From positions 1,488,001 to 1,552,000 of the forward strand of contig NZ_AP014879.1 of NCBI RefSeq assembly GCF_002355735.1: a DNA stretch of 64,000 bases. Reading direction: 5' to 3'. Numbering within the stretch: the first letter of the stretch is position 1; each line of letters opens with the position of its first letter. Below the pieces are notes generated by a model. It saw only the letters and a list, made by a program, of their open reading frames with translations. It searched no databases and had not been told where the DNA came from. Shown piece after piece: positions 1 through 64,000 of this stretch. The translations under genes were made by a program, and so were the position numbers. The DNA is from Sulfuricaulis limicola. Lineage in GTDB: Bacteria > Pseudomonadota > Gammaproteobacteria > Acidiferrobacterales > Sulfurifustaceae.

Positions 1-277
1 CATTGGCCACGATGATGACCGTGAAGATGTCGCGCTCGGCCTCCGGCAGACCGAAGCGCAGGCGCAGATCGATCACCGGCACGATCACGCCGCGCAGGTT
101 GAGCACGCCCTTGACGTAGGCCGGACTGTTCGGGATCGGCGTAACCTTGTCCCAGCCCTTGATCTCCTGGATCTTGAGAATGCCGATGCCGTAATCCTGC
201 CCGTGCAAACGGAAGGTCAGGAACTGTTCCTCGCCGGATGTCGTCTCTTTTTGCTCCATTGCGCGCGCCGCTTGCAT
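1..277 (-). CDS. cheW: Chemotaxis coupling protein CheW (3' end beyond window)
   Basis: CheW is the cytoplasmic scaffold that links chemoreceptors to CheA. The minus-strand reading gives a CheW fold start: EEQFLTFRLHGQDYGIGI, then IPNSPAYVKGVLNLRGVIVPVIDLR, the hallmark beta-strand motif of the family. About 92 residues are present; the C-terminal half is outside the window. The start is ATG at 275-277, with AGGGAAAGGAC just upstream; a second ATG 18 bases in has no ribosome binding site. It lies 10 bases after cheA and is the fifth visible gene of the chemosensory operon. Identity is firm; further operon genes may follow off the left edge. Confidence 0.93.
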   Translation of the reverse strand, partial: MQAARAMEQKETTSGEEQFLTFRLHGQDYGIGILKIQEIKGWDKVTPIPNSPAYVKGVLNLRGVIVPVIDLRLRFGLPEAERDIFTVIIVAN

Positions 278-287
278 GTCCTTTCCC

Positions 288-2312
288 TCAGTTGAGTATT
301 CGCGTGACGGCCGGTGTAAACGCAGCGCCGGCCGGAACCGGTTCGCGAGCGGCGCCGGCGTGCGCCAGGCGGATCAGCCCGGTCACATCCAGGATCATGG
401 CCACGGTGCCGTCGCCCAGGATGGTGGCCGCGGAGATACCCTCGACCTTGCGGTAGTGCGTCGCCAGGCTCTTGATCACGACCTGCTGCTGGCCGAGAAG
501 GTCGTCCACGTACAGGCCGGCCTTCTTGCCGTCGGCCTCCACGATCACGAGCAGGCCCTGGGCCAGATCGGTCGAACGCGGCGCGACGTGAAACAGCTCG
601 TAGAGACGCAGCAGTGGCATGTATTCCTTGCGCAGCCCGTACAGTTCGGCGCCGCCGGCGGGGCGGCTGACCTGTTCCGGATTGATGCGCACCGACTCGA
701 CAATGCTGACCAGCGGCAGGATGTAGGTATGCGCGCCCACCTGCACGCTCAGGCCATCCAGAATGGCCAGCGTCAGGGGCAGACGCACGGTGAAGCAGGT
801 ACCACGGCCCGGTTGCGAGGCAACCTCGATGGTGCCGCCAAGGCTGCGGATATTGTTGCGCACCACGTCCATGCCCACGCCACGGCCGGAAACGTCGCTG
901 ACGGCTTCCGCCGTGGAGAACCCCGGCCTGAAAATTATCTCGGCGATTTCCTCGGGTGCGGGATTGGCCGACGCCGGAAACAGGCCGCGTTCGACGGCCT
1001 TGCTGAATATGCGGTCATACGCCAGGCCGCGTCCGTCATCGCGGACCTCGATCACGACATTGCCGCCCTTCTGGTAGGCCTTGAGTTCGATGCGCCCGGT
1101 TTCGGGTTTGCCCGCGGCGAGGCGTGCCGCCGGAGGTTCGATGCCGTGGTCCAGGCTGTTGCGCACCAGGTGCAATAGCGGATCGATGAGGCGGTCGATC
1201 ACGGTCTTGTCGATTTCCGTCTGCTCGCCGTGAATGGTCAGCTCGACCTTCTTCTCCAGCTTCTGGCTCATGTCGTGCACCAGACGCGGCAACCGGTTGA
1301 ACGCGAAGCTGAGCGGCAGCATGCGGATATGCATGACGCTCTCCTGCAGCTCGCGGGTATTGCGTTCCAGCTGGGCGATGCCGGCGAACAGCCGGGAAAG
1401 GCTGTCGAAGGAAAAATTGGTCGCGAGCTGGCTCAGCATGGTTTGCGTGATCACCAGCTCGCCCACGGTATTGATCAGCGCGTCGACCTTGGGCACGCTC
1501 ACGCGCAGCGTGTCCGCGTGCGAATCCATGGAGGCCACTGCCTCGGCGATGGAGCGCGGCGCCAGAGACTGCACCGGATGTGCGGTGACTTCCAGCGTGC
1601 AATCGTCCATGACCCAGCTGAACACGTCGGCGATGGTCTCGCGCGTGACCGGACCGATCAACTCGAGGCTCCACGCCAGATAGCAGGCTTCCGGATCCAG
1701 CTGTTCCCACGCCGGCAAGGCGGCGAGATCGGCCAGCACCTTGAGCTCGCCGAGGTCGCTTAATTCACGCAATATCCGCAGCGGGTCGTTGCCGTTATGG
1801 AACAGGCGCCGGTGCGGACGGAACACGATATCCCAATGCGCCATGCCCGATGCCTGCGCCGGTGTCGCTGATACGGTCGCGGCAGCGGATGCGACGTTTT
1901 CGCTCGCCAGATTTTCCAGCTGGGCGCGCACGCCATCGATGGCGTCCTTGTCCACGTCCTTGCCGGTGCGGGCGGCGATGATCAGGCTGCGCAGACAATC
2001 CACCGAAAGCAGCAACAGGCTGATCATGCGGCGGTCGGGACGCGAGCGGCCGTCGCGCAGGTCGTCGAGCCGCGACTCCAGCACGTGCGCGAATGCGGCC
2101 ACTTCCTCGAAACCGAAGGTGCTGCTGCCGCCCTTGACGGAATGGGCGGCGCGGAAAATGGTGTTGAGAATCTCGGGATCGGCGGCGACGACAGCATGGC
2201 CGTTGTCGGCCGCGGCCTTTTCCAGGCGCAGCAACTCGGTTTCCATGCCCGCCAGGCCTTCGAGGCTTTCCTCGAAGAAGGTCTGGTGGAACTGGCGCAT
2301 GTCGATGGCCAT
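288..2312 (-). CDS. cheA: Chemotaxis histidine kinase CheA
   Basis: CheA autophosphorylates on a histidine in its HPt domain and passes phosphate to CheY. Length is 674 residues. The HPt domain is N-terminal, with phospho-acceptor H57 in RAAHSVKGGSS. A dimerisation region follows (VPKVDALINTVGELVITQT, roughly 270-290). The ATPase domain shows an N box (HLVRNSLDHGIE), a G1 box (DDGRGLAYDRI) and a G2-type GRGVGMDVV. A CheW-like regulatory domain ends the protein. It starts 4 bases after the cheY stop, so the two are surely co-transcribed. All catalytic motifs are intact. Confidence 0.97.
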   Translation of the reverse strand: MAIDMRQFHQTFFEESLEGLAGMETELLRLEKAAADNGHAVVAADPEILNTIFRAAHSVKGGSSTFGFEEVAAFAHVLESRLDDLRDGRSRPDRRMISLLLLSVDCLRSLIIAARTGKDVDKDAIDGVRAQLENLASENVASAAATVSATPAQASGMAHWDIVFRPHRRLFHNGNDPLRILRELSDLGELKVLADLAALPAWEQLDPEACYLAWSLELIGPVTRETIADVFSWVMDDCTLEVTAHPVQSLAPRSIAEAVASMDSHADTLRVSVPKVDALINTVGELVITQTMLSQLATNFSFDSLSRLFAGIAQLERNTRELQESVMHIRMLPLSFAFNRLPRLVHDMSQKLEKKVELTIHGEQTEIDKTVIDRLIDPLLHLVRNSLDHGIEPPAARLAAGKPETGRIELKAYQKGGNVVIEVRDDGRGLAYDRIFSKAVERGLFPASANPAPEEIAEIIFRPGFSTAEAVSDVSGRGVGMDVVRNNIRSLGGTIEVASQPGRGTCFTVRLPLTLAILDGLSVQVGAHTYILPLVSIVESVRINPEQVSRPAGGAELYGLRKEYMPLLRLYELFHVAPRSTDLAQGLLVIVEADGKKAGLYVDDLLGQQQVVIKSLATHYRKVEGISAATILGDGTVAMILDVTGLIRLAHAGAAREPVPAGAAFTPAVTRILN

Positions 2313-2316
2313 GGCC

Positions 2317-2679
2317 TTATCCCAGGACCTTTTTGACCACGTTCAGCAGTTGTTCCGGATTGAAGGGTTTGACGATCCAGCCGGTAGCACCGGCGACCTT
2401 TCCCTGCTGGCGCTTGGATTCCTGCGACTCCGTGGTCAGCATCAGGATCGGGGTGAACTTGTAGTCCACCAGCTCACGCAACGATTTGACCAGCGTGATG
2501 CCGTCCATGTTGGGCATGTTGACGTCGGCGATGACCAGGTCGATCTTCTTGCCCTGGAGAAGCTGTAATGCTTCCTTGCCGTCGCAGGCCTGGATGACCT
2601 CGTGCCCCACGCTGTTGAGCGTGAAGCTGATCATCTGGCGCATGGAGGCGGTGTCGTCGACGGTCAGTATGGTTGCCAT
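2317..2679 (-). CDS. cheY: Chemotaxis response regulator CheY
   Basis: A stand-alone receiver domain of 120 residues, the usual CheY length. The acidic pocket is D8/D9, the phospho-acceptor is D52 in DLVIADVNMP, the conserved Thr is T82 in LMLTTES and the conserved Lys is K104 in WIVKPFNP. There is no output domain, so it should act by protein contact, for example with a flagellar motor, a pilus motor or another target; the sequence does not say which. It sits between the receptor gene and cheA. A strong AGGAGG-like site precedes the ATG. Confidence 0.95.
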   Translation of the reverse strand: MATILTVDDTASMRQMISFTLNSVGHEVIQACDGKEALQLLQGKKIDLVIADVNMPNMDGITLVKSLRELVDYKFTPILMLTTESQESKRQQGKVAGATGWIVKPFNPEQLLNVVKKVLG

Positions 2680-2691
2680 AGCGGTCCTCCT

Positions 2692-4059
2692 TCAGAACAG
2701 CTCCACGGCGGGTCCGTTGCCCACGGCCCCATGGACCTTGCGCAGGTCCTGTTCCGGGTTCTTCGTCAGCTTGACCTCGGCCTCAGCGGCGGGAATATCG
2801 TGCATGCGCGACAGCCAGTTTTCGTTGCCCGGCACGTTCTTGAGCAGGCCCTTGTCCAGATTGGCGGTTTCCTGCATCAGGTGGTAAAGCGTGCGGCGCA
2901 GGTCGTCCATCGGCTCCAGCATCCCGCTCAGTTTCTGGCTGGTGATGTCCTGGAACTGCAGGGAGACCACGACGTTCTGCACGTCCTGGGCGATCTCCTT
3001 GCTGATCTCGTTGATGCGGCTCACGGTCTCGGCCACTTCGCGGTTCTTGCCTTCGAGCGAACGTGTCAGTGAAATCACGTCTTCCTTGATCTTGAGCGCG
3101 TGCTCCATGTCGGCGGCCGACAGCGTGCGCATGTCGCCGTAGGTCTTGCTGAGGCCGGTGCGCACTTCCTTCAAGTGCACGCGGATGCGGTCGCTGAATT
3201 CATGCGAGCGCTTGCTGAGCCGGCGGACCTCGGAAGCCACCACCGAGAACCCGCGTCCGTGTTCGCCGACGCGCGCGGCTTCGATGTCGGCGTTCAACGC
3301 CAGCAGGCTGGTCTGGTCCGCCAGTTTTTCCACGTCGAGCAGGAAGCCGTCGATCGCCTGCGTGCGGTTCTGCACGCCGTCGAGTTCGCGCACCATGTTC
3401 ACGGAAAGATCCGCCACGCGTACGACCTCGTCAGCCATCTTGTTGAGGCGTTCGTCCGAAACCTGAATGAAGTCCTTGAGGGATTGGGGGGCACCGTCGC
3501 TGGCGGCGCCCTGCGTGCCTTCGAGCAGCTCCATGGCCTGGCGCGCCTGGATGGTGGCCTTGTTGATGACCGCCTCGAAGCTGCTGGCAATGGTGCCGGT
3601 CGCCTGCTCCGTCTGCTTGATGACCGACTGTATCTCGCGGCGCAGCACCAGTGCGGCTTCGCCGTAACGCTGGCCCACGTCCATCCAGCGCCGCATCAGC
3701 TCTTCCAGACGGCGTCGCTGATTGTCCGCGGCCATCGATTGCAGAACGTCGTCCACCTGCGGTATCTGTTCGATGTCTCTGGATGGCGACAGCAGGTCGT
3801 CCACCTGCTCGAGCACCTGCTTGGCGTCGTGTCCTTCCAGGACTTCCTCGCCCTGCAACGGCACGGCTTCTTCCTGCTTGCGCGCGTAAAACGCGAGCAC
3901 GGTAAGCGTGAGCACGGCGCACAAGCCGCTGCCCAGCGCCGCCCACCACGGCACGAAGGGCACCGTCCACGCCAGCGAAATGCCCATGCCAACGGCGGCT
4001 GACAGCCACCACCGCGGCCAGGACGAAATTTTTGACGTAAGCGAGAGGTGTGTGCTCAT
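2692..4059 (-). CDS. Methyl-accepting chemotaxis protein without periplasmic domain
   Basis: A 455-residue chemoreceptor. Two hydrophobic helices lie at about 16-35 and 37-58 with almost no loop between them, so it has no periplasmic ligand-binding domain, and no clear HAMP domain follows. The signalling hairpin tip is at about 246-282 ([20 protein letters not shown], then [18 protein letters not shown]), with long coiled-coil arms on both sides. A typical [10 protein letters not shown] motif is at about 367-376. It overlaps the upstream STAS gene by ATGA (4056-4059), implying translational coupling. It probably senses a cytoplasmic or membrane state, or receives input from the STAS partner (inference). 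Confidence 0.9.
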
Positions 4060-4373
4060 GACGCCATCTCGAGAATGATTTCAAGGCCGAGCACGCGCGC
4101 GGCCTGCTGCAATACGGGGGACGGGCTGTGCCAGGTGAGCGCCAGGCCGCGTTGGCGCGCGGCACGGGTGAATCCGGCCAGCACCTGCATGGCGGCGGCA
4201 TCCAGCCGCTCGATACGGCTGCCGTCGATAACGATGGCGGTGGCGGCGGCCAGCACGGTGTTGAGCTTTTCATGCAGCGCACGGGCATCGCGGATGCCGA
4301 GCGCCGCCTCCAACGCCACATGCGTGGTGTCGGCGGTGTGCTCGATGTGTACCGGATCCATGCTGTTTCCCAT
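4056..4373 (-). CDS. STAS-domain protein heading the chemosensory operon
   Basis: A single STAS domain (105 residues), the fold of anti-sigma-factor antagonists such as SpoIIAA and of MlaB. The diagnostic stretch is [21 protein letters not shown], about residues 47-67. In SpoIIAA-type proteins the phosphorylated serine follows the second Asp (D-S); here that position is D58-A59-A60, so classical serine phosphorylation at that site looks impossible. It is the first gene after a sigma-54 promoter, has a strong AAGGAGGGG site, and its stop overlaps the receptor start. Such genes recur at the head of chemosensory clusters, but this one's partner is unknown. Confidence 0.85.
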
Positions 4374-4450
4374 GACGACCCCTCCTTATTGGGGTCCTGC
4401 TGTCCGCATCTGTTCCTGTTTCCCGGGATTTCCCGGCATACCTAAGTTAT

Positions 4451-4466
4451 AGCAATACCTGTGCCA
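4451..4466 (-). promoter_or_regulatory. Sigma-54 (RpoN) promoter of the chemosensory operon
   Basis: Read on the minus strand the sequence is TGGCACAGGTATTGCT. This matches the sigma-54 consensus TGGCACG-N4-TTGCW at every position except one (A for G at position 7), with exact -24 GG / -12 GC spacing. The start of transcription would be near 4440, leaving a leader of about 67 nt before the STAS start at 4373. The upstream 150 bases hold repeated CCGCTAT/CCGCTTATT-like elements that could be enhancer sites for an activator such as FleQ (inference). Confidence 0.85.
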
Positions 4467-4611
4467 GCCTCTCGGGGATTGCCGGGAAACAACCCAAAAT
4501 AAGCGGGAATAACCGCCGGAATAGCGGTAATTCGTCTGAAACGGCAGATTTACTGCGGGATAGCGGTGACATCCCCGCTGGATAACAGGGGACTGAAAAT
4601 GACGGGAATGG

Positions 4612-4636
4612 GCCCCGGCCCTGATGTGGCCGGGGC
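4612..4636 (-). terminator. GC-rich hairpin downstream of thrC
   Basis: A perfect 9-bp stem (GCCCCGGCC / GGCCGGGGC) with a 7-base loop lies 22 bases beyond the thrC stop and before the chemosensory promoter. It has no clear U-tract on the minus strand, so it may be a weak or Rho-assisted terminator rather than a classical intrinsic one. Confidence 0.4.
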
Positions 4637-4657
4637 ATGACAGAAAACGCCGCCGGG

Positions 4658-5803
4658 CTAGCGGGGCAAATTATCCAGGATGGTCTTTTTGACGGCGCCC
4701 AACTCGGCCTTGACCTTGTGCAGCGGGCCGGTGCTCTGCTTGATGGCGGTATCGGGGTCCTTGAGGCCGTGGCCGGTCAGGGTGCAGACCACCTGGCTGC
4801 CGGCGGGAATTTTGCCCGACTTGATGTCGCGCAGCGCGCCGGCCACGGAAGTCGCCGATGCCGGTTCACAGAACACGCCTTCCTTTTCAGCCAGCAACTT
4901 CTGCACGGCGAGGATTTCTTCATCGGTGCACTCGTCGAACCAGCCGCCGGACTCTTCTTTCACCTTCCAGGCCTGATCCCAGGACTGGGGATGGCCGATG
5001 CGGATGGCGGTGGCAATAGTCTCCGGGTTGTCGACCATGGCGCCGCGCATGAAGGGCGCGGCGCCGGCCGCCTGATAACCGATCATCTTCGGCCGGCTGC
5101 CAGTCACGGCACCTTTGGCGTAAGCGCACTGACCCTGACAGAAAGTGCAGGCGGCGGTCACATTCTTGCCGGAAGCTGAGGAATATTCGCAGTAACCGAT
5201 CCAGTGCGCCGTGATATTACCGGCGTTGCCCACCGGCAGGCAGTGATAGTCCGGGGCACGGCCGAGTTCTTCAATGATCTCGAACGCTGCGGTCTTCTGT
5301 CCTTGCAGGCGATACGGATTAATGGAATTCACGATCGTGACCGGCGCCTCTTTGGCTACCTGTTTCACCAGTTCCATCCCGGCGTCGAAATTGCCCTGGA
5401 TCTGGATCACCACCGCGCCGTGGATCATGGCCTGCGCCAGTTTTCCGAGCGCGATCTTGCCGTCCGGAATCAGCACGAAGCAGGTGATGCCGGCGCGCGC
5501 GGCATAGGCCGCCGCGGACGCCGAGGTGTTGCCGGTGGAGGCGCAGATGATGGCGCGGCTGCCCTCTTCCACCGCCTTGGTCACGGCCATGGTCATGCCG
5601 CGATCCTTGAAGGAGCCCGTCGGATTCAAACCTTCGAACTTGACGTAGATGTCCGCCTGCTTGCCCAGCTCGCGCGGAATGTTCCGGAGCTGGATTAAAG
5701 GCGTTGCACCTTCGCCCAGGCTGATGATGCGCGTGTCCTTCGAGACCGGCAGGCGGTCGCGGTATTTTTCGATGAGGCCGGTGTAGCGATTGCCGATATT
5801 CAT
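4658..5803 (-). CDS. thrC: Threonine synthase with a cysteine-rich insertion
   Basis: PLP enzyme converting O-phospho-L-homoserine to threonine, the last step of the pathway. Length is 381 residues. The PLP lysine is K66 in [11 protein letters not shown]; the phosphate-binding loop [17 protein letters not shown] and [10 protein letters not shown] are present. It follows hom on the same strand, fitting the pathway. Unusual: between [16 protein letters not shown] and [14 protein letters not shown], where short threonine synthases usually run directly on, there is an insertion (about 208-237) holding C219-x2-C222-x3-C226, plus C205 just before. This could be a metal or disulfide site. Function is confident; the insertion's role is unknown. 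Confidence 0.93.
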
Positions 5804-5830
5804 GATGTAAAAACCTAAATATTAAATTTC

Positions 5831-5907
5831 ACCACAGAGAGCGCGGATAACGCAGAGAAAGAATTTTTAAACTTAAAAATCTCTGCACCCTCTGTGATCT
5901 CTGCGGT
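5831..5907. repeat. Intergenic inverted repeat of CACAGAG units
   Basis: Between hom and thrC. The left arm starts ACCACAGAGA and continues with CGCAGAGA; the right arm reads TCTCTGC, CTCTGTGA, TCTCTGCGGT. The two arms are reverse complements built from iterated units of about 9 nt, separated by an A/T-rich loop. The same family recurs at 9073-9135. Confidence 0.85.
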
Positions 5908-5915
5908 TCAAACTA

Positions 5916-7238
5916 TTACTTCCAATCGGGGTTCAGGTGTTCGAGGCGGATGCGCGCGACCTTGGCCTTGATCGAGGAAAGTTTCTCGATGCGGGCAATC
6001 GCCTCGTTCATGTTTTTTTCCTTGACGCGCTGCGTCAGGATGATGACCGGCACCGAGTCTTCGCCCGCCTGCGGTTCCTTCTGCAGGATGGACTCGATGC
6101 TGATGCCGAGATCGGCCAGGATGCGCGTGACCTCGGCGAGCACGCCGGGTTTGTCCAGCGCGTGCAGGCGCAGGTAATACGAAGTCTCCACCTCTTCGAT
6201 GGGCAGGATCGGCAGATCGACCAGCGCGTCCGGCTGGAACGCCAGGTGCGGCACGCGGTTGTTCGGGTCCGCAGTCAGGGTGCGCACCACGTCCACCAGG
6301 TCGGCGACCACGGCCGAGGCCGTGGGCTCGGCGCCGGCGCCGGCGCCGTAAAACATCGTCGGGCCCACGGCATCGCCCTTGACCAGCACGGCGTTCATGG
6401 CGCCGTCCACATTGGCGATCAGCCGGCGTTCCGGGATGAGCGTGGGGTGCACGCGCAGTTCCACGCCGCCGTTGGTGCGGCGGGCGATGCCCAGCAGTTT
6501 CACCCGGTATCCCAGCTTTTCCGCGTATTGCACGTCCAGGCGCGTGAGCTTGCTGATGCCCTCGGTGTAGGCCTGCTTGAATTTGAGCGGTATGCCGAAG
6601 GCGATGGCGGCGAGAATGGTGAGCTTGTGCGCCGCGTCGATGCCCTCGACGTCGAAGGTCGGATCGGTCTCGGCGTAACCCAGGCGCTGCGCCTCCTTGA
6701 GCACGTCGGCGAAATCCGCGCCCTTGTCGCGCATCTCGGTGAGGATGAAATTGCAGGTGCCGTTGATGATGCCAGCCATCCACTCGATGCGGTTGCCCGC
6801 CAGCCCTTCCCGCACCGCCTTGATGATGGGAATGCCGCCGGCGACCGCGGCCTCGAAGGCTACCATCACGCCTTTTTTCTGCGCCGCCGCGAAGATTTCA
6901 TTGCCGTACATGGCGATGAGCGCCTTGTTCGCGGTCACCACGTGCTTGCCGTTGGCGATGGCCTCCAGCACCAGTTCGCGCGCCGGCTCGTAGCCGCCGA
7001 TTAATTCAACCACCACCTCGATTTCGGGGTTGCGCACCACTTCGTATGGATCCTGGACCAACTGGATGCCTTCCATGGGACAGGCGCGTTTTTTCCTGAG
7101 GTCGCGAGCCGAAGCCTGGGCGATGCGGATTTCGCGTCCCGCGCGGCGGGAAATTTCCAGGGCGTTGCGTGCCAGCACGCTGACCGTGCCGCAGCCGACG
7201 GTGCCGAGGCCGAGAATGCCGATTTTGACGGGTTTCAT
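5916..7238 (-). CDS. hom: Homoserine dehydrogenase
   Basis: NAD(P)H-dependent reduction of aspartate semialdehyde to homoserine. Length is 440 residues, typical of the monofunctional, ACT-containing type. The N-terminal Rossmann motif is GILGLGTVGCGTV; the catalytic domain shows GGIPIIKAVREGLAGN and NGTCNFILTEM. The C-terminal ACT domain (about 350-425, LRLHALDKPGVLAEVTRIL) is the expected threonine-feedback site. It is followed by thrC and preceded by alaC on the same strand, a common proteobacterial order. Intergenic repeats lie on both sides. Confidence 0.96.
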   Translation of the reverse strand: MKPVKIGILGLGTVGCGTVSVLARNALEISRRAGREIRIAQASARDLRKKRACPMEGIQLVQDPYEVVRNPEIEVVVELIGGYEPARELVLEAIANGKHVVTANKALIAMYGNEIFAAAQKKGVMVAFEAAVAGGIPIIKAVREGLAGNRIEWMAGIINGTCNFILTEMRDKGADFADVLKEAQRLGYAETDPTFDVEGIDAAHKLTILAAIAFGIPLKFKQAYTEGISKLTRLDVQYAEKLGYRVKLLGIARRTNGGVELRVHPTLIPERRLIANVDGAMNAVLVKGDAVGPTMFYGAGAGAEPTASAVVADLVDVVRTLTADPNNRVPHLAFQPDALVDLPILPIEEVETSYYLRLHALDKPGVLAEVTRILADLGISIESILQKEPQAGEDSVPVIILTQRVKEKNMNEAIARIEKLSSIKAKVARIRLEHLNPDWK

Positions 7239-7262
7239 AGTTTTAAAAATATGATTTGTTTA

Positions 7263-7334
7263 GACAGGATTTACAGGATTAACAGGATTTTTGCTCGCTA
7301 TTTTTTTAATCCTGTGAATCCTCTTAATCCTGTC
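7263..7334. repeat. Intergenic inverted repeat of ACAGGATT units
   Basis: Between alaC and hom. Left arm GACAGGATTTACAGGATT, then AACAGGATT; right arm AATCCTGTG, AATCCTCTT, AATCCTGTC, with an A/T-rich loop. Each arm is about three imperfect 9-nt units. It begins 10 bases past the alaC stop. Other copies are at 16277-16353, 35179-35263 and 43035-43171. Confidence 0.9.
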
Positions 7335-7344
7335 CATTCATTTC

Positions 7345-8562
7345 TTAATTTTTCGCTTGGCGCGCGTCGAGCGACACCCGGTCCTTGCGGAACATTTCGC
7401 GAATCGAGCGCACCGCCTGGCGCGTGCGGTGTTCGTTTTCAATGAGCGAGAAGCGCACATGGTCATCGCCATATTCGCCGAACCCGATGCCGGGTGAAAC
7501 CGCCACCTTCGCCTCCGTCAGCAATTTCTTGGAGAATTCGATCGATCCCATGGCACGGTAGGCCTCGGGGATGCGCGCCCAGACGAACATGGTGGCCTTG
7601 GGTTTCTCCACCAGCCAGCCGGCGGCGAACAGGCCGTTGCACAGGACATCCCGGCGGCTCTGGTAGGTCTGCCGGATTTCCTCGAGGCAGTCCTGCGGTC
7701 CCTCGAGGGCGAGAATGGCGGCGATCTGGATCGGCGTGAACATGCCGTAATCGAAGTAGGACTTGAGCCGCGACAGCGCCGCCACCAGTTTCTGGTTGCC
7801 GCACATGAAGCCGATACGCCAGCCGGGCATGTTGTAGCTTTTGGAAAGCGTGAAGAATTCCACCGCCACGTCCTTGGCGCCGGGCACCTGCAGGATCGAC
7901 GGCGCGCGGTAGCCGTCGAACACGATATCGGCGTAAGCCAGGTCGTGCACCACCCAGATTCCATGCTCCTTCGCGATAGCAATGACCTTCTCGAAGAAAT
8001 CCAGCTCGACGCACTGCGTCGTGGGATTGGCCGGGAAATTCAGCACCAGCATCTTCGGCTTGGGCCAGGCGTTCTTGATGGATTTCTCCAGCTCGGCGAA
8101 GAAATCCACGCCGGGCACCAGCGGCACGTGGCGGATGTCGGCGCCGGCGATCACGAATCCGTAGGCGTGGATCGGATAGCTCGGGTTCGGCACCAGCACC
8201 GAGTCGCCCTTGTCCACCGTGGCCAGCGCCAGGTGCGACAGACCCTCCTTGGAGCCGATGGTCACGATCGCCTCGCTGTCCATGTCGAGGTCGACGTCGT
8301 AGCGACGCTTGTACCACTGGCAGATGGCGCGGCGCAGGCGCGGAATGCCGCGCGACACCGAATAGCGATGGGTGTCCTCGCGCTGCGCCGCCTCGACCAG
8401 TTTGTCCACGATGTGTTTGGGCGTGGCGCCGTCGGGGTTGCCCATCCCGAAGTCGATGATGTCCTCGCCACGGCGGCGCGCCTGCGCCTTGAGATCGTTG
8501 ACGATGTTGAAGACGTAGGGCGGCAACCGCTTGATGCGGGGGAATTCGTCGTTTTGTGACAT
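7345..8562 (-). CDS. alaC: Alanine-type class I/II aminotransferase (AlaC/YfdZ-like)
   Basis: PLP-dependent aminotransferase, fold type I, probably glutamate-pyruvate transaminase. The PLP lysine is in [19 protein letters not shown]; the substrate arginine is in [17 protein letters not shown] near the C-terminus; [12 protein letters not shown] is typical of this subgroup. I place the start at the ATG at 8560-8562 ([18 protein letters not shown]), giving 405 residues; a longer reading from a TTG at 8601 is not supported by family alignment. It heads the alaC-hom-thrC run, where it often occurs in gammaproteobacteria. Confidence 0.88.
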
Positions 8563-8681
8563 GCGATTCGTCGGGCTGTTATAGTTACGCGCGGCCGCCA
8601 AGATATTGAATACGCGTGCATTATAGGGCTTTCACCATAATGAGGGAATAAGCCGCACACACATGCGACAGCAATTTTACG

Positions 8682-9059
8682 ATGAAAATCCAGCTTGAAA
8701 CGGGCGGCGGGCAGAACCTCGTCCGCGCCTACGCGCCCGGCAGCATCACCGTCAACGACAAGGCGTACTCCCGCAGCCTGATCGTGACGCCGCAAACGCT
8801 GACGGACTGGCCGCCGGCCAGCTTCGCCGATCTGCTGGCGGCGCATTTCGAGATGCTGGCGGAGATGCGGCCGGAGGTCGTGATCCTGGGCACGGGCGCG
8901 AAATTGCGCTTCCCGCCTCCCCGCCTGACGCGGGCGCTGGTGGAGGCGAATATCGGGCTCGAGGTGATGGATACCGGCGCCGCCTGCCGTACCTACAACA
9001 TCCTCATGGGCGACGGCCGCCGCGTCGTAGCGGCGCTATTGATGATCGAGAGCGAATAA
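8682..9059 (+). CDS. Mth938-like domain protein (DUF498/Xcc1710 family)
   Basis: A 125-residue single-domain protein. The family signature is visible as PEVVILGTGAKLRFPPPRLTRALVEANIGLEVMDTGAACRTYNILMGDGRRVVAALL. Members include Mth938, Xcc1710 and the human complex I assembly factor NDUFAF3; the bacterial role is not established. It is divergent from alaC and convergent with rpoS, and separated from rpoS by an inverted repeat. Complete length. Confidence 0.85.
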   Translation: MKIQLETGGGQNLVRAYAPGSITVNDKAYSRSLIVTPQTLTDWPPASFADLLAAHFEMLAEMRPEVVILGTGAKLRFPPPRLTRALVEANIGLEVMDTGAACRTYNILMGDGRRVVAALLMIESE

Positions 9060-9072
9060 GCCTAAGAAGTTC

Positions 9073-9135
9073 GCCACAGAGCACACAGAGCCAATCAACT
9101 GCTTTTTTCTCTGTGATCTCTGTGCGCTCTGTGGC
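9073..9135. repeat. Intergenic inverted repeat of CACAGAG units
   Basis: Between the convergent Mth938-like gene and rpoS. Left arm GCCACAGAGCACACAGAGCC, right arm CTCTGTGATCTCTGTGCG and CTCTGTGGC; the ends are exact reverse complements. As RNA it would fold into a long hairpin followed in the rpoS direction by A/T-rich sequence, so it may double as a bidirectional terminator (inference). Confidence 0.87.
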
Positions 9136-9155
9136 TAGATTATTATGAGTTTTCT

Positions 9156-10226
9156 CTAAAACAGCGAATCCACCGAGTAGCCGGCCTTTTCCAGAATCAC
9201 CCGCAGGCGCTTGAGGGCCTCGACCTGGATCTGGCGCACGCGTTCACGCGTGACGCCGATGTCGGCGCCGACCTCTTCCAGGGTGGAAATCTCGCGGTGA
9301 TTGAGGCCGAAGCGGCGCTCGACCACTTCGCGTTGCTTGTCGTTGAGTTCGTTCAGCCATTGCTGGATCAGCTGCTGCAGGTCGTCGCGTTGCAGCACCT
9401 TCTCGGGATCGGGCGTGCGCTCGTCGGCGATGGCATCCAGCAGCGAGCGGTCCGGATCGTCATCCAGCGGCGCGTCCACGGAGGCGACGCGCTCATTGAG
9501 GCCCAGCATGCCCTTCACGTCCTCCACCGGCTTGTCGAGCAGGTTGGCGACTTCCTCCGGTGACGGTTCGTGATCCAGCTTCTGCGACAGGTAGCGCGCG
9601 GCGCGCTGGTAGATGTTGATTTCCTTGAGCACGTGCACCGGCAGGCGGATGGTGCGCGTCTGGTTCATGATGCCGCGCTCGATGGTCTGCCGTATCCACC
9701 AGGTGGCGTAGGTCGAAAACCGGAAACCGCGCTCGGGATCGAACTTTTCCACCGCGCGGATCAGGCCGAGATTGCCTTCCTCGATGAGATCGAGCAAGGA
9801 AAGGCCACGGTTCATGTAACGCCGCGCGATCTTGACCACCAGGCGCAGGTTGCTTTCGATCATGCGCTTGCGCGCCTTGCCGTCGCCCTTCTGCGCCTTG
9901 CGCGCGAAAAACACCTCTTCCTCGGCGGACAGCAGCGGCGAGAAGCCGATTTCCTTCAGGTAAATCCGGGTGGCGTCCGCATGGGAATAATAGGTATCCC
10001 GTGGCTCTTTCCCGGCGGTTTCGGGTTCATCGTCCTCGGCCGCCGCCTTGGCCGGGGTTTCCTCCGCCGTTTCGGTTTCCGCTTCTTCCTCGGTTTCCTC
10101 CGCCGGAGCGAGAGCTTCGTCTTCGACCTCTTCAGCTTCCGGCGATACCTTGACGGGCTCGGTCTTGGCTCCGGACTTGGCCTTGCCTTTTTTGACTGTG
10201 GGGTGGGACGGTTTGCGTGGCGGCAT
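9156..10226 (-). CDS. rpoS: RNA polymerase sigma factor RpoS
   Basis: Stationary-phase / general stress sigma factor. Length is 356 residues. Region 1.2-2 begins at [21 protein letters not shown] (about 84). Region 2 shows [31 protein letters not shown] and [18 protein letters not shown]; region 4.2 ends in [20 protein letters not shown]. Its identity as RpoS rather than another sigma-70 member rests on the SPLLSAEEE region and on its position after surE-pcm-nlpD. The first 83 residues are longer than in E. coli: a basic Pro/Lys stretch (1-28) and then a Glu-rich stretch (29-75). Only 2 bases separate it from nlpD, so an internal nlpD promoter is likely. Confidence 0.95.
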
Positions 10227-10228
10227 AA

Positions 10229-10984
10229 TTACTTTTTGGGAAGATAATCCAGCGGATCCACCGGGGCGCCGCGATATCGCACTTCGAAATGCAGCTTGGC
10301 TCTGTCGGTGCCGCTGCTGCCCATGTCGGCGATTTTCTGGCCGCGTTTTATCACATTACCTTCCCTGACGTAAATCTTGTCGCAGTGGGCATAAGCGCTC
10401 AGGAAATCTTCGTCATGCTTGATGATAATAAGCTGTCCGTAACCGCGAAGTCCACCTCCCTGATACACCACTTGCCCGGCTTCCGCCGCGAGGATCGGCT
10501 GTCCGGTCTTGCCGGCGATGTCGACGCCCTTGTTCGGTCCGTTGGCGGAAAAGCGCTCCAGCAATTCGCCCTGCGCCGGCCACGTCCAGGACAGCCTTCT
10601 GGCCGCCACTGCCGGCACGCGCGGTGCCGGTTTGGCCGGCGGCGGTTTTTTCTGGACGTCCACCCGGGGCGGAGGCGGCGGTGCCGGACGCGGTGCCGGT
10701 TCCGTGCCGGACGGCGGAAACAACTGCAGGCGCTGCCCGGGCTTGATGACATACGGAGGAGGAATCCGGTTCCAGCGCGCGACGTCCTGGTAGTCGCGCC
10801 CGGATTCCCAGGCGATGCTGTAAAGCGTGTCACCCGGCTGCACCACGCGGTAGGCGCCGGCGGGTTGCCGCAAGCTTCGGCCCTGCTCGCTGACCGGAGA
10901 CAGGGGAAAGCTGCCGCAGGCGACCATGAGGAGCGCCGGCAAAACAGAGGCGCACAATTTCAGGCAGGTCTTCATCCGTTCCAT
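10229..10984 (-). CDS. nlpD: LysM/M23 lipoprotein NlpD
   Basis: Outer-membrane lipoprotein that activates the amidase AmiC for septal peptidoglycan splitting. Length is 251 residues. Signal peptide with lipobox VACG, lipidated Cys at 23; LysM domain about 44-90 ([20 protein letters not shown]); a Pro-rich linker; degenerate LytM/M23 domain about 150-248 ([46 protein letters not shown]). As in E. coli NlpD, the first Zn-binding His is replaced (NKGVD), so it should not be an active peptidase. It is the penultimate gene of the surE-pcm-nlpD-rpoS cluster. Confidence 0.93.
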
Positions 10985-11006
10985 CCCGGGCGGGAACGTC
11001 GCGGCT

Positions 11007-11660
11007 TCAGAGCGAATCTCTCACCAGCGGGACAAAATTGACCAGCTCAAGGCGTTCCTGGACCGGGCCTTTATCCGTCTGCTGCACCAGCAGCAGCTCC
11101 TGCATCGTCGGCCCGCCCACCGGGATGACCAGCCGGCCGCCGGGCGCCAGCTGTTCCAGCAGCGCCGGCGGAACCGCCGCCGGCGCGGCCGTGACGATGA
11201 TCCCGTCATAGGGAGCGTGTTCCTTCCAGCCCCAGCTGCCGTCGGAGAGCTTGATGTGGACGTTGCGGCAGCCGATCTCGCGCAGCCGCTTGCGCGCCAG
11301 TTTCATCAACGGCTCGATGCGCTCCACGGAGTAGATTTCGTCCACCATGCCGGCCAGCACCGCGGTCTGGTAACCGGAACCGGTGCCGACCTCCAGCACC
11401 TTCTTCAGGCGCCCGCCGGCAAGCAGGGCCTGGGTCATGAGCGCCACGATATAGGGCTGGGAGATGGTCTGACCATGGCCGATGGGCAGGGCCGTGTCCT
11501 CGTAAGCGCGGCTGGCCAGGGCTTCGTCGACGAATACATGGCGCGGCACATGGAGGATGGCCTCCAGCACACGCTCATCACGAATCCCCTCCTCGCGCAG
11601 TCGCTGGATGAGGCGGTCGCGGGTGCGCCGCGAAGTCATGCCGATGCCGTGGACGTCCAT
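11007..11660 (-). CDS. pcm: Protein-L-isoaspartate O-methyltransferase
   Basis: Uses S-adenosylmethionine to methylate L-isoaspartyl residues in aged proteins and start their repair. The SAM motif I is [16 protein letters not shown]; the family marker [17 protein letters not shown] is present. I use the ATG at 11658-11660, which has GGTGAG close upstream. The E. coli-like start MTSRR (ATG at 11637-11639) is an alternative with no visible ribosome site. It lies between surE and nlpD in the standard order. Confidence 0.93.
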
Positions 11661-11694
11661 TCTCACCGGTAGTCTTGCCTTAAAGTCGGTCCCG

Positions 11695-12441
11695 CTAGAT
11701 TTTCCTGAGCCAGGCAGAAACCTGATCCAGTGCAGTATAACGGGTCAAATCCACATGCAAAGGGGTGATGGAAACGAAATGATTGCGGATGGCGTGAAAA
11801 TCCGTCCCGGGTCCCGCGTCGGATTCCGCGCCGGGCGCCCCCACCCAGTAGACCGGATTGCCATGCGGATCGCTGGTACGAATCACCGGTTCGGCCTTGT
11901 GACGATGCCCGAGACGCGTGGCTTCGAAGCCCGCGAGTCGCTCGACCGGCACGTCCGGCACATTTACGTTCAATATAGTATCCGCCGGCAGGGATTCGGG
12001 CTTCAGTTTTTCCAGCAGCCGCAGCGTCACCTGTGCCGCGGTTTCAAAATGTGCTCCGGCCTTGCCCGCCAGCGACACGGCGATGGCCGGCAGCCCGAGG
12101 AAACGCCCTTCCATCGCCGCCGCCACCGTGCCGGAGTAGATCACGTCATCGCCGAGATTGGCACCGCGGTTGATGCCGGCGATCACGATGTCAGGCTCCT
12201 GCTCCAGCAGCCCGGTGATCGCCAGATGCACGCAATCGGTCGGCGTGCCGTCGACAAAGTAAAAACCGTTGCCGGCCTTCTGCGCGCGCAGCGGATGGGT
12301 CAGCGTGAGAGAGTTGCTGGCGCCGCTGCGGTCGCGCTCCGGCGCCACTACGTCCACCTGCGCCACCTGCACGAGCGCCTTGGCCAGGCAGGCAAGGCCG
12401 GGAGCGAGATAGCCGTCGTCGTTGCTTAATAGTATTCGCAT
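11695..12441 (-). CDS. surE: 5'/3'-nucleotidase SurE
   Basis: Metal-dependent nucleotidase/exopolyphosphatase. Length is 248 residues from [16 protein letters not shown], where D8 and D9 are the metal ligands; the family residues [11 protein letters not shown] and [27 protein letters not shown] are intact. The start is ATG at 12439-12441, because the domain begins there and the upstream in-frame bases belong to an interspersed repeat (TCATTCCCGCGGGG). It is the first gene of the rpoS cluster. Confidence 0.95.
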
Positions 12442-13067
<626 letters not shown>

Positions 13068-13122
13068 TTTGTGTATTTGCGTGGAAGGGTCCCGCATGAT
13101 GTACCGCAGAGTTGCGGGCGCC

Positions 13123-13150
13123 ATCATACCGGAGAATCCGCTTGAAACAA
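13123..13150 (-). promoter_or_regulatory. Sigma-70 promoter of tRNA-Pro
   Basis: On the minus strand, TTGTTT (13145-13150), a 16-base spacer, then TATGAT (13123-13128). A GC-rich stretch GGCGCCCGC follows, like the discriminator of stringently controlled stable-RNA promoters. The predicted start is near 13116, about 49 nt before the mature 5' end. Confidence 0.6.
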
Positions 13151-13157
13151 GAATAAT

Positions 13158-13517
13158 TTAGAGTTTCTTCAGCATGTCCAGGACATCTTCCAGCTCGTTG
13201 ATGAGCGTCTTGATGGCCTGTTGACGATTGACATCCAACGGCGCGGGGTTGTCCAGCTCAAGCTTGTTGCGTGCGCCGCTGATGGTGAACCCTTCTACAT
13301 AAAGCAGGCTGCGGATCTGCCGGATCAGGACCACGTCGTGGCGCTGATAATAGCGGCGGTTGCCGCGACGCTTGACCGGCTTCAGCTGGGGAAACTCCTG
13401 TTCCCAATAGCGCAACACATGCGGCTTGACCGCACACAGCTCGCTCACCTCACCGATGGTGAAGTAGCGCTTGCCGGGGATCGTGGGAAGCTCGTGATTC
13501 TCGCCGGGGTCAAGCAT
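13158..13517 (-). CDS. MerR-family regulator next to ihfA
   Basis: A 119-residue protein with a MerR winged helix at the N-terminus: [26 protein letters not shown], then [21 protein letters not shown] short C-terminal helix (about 100-119) could dimerise. No metal-binding cysteine pattern is visible, so the effector is unknown. It overlaps the end of ihfA by 8 bases, the conserved ihfA-merR arrangement of many gamma- and betaproteobacteria. Its regulatory targets have not been inferred. Confidence 0.88.
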
Positions 13518-13842
13518 TCAGTTCCGCCTGCTCTTTGAACTTTTCACGGTTCGCACTGGCGTTCTGCTCGACTCGTTCCTTGAGTTTGTGGCTGGCGCGA
13601 AAGGTGACCACGCGCCGGGCGGTGATGGGGATCTCCTCGCCGGTCTTGGGGTTGCGGCCGGGACGGGAGTTCTTCTGGCGTAACGAAAAGTTGCCGAAAC
13701 CGGACAGTTTTACCTGTTCCCCTTCGGCCAATGCCCCCCGTATTTTTTCAAAGAAAATCTCGACAAATTCCTTTGCCTCCCGCTTGTTCAGACCCAGCTC
13801 GTTAAACAGGTTTTCCGCAAGATCTGCTTTGGTCAATGCCAT
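13510..13842 (-). CDS. ihfA: Integration host factor subunit alpha
   Basis: DNA-bending nucleoid protein that forms a heterodimer with IhfB. Length is 110 residues; it starts [31 protein letters not shown], with the HU/IHF signature [26 protein letters not shown] (the intercalating Pro lies in this arm). Its position after pheT is the standard order and separates IhfA from HU. IHF commonly assists sigma-54 promoters such as the one at 4451. The C-terminal tail (FKEQAELNA) is somewhat longer than in E. coli. Confidence 0.95.
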
Positions 13843-13879
13843 AGGTCGATACCTTCTTTTCTTTATGCCAGAGGTACTT

Positions 13880-16261
13880 TTACTGACGCGGCCGGGCGCC
13901 CAGCCCGGTCTGCAGGGCGGTCATGACCTGCGTCATCACCCGCTCCACATCGTCCTCATTAAGAGTGCGCGAAGAGTCCTGCAAGGTCAAGCCCAGAGCC
14001 AAACTTTTTCTTCCGGAATCAATGCCTTTCCCGCGATATTCGTCAAATAGCTCAAGGTTTACCAGCAAGGTTCCGGCCGCCTTTTGCACACAATCCAGAA
14101 CGGCTTGGGCCGATGTGGAATCATCTACAAGGATAGCAAGATCACGCCGGATGGAAGGAAATCTTGAAAATTCATGGAAAATAGGGATTTTCCCGTTCCG
14201 CAACGCCGCGAGCTTGAGCTCAAACAGCACCACCGGACGATCCAGACCCAATCGGGATTGTGCCCCGGGATGCAGCACGCCCAACAAGCCGATCCGGCCG
14301 TCTCCCTCCCGATGAATCTCTGCCGTTTGTCCCGGATGCAGGGCCGGGTGTTGCCCGGGCTGGAAACGGACGAACGACCCAATGCCGGCCAAAACCAGCA
14401 AGGCCTCCACATCGGCCTTCATGTCGTGAAAATCCACCGCCCGACGCGGCAGTCCCCACTGCTCCGTCAAAGCCTCGCCGCAGACAGCGCCAGCCAGCAC
14501 GGGCTCCTCGTGAAAGCCTTCCCCCTGCGGCAGGAAGATGCGGCCTAGCTCAAAAAACCGTATCCGGGTCTGCTGGCGGTTCTGGTTGTAAAGGATGGTC
14601 TGCAGCAGACCAGGCCAGAGTGAGGTGCGCATGACCGCCATGTCCGCGCTGATCGGGTTGGCCAGCCGGGCCGGGCTCAGTTGCGGATCGATCAGGGCCT
14701 GGATGCCAGGCTCGACGAAGCTGTAGGTCACGGCCTCCTGGTAATCACGGTCGATCAGGCCGGCACGCAGGCGGGATTCACCGATATCCGACTCCGGCAC
14801 CGGGCTGGCCGCCATGTCCAGGCGCGGGCGCCGGCTCGGCAGCCTGTCGTAGCCATGAATGCGCGCGATCTCCTCGATCAGGTCCACTTCACGGCTGATA
14901 TCGAAACGATAAGAAGGCGGCGTGACCGTCCATTTATTCCCTGCCTTCTTCGGTTTCATGCCGAGACGCTGCAGAATGATCTCCGCGTCTTTTGCGGGCA
15001 TGTCCAGACCCAGCAGCCGTTTGACGCGCTCCAGGCGAAGGGAAACCGGGGAGACGCGTGGCAGATGACGCTTCACGGTCTGCTCTATCACAGGCCCCGG
15101 CTTGCCGCCGACGATGTCCAGGATCAGGGCGGTGGCCCGCTCCATGGCCAGCCGCTGCAAGGCCGGATCCACGCCGCGCTCGAAACGGTAGGATGAATCC
15201 GTTTGCAGGCCATGCTCGCGCGCCCGCACCGAAATGGTTCCCGGCCGGAACCAAGCGCTCTCCAGAAACAAATCGCGGGTGCTGTCGCTCACGGCGGAAT
15301 CCATCCCGCCCATGATGCCGGCCAGGGCCAGCGGCTGCACATCATCGGCGATCAGCAGGCTGCCCGGCCTGGGCGTCAAGCGGTTGCCGTCCAGCAGAAC
15401 CAGCGACTCATCCTTCGCGGCGTGGCGCACGTGAATCGCGCCATGGATTTTCGAAAAATCGAAGGCATGCATCGGCTGGCCCAGCTCGAGCATCACGTAA
15501 TTGGTGACGTCCACCACCGGATGTATGCTGCGGATACCGGAGCGACGCAGCTTTTCCTTGATCCACATCGGCGTGATGGCTTGCGCGTTGATGCCGGTCA
15601 CCACGCGCCCGATGTAATGCGGGCAGTCCTGCTGCGCCTCCAGCTTGACCGGAATACGCAGTCGATGTTTCGGTTTCACCGGTTTGATGGCGGGGGATTT
15701 CATTTTTACGCCGGTGATGGCCGTGAGTTCGCGCGCGAGACCGGCGACGCTCAGGCAATCACCACGGTTAGGCGTCAGCTCGACTTCCAGCGCACTGTCA
15801 TCCAGACCGAGGTATTCCGTTATGGACGTTCCAGGTTTGGCATCGGCACCCAGCGCCAACAGGCCCTCGGCCGACTCGGCCAGTCCCAGCTCCTGCGCGG
15901 AACAGAGCATGCCGGAGGAAGCCACGCCGCGGATTTCCGTGCGTTTGATCGTCATGCCGTTCGGCAACGTGGCGCCTTCCAGCGCCACCGGGGCACGCAT
16001 GCCAACCGCGGCATTCACCGCGCCGCAGACGATGTCGAGCGCATTGCCCTTGCCGATGTCGACGCGACAGAGTCTGAGCTTGTCAGCGGAAGGATGCGGC
16101 GCGATGGAAACGATTTTGCCGACAACGACCTTGTCCAGTTTCGGCGCCACGGGTTCCACGGCGCCGACTTCCAGCCCGGCCATGGTCAGGCGATGCGCCA
16201 GCGCCTGAGTGTCGAGCTTGGGCGACACCCACTCACGCAGCCATTTTTCGCTGATTTTCAT
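13880..16261 (-). CDS. pheT: Phenylalanine-tRNA ligase beta subunit
   Basis: Large subunit of the heterotetrameric PheRS. Length is 793 residues, full size. The N-terminal tRNA-binding EMAP-like domain (about 40-150) shows [24 protein letters not shown]. The B3/B4 editing domain, the B5 domain and the core fold follow (SRRPRLDM region). The C-terminal ferredoxin-fold anticodon-binding domain ends in [19 protein letters not shown]. It lies downstream of pheS, with an inverted repeat in the 91-base gap, unusual for a pair normally spaced by only a few bases. Confidence 0.97.
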
Positions 16262-16276
16262 AATTAATTCTTAATG

Positions 16277-16352
16277 GACAGGACTTACAGGATTAACAGG
16301 ATTCAAGTTACAGCAACATGTTTTCTAATCCTGTAAATCCCGTTAATCCTGT

Positions 16353-16353
<1 letters not shown>
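16277..16353. repeat. Intergenic inverted repeat of ACAGGATT units
   Basis: Between pheS and pheT. Arms: GACAGGACTTACAGGATT and AACAGGATT on the left; TAATCCTGTAAATCCCG and TTAATCCTGTC on the right. On the coding strand the pheS stop TAG is directly followed by ACAGGATTAAC, so the repeat begins exactly at the end of the gene. Confidence 0.9.
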
Positions 16354-17396
<1,043 letters not shown>

Positions 17397-17434
17397 TCAT
17401 TTTCCTGCCAAGAGCGCATAACAAAAGATATTAA

Positions 17435-17504
17435 CCGCCAAGACGCCAAGGACGCCAAGTTTTTTATTTCTAAAAATGCTTTTCTTGGCGCTCTTGGCGT
17501 CTTG
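17435..17504. repeat. Intergenic inverted repeat of CGCCAAG units
   Basis: Upstream of pheS. The left arm carries CGCCAAGA, CGCCAAGGA, CGCCAAGT; the right arm is CTTGGCGCTCTTGGCGTCTTG; loop A/T-rich. The architecture matches the ACAGGATT and CACAGAG families, with a different 8-9-nt unit. Confidence 0.85.
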
Positions 17505-17603
17505 ATGCGCGCCATCCCTGGCGCGCACCCCTTCGGGGCGTACTGAAGTACGTCCAATTTTGCTCCCGACAAAATTGTGGCGGTTCAAAATCATTTTTAT
17601 CAT

Positions 17604-17638
17604 AAAAAAAGGGAAAGGCCGGTTGACCTTTCCCTTTC
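17604..17638 (-). terminator. Intrinsic terminator after rplT
   Basis: On the minus strand, AAAGGGAAAGGTC pairs with GGCCTTTCCCTTT around an AACC loop and runs into seven T residues. It lies about 44 bases after the rplT stop and closes the infC-rpmI-rplT unit before pheS. Confidence 0.9.
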
Positions 17639-17681
17639 TGTATTACCGCATCATGAGGCAGCGCGTGCCGCCATCAGGATA

Positions 17682-18041
17682 TCAGCTTGCCAGGGCCGCC
17701 TTGGCCTTGTCGGCCAGAACGGAAAAGGATTGCTTGTCGTGCACCGCAATGTCGGCCAGGACCTTGCGATCGATGTCGATAGTAGCCTTTTTGAGCCCGT
17801 TCATAAATCGGCTGTACGAAAGACCGCACTCGCGCGCGGCGGCATTGATGCGCGCGATCCACAGGGCGCGGAATTCGCGCTTGCGGACGCGCCGGTCGCG
17901 ATAGGCGTACTGGCCGGACTTGGCGACCGCCTGCTTGGCGACGCGGTAAACCTTGCGACGCGCGTTGTAGTAACCCTTGGCCTGCGACAGCACCTTCTTG
18001 TGGCGCGCGCCGGCCGTGACTCCACGTTTGACTCTTGGCAT
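17682..18041 (-). CDS. rplT: 50S ribosomal protein L20
   Basis: Early-assembly 23S rRNA-binding protein, 119 residues. It begins [29 protein letters not shown], with family motifs [26 protein letters not shown] and [11 protein letters not shown]. It follows rpmI by 12 bases. In E. coli L20 represses rpmI-rplT translation; whether the leader structure exists here was not modelled. Confidence 0.98.
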
Positions 18042-18053
18042 GTTCTATTCTCC

Positions 18054-18251
18054 TCAGCTGTACGGCAACAAGCGGCGCAGGCCGGCGACATCGGTGCTGT
18101 ACACCGTGGTCGTGCCGCGCAGATGACGCTTACGCTTGGAGCTTTTTTTGGTGAGGATATGGCGCAGATGCGAGCGCGAACGCTTGAATCCGCCACCCGC
18201 GGTTTTTTTGAATCGCTTGGCCGCGGCGCGATTGGTTTTCAGCTTGGGCAT
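18054..18251 (-). CDS. rpmI: 50S ribosomal protein L35
   Basis: Small basic ribosomal protein, 65 residues, usual length. It begins [28 protein letters not shown], with the C-terminal stretch [11 protein letters not shown]. It lies between infC and rplT. The 146-base gap after infC contains an inverted repeat (18331-18385), so read-through from infC may be attenuated (inference). Confidence 0.98.
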
Positions 18252-18330
18252 GTTTGGTACTCCTTGAAGTAAGCGCCTGCGGGCACATGCATGGCCCGTT
18301 CGGTCGCGATTGTAAAACTATAAAACTGGT

Positions 18331-18385
18331 ACCGCAGATGAACGCAGATGATATTGGTTTTTTATTTAGTTTTATCTGCGTTCCA
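18331..18385. repeat. Intergenic inverted repeat of CGCAGATGA units
   Basis: Between infC and rpmI. Left arm ACCGCAGATGAACGCAGATGA (about two 10-nt units); right arm TTATCTGCGTT; A/T-rich loop. A shorter member of the iterated-unit hairpin type seen elsewhere in the window, with its own unit. Confidence 0.75.
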
Positions 18386-18397
18386 GAATAATAAAAG

Positions 18398-19006
18398 TCA
18401 CGTCGCCGTCTTGGTTTTGGGTTCCGCCTTCGTTTCTGTTTTTGGCGCCGCCTTCGGCGCCGGCTTTTCGCTCTTCACGGGCTTGACCGCGCCCGGCTTG
18501 GGATTCAGCACCATGACCATCTGCTTGCCTTCCAGCCGCGGATACTGCTCCACGGTGCCGTAATCCTTCAGATCGCCTTCCAGGCGCTTGAGCATTTCCA
18601 GCCCCAGCTCCTGATGCGCCAGTTCGCGTCCCCGGAAACGCAGGGTGATCTTGGTTTTGTCGCCCTCTTCCAGAAAACGGATCAGGTTGCGCAACTTGGT
18701 CTGGTAATCGCCGACATCCGTGCCGGGGCGAAACTTGACCTCCTTGATCTGAATCTGTTTCTGCTTGCGCTTGGCCGCGTGCTTGCGCTTGCTCTCTTCG
18801 TACTGGAACTTGCCGAAATCCATGATGCGGCAAACCGGCGGCTCCGCATTGGGTGAAATCTCGACAAGATCGAAACCGGCCTCTTCGGCCCGGCGCAATG
18901 CGTCACTGATGGGAACTATGCCAATTTGCTGACCGTCGTTGCTGATCAGCCTGACCTTCGGGGCATTGATGCGCCCGTTGACACGAACCTCTTTATCCGT
19001 CGCGAT
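18398..19006 (-). CDS. infC: Translation initiation factor IF-3 (AUC start, overlaps thrS)
   Basis: IF-3 binds the 30S subunit and discriminates against non-AUG starts. The first ATG (18896-18898) is too late; reading upstream in frame gives ATCGCGACGGAT, i.e. (M)[20 protein letters not shown], the true IF-3 N-terminus, starting at ATC 19004-19006 with GGAGGA 9 nt upstream. A rare AUU/AUC-type start is the basis of IF-3 autoregulation in E. coli. The start lies inside the last codons of thrS (14-base overlap). Length is 202 residues, about 20 more than usual, owing to a Lys/Pro/Ala/Thr tail after KPGAVKPVK. Confidence 0.95.
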
Positions 19007-20936
19007 GTTTCTGTTCCTCCAAAATAGTAACGCCGCGGCTCGCGGCTTCCCGGGTGAGCATGGCGTGAAACGCCTCCGGCGTCATCCCGCCCAGATCCTC
19101 ACCCTTGCGCGTGCGCACGGCTAGGGTACCTTCCTGCGCCTCCTTCTTGCCAACCACCAGCAGATAGGGAATGCGCTGCAAGGTATGTTCGCGAATTTTA
19201 AAGCCTATTTTCTCGTTTCTCAAGTCAGACTCGACCCGCCAGCCCTGTTTTGACAGGGTTTGTTCCAGCTTCCGGGCGTAGTCGTGCTGATCATCGGTGA
19301 TGGTCAAAATGACCGCCTGCACCGGGGCCAGCCAGGCCGGCAGCGCCCCGGCGTGTTCCTCGATCAGGATGCCGATAAAGCGCTCCAGCGAGCCCAGAAT
19401 GGCCCGGTGCAGCATCACCGGGACCTGCTTGCTGCCGTCCTCGGCGATGTAGGTGGCGCCGAGCCGTCCCGGCATGGAGAAATCTACCTGGATGGTGCCG
19501 CACTGCCAGACCCGGCCCAGGCTGTCCTTGAGCGAGAACTCGATCTTGGGGCCGTAAAACGCCCCCTCCCCGGGCTGCAAGTCCCACCGGAGCCCCTTGG
19601 CGTTCAGCGCCTGTTCCAGGGCGTGCTCGGCCTTGTCCCAGGACTCGTCCGAACCGATGCGGTCGGGCGGACGGGTGGAGAGCTTGTAGATGACCTCGCG
19701 GAAGCCGAAATCGGCGTATACCCGGTGCAACAGGTCGATGAACGCAGAAACCTCGGCCTGAATCTGGTTCTCGGTGCAAAAGATATGGGCGTCGTCCTGC
19801 ACGAAGTTGCGCACCCGCAGCAGGCCGTGCAGGGCGCCGGACTGTTCGTTGCGATGGCAGGAACCGAACTCGGCCAACCGCAGCGGCAGGTCGCGGTAAC
19901 TCTTCAGACCCTGGTTATAAACCTGGATGTGGCAGGGACAGTTCATCGGCTTGACCGCGTAGAGCCGCTTTTCCGACTCGGTGATGAACATGTCGTGGTG
20001 GAATTTCTCCCAATGTCCGGATTTCTCCCACAGCGAGCGATCCACCAGTTGCGGCGTGCGGATCTCGCGGTAGCCGTGCTCGCGCCACAGCTGGCTCATG
20101 TACTGGACGATGGTCTGGTACAGGCGCCAGCCGCGCTCGTGCCAGAAGATCATGCCCGGCGCCTCTTCCTGCATGTGGAACAGGTCGAGTTGACGCCCGA
20201 TCTTGCGATGGTCGCGCTTCTCGGCCTCCTCGATCTGGTGCAGGTAGGCGTCGAGCGCCTCCTTGCTGGTCCAGGCGGTGCCGTAGATGCGCGCCAGCAT
20301 CTCGTTGCGCGAATCGCCGCGCCAGTAGGCGCCGGCCACCTTCATGAGCTTGAAGGCCTTGAGCTTGCCGGTCGAGGGCACGTGCGGACCGCGGCACAGG
20401 TCAATGAACTCGCCCTGGCGGTACAGCGAGATCGATTCGCCCGCGGGGATGCTGGCGATGATCTCGGCCTTGTATTCCTCGCCCATGTCACGGAAGAACT
20501 TCACCGCCTCGTCGCGCGGCATGACCGTGCGGGTCACGGGGTAATCGCGTTTCGCGATCTCCTGCATGCGCTGCTCGATTTTTGCCAGGTCTTCCTCGGT
20601 GAAGCCGCGCTTGAAGGCGAAGTCGTAGTAAAAACCGTTTTCAATAACCGGTCCGATGGTCACCTGCGCCTCGGGGAACAATTCCTTCACCGCCTGCGCC
20701 AACAGGTGTGCCGTGGAGTGGCGGATCACCTCGATCCCCTCCGGGCTCTTGTCGGTGATGATCGCGATCGTGGCGTCCTGCTCGACCAGGAACGAGGTAT
20801 CAACCAGCTTGTCGTTGACGCGCCCGGCGAGCGCGGCGCGTGCCAGGCCGGCGCCGATGCTCGCGGCAATCTCGGCGACCGTCACGGGTTTGGGATATTC
20901 ACGGCGGCTGCCGTCCGGCAGCGTGATGACTGGCAT
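18993..20936 (-). CDS. thrS: Threonine-tRNA ligase
   Basis: Class II synthetase, 647 residues, full size. Domains in order: TGS (1-65), editing domain ([16 protein letters not shown], then about 70-230), catalytic core with Zn ligands ([32 protein letters not shown]) and the C-terminal anticodon domain ([19 protein letters not shown]). Its 3' end contains the ribosome binding site and start of infC. tRNA-Val lies 95 bases upstream on the same strand. Any leader autoregulation was not assessed. Confidence 0.97.
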
Positions 20937-21030
20937 AAGAGACCCTTTCGTCAGTGGCGACCGCTACGAATGGCCGCGTAAACGGGTTTCGTTCAACTCC
21001 ACAACAACCGGCGGTGCCGGATCGAATTAA

Positions 21031-21105
21031 TGGTAGGCGCGAGTGGGATCGAACCACCGACCACCACCATGTCAAGGTGGTGCTCTACCACTGAGCTACG
21101 CGCCT
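21031..21105 (-). tRNA. tRNA-Val (anticodon GAC)
   Basis: A 75-nt cloverleaf with encoded CCA. Acceptor AGGCGCG/CGCGCCT; D-arm GCTC-AGTGGTA-GAGC; anticodon stem CCACC/GGTGG with loop TTGACAT, anticodon GAC; T-arm GGTGG-TTCGATC-CCACT. It closely resembles E. coli valV/valW in the anticodon and T arms. Located between uvrB and thrS. Confidence 0.97.
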
Positions 21106-21117
21106 GCAAGGCGCGGG

Positions 21118-21147
21118 AAAATAGCACAAACCGGCGCGCGGCCACAA
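21118..21147 (-). promoter_or_regulatory. Promoter of tRNA-Val (possibly also thrS-infC)
   Basis: Minus strand: TTGTGG (21142-21147), 18-base spacer, TATTTT (21118-21123), then a GC-rich discriminator CCCGCGCC. The start would be about 6 nt before the mature tRNA. No clear terminator separates the tRNA from thrS, so read-through is possible. Confidence 0.5.
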
Positions 21148-21167
21148 GTTTGCAACCCGTCATCCCC

Positions 21168-23243
21168 TTAGTTGCCGCGCTTCCGGCCCCCGCCCTCGAT
21201 CACGCCGAATTTGCGCGAGCGGATCGTGTGGATCCGGTCGCGCACTGCCGCCGCCTTTTCGAACTCCAGGTTGCGCGCATGGGCGTACATCTGCTTTTCC
21301 AGCTTGTCGAGCAGCTTGGCCAGTGCCCGGGGCGCCATGGCGGCGTATTCGGCCTCCTCCTCGGCGGCGCGCAGGAACTCGTGCCCGGCATGTGCGGATT
21401 TCGAGCCATAGCCCTGGGTGTCATAGAGGGGGTGCGCCGGTGTCACGCCCTCGATGATCTCCTTGACCGCCTTGATGATGCCCATGGGCGTAATGCCGTG
21501 CTCTTCGTTATAGGCAATCTGTCGCAGGCGGCGCCGTCCGGTCTCGTCGATGGCCGCACGCATGGAATCCGTCATGCGGTCGGCATAAAGCATGGCCTTG
21601 CCGTTGATGTGACGCGCGGCGCGGCCCATGGTCTGGATCAGCGAACGCGTTGAGCGCAGGAATCCCTCCTTGTCGGCATCGAGGATGGCAACCAGCGACA
21701 CCTCCGGGATATCCAGGCCCTCTCGCAACAGGTTGATGCCGATCAACACGTCGAAAACACCGGCGCGCAGGTCACGGATGATCTCGGCGCGCTCGATGGT
21801 TTCGATGTCCGAGTGCAGGTAACGCACGCGCACGTCATGCTCGTGGAAATATTCCGTCAGGTCCTCCGCCATGCGCTTGGTCAGCGTGGTGACCAGCACG
21901 CGTTCGCCGGCGGCGGTGCGCGCGCGCACCTCGGACAGCAGATCATCCACCTGCGCCGTCGCCGGCCGCACCTCGACTTCGGGATCGATCAGGCCGGTGG
22001 GCCGCACCACCTGGTCGACAACCACGCCCTGCGATCGCTGCAACTCGTACGGCCCGGGCGTCGCCGAAACGAAAATCGCCGGCGGCATCAGGCGCTCGAA
22101 TTCATCGAAGCGCAGCGGGCGGTTGTCCAGCGCCGACGGCAGGCGGAAGCCGTACTCGACCAGCGTCTCCTTACGCGAGCGGTCACCCTTGTACATGCCG
22201 CCGAGCTGGGGAATGGTCACATGGCTCTCGTCCACGACCAGCAGCGCGTTTTTCGGAAGGTAATCGATCAGCGTCGGCGGCGGTTCACCGGCCTTGCGTC
22301 CGGAGAGGTAGCGCGAATAATTTTCAATGCCGGAGCAGTAACCCACTTCGCGCATCATCTCCAGGTCATAAAGCGTGCGCTGCTCCAGCCGCTGCGCTTC
22401 GACCAGCTTGTCCACGCTGCGCAATTGCTCCAGACGCTCGCGCAATTCGGCTTTAATCTGATCAATCGCGCCCATGATGGTTTCGCGCGGTGTGACGTAA
22501 TGCGACGACGGATAAATGGTGAACCGCACCGGGCGGTTGTCGACCTCGCCGGTCAGCGGATCGAATTCCGAAAGCGCCTCGATGTCGTCGCCGAACAGCT
22601 CGACCCGCAGCGCGAGTTTTTCCGACTCGGCGGGAAAGATGTCGATGACGTCCCCGTGCACCCGGAAGGTCCCGCGGTGGAGCTCGATGTCGTTACGCGT
22701 GTATTGCATTTCCGTCAGGCGCTGCAGGATGGCGCGCTGGGACATGGCCGTGCCCTGGCGCAGGTGCAGGATCATGCCGTGGTAGGCGTCCACGTCGCCA
22801 AGGCCGTAAATGGCCGACACCGTGGCCACGATGATGACGTCCTCGCGCTCGAGCAGGGCCTTGGTGGCCGACAGACGCATTTGCTCGATCTGCTCGTTGA
22901 TCGAGGCGTCCTTCTCTATATAAGTATCCGACGACGGGACGTAGGCCTCGGGCTGGTAGTAGTCATAGTACGAGACGAAATACTCCACGGCATTGCGCGG
23001 GAAGAAATCGCGGAACTCGGAATAGAGCTGCGCGGCCAGCGTCTTGTTCGGCGCCAGCACCAGCGTCGGACGCTGCACCTGCTGGATGACATTGGCGACG
23101 GTAAAGGTCTTGCCGGAGCCGGTCACGCCCAGCAGGGTCTGACAGGCTTCGCCCTGCGCCAGACCCGCGACCAGCGCCGTAATCGCCTGCGGCTGGTCGC
23201 CGGCAGGCGAAAAAGAACTGGAAAGCTCGAATCGGTGGCTCAT
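21168..23243 (-). CDS. uvrB: Excinuclease ABC subunit B
   Basis: DNA damage-verifying helicase of nucleotide excision repair. Length is 691 residues. Walker A is [14 protein letters not shown]; the beta-hairpin region is [21 protein letters not shown]; the DEAD-like box is VVDESH; motif V/VI includes [24 protein letters not shown] and QTMGRAARH. The C-terminal UVR motif ([26 protein letters not shown]) contacts UvrC. It is divergent from the aspartate aminotransferase gene, with 77 bases between them. Confidence 0.98.
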
Positions 23244-23320
23244 GCGCTATCGTTTTTCCCGTGGCATGCGGGTATATTACCGCGTTTTTCGAAATCCAAA
23301 TTCACTCACGCGAGGTACCG

Positions 23321-24514
23321 TTGTCCACCATCCGCCTGTCAGGCCGCGTCAACCGCATCAAGCCCTCCCCCACCCTTGCCGTCGACGCCCGTGCCAAGGC
23401 GCTCAAGGCCCAGGGCAAGGATGTCATCGGCCTGGGCGCGGGCGAGCCCGACTTTGACACGCCGGAACATATTAAAGAGGCGGCGATCCGCGCGATCCGC
23501 GACGGCTTTACCAAATATACCGCGGTGGATGGCACGCCGGGACTCAAGCAGGCAGTCATCGGCAAATTCAAGCGCGACAACGGACTCGACTATACGCCTG
23601 AAGAGATCCTGATATCGGTCGGCGGCAAGCAGAGCTTCTTCAATCTGGCGCAGGCGCTGCTCGACAACGGCGACGAGGTCATCATTCCGGCGCCGTATTG
23701 GGTGTCCTATCCCGACATGGTCTTGCTGGCCGACGCCACCCCGGTCATTATTTCCGCCGGCATCGATCAGGCGTTCAAGATCCGCCCCGAGCAGCTCGAG
23801 CGCCGCATCACCCGCAACACGCGGCTGCTGGTCATCAACAGCCCGTCGAACCCCACCGGCGCGGTCTACACCCGCGCGGAACTCGCGGCGCTGGGTGAAG
23901 TATTACGCAAGCACCCGCAGGTGCTGATCGCCACGGACGACATGTACGAACACATCCTGTGGGCGAACGAACCCTTCAGCAACATTCTCAATGCCTGCCC
24001 CGATCTGAAAGATCGCACGATCGTATTAAATGGCGTCTCGAAGGTATATGCCATGACCGGCTGGCGCATCGGCTATGCCGCCGGACCGAAGCCGCTGATC
24101 GCCGCGATGAAAAAAATCCAGTCGCAGAGCACGTCGAACCCGACCTCGATCGCGCAGGTCGCGGCCGAAGCGGCGTTGAACGGCGATCAGGGATGCATCG
24201 CGCCGATGGTGCGCGCGTTCAAGGAACGCCACGACCGCCTGGTAAGCCGCTTGAACAAAATCCGCGGCGTGCGCTGCCTGCCCTCCGAGGGAACCTTCTA
24301 TGCGTTCCCGGACTTCAGCCGGGCCATCGCCGCCACCGACGGCGTCAACAACGACAGCGACATGGCCGAATACCTTCTGAATAAAGCTGAAGTGGCGCTG
24401 GTGCCCGGCTCGGCCTTTGGCGCCGAAGGCCACCTGCGCCTGTCTTACGCCACCTCCATGCAAATCCTCGATAAGGCCTTGGACCGGATAGAAAAACTCC
24501 TCGGCACGACCTGA
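23321..24514 (+). CDS. Aspartate aminotransferase (class I)
   Basis: PLP-dependent transamination of aspartate/oxaloacetate, subgroup I-gamma type. 397 residues from a TTG at 23321 (STIRLSGRVNRIKPSPTLAVDARA), preferred because GAGG lies 6 nt upstream and homologues start at this point; an ATG at 23261 would add an unrelated leader. The PLP lysine is in VLNGVSKVYAMTGWRIGYAAG; NSPSNPTGAVY and the C-terminal LRLSYATS arginine are present. A prephenate or glutamate specificity cannot be excluded. Confidence 0.9.
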   Translation: MSTIRLSGRVNRIKPSPTLAVDARAKALKAQGKDVIGLGAGEPDFDTPEHIKEAAIRAIRDGFTKYTAVDGTPGLKQAVIGKFKRDNGLDYTPEEILISVGGKQSFFNLAQALLDNGDEVIIPAPYWVSYPDMVLLADATPVIISAGIDQAFKIRPEQLERRITRNTRLLVINSPSNPTGAVYTRAELAALGEVLRKHPQVLIATDDMYEHILWANEPFSNILNACPDLKDRTIVLNGVSKVYAMTGWRIGYAAGPKPLIAAMKKIQSQSTSNPTSIAQVAAEAALNGDQGCIAPMVRAFKERHDRLVSRLNKIRGVRCLPSEGTFYAFPDFSRAIAATDGVNNDSDMAEYLLNKAEVALVPGSAFGAEGHLRLSYATSMQILDKALDRIEKLLGTT

Positions 24515-24644
24515 AGTTATCAGTCCGTGGTGCCACCCGCTTTGCAGTTATAAAACAGCTTGGCATAATTTCGGGCAAGCCAGCACGGGGCTGAACCGGT
24601 CCCGTGACATAACCGGTCAAGTTACAACAAAACCGAGGTGGAGG

Positions 24645-25229
24645 ATGTACGGCACGCAACGTTATCGGCGGCGCCATCGGGGACGCGCGCCGTCCCGCCT
24701 TATCCAGGCGGGCTATTCCATTTACGATCTCATGGTGACTTCCGCCGTGGCCGGTGTTCTCGGTCTTGGCGCCGTCGGCATGACCAGTATGGTCCAGGAT
24801 GCACGCATGACCGCCCAAATAAATCAGATGATGGGACATCTGAACCTGGCGCGCAGCGAGGCAATTAAACGTGGAATTGCCGTGACCCTGTGTAAAACCG
24901 ATGATGGTGCCGCATGCGCCAGGGGGTCGGAGTGGCATGCAGGCTGGATAATTTTCGTTGATAACAACGTCAACCGCCAAATCGATGACGGTGAAACGAT
25001 AATAAAAATTGAACAACCATTGGACGCCATCGCGCTGAATTTCGCGGGCGCGCTCAATCGCGACCGCTATGTCACCTACAAACCGGTTGGAATGGTCGAT
25101 CCGAACGGGACATTCACGTTTTGCGACCATCGTGGCGCGAAGAAGGCAAAAGCCGTCATTTTGCTTGGAACAGGACGCCCGCGCGTCTCCTCCGTCAGCG
25201 CCAGCAATGGACCCCTGAGCTGCTCCTAG
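24645..25229 (+). CDS. FimT/GspH-like minor pilin (pseudopilin), orphan
   Basis: A 194-residue type IV pilin-like protein. A basic leader is followed by a class III signal site G23|Y24 (QAG-YSIYDLMVTSAVAGVLG) and a hydrophobic helix; the GspH domain follows (NLARSEAIKRGIAVTLC, WHAGWIIFVDNNVNRQIDDGE). At position +5, nearly always Glu in pilins, there is Asp (D28). The Phe+1 is Tyr. No pilus assembly genes are near, so it must work with a system encoded elsewhere. The start is ATG at 24645, with GAGG 5-6 nt upstream. Confidence 0.82.
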   Translation: MYGTQRYRRRHRGRAPSRLIQAGYSIYDLMVTSAVAGVLGLGAVGMTSMVQDARMTAQINQMMGHLNLARSEAIKRGIAVTLCKTDDGAACARGSEWHAGWIIFVDNNVNRQIDDGETIIKIEQPLDAIALNFAGALNRDRYVTYKPVGMVDPNGTFTFCDHRGAKKAKAVILLGTGRPRVSSVSASNGPLSCS

Positions 25230-25245
25230 CCCTTGGCCGCTCGCC

Positions 25246-25275
25246 TTGACCCCCACCCGCTTTCCGCCATAACAT
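25246..25275 (+). promoter_or_regulatory. Promoter of tRNA-Asn
   Basis: TTGACC (25246-25251), 18-base spacer, TAACAT (25270-25275), then a GC-rich run ACGCGCCC. It lies about 50 nt before the mature 5' end of tRNA-Asn. Confidence 0.55.
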
Positions 25276-25328
25276 ACGCGCCCTTCGACGTCTCATGGCG
25301 GGACGAACGAGCAGCAGGTTTCATATAT

Positions 25329-25404
<76 letters not shown>

Positions 25405-25418
25405 TTTCACCTTCAAAT

Positions 25419-25838
25419 TCACTCCAGTACCGCCGCCCCGGCGCGGGCAACTTGGCCATCTTCGTGCGCGCGCACCCCGCTCACGCCGATGCCGCCGACG
25501 ATGCGCTCCTTCCATACCAGCGGCACGCCGCCTTCGGACGGCAGGACGCCGGGCAGGCCGAGCACACGCTGTTGACCGCTGTTGAGCGACTCTTCCCAGT
25601 TCTTGGTCGGCCGCTTGAAGGCCACCGCGGCCGTGGCTTTGCGGATCGCGATCTCGACACTCCCGAACTGGGCCTCGTCGAGGCGATGCAGGCATAACAA
25701 GTTGCCGCCGTCATCCACTACCGCGATCACCACCGGCCAGCCCTGTTTCAGCGCCTCCGTTTCCGCCGCGGCCATGATTTTTTTCGCGGCCGCCAGCGTC
25801 AGCGCGGGTTTTTCCACCAGCATGTCGTTTCCGGGCAT
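25419..25838 (-). CDS. GlcG/HbpS family (DUF336) heme-binding-like protein
   Basis: A 139-residue single-domain protein. Family features: LTLAAAKKIMAAAETEA, then PVVIAVVDDGGNLLCLHRLDEA, an AIRKATAAVAFKRPT helix, and the C-terminal GGIGVSG glycine-rich turn. HbpS binds heme or iron in Streptomyces; GlcG accompanies glycolate oxidase genes. No such partner is nearby, so the substrate is unknown. The start is ATG at 25836-25838 with AGGAGAGG just upstream. Cytoplasmic: no signal peptide. Confidence 0.88.
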   Translation of the reverse strand: MPGNDMLVEKPALTLAAAKKIMAAAETEALKQGWPVVIAVVDDGGNLLCLHRLDEAQFGSVEIAIRKATAAVAFKRPTKNWEESLNSGQQRVLGLPGVLPSEGGVPLVWKERIVGGIGVSGVRAHEDGQVARAGAAVLE

Positions 25839-25920
25839 GGCCCTCTCCTCTGGTTCGATTTACGGATAAGATACCGGCAAGCCGTTACGATGCAAACCCC
25901 GGCAGCATAACAACCAGCAC

Positions 25921-26796
25921 ATGCTCATTCTCCGGCTTTTCGGGATCATCTTTCCGGTGTTCGCCATCGTAGCGGTCGGCTATCTCTACAGCCGCTGGCG
26001 CCAGCCGGACATGACCGCGGCCAACCACATCAACATGACGGTGCTGCTGCCGGCGCTGATATTTCACGTGCTGTCCGGCAAGGACTTCCAGCTCGCCGAG
26101 TACGGCTGGCTGGCCCTGGGTGGCATTGTCGTGGTGCTGGGTTCAGGCCTGTTGGCGCTGTTGGCAGCCAAAGTGGCGCGACTCTCCCTGAAAACTTTCG
26201 TGCCACCGATGATGTTCAGCAACTCCGGCAACATCGGCCTGCCGCTCGCGGTGTTCGCCTTCGGCGAAGCGGCGCTGCCGGCGGCGGTGGTGCTGTTTCT
26301 GGTAGAGAACGGATTGCACTTCACCCTCGGTACCTGGCTCATGGACCATCGCGCCCCGCTGCACAAGGTGCTGTTGCAACCGATCGTCGCCGCCACCCTG
26401 ATCGGTATCGCCTTCAGCCTGTTTCACTGGAACGTGCCGACGCCGATACGGGAGACTGTCAACCTGCTGGGCCAGGCCTCGATCCCGTTGTTGTTGTTCG
26501 CGCTCGGCACGCGCCTCACGCGCATCGATTTCAGCGAATGGCGCATCGGCGTGCTGGGCGCCGTCCTCTGCCCGCTGACCGGCGTGCTCATGGTGCTACT
26601 GGTGCGGCCGTTTCTGGAATTGACGCCGTTGCAGACGAGCCTGCTGCTGGTGTTCGGCGCCCTGCCGCCGGCGGTGCTCAATTATCTGGTGGCCGAACAA
26701 TACCGGCAGGAACCGGGCAAGGTGGCTTCCATCGTGCTGATCGGCAACCTGGCGGGGTTTATCAGTCTGCCGATCGCGCTGGCCTTCGCGTTGTAA
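25921..26796 (+). CDS. AEC-family transporter (auxin efflux carrier-like)
   Basis: A 291-residue inner-membrane protein with about 10 hydrophobic helices. Family marks are a conserved FSNSGNIGLPL motif in the fourth or fifth helix (about 98-108) and the C-terminal GALPPAVLNYLVAEQY. Bacterial AEC proteins export or import small organic acids (malonate, malate) or are uncharacterised; the substrate cannot be read here. It is divergent from the glcG-like gene and convergent with hypX, with 6 bases between the stops. Confidence 0.9.
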   Translation: MLILRLFGIIFPVFAIVAVGYLYSRWRQPDMTAANHINMTVLLPALIFHVLSGKDFQLAEYGWLALGGIVVVLGSGLLALLAAKVARLSLKTFVPPMMFSNSGNIGLPLAVFAFGEAALPAAVVLFLVENGLHFTLGTWLMDHRAPLHKVLLQPIVAATLIGIAFSLFHWNVPTPIRETVNLLGQASIPLLLFALGTRLTRIDFSEWRIGVLGAVLCPLTGVLMVLLVRPFLELTPLQTSLLLVFGALPPAVLNYLVAEQYRQEPGKVASIVLIGNLAGFISLPIALAFAL

Positions 26797-26802
26797 ATTC
26801 TC

Positions 26803-28518
26803 TCAGGCGGCGTTCGTCGTCTTCTTGTGTGAAATACTTCGATGCCGGGCGAGGTGCAGCGGGGTCCAGGAGTTTGGAACCCGGAACACGAAGTTATAGC
26901 GCGCCACGTGATAACTCGGATCGAAGCCGTAGAAATTGAGCTTCATGCGCTCCAGCTCCTCGGTCCGGTATTGCGCCAACGGCCTGGCGGCCTCATCGCG
27001 CGCGCGCCGCTGGCGTTTCTCCATCAAATACGATTCATATGCCGGATCGGTGGCGAGTGCTTGCGCAAGGGCTTCGATCCGCGCGCTGAATTCATCCACG
27101 TTCGCGCCGAAGCAGTCGTCGATCAGTCCCAGACGTTTGGCCTCGGCAGCGCCGAGCGGCAGGCGGTTTTCCATGATCGCCCGTCCGCCTGTGTCCACGC
27201 GCCGCGGCAGGAGATAGGTCCAGTATTCGGAGCCGTAAAGATTCCCCATGTTCTTGTAGTGCGGATTGAGCACCACGCCCGCGCGCGCATAAATCCGGTC
27301 CGCCGCCAGCGCCAGGAACGCGCCGCCGGCGCCGGCGTTGCCGCGCAACGCGGCGACAGTGAGCTGGCTGTCGGTGGTAATAATCGCCTGCACCAGGTCG
27401 TCCATGGCGTTGATGTTGCGCCAGGATTCATCCGCCGGGCTGTCCGCAGCCTCGATGCGGTTCAGATGAATCCCGTTGGACCAGAAATCGCGCCCACCCA
27501 TCAGGACAATTACCCTTGTCGGACGTTGACGTACCTGCTGGTATGCCTCGAGCAGTCGCTGGCACTGTTCGGTGCCCATCGCACCGTTATAAAAGTCAAA
27601 ATACAGGTACCCCACGCCGCTCTTTTCTTCGTACCAGATTTCCTTACAGGTCTTGCGATCGGGAGAAACCTCCAGCGTCAGCGGCGCCTCCGGCACGGCG
27701 CTCAAGGCCGCGCCCAGCACATCCGCGGCCGGGAGCTTGAAGGTTTTCTCGCCGGGGATGATTTTTTTCAGATGCCCGATCCACACGGCCCCGTCACGCG
27801 TCGCGCGGCAGATGGCGCCGTAACGGCGCGCGATGATGTCACCCGGCTTGCCGCGCAGGCCGTCCTCTTCGCAGGCATCGTACAAGTGGTAAAGCTCGCC
27901 ACCGAACCCATCGGCCACGCCCGGCGCGCCGTCGCCAGAGTTTATTTTTTGCAATATGGTTCGGGTATCGTCCGCCAACCAGTCGATCTGCCGGTCGGAC
28001 TGCCCCATGAGCGGGCGCCATTGGCCGCGCGTGCCGGCAGCGGGCAATGACGGTGTGAAGCCTCCGGATTCAAATCGATCAAGCGCCTGTAATACTGCCG
28101 TGACCGCGGCCTCGGTCACTTCGCTGCGGTACAGGCTGCTCTTGCGCGCGGCACGCATCCGGAAGCCGGCCGTGGCCCAAACCGGACCGGCATCCATCGC
28201 GCCGTTGGCCTGCAGCACGGTGACGCCCCACTCCGTTTCACCGTTCAGGATCGCCCAGTCGAGGGCGGAAGGGCCTCGATCGCCGACGATGCCCGGATGC
28301 ACCACCAGACACAGATGATGGCGCCAGATCTGTTCGGGAATGGCACGCCGCAGATACGGCGCCAGGATCAGGTCCGGCTGGAACAGGCGAACTGCTTCAA
28401 TGGTGACGGCGTCGTTGATGTCGAACTCGATGGAAATCTCGTGGCCACGCCCGGTCAGTTCGACGTACAGGCGTTGCGTCAGGCTGTTGAAACTGTGCGT
28501 GAGGAACAGGATGCGCAT
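26803..28518 (-). CDS. hypX: Hydrogenase maturation factor HypX (HoxX)
   Basis: HypX makes carbon monoxide from formyl-tetrahydrofolate for the NiFe(CN)2CO centre of hydrogenases under aerobic conditions (established for Ralstonia HoxX/Aquifex HypX). Length is 571 residues. An N-terminal formyl-THF transferase-like domain (about 1-250) shows HPGIVGDRGPSALDWAI; a C-terminal enoyl-CoA hydratase-like domain (about 270-530) shows RGNAGAGGAFLALAADRIYA, then HYKNMGNLYGSEYWTY, a HoxX-specific stretch. It follows hypD by 3 bases and is thus in the hypC-hypD-hypX operon. No hydrogenase structural genes and no hypA, B, E or F are in the window. Confidence 0.93.
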   Translation of the reverse strand: MRILFLTHSFNSLTQRLYVELTGRGHEISIEFDINDAVTIEAVRLFQPDLILAPYLRRAIPEQIWRHHLCLVVHPGIVGDRGPSALDWAILNGETEWGVTVLQANGAMDAGPVWATAGFRMRAARKSSLYRSEVTEAAVTAVLQALDRFESGGFTPSLPAAGTRGQWRPLMGQSDRQIDWLADDTRTILQKINSGDGAPGVADGFGGELYHLYDACEEDGLRGKPGDIIARRYGAICRATRDGAVWIGHLKKIIPGEKTFKLPAADVLGAALSAVPEAPLTLEVSPDRKTCKEIWYEEKSGVGYLYFDFYNGAMGTEQCQRLLEAYQQVRQRPTRVIVLMGGRDFWSNGIHLNRIEAADSPADESWRNINAMDDLVQAIITTDSQLTVAALRGNAGAGGAFLALAADRIYARAGVVLNPHYKNMGNLYGSEYWTYLLPRRVDTGGRAIMENRLPLGAAEAKRLGLIDDCFGANVDEFSARIEALAQALATDPAYESYLMEKRQRRARDEAARPLAQYRTEELERMKLNFYGFDPSYHVARYNFVFRVPNSWTPLHLARHRSISHKKTTNAA

Positions 28519-28521
28519 GGC

Positions 28522-29703
28522 TCATCCGCCCGAAACGATGCTGACGCCGTTGTCTTCGCCATCTGCCTCCGGCGTCCGTGCCATGCTTCCATGGCGCCGG
28601 TATTTGTAATAAGCCGCACACGCGCCTTCCGAAGACACCATGCAGGACCCGATCGGGTTCTGCGGCGTGCAGACGTTGCCGAAGATCTTGCAGTCGGTGG
28701 GTTTCTTCACGCCGCGCAGGATGGCGCCACATTCGCAGGCCTTGTTCTCCTGCACCGGTTTCTGTGTCAGGGGAAAACGCTTCTCGGCGTCATACGCGGC
28801 ATACTGTTTTTTGATGCGCAGGCCGCTGTAAGGCACGACGCCCAGACCGCGCCATTCGAACGAACGCCGTAATTCAAAAATCTCCGCGACCAGCGCCTGC
28901 GCCTTGACATTGCCGGCGTGCGTCACGCCGCGGGTGAACTGGTTTTCGACCTCGGCGCGGCCTTCGTTCAGCTGCCGCACCAGCATGCCGATCGCCTGCA
29001 ATACATCGAGCGGCTCGAAACCGGCGATCACCACCGGGCGCTGGTATTCCTGCGCGAAGAAATCATACGGCCGGCTGCCGATCACGGTGCTCACGTGCGA
29101 CGGCCCGATGAAACCGTCGACGCGCACATTGCCAAGCTTGCGCACGTCGGGCGAGTCCAGAATGCTCTGGATGGCCGAGGGCGTCAGCACGTGATTGCAG
29201 AACACGCTGAAATTTTTCAGCCCCAGCATTTGCGCCTGCCGGATGGCCACCGCCGTCGGCGGCGTGGTGGTCTCGAAGCCGATAGCGAAAAAAACCACTT
29301 CCTTGTCGGGATTGTCCTGCGCGATTTGTATCGCCTCGGCACACGAGTAGACCATGCGCACGTCGCGCCCCTGCGCGCGCGATTTCAGCAAACTGCGCTT
29401 GCGTGAACCGGGCACGCGCAGCATGTCGCCATAGCTGCACAGAATGACATCCGGAACCTCGGCCAGTTCTATCGCCATATCGAGGCGGCCGATCGGCAGC
29501 ACACATACCGGGCAGCCGGGCCCGTGCACCAGATGCACGTTAGGCGGAAGCAGATCCTGGACACCGTAGCGGAAAATGGCGTGGGTGTGGCCCCCGCAGA
29601 ATTCCATGAGGCTGTACTCGCGCGCCGGGTCGACCTTCCCGGCCAGGTCGGTGGCGAGCGCGGCGGCTACGCGCCGGTCGCGGAATTCACTTATGTATTT
29701 CAT
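28522..29703 (-). CDS. hypD: Hydrogenase maturation protein HypD
   Basis: [4Fe-4S] scaffold protein on which, with HypC, the Fe(CN)2CO unit is assembled. Length is 393 residues. Conserved cysteines: MEFCGGHTH (C36), HGPGCPVCVLP and FCNHVLTPS; the C-terminal cluster ligands lie in CECGAILRG, CKIFGNVC and IGSCMVSSEGACAAYYKY. All family motifs are intact. The gene overlaps hypC by 17 bases and is followed directly by hypX. The tail after AAYYKYRR (about 20 residues) is longer than in E. coli HypD. Confidence 0.97.
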   Translation of the reverse strand: MKYISEFRDRRVAAALATDLAGKVDPAREYSLMEFCGGHTHAIFRYGVQDLLPPNVHLVHGPGCPVCVLPIGRLDMAIELAEVPDVILCSYGDMLRVPGSRKRSLLKSRAQGRDVRMVYSCAEAIQIAQDNPDKEVVFFAIGFETTTPPTAVAIRQAQMLGLKNFSVFCNHVLTPSAIQSILDSPDVRKLGNVRVDGFIGPSHVSTVIGSRPYDFFAQEYQRPVVIAGFEPLDVLQAIGMLVRQLNEGRAEVENQFTRGVTHAGNVKAQALVAEIFELRRSFEWRGLGVVPYSGLRIKKQYAAYDAEKRFPLTQKPVQENKACECGAILRGVKKPTDCKIFGNVCTPQNPIGSCMVSSEGACAAYYKYRRHGSMARTPEADGEDNGVSIVSGG

Positions 29704-29935
29704 TCGTTAGCGATTCAAGACGAAACGTCATGTCGTCGAACAGCGCGATCGATTTCTCGGCTTCTTCCGTGTCCAGCCGCGTGATGGCGAATCCCACGTG
29801 CACGATCACGTAGTCGCCGACTTCCACGCCGTCCACCAGCATCAGCGAGATATCATTGCGCACCCCGCCGACTTCCACCACGGCGCGGTCGTCGTCGAGT
29901 TTCTGCACCACCTTCGCCGGAATTGCCAGACACAT
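29687..29935 (-). CDS. hypC: Hydrogenase maturation chaperone HypC
   Basis: Small chaperone that carries the Fe(CN)2CO group with HypD and delivers it to the large subunit. It starts at the ATG at 29933-29935 giving MCLAIPAKVV, where Cys2 is the essential ligand exposed after Met removal; a longer reading from 29980 is rejected because it would bury this cysteine. 82 residues, usual size. It overlaps hypD by 17 bases. It is the first gene behind two FNR/ANR-like boxes (30020-30033, 30070-30083). Confidence 0.96.
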   Translation of the reverse strand: MCLAIPAKVVQKLDDDRAVVEVGGVRNDISLMLVDGVEVGDYVIVHVGFAITRLDTEEAEKSIALFDDMTFRLESLTNEIHK

Positions 29936-30019
29936 GCTTCGCGTTCTCCACTTTGGTCTGCCTGTCGGTATCGCAGGCATTATCTGATGCAGATCATCCT
30001 CGCTCCGTGATTAGCGGCT

Positions 30020-30033
30020 TTGACCCATGTCAA
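30020..30033. promoter_or_regulatory. FNR/ANR-type box upstream of hypC (proximal)
   Basis: TTGACCCATGTCAA is a perfect dyad of the TTGAY-N4-RTCAA type. Its centre (30026.5) is about 91 bases upstream of the hypC start. If it acts at -41.5, transcription would begin near 29985, consistent with GATGAT as -10. Confidence 0.7.
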
Positions 30034-30069
30034 CATCAGGTCGCCTGCTGATCCGCTGAAAACAGGGTT

Positions 30070-30083
30070 TTGATCCATATCAA
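30070..30083. promoter_or_regulatory. FNR/ANR-type box upstream of hypC (distal)
   Basis: TTGATCCATATCAA matches the FNR consensus TTGAT-N4-ATCAA exactly. It lies 50 bases from the proximal box and shares its CCAT core and flanks (GG-TTTGA ... CAACAT), suggesting a duplicated site. Confidence 0.8.
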
Positions 30084-30241
30084 CATTCCGCCATTCGCCG
30101 CAGGGTCGCCACAGCGGGCCGGACCGTCTGCCTGGATCGTCCTGCCGGCGGGTCCCGGCGTCGCGGACCCGGTCTGGTCTGAACCCGTCACGCCCCGGGG
30201 CATCAAAGGGGCGGGAGGGAACACGCATCGGCAATCTCCGG

Positions 30242-30247
30242 TATAAT
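30242..30247 (+). promoter_or_regulatory. Perfect -10 element upstream of mrcB
   Basis: TATAAT at 30242-30247. The matching -35 position (about 30219-30224, GAACAC) is poor. The predicted start is near 30254, about 53 nt before the mrcB ATG. Confidence 0.5.
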
Positions 30248-30306
30248 CACGCGCCGCATGTCAGGGATTCCATGCGCCGCCTGTTGTCCCCGCCATCGAC
30301 GCCCGA

Positions 30307-32610
30307 ATGAACAGCCCATACATGACCCATTTCAGAAATTTCTTCACGCGCAAGCGCGTGCGTCTGATGCTGCTGTCGCTGGCGCTGCTGCTGTCCGGGT
30401 TCGCGCTTTATCTCGACATCACCGTGCGCATGCACTTCGAAGGCAAGCGCTGGGCCATGCCGGCACGCGTTTACGCGCGTCCGCTCGAGCTTTATCCCGG
30501 CATGAAGCTGCGGCCGGAACAACTGTCGCTGGAACTGGCCATGCTGGATTACCGCGTCGCCGCCGATCCGCGCGAGCCAGGCAGTTACCGGCGCCAGGGC
30601 GACGAATTCACCATCGTGACTCGCCCCTTCAAGTTCTGGGACGAAGCCCAGCCCGCCCTGACCTTGCAGGCGGACTTCAGCGGCACGCACATGGACACGC
30701 TGACGCGCCAGGATACCGGCAAGCCGGTGACGCTGGCGCGGCTGGACCCGGTGCTCATCGGCGGCATTTACCCGGCGCATAACGAAGACCGCGTGCTGGT
30801 ACGGTTCGACGAAATACCGCCACACCTGGTCAAGGGGCTGATCGCCATCGAAGACCGGCAGTTCTATTCCCACCACGGATTTTCCGCCCGCGGCACGGCG
30901 CGCGCGCTGGTGACCATCGTGCGCGGCGGCGGCATCCAGGGCGGCAGCACCCTGACGCAGCAGCTTGTGAAAAACTTTTTCCTGACGCCCGAACGCACCC
31001 TGCGACGCAAGTTCACGGAATTGCTGATGGCCATGCTGCTGGAACTGCATTACGCGAAGGACGAGATACTCGAGGCCTACGCCAATGAAATCTATCTCGG
31101 CCAGGACGGCAACCGCGCCATTCACGGCTTCGGCCTCGCCAGTCATTTTTATTTCGATCGCCCGCTGTCACGTCTCGATCTCCCGCAGGCGGCGCTGCTG
31201 GTCGGCCTGGTGAAAGGCCCGTCATCCTACGATCCGCGGCGCCAACCGGCGCGCGCGCTGGCGCGGCGCAACCTGGTGTTGCAGGAGATGCGCAAGCTGG
31301 ATTTCATCACGCAGGCACAATATGTCGCGGCCCGCGCCGCGCCATTGGGCGTGGTGGAAAAGGCGCCGGAAGGCACCTCGCGTTACCCCGCGTTCGTCGA
31401 ACTGGTGCATCGCCAGCTGCGGCGCGACTACCGCGAGGACGACCTGCGCTCCGAAGGCCTGCAGATATTCACCACACTGGACCCGTTGGCCCAGACCAGC
31501 GCCGAACGCGCGCTCACCGGCCGGCTCACGCAACTGGAAAAGGACCGGCGCCTCCCGCCGAAGTCGCTGGAAGGCGCGATCGTCATCAGCCATTCGCAGA
31601 ACGGCGAGGTGCAGGCGCTGGTCGGCGGACGCAATACGCGTTTCGAGGGCTTCAACCGCGCGCTTGACGCCGCGCGCCCGATCGGCTCGCTGATCAAGCC
31701 GGTGGTTTACCTGACGGCGCTGGAACGCCCGGGCTCCTACACGCTCGCCACCCTGCTGGACGACAGCCCGCTGGTGTGGAAGAGCCGCGGCACCGACGAC
31801 TGGAAGCCGGAGAACTACGACAAGGAATTTCACGGACAGGTGCCGCTGCGCGTCGCGCTGGCCAACTCATACAATGTTTCCACGGCGCGCCTGGGACTGG
31901 CATTGGGAGTACGTCAGGTCATGGACAAGGCGCATCGTCTCGGCGTCGAGCGTGACCTGCAGACCTTTGCTTCGAGCCTGCTGGGCGCGGACAGTCTGAG
32001 CCCGCTGGAAGTCGCGCAGATGTACCAGACCTTCGCCAGCGGCGGGTTCCGCGTTCCCTTGCGCGCCATTCGCGAGGTGATGATGGCGGACGGTCAGCCG
32101 CTGCAACGCTATCCGCTCTCGGTGGAACAGGTGATCGAACCGGGGCCGGCCTACCTGGTGACCCAGGCGTTGCAGACGGTGGTGCAGGAAGGCACGGCCG
32201 ATGCACTGAAACATTACCTGTCCCCGGATCTTCGCATCGCCGGCAAGACCGGCACCACCAACGACTTGCGCGACAGCTGGTTCGCGGGTTATACCGGCGA
32301 TCGTCTGGCGGTGGTATGGATAGGCCGTGACGACAACCAGCCGATCCAGATGACCGGCGCCGGCGGAGCCATGACCGTATGGGGCGAGATGATGGCGCGG
32401 CTTGATCCCGACCCGCTCATCCCGCCGGTACCGGAGAACATTGAATCGGCCTGGATCGATCCCGCGACCGGATTGCGCGCCGACGCCAGCTGCGCGGGGG
32501 CGATCGAGCTGCCTTTCATCCGCGGCTCGGCGCCGACGGAAACCGCGCCCTGCGGAGCGGGCTCACCGGTGCGCACCATCAAAAGCTGGTTCGAGAGGAT
32601 ATTTGAATGA
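30307..32610 (+). CDS. mrcB: Bifunctional penicillin-binding protein 1b
   Basis: Class A PBP that polymerises and cross-links peptidoglycan in the periplasm. Length is 767 residues. A short cytoplasmic tail and one TM helix (about 19-37); a UB2H region (about 50-140) where LpoB would bind in E. coli; GT51 domain with catalytic E182 (AIEDRQFYSHHG) and GGSTLTQQLVKNFFL; transpeptidase with S461-x-x-K464 (GSLIKPVVY), NSYNVS and KTGTTNDLRDSW. A strong ribosome site is not visible at the ATG at 30307; the ATG at 30322 is an alternative. Confidence 0.96.
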   Translation: MNSPYMTHFRNFFTRKRVRLMLLSLALLLSGFALYLDITVRMHFEGKRWAMPARVYARPLELYPGMKLRPEQLSLELAMLDYRVAADPREPGSYRRQGDEFTIVTRPFKFWDEAQPALTLQADFSGTHMDTLTRQDTGKPVTLARLDPVLIGGIYPAHNEDRVLVRFDEIPPHLVKGLIAIEDRQFYSHHGFSARGTARALVTIVRGGGIQGGSTLTQQLVKNFFLTPERTLRRKFTELLMAMLLELHYAKDEILEAYANEIYLGQDGNRAIHGFGLASHFYFDRPLSRLDLPQAALLVGLVKGPSSYDPRRQPARALARRNLVLQEMRKLDFITQAQYVAARAAPLGVVEKAPEGTSRYPAFVELVHRQLRRDYREDDLRSEGLQIFTTLDPLAQTSAERALTGRLTQLEKDRRLPPKSLEGAIVISHSQNGEVQALVGGRNTRFEGFNRALDAARPIGSLIKPVVYLTALERPGSYTLATLLDDSPLVWKSRGTDDWKPENYDKEFHGQVPLRVALANSYNVSTARLGLALGVRQVMDKAHRLGVERDLQTFASSLLGADSLSPLEVAQMYQTFASGGFRVPLRAIREVMMADGQPLQRYPLSVEQVIEPGPAYLVTQALQTVVQEGTADALKHYLSPDLRIAGKTGTTNDLRDSWFAGYTGDRLAVVWIGRDDNQPIQMTGAGGAMTVWGEMMARLDPDPLIPPVPENIESAWIDPATGLRADASCAGAIELPFIRGSAPTETAPCGAGSPVRTIKSWFERIFE

Positions 32611-33035
32611 GAAAAATGCATCGCGTTGTTGTATTCGCCATGATCGTCACGCTGCTGGCGGGCTGCGCCGGCATGCTCCCGTCAGCGCCGGAAGATCGGC
32701 CGGTGTCGGATAACAACGCCGTGGTGGCGTTGATGGACAGTGCGCGCACCGATGTTGCCGGCGGAAAACCCGACGCCGCGGTGGCATCGCTGGAACGTGC
32801 GCTGCGCATCGAACCACGTAACCCGCGCCTGTGGCAGGAACTCGCGAGACTGCGCTTGCAGCAAGGGCAATATCAACAGGCAGAGGGTATGGCAACCCGG
32901 TCAAACAGCTGGGCGGGAGACGACAAAGCCTTGCGCGCTGAAAACTGGCGCCTGATTGGCGAGGCGCGCCTGAGACGCGGCGACCACCAGGGCGCACAGG
33001 CCGCCTTCGACAAGGCGGCAACGCCGGGAAACTGA
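32607..33035 (+). CDS. TPR lipoprotein coupled to mrcB
   Basis: A 142-residue predicted lipoprotein: signal peptide with lipobox LLAGC, lipidated C20, then two tetratricopeptide-like repeats (about 40-75 KPDAAVASLERALRIEPRNPRLW; 76-140). The start ATG overlaps the mrcB stop (ATGA, 32607-32610), indicating translational coupling. A TPR lipoprotein tied to a PBP suggests an outer-membrane activator or scaffold for PBP1b, similar in concept to LpoA/LpoB but not homologous by eye (inference). Confidence 0.85.
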   Translation: MRKMHRVVVFAMIVTLLAGCAGMLPSAPEDRPVSDNNAVVALMDSARTDVAGGKPDAAVASLERALRIEPRNPRLWQELARLRLQQGQYQQAEGMATRSNSWAGDDKALRAENWRLIGEARLRRGDHQGAQAAFDKAATPGN

Positions 33036-33115
33036 ATACCGGCATATCCGCCCGGCATCCGGCGAACTTTGTTACGGCGTTGTTTCGAGTTCCGGAAATG
33101 CCCTAGAATCACGCA

Positions 33116-33508
33116 ATGATCCGGTACGGTTGGTGGTTCACGCTGTTTCTGGTTCTGACGGGTTGCGCCACGCCGGAAGCGGAGATACTGAGCAAGATTG
33201 AATCGTTCCCGCCCACCCTCAGCGTCGAAGTGCTGCTCGATCGCCCCGCTCGACCGCATAAAACCATTGCCATTCTGGGCGACACCTACGGAGGCACCCC
33301 GGAGGAAGTCAACGAACGGCTGGCGCGCAAGGCACGGGAAATCGGCGCCGACGCCATCGTGATCATGAGCGTGCACGACAAATCCACCACGAATTGGCTG
33401 CTGAACGACCCCTATTACTCCCCCCACGGGGCATACCGCCCGCGCTACCGACCCGTGCGGCAAACCTATCGCCTTGTCCGCGCCCGGGCCATCAAGTATC
33501 AGGAATAA
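33116..33508 (+). CDS. Conserved small lipoprotein of unknown function
   Basis: 130 residues with a lipoprotein signal (LFLVLTGCATPEAE, lipidated C17). The mature part has a compact alpha/beta look: KTIAILGDTYGGTPEEVNERLARKAREIGADAIVIMSVHDK, which resembles the GADAIV core of several YbjQ-like or DUF4156-like proteins, followed by an Arg/Tyr-rich tail. I do not recognise the family with certainty. It lies 80 bases after the TPR gene, on the same strand. Confidence 0.75.
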   Translation: MIRYGWWFTLFLVLTGCATPEAEILSKIESFPPTLSVEVLLDRPARPHKTIAILGDTYGGTPEEVNERLARKAREIGADAIVIMSVHDKSTTNWLLNDPYYSPHGAYRPRYRPVRQTYRLVRARAIKYQE

Positions 33509-33772
33509 CTACCACGAGTCGTTAGCGGCAAAATTCGCCAGAGCCGATGCGGGTTTTCCTTGTGCATGGCATGGCTCGCCGCCACCAGCAGCAGCTGCAT
33601 TGCCAGAGCAGCAAGCCTGGTTTTTTTTGCCATGCATGAGCCTCACTATACTTTGGAAGACGGTAACCGCCGGTCAGGGAATGGCTACCGCTGGTGCAAA
33701 AACGGCGGGAAATGGGTTGTAATTCACGGCGGTTTAGGGAATTCTGCCATTACTTTACACGGAGGGTAATTA

Positions 33773-34006
33773 ATGAGCATTGATGCGCTTCTCGTTATCC
33801 TGCTGGTATGGACAGTAGCCGGTCTGTTGGCAGCCATCGCCTTCGGCAAGATGATCCGGGGAAACTCTCCGGATGATGAAGAAGGAAATCTCGCCGCCCC
33901 GGCGGGATCGGTCAAATATCTCCGCAAAACCAAAGACAAATCGCAAGACGCCTCGGTGCGTGCACCGCTCGCGCGTCACAACAGCAACAAACGCGCCTCC
34001 GGCTAG
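33773..34006 (+). CDS. Small single-pass membrane protein, unknown
   Basis: 77 residues: one TM helix (about 5-26, ALLVILLVWTVAGLLAAIAFG) and then an acidic and later basic cytoplasmic tail. Translation is supported by a GGAGGG site 7 nt before the ATG. The N-out/K-in charge pattern suggests a cytoplasmic tail. No family recognised. A possible promoter -10 (TATACT, 33647-33652) lies in the 264-base gap upstream, which otherwise shows no gene. Confidence 0.65.
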   Translation: MSIDALLVILLVWTVAGLLAAIAFGKMIRGNSPDDEEGNLAAPAGSVKYLRKTKDKSQDASVRAPLARHNSNKRASG

Positions 34007-34016
34007 GTTTCCGGAT

Positions 34017-34694
34017 TTACGGATCGCTTCCCGCGTCAGCGGGAAGCGCCGGTCCGGGCAGTGCGTGCTTGTTGATATTCCACGACAAGGTGATGCGCGG
34101 TCGCGCCCCGGCATAGGGGTTCACCGTGTGCACCAGCTGGCTCGGAAATATCAGCATGGTGCCGGCCGCCATGCCGGGGTAGAACGGCGTGGTCATGCAG
34201 CCCTCCTGATGCTGGCAGCAATTACGCAGACGCGGGTCGACAAAACAGAACCGGCCACCCTGGGAATCATCCGGATCTTCGTCACCGGCATCCAGACAAT
34301 ACACCACGCTCGCCGTTGATCGCAGGTGGCTGTGCGGCAGACAATAATCGCCGGCACGATAGACATTGGCCCAGCTCAGGTCGACCACCGCATGCTCGCA
34401 CTCGAGCACTTTCCGGAACAGCGCCCTGGCGCGCGCGGTGATCAGTTCGGCCTCGGTGCTGGCCCATTTTTCCAGGTGATGGATTTTCGTGCCGCACGCG
34501 CCGCGGAAATAACGCCTGCGCAAACGGTGGTTTTCCTCGAGCTCGAGGATCTTGGCGACCAGACGCGGGTGATATTCGCGGGTGTCGGTAAAGGTAATCC
34601 TGTGGATCGTGGAGTCACCACAAATTTCCGACTGGCAGTCCTTCGGCCATACTTCGATGGCCTTCATGCCCAGCAGGATAGTATCGTCGCTCAT
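34017..34694 (-). CDS. Putative 2OG-Fe(II) oxygenase
   Basis: 225 residues. The double-stranded beta-helix ligands can be traced: H121-x-H123 (CLPHSHLRSTASVVYCLD), then H189 in FPSQLVHTVNPY and the 2-oxoglutarate-binding Arg (R198 or R200) in GARPRITLSWNI. The pattern FPS-x-LVH, followed by a basic residue and then xxSWN, is typical of the TIGR02466 group. The substrate is unknown. There is an unusual CC pair (C159-C160) and CQHQEGC between the ligands. It converges with the small membrane protein gene and is downstream of acpS. Confidence 0.82.
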   Translation of the reverse strand: MSDDTILLGMKAIEVWPKDCQSEICGDSTIHRITFTDTREYHPRLVAKILELEENHRLRRRYFRGACGTKIHHLEKWASTEAELITARARALFRKVLECEHAVVDLSWANVYRAGDYCLPHSHLRSTASVVYCLDAGDEDPDDSQGGRFCFVDPRLRNCCQHQEGCMTTPFYPGMAAGTMLIFPSQLVHTVNPYAGARPRITLSWNINKHALPGPALPADAGSDP

Positions 34695-34774
34695 TGGGGT
34701 TCGTACGCCTCATAACCGCTGGCGACGTATTCTGTCACGTAACGCGACCGGAAGAAATCCCGGCCGTCGGGCCG

Positions 34775-35155
34775 TCAGCCGGTTTCGAGCGTCACGAAGG
34801 CGACGGCATGATCCTGTTCGTCCGCCAGGCTGATGTGGGAAACGGTGATGGATTTTTCCCGCATGAATTCACGCGCCCGACCGCGGAACTCCAGCAACGG
34901 TTTCCCCTGCGCATCATGGGCCACTTCGATGTCGTGCAGTTGCACGCCCTGGCTGAAGCCCGTGCCGAGCGCTTTGACCGCCGCCTCCTTGGCGGCGAAA
35001 CGACGCGCCAGAAAATTGGCCTTGCCGGCGTTGCGGCGAAATTCCTGCATTTCATTGGCGGTCAAAATGCGCTCGGCGAATCGCTCGCCGAAGCGGTCGA
35101 GGTCCTGCTGCATGCGCGCCACGCGCACGATGTCGGTGCCGATGCCGAAAATCAT
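34775..35155 (-). CDS. acpS: Holo-[acyl-carrier-protein] synthase
   Basis: Transfers 4'-phosphopantetheine from CoA to acyl carrier protein. 126 residues, usual size. Motifs: IFGIGTDIVRVARM at the start (Asp8 Mg ligand), RFAAKEAAVKALGTGFSQGV (Glu Mg ligand) and HISLADEQDHAVAFV near the end. Last gene of the lepA-lepB-rnc-era-recO-pdxJ-acpS run. The 107-base gap after pdxJ contains an ACAGGATT repeat. Confidence 0.96.
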   Translation of the reverse strand: MIFGIGTDIVRVARMQQDLDRFGERFAERILTANEMQEFRRNAGKANFLARRFAAKEAAVKALGTGFSQGVQLHDIEVAHDAQGKPLLEFRGRAREFMREKSITVSHISLADEQDHAVAFVTLETG

Positions 35156-35178
35156 ATGAACCCTAATAATAAAAAATA

Positions 35179-35263
35179 AACAGGATTGACAGGATTTCTC
35201 AGGATTTACAGGATTAAGAATTTCTCAAATATAAAAAATCCTGTTAATCCTGTTAATCCTGTC
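35179..35263. repeat. Intergenic inverted repeat of ACAGGATT units
   Basis: Between pdxJ and acpS. Left arm AACAGGATTGACAGGATT, then CAGGATTTACAGGATT; right arm AATCCTGTTAATCCTG and TTAATCCTGTC. On the coding strand pdxJ ends TCATAG directly followed by ACAGGATTAACAGG, so the repeat begins at the stop codon. Confidence 0.9.
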
Positions 35264-35994
35264 TATGAATTTTTAATAGCCGCCTCGTTCATGAGGCGCT
35301 TCATCTCGCGCACCGCCTCCGGCAGGCCGGTGAACAGGGCGCGCGCGATGATGGCATGGCCGATGTTCAGTTCCTCGATGCCCGGGATCGCGGCGACCGC
35401 CTGGACATTGTGATAATTGAGGCCGTGGCCGGCATTGACCCGCAGCTTGAGCCCGAGCCCCTGCTGCACCGCCTGCTCGATGCGCACCAGTTCCTGCCGG
35501 CCCGCCTCGCCGGATTCTGCCTCCGCGTAACGACCGGTGTGGATTTCGATCACCGGCGCACCGGTTTTGGCCGCGGCCTCTACCTGGGCCGGGTCGGCAT
35601 CCACGAACAACGATACGCGTATGCCGGCATCGGCCAGCCTGGCGCAGGCCACTGTGATCTTTTTGAGGCCGCCGACGACATCCAGCCCGCCCTCGGTGGT
35701 CAGTTCCTGGCGTCGTTCGGGCACCAGGCAGCATTCATGCGGGCGGATGCGACAGGCAAAAGCCACGATATCGTCCGCCACCGCCATCTCAAGATTCATG
35801 CGGGTCTGAATCAGGCGACGCAATACTTCAACGTCCTGATCCTGGATATGCCGGCGATCCTCGCGCAGATGCAGCGTGATGGCATCGGCGCCGGCCTGCT
35901 CCGCTTCCATCGCCGCCTGGACCGGATCGGGGTAGCGCGTGCCGCGCGCCTGGCGCAGGGTCGCGACGTGATCGATGTTAACGCCCAGCTTCAT
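35263..35994 (-). CDS. pdxJ: Pyridoxine 5'-phosphate synthase
   Basis: Condenses 1-deoxyxylulose 5-phosphate with 3-amino-2-oxopropyl phosphate in vitamin B6 synthesis. 243 residues, TIM barrel: [18 protein letters not shown], then [36 protein letters not shown], and the phosphate site [16 protein letters not shown]. The start is ATG at 35992-35994 (an in-frame TTG one codon earlier is less likely); it overlaps recO by 17 bases. Partner gene pdxA is not in the window. Confidence 0.96.
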
Positions 35995-36748
35995 CAAGTT
36001 CCGTCTCCAGGGTCGTTTCCACGGCGATCACGGGCGCCACGCGGCGAAACAGTTTGCGGCTGTGCAACGGCCGGTCGCCCAGGTGGCGCGCCAGCGCCGC
36101 GCGCATGAGCGTCTTGGCGTCGCGCAGAACCGCGGGGTCGTTCAGTGATTCGCGCGCCAGCGCCACCAGGCAGGCGCCGCGCACCCGCACCCCTTCGGTC
36201 GGCAGATTGAGGTCAGGGTGGGCCAGACGCACCGGCCCGCGATCGAGAACATAATCGTACATGGCCGCGGTATCGATCGGGGTTCTGTCCTCGATATCCC
36301 GGTCCAGCACCAGACCGTAACCCAGCTCGCGCAAAAGATATTTTTCAAAAATTCGCAGCACCGGTTCATTGAAGCCATCCACCCGCAGACGCGGCAACGC
36401 CGTCTGATAGGCGTTGAACAATTCGCTGTGCGGATCGTGGCGATGCAGCAGCCGCATCAGCACTTCGTTCATGTAAAAACCGCAGTACAACGCCGGGCCT
36501 TCGAGCGCAAAGCCCGGCCCATCCGTCTCCGCGGCAGTCAGCACGGCGAGTTCGCCTTTTCCGCTCCAGCCGATCAGCAGACGCTGGAACGGTTTCAATA
36601 TGCCGCGCAGACGGCTGCTGGCACGGCGCGCGCCTTTGGCAATCAGGCCGATGCGCCCGTGATTGGCCGTGAAAACCTCCAGCAGCAGGCTGGTTTCGCT
36701 GTACTCGCGCTGGTGCAGGACAAACGCCGGTTGCTGCTGAAAACGCAT
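35978..36748 (-). CDS. recO: DNA repair protein RecO
   Basis: Loads RecA with RecR at gaps. 256 residues. N-terminal OB fold ([41 protein letters not shown]) with the typical GL-AKGARR motif, followed by the helical domain. Unlike many bacterial RecO proteins there is no CxxC zinc motif, as usual for gammaproteobacteria. It lies between era and pdxJ; it overlaps pdxJ and is 3 bases from era. Confidence 0.95.
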
Positions 36749-36751
36749 GGA

Positions 36752-37654
36752 TCAGGTCTCGTCGCTGTAGCCCAGGCTGCGCAGGGAGCGCTCGCTGTCC
36801 GACCAGCCTTCACGCACCTTCACCCACAGATGCAGGTGCACCCGGGTGCCGAAGAGTTTCTGCATCGCCAGGCGCGCGCGACTGCCGACGGTCTTGAGGC
36901 GCTGGCCGTCCTTTCCGATCAGGATCGGCTTCTGGCCCTCCTTCTCCACCCAGATGGTAGCTTCGACGTGCAACGCTCCCTTGGCGCGCCGGAACTGCTC
37001 GATGCTCACTGCCGTCGCATACGGAACTTCCTGCTGGAATCCGCGAAATATCTGTTCGCGGATCAGTTCCGACGCGAGAAAACGCTCGCCACGATCGGAA
37101 ATCTGGTCCGCGGGATACAGAAACGGCTGCTGCGGCAGGCGCTTGAGAATGGCATTTTCCAGGTCGTCGGCGTTGGCGCCGGTACGCGCGGAAACCGGCA
37201 CGATTTCGGCGAACTCTGCCTTGCGGCTCGACATTTCCATGAGCGGCAGCAATTCCGAGCGATCTTTGAGCAAATCCAGCTTGTTGATGACGAGGATCAC
37301 GGGAATGCCCTGACCGGCCGCCAGTTGCAGCGGGTATTCATCCGCTTTGGTCCAGCCGCTCGCGGCGATCAGCAGCAGGATGCAATCCACACCCTGCAGG
37401 CTGGCGTTGGCCACGCGATTCAGCTGGCGGTTCATCATGCCTTTATTATCCGTGTGCAGACCGGGCGTATCCACATAAACAATCTGGTGCTGCTCGGTGG
37501 TCTTGATGCCCAGCAGGCGGTGGCGGGTGGTCTGGGCGCGGGGCGAAGTGATGCTGATCTTCTGCCCGACCAGCCGGTTCAGCAGCGTGGACTTGCCCAC
37601 GTTCGGGCGGCCGGCCAGGGTCACAAGACCGCTGCGTAGGGTGGCGTCAGGCAT
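36752..37654 (-). CDS. era: GTPase Era
   Basis: Essential GTPase that binds 16S rRNA during 30S maturation. 300 residues. G1 GRPNVGKSTLLN, G2/G3 region TTRHRLLGI and VDTPGLH, G4 NKLDLL; the C-terminal KH domain (about 205-290) contains VEKEGQKPILIGKDGQRLKTVGSRARLAMQ. Its ATG overlaps the rnc stop by one base (TGATG at 37652-37656), so translation is coupled. Confidence 0.98.
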   Translation of the reverse strand: MPDATLRSGLVTLAGRPNVGKSTLLNRLVGQKISITSPRAQTTRHRLLGIKTTEQHQIVYVDTPGLHTDNKGMMNRQLNRVANASLQGVDCILLLIAASGWTKADEYPLQLAAGQGIPVILVINKLDLLKDRSELLPLMEMSSRKAEFAEIVPVSARTGANADDLENAILKRLPQQPFLYPADQISDRGERFLASELIREQIFRGFQQEVPYATAVSIEQFRRAKGALHVEATIWVEKEGQKPILIGKDGQRLKTVGSRARLAMQKLFGTRVHLHLWVKVREGWSDSERSLRSLGYSDET

Positions 37655-38337
37655 CAGCGTTGGTGCAGCAATTCGAGCGCGTGGGCCGCGGCCTGCTGTT
37701 CGGCATGGCGCCGGCTGTTACCCTCGCCCTGCACCGGCCGTTCGAGCCCCGACACGTGACATTCCACCACGAAGCTCTGGTTATGCGGCTCGCCGGTAAC
37801 GTCCCGGACGAGATAGGTCGGCGTCGGCAGGGACAGTTTCTGCAGATACTCCTGGAGCCGGGTCTTGGGATCCTTGGGAATGGAATGCGGGTCCAGTTGT
37901 GCCAGCTTGTCGCGGTATAGATGCAGAATGACGCGCGTGGCCTCCTCCACCGAGGCGTCCCGGCAGATGGCGCCGAATACCGCTTCCAGGGCATCCGCCA
38001 GGATCGAATCGCGGTCGTATCCGCCGCTCTTGAGTTCGCCCTCCCCCAGCTTCAGGTAATTTCCCAGATCGATCTCGCGCGCCAGCGCTGCCAGCGTTTC
38101 CTTCTTGACCAGGCTGGCGCGCAGTCGCGTCAACTCCCCTTCGTAGAGATTCGGATAGCACTTGTAAAGCTCGGAGGAAATGGCAAAACCCAGAACGCTG
38201 TCGCCGAGAAACTCAAGCCGCTCATAATTGACGGCGCTCTTGCTGCGATGCGTCAATGCCCGCTCGAGCAATTCGGGACGCCGGAAATTGTACGCCAACC
38301 GGCGGACAAGCTCGGCAGGGGTTTTATTCTCCGCCAC
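37654..38337 (-). CDS. rnc: Ribonuclease III
   Basis: Double-strand-specific RNase for rRNA and mRNA processing. 227 residues. Catalytic signature ERLEFLGDSVLGFAISSELY, second acidic site LADALEAVFGAI; the C-terminal dsRBD (about 155-224) ends GNSRRHAEQQAAAHAL. The start codon is GTG (38335-38337) with GAGG close upstream; the gene overlaps the DUF4845 gene by 14 bases. Neighbours lepB and era are the standard ones. Confidence 0.98.
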   Translation of the reverse strand: MAENKTPAELVRRLAYNFRRPELLERALTHRSKSAVNYERLEFLGDSVLGFAISSELYKCYPNLYEGELTRLRASLVKKETLAALAREIDLGNYLKLGEGELKSGGYDRDSILADALEAVFGAICRDASVEEATRVILHLYRDKLAQLDPHSIPKDPKTRLQEYLQKLSLPTPTYLVRDVTGEPHNQSFVVECHVSGLERPVQGEGNSRRHAEQQAAAHALELLHQR

Positions 38338-38704
38338 GGACCTCGATGCTGTGATCGAACGTAAGCAGGGCGGAAATGTTGAAAAGCATGGGCGTCACCG
38401 ACTCATAATTGATGCGAATGACCTTGTTTCTGCCCTTGGCCGTGATAGTGAGCGAATTGGCCAGGTCAAAATTGTCGGCGCTGTCTATTTCAAGCCGTTT
38501 GCGGATCGCTTCCTGGATTTCCGGGACAGACATGCTTCCGGCATCAGGCTGCCGTCCCAGGCTGTCCAGCGCGCCTTTTATCTTCATGTCACCCAGATAC
38601 GGAGGAAGCAACTTGAAGGTCAGGAAAAGAAAAAATGCCAATGTGCCAAGAACGAACAGCAGGCTCCACATGGTCATGCCCGATTGGCGTTTTGGGTTTT
38701 GCAT
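38324..38704 (-). CDS. DUF4845 membrane protein between lepB and rnc
   Basis: 126 residues from the ATG at 38702-38704 (MQNPKRQSGMTMWSLLFVLG), which has AGGAGAT 5 nt upstream; longer readings lack one. The RQSGMTMWSLLFVLGTLAFFLFLTFK stretch resembles a pilin-like N-terminus (G|MTMWSLL) with one TM helix; the rest is periplasmic (about 35-126). DUF4845 genes are found at this locus across gamma- and betaproteobacteria, function unknown. Confidence 0.9.
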   Translation of the reverse strand: MQNPKRQSGMTMWSLLFVLGTLAFFLFLTFKLLPPYLGDMKIKGALDSLGRQPDAGSMSVPEIQEAIRKRLEIDSADNFDLANSLTITAKGRNKVIRINYESVTPMLFNISALLTFDHSIEVRGGE

Positions 38705-38742
38705 CTTGATCTCCTTCAACAATCCTGTGTCAGATATCTGCG

Positions 38743-39576
38743 CTAATGGATCGAATTGCCGAGGCGGTTCCAGACGATCCGTTCCCAGAACCACTTGTCA
38801 TGCCCAGCCACGTCCCAGCTGAACCAGATCAGGAAGGCCTTGCCCACCAGGTTGCGGTCCGGCACGAAGCCCCAGTAACGGCTGTCGTTGCTGTGGTCAC
38901 GGTTATCGCCCATGACGAAATATTGTCCCACGGGCACCACGATTTCCGGCAGTGGAACGTCCTGGCGATTCGTCGTCAGTATGTCATGCCTGATGCCGTC
39001 GAGGTTCTCCGTCACGCGCAACGTCTCCTGACCATGCGCATTGCTTTCCGGAGAGAAAAAATAGGGCCGTCCGTCACCCTGCTCCATCGGCGTGCCGTTG
39101 ATGTAGAGTTTCTTATCCTTATATAGGATATGGTCGCCGGGAATGCCAACGACGCGCTTGATGTAATTGATCGAGGGATCCCCGGGGAAGCGGAATACCA
39201 CCACCTCCCCCCGTTTCGGCAGGCCGGAGTCAAGCACCTTGACGTTGGCGACCGGCAGCCGCACTCCGTAGGAAAACTTGTTCACCAGGATGAAATCACC
39301 GACGTAGAGCGTCGGCAGCATCGACTCGGAGGGAATACGGAACGGCTCCGCCAGAAAGGATCGGATAAAAAACACGATCAGGATGACGGGGAAGAAGGCG
39401 CGCGCGTACTCGACGTAGATCGGCTCCTTGCGCGCCAGCGCGGCGTCCCCGGTTTTGCCCGCCTCCGCCAACGCCTGCGCGCGGCGCTCGCGGCCCGGCG
39501 CCCACAGCCAGCGGTCCAGGCCCCAGAGGGCGCCGGTGCCGATCAGGATCAGCAACAAGATCAGTGCAAAATCCAT
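38743..39576 (-). CDS. lepB: Signal peptidase I
   Basis: Inner-membrane protease that removes signal peptides. 277 residues. Two TM helices (about 4-25 and 58-76). Catalytic Ser85 in RIPSESMLPTL and general-base Lys140 in PSINYIKRVVGIPGD; box E is VMGDNRDHSNDSRYWGFVP. It lies directly after lepA (2 bases), the common order. A full-size enzyme with all motifs intact. Confidence 0.98.
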   Translation of the reverse strand: MDFALILLLILIGTGALWGLDRWLWAPGRERRAQALAEAGKTGDAALARKEPIYVEYARAFFPVILIVFFIRSFLAEPFRIPSESMLPTLYVGDFILVNKFSYGVRLPVANVKVLDSGLPKRGEVVVFRFPGDPSINYIKRVVGIPGDHILYKDKKLYINGTPMEQGDGRPYFFSPESNAHGQETLRVTENLDGIRHDILTTNRQDVPLPEIVVPVGQYFVMGDNRDHSNDSRYWGFVPDRNLVGKAFLIWFSWDVAGHDKWFWERIVWNRLGNSIH

Positions 39577-39578
39577 GG

Positions 39579-41381
<1,803 letters not shown>

Positions 41382-41506
41382 TTATGTAGCCCTGCTGCGC
41401 TCGTCCCGACATAAGCGCCGCCGCCCCGCGCTCGTCGTGGCGTCAGGAACGTCACGCCACACCCGAATGACGGCCAGCGGTATCCGCCGTCCGTGCCGAG
41501 GGTATG

Positions 41507-41527
41507 AAAAAGGCGCCAACGGCGCCC
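41507..41527 (-). terminator. Intrinsic terminator after mucD
   Basis: On the minus strand GGGCGCC-GTT-GGCGCC is followed by five T residues. It lies about 105 bases past the mucD stop and upstream of lepA, so it separates the sigma-E operon from the lepA operon. The rest of 41382-41631 shows no gene. Confidence 0.7.
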
Positions 41528-41631
41528 GGGATTCTGGTCTGCGTCAAAGTGTGATGAGGGCCGTGGTCGTCTGTGGTTCACGTCTGCCCTGTGGCGCGTA
41601 GCATACCTCATTTCAGGGATGGCATAAATGA

Positions 41632-43032
41632 TCAGGGCGCGGACCGGGGGGAGTTGTCCAGAGCCATGAACAACGTCGCCATCCCGCGCCGTACCCGCAG
41701 CACCGCGGCGCGCCCGGGGCTCACGTGCGCCAGCAACCGGTGAAAACCGGCCACATCCGTGACGCGCTTGCCATCCACTTCCAGGACCACGTCGCCCGGG
41801 CGCAAACCGGCATTGCGCGCGAGGCCCTCTTCCACGCTGATGACGCCCGCACCATGGTCGATATCCATATCGCGCCGTTGCGTGGCCGTTATCTCACTGA
41901 GCACCAGGCCAAACCGGTTCCGGCTCTCCGGGCGTTCCTTTCGGGGCGGCGCCTGATCCGGCGCTTCTTCCCGGAGCTCGCCCAGCGTCACCACCACGGT
42001 CTGCATGCCCTGGTCGCGGCGGAACACGCGAAATTTCGCGTGCGTGCCCGGCATCGACAGGCCGACCAGGGCCGGCAGATCGGAAGAGCGGTTGATCGGC
42101 TTGTTTTCGTATTCGACCACGATGTCGCCGGGACGCAGATCGGATTTGGCCGCCGGACCCTTGGGCAGCACGTCCGCCACCAGGGCGCCGCGCGGCTTGT
42201 TCAGTCCATAGGCTCCCGCCAGCGCCAGCGACACGTCCTGCAGGCTGACACCGAGCCAGCCGCGACGCACCCGGCCCTCGCTTCTGAGTTGCGCGCCGAT
42301 GGTCATGGCGGCATCGATGGGAATGGCGAATGACACGCCCATGAATCCGCCGGTGCCGCTGTAAATCTGCGAGTTCACGCCGACGACCTCGCCCCGCAGG
42401 TTGAACAACGGACCGCCGGAGTTGCCGGGATTGATCGGCACGTCGGTCTGGATGAAAGACACGTAATTTTCGTTCGGCAGGGTGCGCCCCTTGGCGGAAA
42501 CGATGCCGGCGGTGGCAGAACTGTCGAAGCCGAATGGAGAACCGATGGCCAGCACCCATTCACCCACCTGCAGCCGGTTGGCGTCGCCGATGACGATCAC
42601 GGGCAGGCCGGCGGATTCGATTTTCAGCAGGGCGATGTCGCTGCGCCGGTCGGAACCGACCAGGCGCGCGCTGAATTCGCGCCGGTCGTTCAAGCGCACC
42701 AGAATTTCACGCGCGTTCTCGGTGACATGGGCACAGGTGAGAATGTAACCATCGGGAGAAATGATGAAACCCGAACCCAGTGAATTCTCCTCGTCAGCCT
42801 CCGGACCATCACCGAAAAAACGGCGGGTGAAATCACGCGCGGCGCCATCCTCCGGCGCGGCATCATCCACCGGGAAACCGGCGCGCTTCGGGTCGCGCGT
42901 CACACTGATGTTCACCACCGCCGTGGCATGCGCGCTGACCAGCCGGCTGAAATCCGGCAAGCCGCGCGGGGCCGCGGCCAGTGGCGCCGAGATAAACAGG
43001 ACGAGGAGGATTGAATAACGAAATATTTTCAT
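41632..43032 (-). CDS. mucD: Periplasmic serine protease MucD/DegQ-type
   Basis: HtrA-family protease/chaperone for misfolded envelope proteins. 466 residues from the ATG at 43030-43032 (MKIFRYSILLVLFISAPLAAAP, a Sec signal peptide). Catalytic triad H102 (TCAHVTENA), D132 (RRSDIALLKI), S205 (NPGNSGGPLF). Two PDZ domains follow (about 245-340 and 370-460). It is the fourth gene after rpoE-mucA-mucB; a nested repeat fills the 139-base gap to mucB. Called MucD by context; DegP/DegQ naming is equivalent in function. Confidence 0.94.
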   Translation of the reverse strand: MKIFRYSILLVLFISAPLAAAPRGLPDFSRLVSAHATAVVNISVTRDPKRAGFPVDDAAPEDGAARDFTRRFFGDGPEADEENSLGSGFIISPDGYILTCAHVTENAREILVRLNDRREFSARLVGSDRRSDIALLKIESAGLPVIVIGDANRLQVGEWVLAIGSPFGFDSSATAGIVSAKGRTLPNENYVSFIQTDVPINPGNSGGPLFNLRGEVVGVNSQIYSGTGGFMGVSFAIPIDAAMTIGAQLRSEGRVRRGWLGVSLQDVSLALAGAYGLNKPRGALVADVLPKGPAAKSDLRPGDIVVEYENKPINRSSDLPALVGLSMPGTHAKFRVFRRDQGMQTVVVTLGELREEAPDQAPPRKERPESRNRFGLVLSEITATQRRDMDIDHGAGVISVEEGLARNAGLRPGDVVLEVDGKRVTDVAGFHRLLAHVSPGRAAVLRVRRGMATLFMALDNSPRSAP

Positions 43033-43034
43033 TG

Positions 43035-43171
43035 AACAGGATTCACGGGATATTTCAGGATTAACAGGATTCTTGTAAGTATAAACCTGTGAGCTGGGGT
43101 TCGCTGCGCTCACCCCAACCTGCAACTGTTTTTTTAATCCTGTAAATCCTGAAAAATCCTGTTAATCCTGT
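43035..43171. repeat. ACAGGATT inverted repeat with a second repeat nested in its loop
   Basis: Between mucB and mucD. Left arm AACAGGATTCACGGGATATT, then TCAGGATTAACAGGATT; right arm AATCCTGTAAATCCTG, AAAAATCCTGTTAATCCTG. The loop contains a different element at 43095-43121 (TGGGGTTCGCT-G-CGCTCACCCCA) that recurs at 58596-58624. The mucB stop TAA is directly followed by ACAGGATTAACAGG. Confidence 0.88.
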
Positions 43172-44152
43172 TTATTCTTTGGCGACCGGGGCCACCGAAC
43201 CCCCGATCAGGGCGATGGTTTCCGCCGGGACCTCACCGACCGTGGTGATCTGGTAATCATCCACGCGCGCGCCCAGCGCGTTCACCGCTCCCATGCGGCT
43301 CGGTCCCAGCATGAAAGGCTTGGTGCCTTCACCGCGCTTCTCCACGAACACGGATACCGCCGCCAGACCGTCGGTATACACCAGGTGCTCCACCGGGCGC
43401 TTGCGCATCAGCGTCTGACGCGCAATGTGGGCCGAGAGCCGGAAACCCCGGGGCAGTTGCGTCGCCGTCCACTGAGGCATGGTCGAGACCGTTTTGCGGT
43501 CTTCCTCTTCCCGGTGCCACACCATGTCCTTGCCGGTCATGCCGGGTTTCAGCGCCGACGCCGGTATTTTCGTGCCGATGTTGATTTGCGTGAACATGAA
43601 CTGTTCCAGGATCTTTCCCTGGGTATCGAGCAGATCCGCCTTCAGCAGCAGGCCGGTCTCGCGGTCCGCCCACAGGTGGTAACCATAGCGATACTGGTCA
43701 ACCGGTTTGACGATCACCCGCTGCGCCGGACGGCCGGTGATGCGCTCCACATTGCCCAAATGGATCGAGTAATAATTGTCGAGGTCTTGCAGGCGCTCCG
43801 GAAGGATGGCCGGGAACGACTGGTTGTCGGCCTTGCGGTATTCCACCATCACCGAGTTCTTGTCCGGCCAGTAGCAGGTCACTTCGCGCTGATCGCGGAT
43901 GATTTCGCGCGGCGCGCCGTTGAGCGACACCAGCCGCTCGCGGGCCGTGCCGTTCTCCACTTTATGAACGATGCGCATGGCCTCGAGCTGGGTTTCGTGC
44001 TGATAGACGAAAACGCCTTCGTAATCGAGCATGCGCGCCGCCTGGTTGATTTTCATCAGCCAGTCGTGCGCGGCGTCACTGGCCAGGACGGCGGTACTGA
44101 AAACGAGACTGGCTGAAAAAAACAGATACCGGGTAAGCGCGCGAAGATTCAT
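43172..44152 (-). CDS. mucB: Sigma-E regulatory protein MucB/RseB
   Basis: Periplasmic sensor that binds MucA and shields it from DegS until it senses LPS or lipoprotein stress. 326 residues. Sec signal peptide (about 1-24, ending STAVLASDA); N-terminal lipoprotein-carrier-like domain (about 30-200, QAARMLDYEGVFVYQHETQLEAMRIVH); C-terminal domain (about 220-320, LPRGFRLSAH, VEHLVYTDGLAAVSVFVE). It overlaps mucA by ATGA. Confidence 0.95.
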   Translation of the reverse strand: MNLRALTRYLFFSASLVFSTAVLASDAAHDWLMKINQAARMLDYEGVFVYQHETQLEAMRIVHKVENGTARERLVSLNGAPREIIRDQREVTCYWPDKNSVMVEYRKADNQSFPAILPERLQDLDNYYSIHLGNVERITGRPAQRVIVKPVDQYRYGYHLWADRETGLLLKADLLDTQGKILEQFMFTQINIGTKIPASALKPGMTGKDMVWHREEEDRKTVSTMPQWTATQLPRGFRLSAHIARQTLMRKRPVEHLVYTDGLAAVSVFVEKRGEGTKPFMLGPSRMGAVNALGARVDDYQITTVGEVPAETIALIGGSVAPVAKE

Positions 44153-44757
44153 TTAGCGGGGTTATCGTAACCAACAACGCGGACATAGGGCATCATGCCG
44201 CCGATGCCGGAGGACGATGCAAATTCATTGTGCTCGATAAGGAAGGTGTTCAGGGTGCTCTCGGTCTCCGGCTCCTTCACGTCCCAGCGCGTGACGCCGG
44301 CACGGATGACGTTGTCCGGCGCGGTCTGGCTCGCCGCCAGAGACGGAACCGGCGCCGCGACGGAATTGACCGGCACGGACTGACCCACCGCCGCCAGGGA
44401 TGGAATCGGCGACGTGACGGGACGGTTGAACCACTGCACCGCGGCAACGGCGATCACCGCCACGGAAGCAGCCATCGCCAGCGTTCCGGCGATGCGGCTG
44501 ACTTGCCGGCGCCGGAAGCGGGCGATATTGGCCGGCTCGCTCTCGATCTGCGCCGCCACGCGCGCCGCCATGCCTGACGGAACCATTACATCCAGTTCCT
44601 GATGCAGGACCGAGTGCACCAGATGATAGCGCTCCCAGGTCTGGCGCAGTTCGGCGTCCTGTTCCAGCGCCTTCATGACACGGCGCTCGTCCAGTTCGTC
44701 CAGCTCGTTGTCCACCAGCGCGGACAGTTTTTCTTTCATGTCATCGGTGTTGCTCAT
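44149..44757 (-). CDS. mucA: Anti-sigma-E factor MucA/RseA
   Basis: Single-pass inner-membrane protein whose cytoplasmic part binds RpoE. About 202 residues. N-terminal anti-sigma domain: [45 protein letters not shown]; one TM helix (about 97-117, [21 protein letters not shown]); Pro/Ser/Ala-rich periplasmic domain. Two starts are possible: ATG at 44757, with GGAG 8 nt upstream, or ATG at 44763, which overlaps the rpoE stop. I chose 44757. Confidence 0.93.
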
Positions 44758-44759
44758 GT

Positions 44760-45338
44760 TCATTTCTCCAGCAAAGGCCGCAATTCCTGATCGACCGCCT
44801 CGCGTGCGCGAAAGATGCGCGAGCGCACGGTGCCGATCGGACAATCCATGACCTGCGCGATTTCCTCGTAGCTCATGCCCTCGATCTCGCGCAGCGTGAT
44901 CGCGGTGCGCAGGTCCTCGGGCAGCCCTTCGATCACCCGGTGCACGGTATTGGCGATTTCATCTGTCAGCATCTGTCGCTCCGGTGTCGCCTGTTCGCGC
45001 AGAATGGCGCCGCCATCGGCCAGCTCCGCGGTTTCAATCTCCATGTCGGTTCCGGGTGGGCGACGTCCCTGCGATTCCAGGTAATTCTTGGCCGTGTTCA
45101 CGGCGATGCGGTACAACCAAGTATAGAACGCGCTCTCGCCACGAAACCCGCCAATCGCGCGGTAGGCCTTGATGAGGGCCTCCTGCGTCACGTCTTCCAC
45201 CTCGCGCCGGTCGCGCACGTAGCGCGAGATCAGCTTGGCAATCTTGTGCTGATACTTCCGGACCAGCAGATCGAAGGCGGTTTTGTCGCCTTGCTGCACC
45301 CGGACAACCAGCTTCTGGTCAATGCTCCGCTCGCTCAT
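44760..45338 (-). CDS. rpoE: Envelope-stress sigma factor RpoE/AlgU
   Basis: ECF sigma factor, 192 residues. Region 2: [66 protein letters not shown]; region 4: [44 protein letters not shown]. Followed by mucA, mucB and mucD, its regulators and a target protease. A GAACTT-type promoter precedes it, consistent with autoregulation. It is divergent from nadB, as in many gammaproteobacteria. Confidence 0.98.
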
Positions 45339-45380
45339 GGGGTCTGGACCCCCTGCGCATGGCGGGGCATACCGGTATCA

Positions 45381-45407
45381 AGAGACCGCCGGGAAAGACC
45401 AAAGTTC
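45381..45407 (-). promoter_or_regulatory. Sigma-E autoregulatory promoter of rpoE
   Basis: Minus strand: GAACTT (45402-45407), 15-base spacer, GTCTCT (45381-45386), close to the sigma-E consensus GGAACTT-N15/16-GTCTAA. The leader would be about 36 nt. Confidence 0.7.
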
Positions 45408-45548
45408 GCCGGGGAAGCCTTAAAAAGAAGGTATTTGTTATTCAAATTTCCGTCCCTGAAGAGGCGCCGGCCCGGTCAATGCCGGCCGACTCGTGTGCTA
45501 GGATATCGCAATCGTCACCAACGTGCCCTCCCCTCGACCACATTCCGC

Positions 45549-47189
45549 ATGACCACGGCGCCGCCATCCGACGTCCTGATTATCGGCGGCGGCATTGCCG
45601 GCCTGAGCCTGGCCCTGCGCGTCGCGGACCGGGCGCGGGTCACCATTCTGGCCAAGGCCGCGCTCACGGAAGGCTCCAGCCTGTATGCCCAGGGCGGCGT
45701 CGCCGCGGTGCTGAACGGCGAGGAAGACAGCTTCGAATCCCATATCCAGGACACGCTCGACGCCGGCGCCGGCCTGTGCCACCGCGACACGGTGGAATTC
45801 GCCGTGCGCGAGGGGCCGGCGGCGATCCGCTGGCTCATCGAGCGCGGTGTGCCCTTCAGCCGGGAGGAACATCCGCACAATGGCCTGGAATACCACCTGA
45901 CCCGCGAGGGCGGCCACAGCCACCGGCGCGTGATCCACGCCGCCGACGCCACTGGCCGCGCCATGGAAACCACGCTGGAGGCACAGGTGCGCCGCCACCC
46001 CAACATTACGCTGCATGAAAACCACATCGCCATCGACCTCATCACCAGCCAGAAACTCGGCCACCCGGGACCCAACCGCGTTCTCGGCGCTTACGCACTC
46101 AACAAGGCAGACGGCCATATCCGCGCCTATGGCGCTCGATTCGTGGTGCTGGCCACCGGCGGGGCCTGCAAGGCCTATCTCTACACCAGCAACCCCGATA
46201 CCTCGACCGGCGACGGCATCGCCATGGCCTGGCGCGCCGGTTGCCGGGTGGCAAACATGGAGTTCGTCCAGTTTCATCCCACCTGTCTGTACCATATCCG
46301 CGCCAAGTCCTTCCTGATTTCCGAGGCGGTACGCGGCGAAGGCGGCAAGCTCACGCTGCCCAACGGCAAGCCCTTCATGCAGGACCACGACCCGCGCGGT
46401 GAATTGGCGCCGCGCGACATCGTGGCGCGCGCCATCGACTATGAAATGAAACGCGGCGGCCTCGATTACGTGCACCTCGACATCAGCCACAAGCCGGCAG
46501 ATTTCATCAAAAGCCATTTTCCGACGATCTACGAGCGCTGCAAGGAATACGGCTACGACATCACGCGCGAGCCGATCCCGGTGGTGCCGGCGGCGCATTA
46601 CACTTGCGGCGGCGTCGTAACCGATCTATCGGCCCGTACCGATCTCGAGCGGCTTTACGCCGTGGGCGAATGCACCTTCACCGGCCTGCACGGGGCCAAC
46701 CGCCTCGCCAGCAACTCCCTGCTGGAATGCCTGGTATTCGCCAAGGCCGCGGCCGAGGACATCCTGAAACAATTTCCCTCCGCCGGTCCGGTCCCGGAAG
46801 GCCTGCCGGCCTGGGACGAAAGCCGCGTCACCGATCCCGACGAGCAGGTCGTGGTATCGCACAACTGGGACGAGCTGCGCCGCGGCATGTGGAGCTACGT
46901 CGGCATCGTGCGCACCAGCAAGCGCCTGCAGCGCGCCCTACGCCGGGTGGAGCTGCTGAAAGAAGAAGTCCGGGAGTTCTACAGTAACTTCAAGGTTACG
47001 AACGATCTTATTGAATTGCGTAATCTATTATTGGTATCCGAGCTGATCATCCGCTCCGCCCTCGCGCGCAAGGAATCGCGCGGGCTGCACTTCACCCGTG
47101 ACTATCCGCAAGCCCTGGCGGGTACCCCGCAGGATACCGTCCTCACCCCGGCACCACCTGAAACTTCAGGGCGACGCGCCAACGCCTGA
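45549..47189 (+). CDS. nadB: L-aspartate oxidase
   Basis: FAD enzyme oxidising aspartate to iminoaspartate, first step of NAD synthesis. 546 residues from the ATG at 45549 ([25 protein letters not shown]), the dinucleotide-binding motif; frames read further upstream are rpoE antisense. [52 protein letters not shown] and [11 protein letters not shown] are conserved. Its 3' end runs 47 bases into the ygfX gene on the other strand. NadA/NadC genes are not here. Confidence 0.97.
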
Positions 47190-47589
47190 ACGGCTCCGCC
47201 TCGACCGCATCCGCGGCGATCGCCAGGTTCAGCGGCCAGCGGCGACTTTCCAGCCGCAAAGTCATCAGCGTCAGCCAGGGATGCACGAAGCGGCTGGTGA
47301 TTCGAACCGGCTGCCAGGATTCGCTGCCGGCAAATCGCACCGACGCCATTCCTTCGTTATCCAGTTCGATGGCCGTGATGGCGAGCCGACTGGTGCGCCA
47401 GGCATGGATGACGAGAGAATAATAAAGACTCCACCCCAACACTCCCCAGAGACCCAAGCGCATAAGCCAAGCCATGGGCGTCACCGCCACCAGCACCATG
47501 CCGCCCAGATGCGTGGCCAGAAAAACCCCAGCCAGAAATCTGGAAACTTTTATGTTTAAAATCAGGTTAGTTTCTGATTTTTGTAACAA
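47143..47589 (-). CDS. ygfX: YgfX/CptA-like membrane protein downstream of sdhE
   Basis: About 148 residues, two TM helices near the N-terminus (about 19-38 and 42-62), then a cytoplasmic domain with RVALKF near the end. In E. coli ygfX (cptA) pairs with ygfY (sdhE) and was proposed as a toxin acting on cytoskeleton proteins; the toxin role is debated. No ATG is available at the start: the frame opens with TTG at 47587-47589, overlapping sdhE by 23 bases. Its end overlaps nadB on the opposite strand. Identification is by context and topology. Confidence 0.75.
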
Positions 47590-47803
47590 GCTGCATCAAC
47601 TCTTTTTCGGGTGGGTTTTGCTTGCCCTGCACATAGGCCAGCAGGGTTTCGTCGGGCACCGTCAGCAACTGCTCAAACGCTTCCTGCTCGGCGGACGTCA
47701 GGCCGGGATAGTGGCGGTCGAGGAAGTCCTTAAGTACTACATCCAGCTCCAACAGTCCGCGCCGGGAGCGCCAGCGGATTCGCTCCAGCCGGCGCTCATC
47801 CAT
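47567..47803 (-). CDS. sdhE: FAD assembly factor SdhE (YgfY/CptB)
   Basis: Promotes covalent attachment of FAD to SdhA. 78 residues from the ATG at 47801-47803. The family motif RGxxE is present in ERIRWRSRRGLLELDVVLKDF. The start overlaps the sdhB stop by one base (TGATG), so it is coupled to sdhB. Its target sdhA is 3.5 kb upstream, beyond an insertion in the operon. Confidence 0.95.
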   Translation of the reverse strand: MDERRLERIRWRSRRGLLELDVVLKDFLDRHYPGLTSAEQEAFEQLLTVPDETLLAYVQGKQNPPEKELMQLVTKIRN

Positions 47804-48498
47804 CAGAGGACGCGCTTGGCCAGCATCATTTTTATATGCCCGATGGCCTTGGCCGGGTTCAGCCCCTTGGGACAGGCCTCGGTGCAATTCATGATGGTGT
47901 GGCAACGGAACAACTTATAAGGATCTTCCAGGCCATCGAGACGCTCGCCAGTGGCCTGGTCGCGGCTGTCCGCCAGGAAACGCCAGGATTGCAGCAGCGC
48001 CGCGGGTCCCAGGAACTTGTCGGGGTTCCACCAGAATGACGGGCAAGCCGTTGTACAACAGGCACAAAGAACACACTCGTAAAGACCGTCCAGCTTGTCC
48101 CGGTCCTCCGGCGACTGCAGCCGCTCGATCTCCGGTTCCGGGTCGTGATTGATCACCCAGGGTTTCACCGTCCGGTAGGCGCTGTAAAACTGGCTCAGGT
48201 CCACGATCAGGTCGCGCACTACCGGCACCCCCGGCAGCGGCTTGAGCTCGATCGGCTGCTTCAGGTCCTTGAGCGGCGTGATGCAGGCGAGACCGTTGCG
48301 GCCGTTGATGTTCATCCCGTCCGATCCGCATACCCCCTCGCGGCACGAGCGCCGGAACCCGAGACTGTCGTCCTGCTGCTTGAGCAGGAGCAGCGCGTCC
48401 AGCAGCATCACTGCCCCGCTGTCATCGGGCAGCTCATAGGCCTGCATGCGCGGCTTTTCGCCGGTTTCGGGATTGAAGCGATAGATCGAAAATCGCAT
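47803..48498 (-). CDS. sdhB: Succinate dehydrogenase iron-sulfur subunit
   Basis: Carries the 2Fe-2S, 4Fe-4S and 3Fe-4S clusters of complex II. 231 residues. 2Fe-2S site RRSCREGVCGSDGMNINGRNGLAC; 4Fe-4S site CVLCACCTTACPSFWWN; 3Fe-4S site CHTIMNCTEACPKGLNPAKAI. It is normally directly after sdhA; here 2.86 kb of other genes lie between. It therefore needs its own promoter in 48499-48716, shared divergently with the membrane-protein gene (inference). Confidence 0.98.
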   Translation of the reverse strand: MRFSIYRFNPETGEKPRMQAYELPDDSGAVMLLDALLLLKQQDDSLGFRRSCREGVCGSDGMNINGRNGLACITPLKDLKQPIELKPLPGVPVVRDLIVDLSQFYSAYRTVKPWVINHDPEPEIERLQSPEDRDKLDGLYECVLCACCTTACPSFWWNPDKFLGPAALLQSWRFLADSRDQATGERLDGLEDPYKLFRCHTIMNCTEACPKGLNPAKAIGHIKMMLAKRVL

Positions 48499-48716
48499 GG
48501 GGTTCAGTGTAGCCCTTTGTTTTTATCTGTGAAACAACGGAAAAACACGGTATTCCGGCCCCGATTTGCCATCCATGGCGACCAGTAATCCCCATGTTTG
48601 GCGCACTGGTCGGACTGAAGCAGCCCGCGTCCGCAATAACGCCAATAATAACTTATCAATGCACGGAAGCGATCCAGTCAGGGGCGCTTCCGTGTTCCAC
48701 GTTGGGAGAGAAAACC

Positions 48717-50186
48717 ATGGAAAGCCTGAACGCGTTAATCCTGTGGCCGGACAATCTGTTGCTGTCCTTGCTGGTCCTGTTGGTCATCGCCATCCCGATC
48801 CTGTACGGCGCACGCCCGGCGATGCACAGTCTGCTGCAAGCCCTGTTCCGCGGCATCAGCAATCCGCTGCGCCTGGCCTCGCGCTGGCTGTTCAAGACCG
48901 CCGAGGTGCTGCGCGAGCGCAACAAGATGGTGCTGCTGAGCCGCGGCCGCGAGGAAATCTCCCAGAGCATCGTCAAGGAATTCGACCGCGTCACCGCGCT
49001 GGTGGAGCGCGACCTGCACGGCTACCCGGCCTTGCAGCGCAAGCTCACGGACGAGATCACGCGCATCGAGGAAGAATTCCAGAAATGCGGCGAGGTGCCG
49101 CCGCCCCCACCGGAATGGGCCAAGGCCGTGGCCGCCATCGCCAAGATCAAACCCTCCAGCGACGGGCTGGTGGAGAAAATCCTGGAAGACATCAGCGACT
49201 CCATCAATGATATTTACGAGAAGGTCATCGCCGAGTATCGCGAGTCAGCCAAGCAGCGCCACAACATCCTCAAGAGCTTCATGCCGTTCTGGCGCTCGGT
49301 GGACCAGACCCTGAAGCGCGTGGACAAAAACCTGACCGGCATGCAGCAGAGCGCCGCGCGCATCGACGAGCAGGTGGAGAAATACCGGCAGATCCACGCC
49401 AAAAGCGATCAGGCCGAACATACCCTGACCTCCTCGGCGACCATCCTGTTCGTGATTTCCGTCATCGCCATCATGATCGCCGCCGGCGGCGCCTTCGTGA
49501 ATTTCTGGCTCATCGAGCGCCCGATGGCGGCCATGGTCGGCGGTTCGGAATACATCGTCGGAGACATCCAGGCTTCTTATCTCGCGGCGATGGTGATCAT
49601 CTTCTTCGAGACGCTGATGGGCCTGTTCCTGATGGAATCGCTGGGCTACACCCACCTGTTCCCGCTCAACAGCATCAACAATCGCATGCGCCGCTGGCTG
49701 GTGTGGATCTCGTTCAGCATCCTGCTGATCCTGGCCGGCGTCGAAGTGGCGCTGGCGGTGATGCGTGACCTGATCATTTCCGCCGACATCGCCCTGAAGC
49801 AGGAACTGGCCGGCGGCGCCGTCACGGCCGCGGCCAGCACCTGGGCGCTCGACATCCCCAAGGCGGCGCAGATGATCCTCGGATTCATCCTGCCGTTCGC
49901 GCTCGCCTTCGTGGCGATTCCGCTGGAATACCTGATCCATTCCGGGCGCACGGTATTCGGCGCGCTGCTGGTGCTGGGCATCCGCGGGCTCGGTTTCACC
50001 ATGCGCTTCCTGTCCAGCATGGCGCGCCAGGTCGGCAAGGGCTTCGAGCATCTCTACGACGCCGTCATTTTCCTTCCGCTCATTATCGAACGCGCAGTGC
50101 TGAACAATCGCGGAACGCGCCAGACCAAACCCGTCTCCAGCGGCACAGCCGCGTTCTCGGCCAAACATGGGGAGCATGTGTTATGA
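48717..50186 (+). CDS. Uncharacterised multi-pass membrane protein of the VWA cassette
   Basis: 489 residues from the ATG at 48717-48719 (GGGAGAG 6 nt upstream). TM segments at about 13-30, 241-266, 287-307, 326-349, 384-406 and perhaps 412-428. Between the first two lies a 200-residue soluble, helix-rich, charged domain (about 50-235) with a Pro run (PPPPPPEW, about 128-134) and a coiled-coil-like part ending QVEKYRQIHAKSDQAEHTL. I recognise no family. Its stop overlaps the start of the VWA gene (ATGA), so the two are a coupled pair. They are oriented against the sdh genes and sit between sdhA and sdhB. Base composition resembles neighbours, so no sign of recent transfer. Confidence 0.85.
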   Translation: MESLNALILWPDNLLLSLLVLLVIAIPILYGARPAMHSLLQALFRGISNPLRLASRWLFKTAEVLRERNKMVLLSRGREEISQSIVKEFDRVTALVERDLHGYPALQRKLTDEITRIEEEFQKCGEVPPPPPEWAKAVAAIAKIKPSSDGLVEKILEDISDSINDIYEKVIAEYRESAKQRHNILKSFMPFWRSVDQTLKRVDKNLTGMQQSAARIDEQVEKYRQIHAKSDQAEHTLTSSATILFVISVIAIMIAAGGAFVNFWLIERPMAAMVGGSEYIVGDIQASYLAAMVIIFFETLMGLFLMESLGYTHLFPLNSINNRMRRWLVWISFSILLILAGVEVALAVMRDLIISADIALKQELAGGAVTAAASTWALDIPKAAQMILGFILPFALAFVAIPLEYLIHSGRTVFGALLVLGIRGLGFTMRFLSSMARQVGKGFEHLYDAVIFLPLIIERAVLNNRGTRQTKPVSSGTAAFSAKHGEHVL

Positions 50187-50845
50187 GGCGACTCTGGATT
50201 GTTCCGTTGTTGGCGCTCGGTCTGCTCGCCAGCTCTTGCGCCGATCAGCGCAGTCATGCGCAGGCGGTTTACCTGCTGGTGGACACCTCGGGGACTTATT
50301 CGCAGGAACTCGACAAGGCCCAAAGAGTGGTGAGCTACCTGCTCGGCACGCTGCAACCCGGCGACTCGTTCGCGGTGGCGCGGGTGAAGAGCCGCAGCTT
50401 CACCGAGAAGGACATCATCGCCAAGGTGACTCTGGGTAAGGACCCGATGCAGGTCAACAACCAGAAGCGCGCCTTCGCCGACAAGGTCGGCAGCTTCAAG
50501 GCCGATGTCAAGAAAGGCAGCGCCTACACCGACATCACCGGCGGCATGATCCAGGCCTCGGAGTTCCTCAACGAAACCGGCGCCGGGCAGAAAACCATCC
50601 TGATTTTCTCCGACATGCAGGAAGAGCTGGACTACAAAACCGTGCGGGATTTTCCCATCAACCTGCAGGGCATCCGCATCATCGCGCTCAACGTCACCAA
50701 GCTCACCACCGACAACGTCGACCCGCGCCGCTACCTCGGGCGCCTGGAATGGTGGGAAAAGCGCGCCCGCGACGCCGGCGCCACGGACTGGAAGGTGGTG
50801 AACGATCTGGAACATTTGGAGCGCATCTTCAAGGGGCGGGGATAG
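50183..50845 (+). CDS. von Willebrand factor A domain exported protein
   Basis: 220 residues. Signal peptide with a lipobox-like LASSC (C19; -3 is Ala, so lipidation is plausible but not certain). The VWA domain runs from about 27 to 200: MIDAS residues D34-x-S36-x-T38 (LVDTSGTYS), a Thr near 116 (AYTDITGGMIQ) and D144 (LIFSDMQEE). Metal-dependent ligand binding outside the cytoplasm is therefore likely. Coupled by ATGA overlap to the 489-residue membrane protein, probably its partner (inference). Confidence 0.88.
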   Translation: MRRLWIVPLLALGLLASSCADQRSHAQAVYLLVDTSGTYSQELDKAQRVVSYLLGTLQPGDSFAVARVKSRSFTEKDIIAKVTLGKDPMQVNNQKRAFADKVGSFKADVKKGSAYTDITGGMIQASEFLNETGAGQKTILIFSDMQEELDYKTVRDFPINLQGIRIIALNVTKLTTDNVDPRRYLGRLEWWEKRARDAGATDWKVVNDLEHLERIFKGRG

Positions 50846-50899
50846 TTTCCAGGAATGGCCAATCAGTTTTGTTTGAATAAATTGAATCCGGCCCTTTAA

Positions 50900-51337
50900 C
50901 TATTGCAATACCGTACATGTACCATGATATTGGCTCGGGATTGGTGGACCCATTACGCCCACATGTCTCGACAGAACAGCCACAAACTCTCTTGTGCCTT
51001 TCTTAAAATCGGAAAACACGGTTGCAACAGAAATACCACCGATAAAACTTTCAGTAAGCGTCAAACCATAAGCGCCGGCCGTTACGGTTAGATCTGAGGC
51101 GCCTGACGGCCCTATAACGCGTGCCCGTCCGTTCTTAATGTCTATTGCATCATAGTTGATAGATTTTCCGAAGTTATCGCTCTCCAGTTTTAGTTTTCCT
51201 TTCTCCCAGTCAGCAATAGTGCCAGGACCAAACGTGCACTTCAGGCTCTTGGCGCGGAGCAACTGTTCATGCGCTGCATCATCAGCCCACGCAGGAATGA
51301 ACAAAGACACAGCTAAAAGTGCGATTAAGGTTCTCAT
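50900..51337 (-). CDS. Small secreted protein of unknown function
   Basis: About 145 residues. Sec signal peptide (MRTLIALLAVSLFIPAWADDA, cleavage after AWA). The mature part has C34 (SLKCTFGPG) and a Cys near the C-terminus (HGTCTVLQ) that could form a disulfide. I use the ATG at 51335-51337; a GTG at 51349 is an alternative. No strong ribosome site. This stretch is visibly richer in A/T than the flanking genes, suggesting separate ancestry. It lies directly after sdhA (6 bases from the ATG to the region end) on the same strand, so it may be read from the sdhCDA promoter. Confidence 0.7.
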   Translation of the reverse strand: MRTLIALLAVSLFIPAWADDAAHEQLLRAKSLKCTFGPGTIADWEKGKLKLESDNFGKSINYDAIDIKNGRARVIGPSGASDLTVTAGAYGLTLTESFIGGISVATVFSDFKKGTREFVAVLSRHVGVMGPPIPSQYHGTCTVLQ

Positions 51338-51355
51338 TGTTTTTGGCACCCAATG

Positions 51356-53122
51356 TTAATAAACCCGCTCCTTCGGCGGGAACGTCTCCACACTCAACGG
51401 CTTCAACCGCACCGGCTTGTAATCCAGCTTGTTTCCCTCCTTGCTGTACAGCGTGTGCTTGAGCCAGTTCTTGTCGTCGCGCTCGGGGTGGTCGGTGCGG
51501 GAATGCGCGCCGCGGGATTCGTGGCGCGCGGCGGCGGAATGGACCGTGGCCAGCGCGATGTCCATCATATTCTCCAGTTCCAGCGCCTCGATGCGGGCAG
51601 TGTTGAACACCTTGCTGTGGTCGCGCAGCGTGGCGCGCTTCAGGCGCTGCTGCAGTTCCGAGACCTTCCAGATGCCGGCGTCCAGGATTTTCTGTTCGCG
51701 GAACACGCCGCAGTGTTCTTCCATGGTCAGGCGCAGTTCGTCGCCTATCTGATCCACCGATTCGCCCTTGCCCTGCTTGTCCCAGCGCGTGAGGCGTGCC
51801 ATGGCGCGCTCGACCGCCTCTTCCGGCAGGCCGCGGTGACCGCGGTGGTCCTTGAGGTATTCGAGGATGTGATTGCCGGCGGCGCGGCCGAACACAATGA
51901 TGTCGAGCAACGAATTGCCGCCGAGGCGGTTGGCGCCGTGCACCGACACGCAGGCGCATTCGCCCACGGCGTATAGCCCCGGTACTTCCTCTTCCGGCCC
52001 GGTGTGCACCGGCACCACGACCTGGCCGAAACGGTTGGTGGGAATGCCGCCCATGGTGTAGTGCGCCGTGGGATACACCGGGATGGGTTTTACCACCGGG
52101 TCGGCATGCACGAAACGGATGGCGGATTCGCGGATGCCCGGCAGGCGCTTGGAAATGACCTCCTCGCCGAGATGCAGCAACTTGAGTTCGACATAATCTT
52201 TTTTCGGACCGCAGCCGCGCCCGGCATGCACTTCTTCGTAGATCGCGCGGCTCACCACGTCGCGGCTGGCAAGGTCCTTGGCCTTGGGCGCGTAGCGCTC
52301 CATGAAGCGTTCGCCTTCGCTGTTGATCAGGTATCCGCCTTCGCCGCGCGTCGCCTCGCTGATGAGTATGCCGACGCCGGCGATGCCGGTGGGATGGAAC
52401 TGCACGAATTCCATGTCCTGCAACGGGATGCCGGCGCGCAGCGCCATGGCCATGCCGTCGCCGGTGTTGATCAGCGCGTTGGTGGTGGTGCGATAGATGC
52501 GCGCCGCCCCGCCAGTGGCGATGAGGGTGGTCTTGGCCTCGATGATCAGTGGCTCGCCGGTTTCAATTTCGATGACCAAAGCACCAAGCGCATATCCTTC
52601 TGGGTCCATCAGCAGATCGACGGCGAAGAACTCATCGAAGAAATGCGTGCGCGCCTTGAGATTCTGTTGATAAAGCGCATGCAGCATGGCATGGCCGGTG
52701 CGGTCGGCGGCGGGACAGGTGCGCTGCGCCTGCTCGCCGCCGAAGTTCAGGCTCTGGCCGCCGAAGGCGCGCTGGTAGATGCGGCCGTTTTCCAGGCGCG
52801 AGAACGGCACGCCGTAATGCTCGAGCTCGATCACCAACTCCGCCGCCGCGCGGCACATGTATTCGATCGCGTCCTGGTCGCCGAGGTAGTCGCTGCCCTT
52901 GACGGTGTCGTACATGTGCCAGTGCCAGTTGTCCGGCGTGACGTTGCCGAGCGCGGCGTTGATGCCGCCCTGCGCCGCAACGGTGTGCGAGCGCGTGGGG
53001 AAAACCTTGGACACGACCGCGACATGGGCCTCGCCCTGCGCCAGTTGCAGCGCCGCGCGCAGCCCGCCGCCCCCGGCGCCGATGACCAGGCAGTCGAAAC
53101 GCCGGCGCGCGATATTGATCAT
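51356..53122 (-). CDS. sdhA: Succinate dehydrogenase flavoprotein subunit
   Basis: Catalytic FAD subunit of complex II. 588 residues from the ATG at 53120-53122. Dinucleotide motif DCLVIGAGGGGLRAALQ; covalent-FAD His in RSHTVAAQGGINAAL (about H46); active-site motifs FVQFHPTGIAGVGILISEATRGEGG and HYTMGGIPTN; arginine RHESRGAHSRTD near the end. It overlaps sdhD by ATGA. Followed not by sdhB but by an unrelated small gene and the opposing VWA cassette. Confidence 0.98.
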   Translation of the reverse strand: MINIARRRFDCLVIGAGGGGLRAALQLAQGEAHVAVVSKVFPTRSHTVAAQGGINAALGNVTPDNWHWHMYDTVKGSDYLGDQDAIEYMCRAAAELVIELEHYGVPFSRLENGRIYQRAFGGQSLNFGGEQAQRTCPAADRTGHAMLHALYQQNLKARTHFFDEFFAVDLLMDPEGYALGALVIEIETGEPLIIEAKTTLIATGGAARIYRTTTNALINTGDGMAMALRAGIPLQDMEFVQFHPTGIAGVGILISEATRGEGGYLINSEGERFMERYAPKAKDLASRDVVSRAIYEEVHAGRGCGPKKDYVELKLLHLGEEVISKRLPGIRESAIRFVHADPVVKPIPVYPTAHYTMGGIPTNRFGQVVVPVHTGPEEEVPGLYAVGECACVSVHGANRLGGNSLLDIIVFGRAAGNHILEYLKDHRGHRGLPEEAVERAMARLTRWDKQGKGESVDQIGDELRLTMEEHCGVFREQKILDAGIWKVSELQQRLKRATLRDHSKVFNTARIEALELENMMDIALATVHSAAARHESRGAHSRTDHPERDDKNWLKHTLYSKEGNKLDYKPVRLKPLSVETFPPKERVY

Positions 53123-53466
53123 GCGAGCAGGATCCGCGCCGCCCACAGGCCCAGCGCCAGCAGACCGAGGCCCGTGAACAGCGAAACGCTGAAGCGCAGC
53201 CACAGCGGGTGGAGATAATCGAGGTAGATGCTGCGCATGCCGATCCAGGCGTGCACCAGGATGCTCAGGATGAAAATCGCCCAGGCCAAGCGCACGTAAC
53301 CGATGGCGAACCAGGCCTGCCAGCTGGCGTGGTCACGGATCGGCGCCAAGCTCAGGTACACGACGACATACACCACGAAGCCGGCGATGTAGATCGAGGT
53401 CACGCGCTGCCACAGCCATTCCAGCATGCCGGCATGAGCGCTGCCGGTGGCTCTCAGGCGTTCCAT
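53119..53466 (-). CDS. sdhD: Succinate dehydrogenase membrane anchor SdhD
   Basis: Cytochrome b/quinone-binding anchor, 115 residues from the ATG at 53464-53466 (GGGG 8 nt upstream; the ATG at 53472 is too close). Three TM helices: about 23-40 (VTSIYIAGFVVYVVVYLSL), 54-73 and 88-110. Heme-ligand His in LVHAWIGMRSIYLDY and the DYLHPLWLR stretch fit the SdhD family. Overlaps sdhC (13 bases) and sdhA (ATGA). Confidence 0.94.
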   Translation of the reverse strand: MERLRATGSAHAGMLEWLWQRVTSIYIAGFVVYVVVYLSLAPIRDHASWQAWFAIGYVRLAWAIFILSILVHAWIGMRSIYLDYLHPLWLRFSVSLFTGLGLLALGLWAARILLA

Positions 53467-53840
53467 AAACATATCCCCGTCAGCAGCACGACAAATCCCG
53501 TGGCGGCGAAGGCCAGCCAGGCGTTGAGACGCGCGGTGGCCTTGGAATCGCCGACGCCGATATCCAGCAACAAGTGACGCATGCCGGACATGAAGTGCTG
53601 GGCAAAGGCCCATACCATAATAAGGAGCGCAATCCGGCCTTCGAGACTCATAAGGCGCGTGGAAATTTTGGCAAAGGCCGCGGGGTCTTGCAGCGAGCGA
53701 TCCAATAAATAGATAGCGAACGGCAACAGCAGAACCAGAAACGCGCCCGTGGCGCGGTGCAGGATGGACAGGATGCCACCCACCGGCAGGCGGATTTTAA
53801 GGAGATTCAGGTAAACGGGACGTTTCTTGTTTTTTCCCAT
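53454..53840 (-). CDS. sdhC: Succinate dehydrogenase cytochrome b556 subunit SdhC
   Basis: First gene of the sdhCDA part. 128 residues from the ATG at 53838-53840 (MGKNKKRPVYLNLLKIRLPVG). Three TM helices; the SILHRATG signature at about 26-33 and the heme-ligand HFMSGMRHLLLDIG near 85-98. Upstream (53841-54024) is a divergent region with ygfZ that contains an imperfect dyad (CCCTTTC-CCGGA-GAAAGGG, near 53910-53930), a possible regulatory hairpin. Confidence 0.95.
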   Translation of the reverse strand: MGKNKKRPVYLNLLKIRLPVGGILSILHRATGAFLVLLLPFAIYLLDRSLQDPAAFAKISTRLMSLEGRIALLIMVWAFAQHFMSGMRHLLLDIGVGDSKATARLNAWLAFAATGFVVLLTGICLWNA

Positions 53841-54024
53841 ATCAAGGCTCTGGATACCGCGCTTCCTCTCCCCGACCGGTCCTGAATTATCCCTTTCCCG
53901 GAGAAAGGGAATACCGGGATAACAATAGTGTAAACCGGAGATTCCCGGCGTCCAGTCGTTTTTCCCGCAGGGCGGGATTCCGCTATCATGCGCATCCCGG
54001 TCAGCCATCGATGGAAGCCAAGCC

Positions 54025-55080
54025 GTGAACGAGACGTGGAAATCATTCATTCAAAGCCAGGGCGCAGTCCTCGACGGCGATCGCGTGCAGCACTTCGGCA
54101 AGCCCGCGGAAGAGCGCCGGGCGGCGGCACAGGGCAACGTACTGGCCGATCTCTCCGATGTATCCCTGATCCGCGCACGCGGCGCGGATACGCAGAATTT
54201 TCTCAACGGCCAGCTCAGCAATGACATACGCCGGCTGGATGCGACGCACAGCCAGCTGGCTGCCTGGTGCAGCCCCAAGGGACGGATGCTGGTCATCTTC
54301 CGCCTGTTCCGGCGCGGCGACGATACCCTGCTGCAACTCCCCGCCTCGCTTCTGGAAACGACTCTCAAACGCCTGAAAATGTTCGTGCTGCGCGCCAAGG
54401 TTGTACTCGAAAACGCAGACGCCGAGCTGGTCAGCTTCGGGATATCGGGGCCGGATGCGGAAAAATTGTTGCGCGACGCGGTTGGCTTCGCACCCGGCGA
54501 GATCAACGGCTGCGAGACGCGCGATGCAATAACGGTGACAAAGCTCGCCGGCCCGCACCCGCGTTTCGAAGTTATCGCGCCGACGGACAACGCCATAAAG
54601 CTGTGGACAGCCCTCAAGTCCAAAACCACATCCGCCGGTCCTGCGGCACGGAACTGGCTCGACATCATGGCCGGCATTCCCGTGGTGCATCCGGAAACCA
54701 GCGAGGCCTTCGTGCCGCAAATGGCGAATCTCGAAATCGTCGGCGGCGTGAATTTCAAAAAGGGCTGCTACCCCGGCCAGGAAATCGTGGCGCGCATGCA
54801 GTACCTCGGCAAACTCAAGCAGCGCATGTACCGCGCGCGCTTCGAAGGCGACGCCCTGCCCCGCCCGGGCGATTCCATTTTCGCGCCCGACTTTCCCGGC
54901 CAGTCGGCGGGCACGGTGGTCGCCGCGCAACCCGCGCCGGACAACGGTTTTGATCTGCTGGCCGTGATCCAGATCAGCAGCGCCGAAACCGGCGAACTCC
55001 ATCTCGGGAGCGAAACCGGACCGAAACTCTCACTGCAAACCTTGCCGTATTCCGTCACTCCCGCCACCCGCGCGGAATAA
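54025..55080 (+). CDS. ygfZ: Folate-binding YgfZ protein
   Basis: Tetrahydrofolate-binding protein involved in assembly of some iron-sulfur enzymes and tRNA modification. 351 residues. GcvT-like fold: ARGADTQNFLNGQLSNDI near the N-terminus and the diagnostic KGCYPGQEIVARMQYLGKLKQRMY (K-G-C-Y-P-G-Q-E, about 248-271) with its reactive Cys. The start codon is GTG at 54025. Its divergence from sdhC is functionally reasonable, since complex II contains Fe-S clusters (inference). Confidence 0.95.
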   Translation: MNETWKSFIQSQGAVLDGDRVQHFGKPAEERRAAAQGNVLADLSDVSLIRARGADTQNFLNGQLSNDIRRLDATHSQLAAWCSPKGRMLVIFRLFRRGDDTLLQLPASLLETTLKRLKMFVLRAKVVLENADAELVSFGISGPDAEKLLRDAVGFAPGEINGCETRDAITVTKLAGPHPRFEVIAPTDNAIKLWTALKSKTTSAGPAARNWLDIMAGIPVVHPETSEAFVPQMANLEIVGGVNFKKGCYPGQEIVARMQYLGKLKQRMYRARFEGDALPRPGDSIFAPDFPGQSAGTVVAAQPAPDNGFDLLAVIQISSAETGELHLGSETGPKLSLQTLPYSVTPATRAE

Positions 55081-55245
55081 ACATTCCTTTCTGTCCGTCA
55101 CCAAGCGAGCTTCAAACCTTGCTTGTTCCGCATTGAGGCTTATGCTTGAATCGTTCGCGTCTATTGCTGCTATATAAGTAAATTCTTATAAAGTCGGGAA
55201 GTTGCACAACGTGGTTGCCTCACAACCAGTCAGGAGACAAGCAAT

Positions 55246-56853
55246 ATGATATACACCCATAAAACAGTCTGGACTCTGATCCTCGGGATCATCATGGTCG
55301 CCTTCGGTTATCTGGTGCAAGCCGGCGTCCTGAATCCGATGATCGAGTTCCTCAATATTTCCAAGTATGTCGGCAAGCCCGAGTCACCGGGTGAAATGAT
55401 CATCCTTCCCTTTGTCTGCGGCATCATTGCCATCGTGGTGGGACTGTGGCAATTCGCGGTGAAACCAAAGCAAGGCAATCTCGATTACTACCTCTCCACT
55501 ATCGGTGGCGTGATGTTCATCCTGATCATCGCCTTCGTCGTGAAGTGGGGTCTCGATCCGCTGATGGGCGTGTGGGGCAAGGCGCTCAAACCCACCCTCG
55601 GTTTTGACATCCATAGCGTCATGAACCTGAACTACGTGGTCATGGGCATCCTCGCCGGCATCATCGCGGTCAACGTGTTCAGCATTCCGGGGTGGGCGGA
55701 AAACGGCGTGCGCCTCTCGCGCCTCGGCCTGAAAACCGGCGTGGTGCTGCTGGGCGTGCTCTACAGCTGGCAGGAACTGGCCAATCTGGCCGGCCTGTCC
55801 GTCGTCATGATTGCCATATTCGTGCTGGGATCGGTCGGCATGGTGCTGTGGATGGGCGCGCGGCGCAACATCCCCAACTCCATGGGCGGCGTGCTGTCAG
55901 CCGGCATGGGCGTGTGCGGCGTCTCGGCCTCGGTGGCGGCGGCGCCGGTGGTCAACGCCAAGTCCACGGAAATCGCCTACACCATCGGCACCATCCTGCT
56001 GTGGGGCGTGCTGATGATGTTCATCTTCCCGATCGTGGGCAAACAGATGGGCATGAACCCGACGCAGTTCGGCGCCTGGGCTGGCACCGGCATTCTCAAC
56101 TCGGCGCAGGTGGCGGGCGCGGCGCTGGCCTTCGAACCGGGCGGCATCGACACCCTCAAGGTGGCGGAGATCTTCAACATCACGCGCATCCTGTTCCTGC
56201 CGATTATCGTGCTGTGGCTGGCGGTGTGGTATGTGGAGCGCGAATCCGGCGCCCAGAAGGTCAGTCATGGCAGCGTGATCTTCAGCAAGTTCCCGCTGTT
56301 CGTGCTCGGCTTCATCGTGATGTTCGTGCTCGGATCCACCGGCATGTTCGCGCCCGGTTCGGAGCTGCCCGGCAAGTACTTCGACAACAGCGAGAAGCAT
56401 CTGGTGAAGAAAAATCCGGACGGCACCGTCAAGGAAAGCAAGATGCTGGCCGACAAGGATGCCGAGCTGCTCAAATCGGAAGCCGGCAAACTGACGGACG
56501 AGACACAGAAAGGGGCGCTGGCCAGCCTGCTCGAAAACAAGAAGGCCACCTCGTTCGAGCATGATCGGCAACTGGCTTCGATCATGAACTCGCATGTGCT
56601 GTCGGTGAAGGCCAACAAGGTCCTGAAGAGCATGCACAGCGCGGTGTATAAACCTGCGCCGCGCATCTCGAAGTTCCGGGACATCATCGCCTGGTTCTTC
56701 ACCTTCGGCCTGGTCGGCCTGGGCATGCAGATCACCATGACCTCGATCAAGCAGGCCGGCGGGCAGCCGTTGATCATCGGATCGGTGGTCGGCACGGTCA
56801 AGGCGGTCGGATCGCTGATCGTGGTCTGGCTGTTCGTGAAAGAAATCGTTTAA
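55246..56853 (+). CDS. YeiH-family putative sulfate exporter, enlarged
   Basis: 535 residues; typical YeiH/UPF0324 proteins are about 340. About ten TM helices with the family core GVCGVSASVAAAPVVNAKSTEIAY, then AWAGTGILNSAQVAGAALAF. Additional parts: three TM helices at the N-terminus (about 8-100) and a charged soluble insertion (about 375-475, KKNPDGTVKESKMLADKDAELLKSEAG and following) before the last two helices. The family is annotated as sulfate/sulfite export in sulfur metabolisers but is weakly characterised. A site AGGAGA precedes the ATG. A candidate promoter (TTGAAT 55146, TGC-TATATA 55171, 19-base spacing) lies in the 165-base gap upstream. Confidence 0.85.
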   Translation: MIYTHKTVWTLILGIIMVAFGYLVQAGVLNPMIEFLNISKYVGKPESPGEMIILPFVCGIIAIVVGLWQFAVKPKQGNLDYYLSTIGGVMFILIIAFVVKWGLDPLMGVWGKALKPTLGFDIHSVMNLNYVVMGILAGIIAVNVFSIPGWAENGVRLSRLGLKTGVVLLGVLYSWQELANLAGLSVVMIAIFVLGSVGMVLWMGARRNIPNSMGGVLSAGMGVCGVSASVAAAPVVNAKSTEIAYTIGTILLWGVLMMFIFPIVGKQMGMNPTQFGAWAGTGILNSAQVAGAALAFEPGGIDTLKVAEIFNITRILFLPIIVLWLAVWYVERESGAQKVSHGSVIFSKFPLFVLGFIVMFVLGSTGMFAPGSELPGKYFDNSEKHLVKKNPDGTVKESKMLADKDAELLKSEAGKLTDETQKGALASLLENKKATSFEHDRQLASIMNSHVLSVKANKVLKSMHSAVYKPAPRISKFRDIIAWFFTFGLVGLGMQITMTSIKQAGGQPLIIGSVVGTVKAVGSLIVVWLFVKEIV

Positions 56854-56877
56854 CGCAACTTTCCGCGAGGTGCAATC

Positions 56878-57000
56878 ATGAAAGAGAAATTTGATCGTGG
56901 TACGGCGCTGACGATATTCCGCAACGACCGCATCGAGGACATCGGCGCCCTGGTGCTGTCATTGATCATCGCGTTCCTGGTGTACAATTTTGTCAGCTGA
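56878..57000 (+). CDS. 40-residue single-pass membrane protein
   Basis: An open frame of 40 residues, starting ATG at 56878 with GAGGTG 6 nt upstream and ending TGA at 56998-57000. A basic N-terminal part (MKEKFDRGTALTIFRNDRIED) is followed by one TM helix (IGALVLSLIIAFLVYNFVS). It starts 24 bases after the transporter stop and ends 20 bases before a strong terminator, so it must share the transporter transcript. Likely an accessory subunit or regulator (inference). Too small to assign a family. Confidence 0.7.
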   Translation: MKEKFDRGTALTIFRNDRIEDIGALVLSLIIAFLVYNFVS

Positions 57001-57020
57001 TTAGACGCTGAAAAGAACCG

Positions 57021-57058
57021 CCCCGGTGGCCGGTCTAACCGCCACCGGGGTTTTTTTT
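57021..57058 (+). terminator. Strong intrinsic terminator after the YeiH-like pair
   Basis: A perfect 10-bp stem (CCCCGGTGGC / GCCACCGGGG) with a 10-base loop followed by eight T residues. It lies before the universal stress gene, so downstream expression needs read-through or a further promoter. Confidence 0.95.
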
Positions 57059-57077
57059 GAAATACGGAGACATAACC

Positions 57078-57545
57078 ATGGCCAAACCGAAACATATCCT
57101 GCTCGCCAGCCACAATACCGAAGGCGCGCGGGCGGCGGAAAAACTGGCCTATTCCTTCTGCGGTCCCGGCACCACCCTGCATCACCTCATCGTGGTGCCG
57201 GATTTGTGGAAAGGCATGCAGGGCGATGACTGGCTCAACAACGCCTCGACGCGCGACACCTTCGGGCGCTATGTCGAATCGCAACTGGAGGAGGAAGTCC
57301 GCACGCACCTGAAACGCATGTTGAGCGAGATCAAGAAACGCCGCATCCGTTATCGCTACGAGATGGTGCAGGGAAAACCAACGGAATGCCTGATCCGGCG
57401 CGCCGCCAGAGGTCCGACGGATCTCATCGTGCTGGGTTCGCCGCGACCGAAAGGCCAAACGGGCCTGCGCTCGCGCATGCTGGATGAAAAGCTGTTCCGG
57501 TCGCTGCGCGTGCCCGTGGTGATCGCGCCCTACCCGCATGACTGA
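57078..57545 (+). CDS. Universal stress protein family
   Basis: 155 residues from the ATG at 57078 (GGAG 8 nt upstream). UspA fold: KHILLASHNTEGARAAEKLAYSF at the start and the nucleotide-binding G-loop variant at the end, DLIVLGSPRPKGQTGLRSRMLDEKLFRSLRVPVVIAPY. The ATP-binding pattern G-2x-G-9x-G-S is altered (no clear GS), so ATP binding is uncertain. It overlaps the next gene by 8 bases. Confidence 0.88.
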   Translation: MAKPKHILLASHNTEGARAAEKLAYSFCGPGTTLHHLIVVPDLWKGMQGDDWLNNASTRDTFGRYVESQLEEEVRTHLKRMLSEIKKRRIRYRYEMVQGKPTECLIRRAARGPTDLIVLGSPRPKGQTGLRSRMLDEKLFRSLRVPVVIAPYPHD

Positions 57546-58167
57546 AAACGGCCAGGAACCGGCATCGGCATCCCCGGTGAATTCCGCCGATGCCGCCTGG
57601 GTCAGCCTCCCTGCGCCTTTCCCGCCGGATGAGCTGCATCGGCACTGTCGCGATATCGAAGTCCTGTTTCGTCTCAATCCCTATTACTACTTCGATGTCT
57701 GGCGCCAAACCGGTTCAGACACGTTTCATGCCGAGTTTGAAAATCAGAGCAATCAGACGCGTCAAATACTGGACCTGAGAATCGAAATAAATTCCGGGCA
57801 CGGCATCACCGTCAATTACAACGGCGGGATCAAGAAATGTACCGTGTTCACCATCGAGCCGACGCTGCAAGGCAGTCGCATGACCGTTACCGACGATTAT
57901 GATCTGTTGCCGGTAACGGAACGCGAGGAACGCAAAGCGGAAGTGGACAGGAGTCTCAAGGCCTGGGCCGAATCGCTGCGACTGTATTTCCTGCGACGCA
58001 AGCGCTGGTCATGGCTGCCGGGCTGGCGCTGGTATATCCGCCGGGTGTGGATGCCGATGAAGCCCTCCACGCGCCGGATCGTGTGGTTTATTTACCTGAT
58101 TTCCGTGGCGGAGTTTTTCTTTTTCCTGTTCGTGCTGCTGATCTGGCTCGTCGAACAGGGGAATTGA
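57538..58167 (+). CDS. SRPBCC-like protein with C-terminal membrane anchor
   Basis: 209 residues. An N-terminal START/polyketide-cyclase-like domain (about 22-150; DIEVLFRLNPYYYFDVWRQTGSDTFHAEFENQSN, then a beta-rich stretch ending GSRMTVTDDYDLLP), then a basic helix and one or two TM helices (about 178-205, WFIYLISVAEFFFFLFVLLIWLV). The fold call is by eye only. It is translationally coupled to the universal stress gene (8-base overlap); whether both belong with the YeiH transporter is not certain because of the terminator between. Confidence 0.65.
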   Translation: MTENGQEPASASPVNSADAAWVSLPAPFPPDELHRHCRDIEVLFRLNPYYYFDVWRQTGSDTFHAEFENQSNQTRQILDLRIEINSGHGITVNYNGGIKKCTVFTIEPTLQGSRMTVTDDYDLLPVTEREERKAEVDRSLKAWAESLRLYFLRRKRWSWLPGWRWYIRRVWMPMKPSTRRIVWFIYLISVAEFFFFLFVLLIWLVEQGN

Positions 58168-58170
58168 TCG

Positions 58171-58497
58171 TTACTTCTTCACGGGCGGCGTTTTTTCCGG
58201 CGGCTGGGCCGCCGATTTGGGATCGATGACCTGGTAGAAAGCCTCGCCCTTCTTGACCATGCCCAGCTCGGAGCGCGCCCGCCCCTCGATCACCTCGAGC
58301 CCCTGCTTCAGGTCGTTGACCTGAGCCTCGAGCGTCCGGTTGCGCTCCTTCAGTTGATCGTTTTCCTTCTGCTGCGCGGCAATTTCGCGATGCAGGCGCC
58401 ACACGGCAAAAACGCCGCCATTCCCCAACCACAGCGGATATTGCAGCAGGACGAGGATGACGATCAGGACATAAGCGGCGATTTTCACAGGCTTCAT
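58171..58497 (-). CDS. ftsB: Cell division protein FtsB
   Basis: Septal protein forming the FtsQLB complex. 108 residues from the ATG at 58495-58497 (MKPVKIAAYVLIVILVLLQYPLWLGNGG), a single TM helix; then a coiled coil (about 40-70, LHREIAAQQKENDQLKERNRTLEAQVNDLKQGLEVIEGRARSELGMVKKGEAFYQV), the FtsB pattern. A Pro/Lys tail ends the protein. The eno gene upstream on the same strand is the standard neighbour; a repeat separates them. Confidence 0.94.
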   Translation of the reverse strand: MKPVKIAAYVLIVILVLLQYPLWLGNGGVFAVWRLHREIAAQQKENDQLKERNRTLEAQVNDLKQGLEVIEGRARSELGMVKKGEAFYQVIDPKSAAQPPEKTPPVKK

Positions 58498-58544
58498 TTT
58501 AGTCCATCGCCGTGTATCAGAAATATGTAACCGGCAATAATACA

Positions 58545-58627
58545 TGTAGGTTGGGTTGAGGCGCTTGCGCCGAAACCCAACATCGGCGCCGCTACGTTGG
58601 GGTTCGCTACGCTCACCCCAACCTACA
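58545..58627. repeat. Paired-hairpin interspersed repeat between eno and ftsB
   Basis: Flanked by TGTAGG ... CCTACA. Hairpin 1: TTGGGTT-(GAGGCGCTTGCGCCGA)-AACCCAA. Hairpin 2: TTGGGGTTCGCTACGCTCACCCCAA. The second hairpin recurs, with A/G variation, inside the loop of the mucB-mucD repeat at 43095-43121. Confidence 0.85.
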
Positions 58628-58637
58628 TTTCTACATC

Positions 58638-59960
<1,323 letters not shown>

Positions 59961-60030
59961 TTAAAACCAGCGCGGTCTATTCTTCAGCCGCGCTTACCTG
60001 CGGTTACAAAACAGCATTCTACTTCGACAT

Positions 60031-62684
<2,654 letters not shown>

Positions 62685-64000
62685 TCAAGAAATCAACTCC
62701 AATCGCAATTTCCACCCCGGCTCATCACCGTGCGCGACATACGGCTCGCAAACCCAGCGATCGCCGATGGCGGCCAACTCGCCATCAACGTACACCAGCG
62801 GCAGGCGCCGGCGCTCCCACGGCGGGATGCCGGCCTCCTGCAGCAGCTTCTTGAGCTTGTGATGATGCGCGCGACCGGGCAGACGGCAAATCTCTCCGCC
62901 CTGGCGCAGCCCGACGACGAGTGGCGCGCGCTCGATACGCTCCTGCGATAAACCGTCGCCACGCGCGGGTTCCGCTCGCAGCCGCCCGACGCCGGGAATT
63001 TCCAGCGTGTCCGCCGGGTTCCAATGAAGCCGTAAAGTGGAATCCGGCTCGCGACGCGGTTTGCGCGCCGTGAGTTCATCGCGATAGCGGCACACCTCGG
63101 CTCCCGGCCAGCGGATCACGGCCTGTTTCGAGGCAGGGTCGCGCGCGACCTGTGCCAGCACCTGATCCAGATGCATGGCCGTGGGCGCCTGAAAGCCCTG
63201 CCGGCGCAGCCAGTAACGCACGAGATTGCGGCTCCGCGGCGGGGACAGCCCGCGCAGGGCGCCGACCGACAGCCTCCCCTCCTCCGTGCCGCGACAGAGA
63301 TTCCAGTCCGATTCAGCCAGTTCGTCCAGCAGTTCCACGGCCTCCGCCGCCATGCCCGCCGAACGCGCGATCCGGCGCGAGGCCTCGGGCCAATGCGCTT
63401 CCAGCAGGGGGAACACCCGGTGACGCAGGAAATTGCGCGCGAACCGCAGGTCCTGATTGCTGCTGTCTTCGATCCATTCCAGGCCTTCGCGCGCGGCCCA
63501 GGCCGCCAACTGCTCCCGGGTAAAATCCAGCAAGGGCCGCGCCAGCCGGCCCCGGTGAAACGGCACCACGGCCGGCATGGCCGCCAGGCCGTGCACCCCG
63601 GTCCCGCGCAACAGCTGCAACAAGACAGTCTCGGCCTGATCGTCCGCCTGATGCGCCGTGAGCAGAACCTCGCCCGGCCCGACATGCCGCGCGAGAGCGG
63701 CATAGCGCGCGCGCCGCGCCGCGTCCTCCAGCCCATGTCCGCGGATCTGCGTCACCTGGACACATTCCACCGTGCAGGGAATATTCAGGCGCGCGCAGGT
63801 CTGTTGTACCTGTCTGGACCAATCCGCCGAATGCGGGTGCAGGCCGTGGTCAACATGCACCGCGCGCAACGTCAACGCCAGCGATTCACGCAGACCGGCA
63901 AGCGCATGCAGAAGAACGCAGGAATCAAGACCGCCGCTGAAGGCGACCGTCAGGGGTGTGGCGGAGGACAGACCGAGGCGGCGCAGGACGTCCGCCAGTG
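62685..64000 (-). CDS. tilS: tRNA(Ile)-lysidine synthase (5' end beyond window)
   Basis: Adds lysine to C34 of tRNA-Ile(CAU). At least 438 residues are present. The PP-loop reads VAFSGGLDSCVLLHAL (near 63920-63951 on the minus strand), then RAVHVDHGLHPHSADWSRQV, the ATP-binding H-x-x-DDQAETVLLQLLRGTG, and RPLLDFTREQL. The C-terminal TilS domain ends GDRWVCEPYVAHGDEPGWKLRLELIS. The start lies past 64000. Co-oriented with pyrG; the gap holds a repeat. Confidence 0.96.
   Translation of the reverse strand, partial: LADVLRRLGLSSATPLTVAFSGGLDSCVLLHALAGLRESLALTLRAVHVDHGLHPHSADWSRQVQQTCARLNIPCTVECVQVTQIRGHGLEDAARRARYAALARHVGPGEVLLTAHQADDQAETVLLQLLRGTGVHGLAAMPAVVPFHRGRLARPLLDFTREQLAAWAAREGLEWIEDSSNQDLRFARNFLRHRVFPLLEAHWPEASRRIARSAGMAAEAVELLDELAESDWNLCRGTEEGRLSVGALRGLSPPRSRNLVRYWLRRQGFQAPTAMHLDQVLAQVARDPASKQAVIRWPGAEVCRYRDELTARKPRREPDSTLRLHWNPADTLEIPGVGRLRAEPARGDGLSQERIERAPLVVGLRQGGEICRLPGRAHHHKLKKLLQEAGIPPWERRRLPLVYVDGELAAIGDRWVCEPYVAHGDEPGWKLRLELIS

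Follow-up and report, generated by a model that had tools for sequence, protein, structure and literature searches.

Within the window, the whole 64,000-nucleotide stretch analysed here from the genome of the sulfur oxidiser Sulfuricaulis limicola, four consecutive forward-strand genes encode a transporter of the PF03601 family (hereafter T), a 40-residue micro-protein, a Usp-like protein and a predicted helix-grip protein. From its gene content and its distribution across genomes, this cassette looks like a previously undescribed multi-part transport machine. The sequence-only reading of this DNA had described a 535-residue YeiH-type ORF followed, after a gap of 24 bases, by a 40-residue ORF, and both were present (55246-56853 and 56878-57000). 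Additions to that reading are the Usp-like and helix-grip genes that follow, the sister cassettes in other genomes and the placing of a terminator-like hairpin inside the cassette.

We propose, at about an even chance of being right, that the four genes specify an oxyanion transporter of the elevator type, which needs a single-pass subunit and is served by two regulators in the cytosol. T itself would be a secondary transporter that belongs to the CPA/AT superfamily (PF03601), works as an elevator and moves a small oxyanion outward, and the exported oxyanion would probably be sulfite or sulfate derived from cytoplasmic lithotrophic sulfur oxidation. The micro-protein would be an obligatory single-pass subunit whose membrane helix packs against T and whose juxtamembrane motif (RG..L..F..DR.ED..AL) attaches to T or to the regulators, and this docking may set the stability or gating of T. 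The membrane-anchored helix-grip protein would serve as a ligand sensor and the Usp-like protein as a nucleotide sensor, both acting from the cytosol to gate T as substrate load or energy state changes. We infer the physical complex, the topology of the micro-protein, the gating, the direction of transport and the substrate.

Family, motifs and predicted fold of the transporter

T (55246-56853, + strand, ATG start, 535 residues) matched PF03601, the putative sulfate exporter family, at 164.3 bits (E = 4e-48; Pfam cut-off 24.5) and was the only PF03601 gene found in the S. limicola genome (one contig, 2,864,672 bases). The YeiH-type motifs quoted in the sequence-only reading correspond to its residues 222-235 and 280-293. 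Against TIGR00698, the YeiH model, T scored 80 bits (best match at residues 127-366), below the cut-off of 232.6. In the second reentrant region T has GTGILNSAQV in place of IHEVAQV, a motif linked to YeiH here through 19 HEV-type PF03601 sequences. In an alignment that also took in 32 other PF03601 sequences (two representing the same place, hence 31 distinct loci), ten cassette-type transporters shared GT[GA]ILN[ST]xQ[VL] and NI[TMV]R, whilst 19 of the 32 were YeiH-like, with [IV]HE[VIT][AG]Q and a Lys, 12 had SE[LF]ADAAG and one had neither motif. The His-Glu of IHEVAQV and the Lys of AKLxR, common to HEV-type members, are Asn-Ser and Asn in T, so the YeiH substrate need not carry over. The ILN group also stood apart from the remaining PF03601 sequences in the tree (local support 0.926). 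A distinct subfamily for T, apart from orthodox YeiH proteins, is supported by its TIGR00698 score below the cut-off, by the ILNS motif and by its position in the tree; the sequence-only reading had raised this possibility.

Structural prediction agreed with the earlier description of three N-terminal helices and a charged insertion of about 100 residues. The AF2 model of T (mean pLDDT 76.6) placed N-terminal helices at about 9-26, 50-71 and 78-118, and the insertion, ~105 residues at about 365-471, formed four short helices. In VIA comparisons, NHE, NapA, AspT, CitS, PIN and ASBT were among the best matches at Z 11-13, a range in which, for helical proteins below ~13, Z may reflect a common arrangement. 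This included NapA (Z 13.1, rmsd 4.0, 264 aligned), CitS (Z 12.1, rmsd 5.5, 301 aligned) and ASBT (Z 11.2, rmsd 4.4, 236 aligned), and the best 50 matches were NHE, Nap, NHA, SOS1, AspT, CitS, PIN or PIN-like, ASBT, NhaP and KefC chains. Foldseek gave weak matches, the best being CitS (E = 0.016). A CPA/AT elevator-like fold, shared with CitS, NapA and ASBT, is therefore likely for the modelled T. Compared with YeiH and SuyZ of the PSE family (TC 2.A.98, PF03601, TIGR00698), T shares the PF03601 domain, the predicted CPA/AT-type fold and a CG[AV]SA motif; it differs in falling below the TIGR00698 cut-off, in having ILNSAQV for IHEVAQV and NI[TM]R for AKLxR, and in adding the N-terminal extension, the ~105-residue insertion and three partner genes. 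Pfam hits to Tower (0.02) and PspB (0.38) were dismissed as chance.

The available text of one study gives PF03601 proteins 9 or 11 helices with the N-terminus inside (PMC8396727), a topology under which the insertion of T would fall in the periplasm; the loop charges of T do not contradict this placement, nor are they decisive. In the same source, the 11-helix form PSE_2 resembles T in having extra N-terminal helices before the PF03601 core, and the description available there does not mention an insertion or partner genes like those of the cassette (PMC8396727). On plasmids, only distant PF03601 relatives were found, and none of 50 records reached 80% coverage of T. Four transporters from outside the class (L192-L195) have an extra ~35-42 residues after about profile position 45.

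The micro-protein and its association with the transporter

The micro-protein gene (56878-57000, + strand, ATG start, 40 residues, one predicted membrane helix) begins 24 bases behind T and is preceded by a GAGGTG ribosome site, in line with the good ribosome site reported earlier. Among long-type relatives the corresponding gap is 8-32 bases (90 in L129). The motif FDRGxAL[ST]IFxxDRxEDxxAL lies at and before the start of the membrane helix.

Relatives were gathered by searching with the transporter alone, and conservation was counted over 69 distinct transporter C-termini, with L095 and L112, which end at a contig edge, set aside. A micro-protein match was found downstream in 58/58 distinct long-clade transporters whose contig continues, a set that includes T fragments (L025, L051, L054, L056, L148 and L197) and some loci from near-identical species, and in which the micro-ORF of L054 is frameshifted. 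The sequence-only reading had staked the partnership on this conservation and on codon-level constraint, and it withstood both comparisons. Across four close relatives, pooled pN/pS was 0.17 for the micro-ORF and 0.23 for T, against 1.6 and 2.6 in the shifted frames of the micro-ORF DNA; over all 990 pairs the ratio was 0.35 for both genes, with synonymous sites near saturation. The micro-ORF is thus under purifying selection at the codon level and is not a chance ORF. Twelve columns were invariant in 33 sequences, and in 45 sequences M1, G8, L11, F14, D17, R18, E20, D21, A24 and L25 were invariant, with R7 kept in 44 and V35 in 43. R7, L11, F14, R18, D21 and L25 map to one helix face, a stripe that would fit docking. 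Distances of T and the micro-protein were correlated (r 0.73, 45 pairs, 0/2000 permutations as high), as common descent alone would also give. Outside the 58-locus set, a broken second long-type transporter (L134, G020:C86) had no micro-protein match in its locus.

Some variation accompanied this conservation. In the micro-ORFs of L123, L124, L148 and L190 the motif is preceded by a longer N-terminal extension that includes an acidic stretch (such as DIDLQEE or IDIHEE), and several micro-proteins from outside the class end in GHG. A broken long-type transporter remnant (L147, G057:C35) had no micro-protein match in its locus.

A class sample of 369 genomes, drawn irrespective of the cassette, gave a concordant distribution. 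The long transporter (E < 1e-140) occurred in 21 genomes and the micro-protein in 18 of these; in the other three (G241, G269 and G413) the contig ends inside T. Strong micro-protein matches (E < 1e-5) occurred in 20/369 genomes, all with a long or short transporter, the other two (G293 and G371) lying behind a shorter sister transporter, and no strong match lay away from a long or short transporter in this sample. Weak micro-protein HMM hits in G065, G289 and G385 (E 0.003-0.009) were set down to chance, as they fall inside long ORFs at loci without a transporter match. At the 32 loci (31 distinct; ~3.6 kb each, six of them inspected over 8-12 kb as well) of other PF03601 members, no micro-protein, Usp or helix-grip match was found, which within this sample indicates that the ILN-type motif and the micro-protein go together.

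This pattern strongly supports the micro-protein as a dedicated partner of T, as far as comparative genomics can speak to it. Of the earlier claim of a dedicated subunit, it is the partnership that the 58/58 count, the second Sulfurifustis variabilis copy described below and the lack of strong stray matches in the class sample strongly support; an integral subunit of T, the physical part of that claim, would be the best reading of the micro-protein. Alternatively, the micro-protein may not be a partner of T at all, and may instead serve the Usp-like or helix-grip protein or be a small membrane peptide of a regulatory or toxin-like kind. It is indeed a small hydrophobic peptide whose gene adjoins that of the Usp, and a membrane helix is present in the helix-grip protein too. 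T is, however, its sole constant partner. The second copy in S. variabilis (L131 in G011, C1:2515897-2517619) has T and the micro-protein without Usp or helix-grip genes, in a locus reaching 9.5 kb past T, and its micro-protein differs from that of the first copy at few positions, near the C-terminus. In addition, a micro-protein is present in 7/7 loci of a short sister clade, none of which showed a helix-grip gene further downstream (in one, the contig stops shortly past Usp), and in L114 a micro-like ORF lies upstream of T. We therefore consider a role apart from T very improbable. Known single-pass proteins of about 30-50 residues, such as KdpF and AcrZ, work with large transporters and resemble the micro-protein by description; the latter differs in having a conserved charged juxtamembrane motif.

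Contacts were also modelled by AF2 on a tandem chain in which the T stop codon was read as Gly. Among the stretches listed, 18 (two representing the same place) had a gap that keeps the frame and contains a single stop; the alignment held 17 tandem rows and 21 transporter-only rows. Both the linker and the beginning of the micro-protein motif fell below pLDDT 50, and the short tether may misplace the motif across the membrane. The YeiH C-terminus is predicted to be periplasmic in the available text of PMC12880088, and if that of T is likewise, the tether would be on the wrong side. The tandem model was consequently set aside as evidence of contact.

Usp-like and helix-grip genes and the sister cassettes

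The strong terminator that the sequence-only reading placed after the micro-ORF corresponds to a hairpin followed by eight T (57020-57058, + strand), between the micro-protein and Usp genes, which may act as a terminator or an attenuator; the gene set extends past it, to the Usp-like and helix-grip genes. This element was found by a custom script and is not listed by a stock terminator scan. A hairpin with T run occurred in 33/59 rows, which include duplicates and six short-clade rows (0/6 with a hairpin), compared to 11/305 random 110-base windows, and as this control is mostly coding, part of the excess may reflect intergenic versus coding DNA. Its frequency suggests that, in many rows, expression of T and the micro-protein may be separate from that of the Usp and helix-grip genes.

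The Usp-like gene (57078-57545, + strand, 155 residues) encodes conserved GDDWLNN and GSPRPKGxxGLRSRM motifs. The protein scored 22.4 bits (E = 2e-4) against Pfam PF00582 (Usp), below the cut-off of 24. The family profile matched the Usp structures MJ0577 (2.5e-10) and TeaD (3hgm, 3.3e-6), making a Usp-like fold likely. In the TeaABC-TeaD system, as in the cassette, a Usp-type protein is encoded together with a secondary transporter. TeaABC is a TRAP transporter, whereas T belongs to the CPA/AT type by its predicted fold, and we know of no micro-protein or helix-grip partner of TeaABC-TeaD.

The ATG start codon of the helix-grip gene (57538-58167, + strand, 209 residues) overlaps the Usp stop. 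Its product, a predicted cytosolic START/SRPBCC-like domain with a C-terminal membrane helix, had no match in Pfam (E <= 10) or NCBIfam (E <= 1), and hits of its profile to dual-specificity phosphatases (E about 0.2) were dismissed as chance. In the AF2 model a helix-grip fold (pLDDT 93) leads into a long C-terminal helix. Foldseek matched the model to START-like proteins with E down to 2.9e-6; 152 hits reached E <= 0.001, and the best 50 had TM-scores of 0.40-0.70 when normalised by target length. On these grounds the model places the protein in the START/SRPBCC helix-grip fold. An Arg/Lys-rich stretch before the C-terminal helix argues for a cytosolic location of the domain. START/SRPBCC proteins such as TcmN, PYL and CoxG-like proteins share this predicted fold; the cassette protein differs in lacking a Pfam match, in its C-terminal membrane anchor and in having strong matches only in genomes with T across the class sample. 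There, strong matches (E < 1e-30) were found in 19/369 genomes, all 19 with the long transporter, and weak ones in G255 (1e-7) and G292 (5e-4).

Gene calling and clustering of 41 stretches of up to 19 kb showed a constant order of T, Usp-like gene and a gene for a protein of ~205 residues, whilst the other neighbours varied. The genes surrounding the cassette in the window, which we take from their sequences to be sdh, ygfZ and enolase genes, recurred in some of these stretches only. Usp was present in 56/58 long-clade loci, the exceptions being L131 and L046 (contig end), and the helix-grip gene in 54/58, being missing also from L192 and L194 (same genus). This near-exclusive association indicates that, on genomic grounds, both genes belong to the cassette of T and the micro-protein. 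In the open-access literature covered, mostly as titles and abstract openings, no small-protein, Usp or helix-grip partner of the PF03601 family was found.

These results bear on whether T is simply an ordinary YeiH-like sulfite exporter, in which the micro-protein helps assembly in a general way and Usp and helix-grip are bystanders in a convenient operon. The core fold and family of T are those of PF03601, and the hairpin often found between the two gene pairs would suit bystander genes. Set against this are the missed TIGR00698 cut-off, the separate ILN group, the lack of partner matches at the other PF03601 loci and the restriction of strong helix-grip matches to genomes with the long transporter in the class sample, and we regard this explanation as quite unlikely.

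Related forms of the cassette were also apparent. A short sister clade comprises seven transporters that lack the insertion and measure about 390-415 residues. Each is followed by a micro-protein (MTLF[KR]DDRxED[WI]GAI), between about 50 and more than 80 residues long, with Usp right behind; a helix-grip gene was found downstream in 0/7 of these loci, one contig ending soon after Usp. In L034 (4974-9554) and L110, a long cassette is found only a few kilobases from a short one; both have a micro-protein and a Usp of their own, and the two appear to be paralogous sister systems. A third form, L114 (G255), has the weak micro-like ORF upstream of T (E = 3e-4, small search space), with two Usp-like ORFs and a diverged helix-grip-like gene downstream. 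Profile searches covered Pseudomonadota genomes, and in a phylum sample of 398 genomes seven carriers lay outside the class (G509, G475, G487, G522, G585, G589 and G558), with the micro-protein and Usp in 7/7 and the helix-grip gene in 5/7.

Gene content of carriers and the putative cargo

Genes of sulfur oxidation were frequent among the 21 class-sample carriers, in comparisons that ignore shared ancestry. aprA occurred in 19/21 carriers (one a fragment under the cut-off) compared to 21/70 random non-carriers (Fisher, p 1e-6), dsrA in 18/21 compared to 19/56 and soxB in 19/21 compared to 23/56. The 70 random genomes replaced a hand-picked control set (7/22 with a strong aprA match), since some of the latter had been chosen for a distant PF03601 gene; for dsrA, soxB and RuBisCO, 56 of the 70 were used, those dropped being hand-chosen blind to the results for these families. 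RuBisCO was found in 19/21 carriers (weakly in G100, 2e-22) and 24/56 random non-carriers, an enrichment near that of the sulfur genes and likewise blind to ancestry. By gene content, the carriers thus appear to be mostly sulfur-oxidising autotrophs. G324 had only soxB and RuBisCO of the tested families. AMO was sought in 31 cassette or sister-cassette genomes only. G376 has the full cassette, RuBisCO and three AMO-family genes of equal score (C1:1118406, 1697424 and 3589033), with no strong aprA, dsrA or soxB match, and on this basis looks like an ammonia (or methane) oxidiser and a clear exception to a sulfur-only role.

Published work on relatives of T points towards sulfur, as far as the available text of each source goes. 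YeiH protects Salmonella from sulfite (PMC12880088), a YeiH was the gene most affected by thiosulfate in Hyphomicrobium, and YeiH and TauE are treated there only as candidates for the exit of cytoplasmic sulfite or sulfate from sulfur oxidisers (PMC11582611). Given these ties of relatives to sulfite or thiosulfate, and since most carriers have genes for producing cytoplasmic sulfite or sulfate, we favour a sulfur oxyanion over bicarbonate or another anion as the predicted cargo of T. The same complex could instead move inorganic carbon (bicarbonate) or another anion in chemolithoautotrophs, as the RuBisCO enrichment (19/21 compared to 24/56, G100 weakly at 2e-22), the apparent ammonia or methane oxidiser G376 and the departure of the T motif from that of HEV-type members would allow. 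G413, however, has no RuBisCO match and G100 only the weak one, both having aprA, dsrA and soxB, and Salmonella YeiH, a PF03601 member with phenotype data, acts in sulfite stress (PMC12880088). We judge this other cargo unlikely. A further reading is tentative, and we would sooner doubt it than adopt it: the cassette would represent a new kind of regulated oxyanion transporter of lithotrophs, made of several subunits. It would combine a PF03601 pump of the ILNS type, altered in its coupling or substrate chemistry, with a micro-protein subunit that it cannot do without and with paired cytosolic sensors for a ligand (helix-grip) and a nucleotide (Usp), plausibly serving the exit of cytoplasmic sulfite or sulfate in rDsr/Apr sulfur oxidisers.

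The micro-protein, the membrane-anchored helix-grip protein and the distinctive Usp represent three uncharacterised families tied to one transporter, which gives each a testable role. The exit of sulfite or sulfate from sulfur-oxidising cells seems poorly settled in the available text of PMC11582611, and aprA is present in 19/21 of the class-sample carriers. The cassette also offers a natural model for how a 40-residue protein can stay tied to a secondary transporter over deep evolutionary time.
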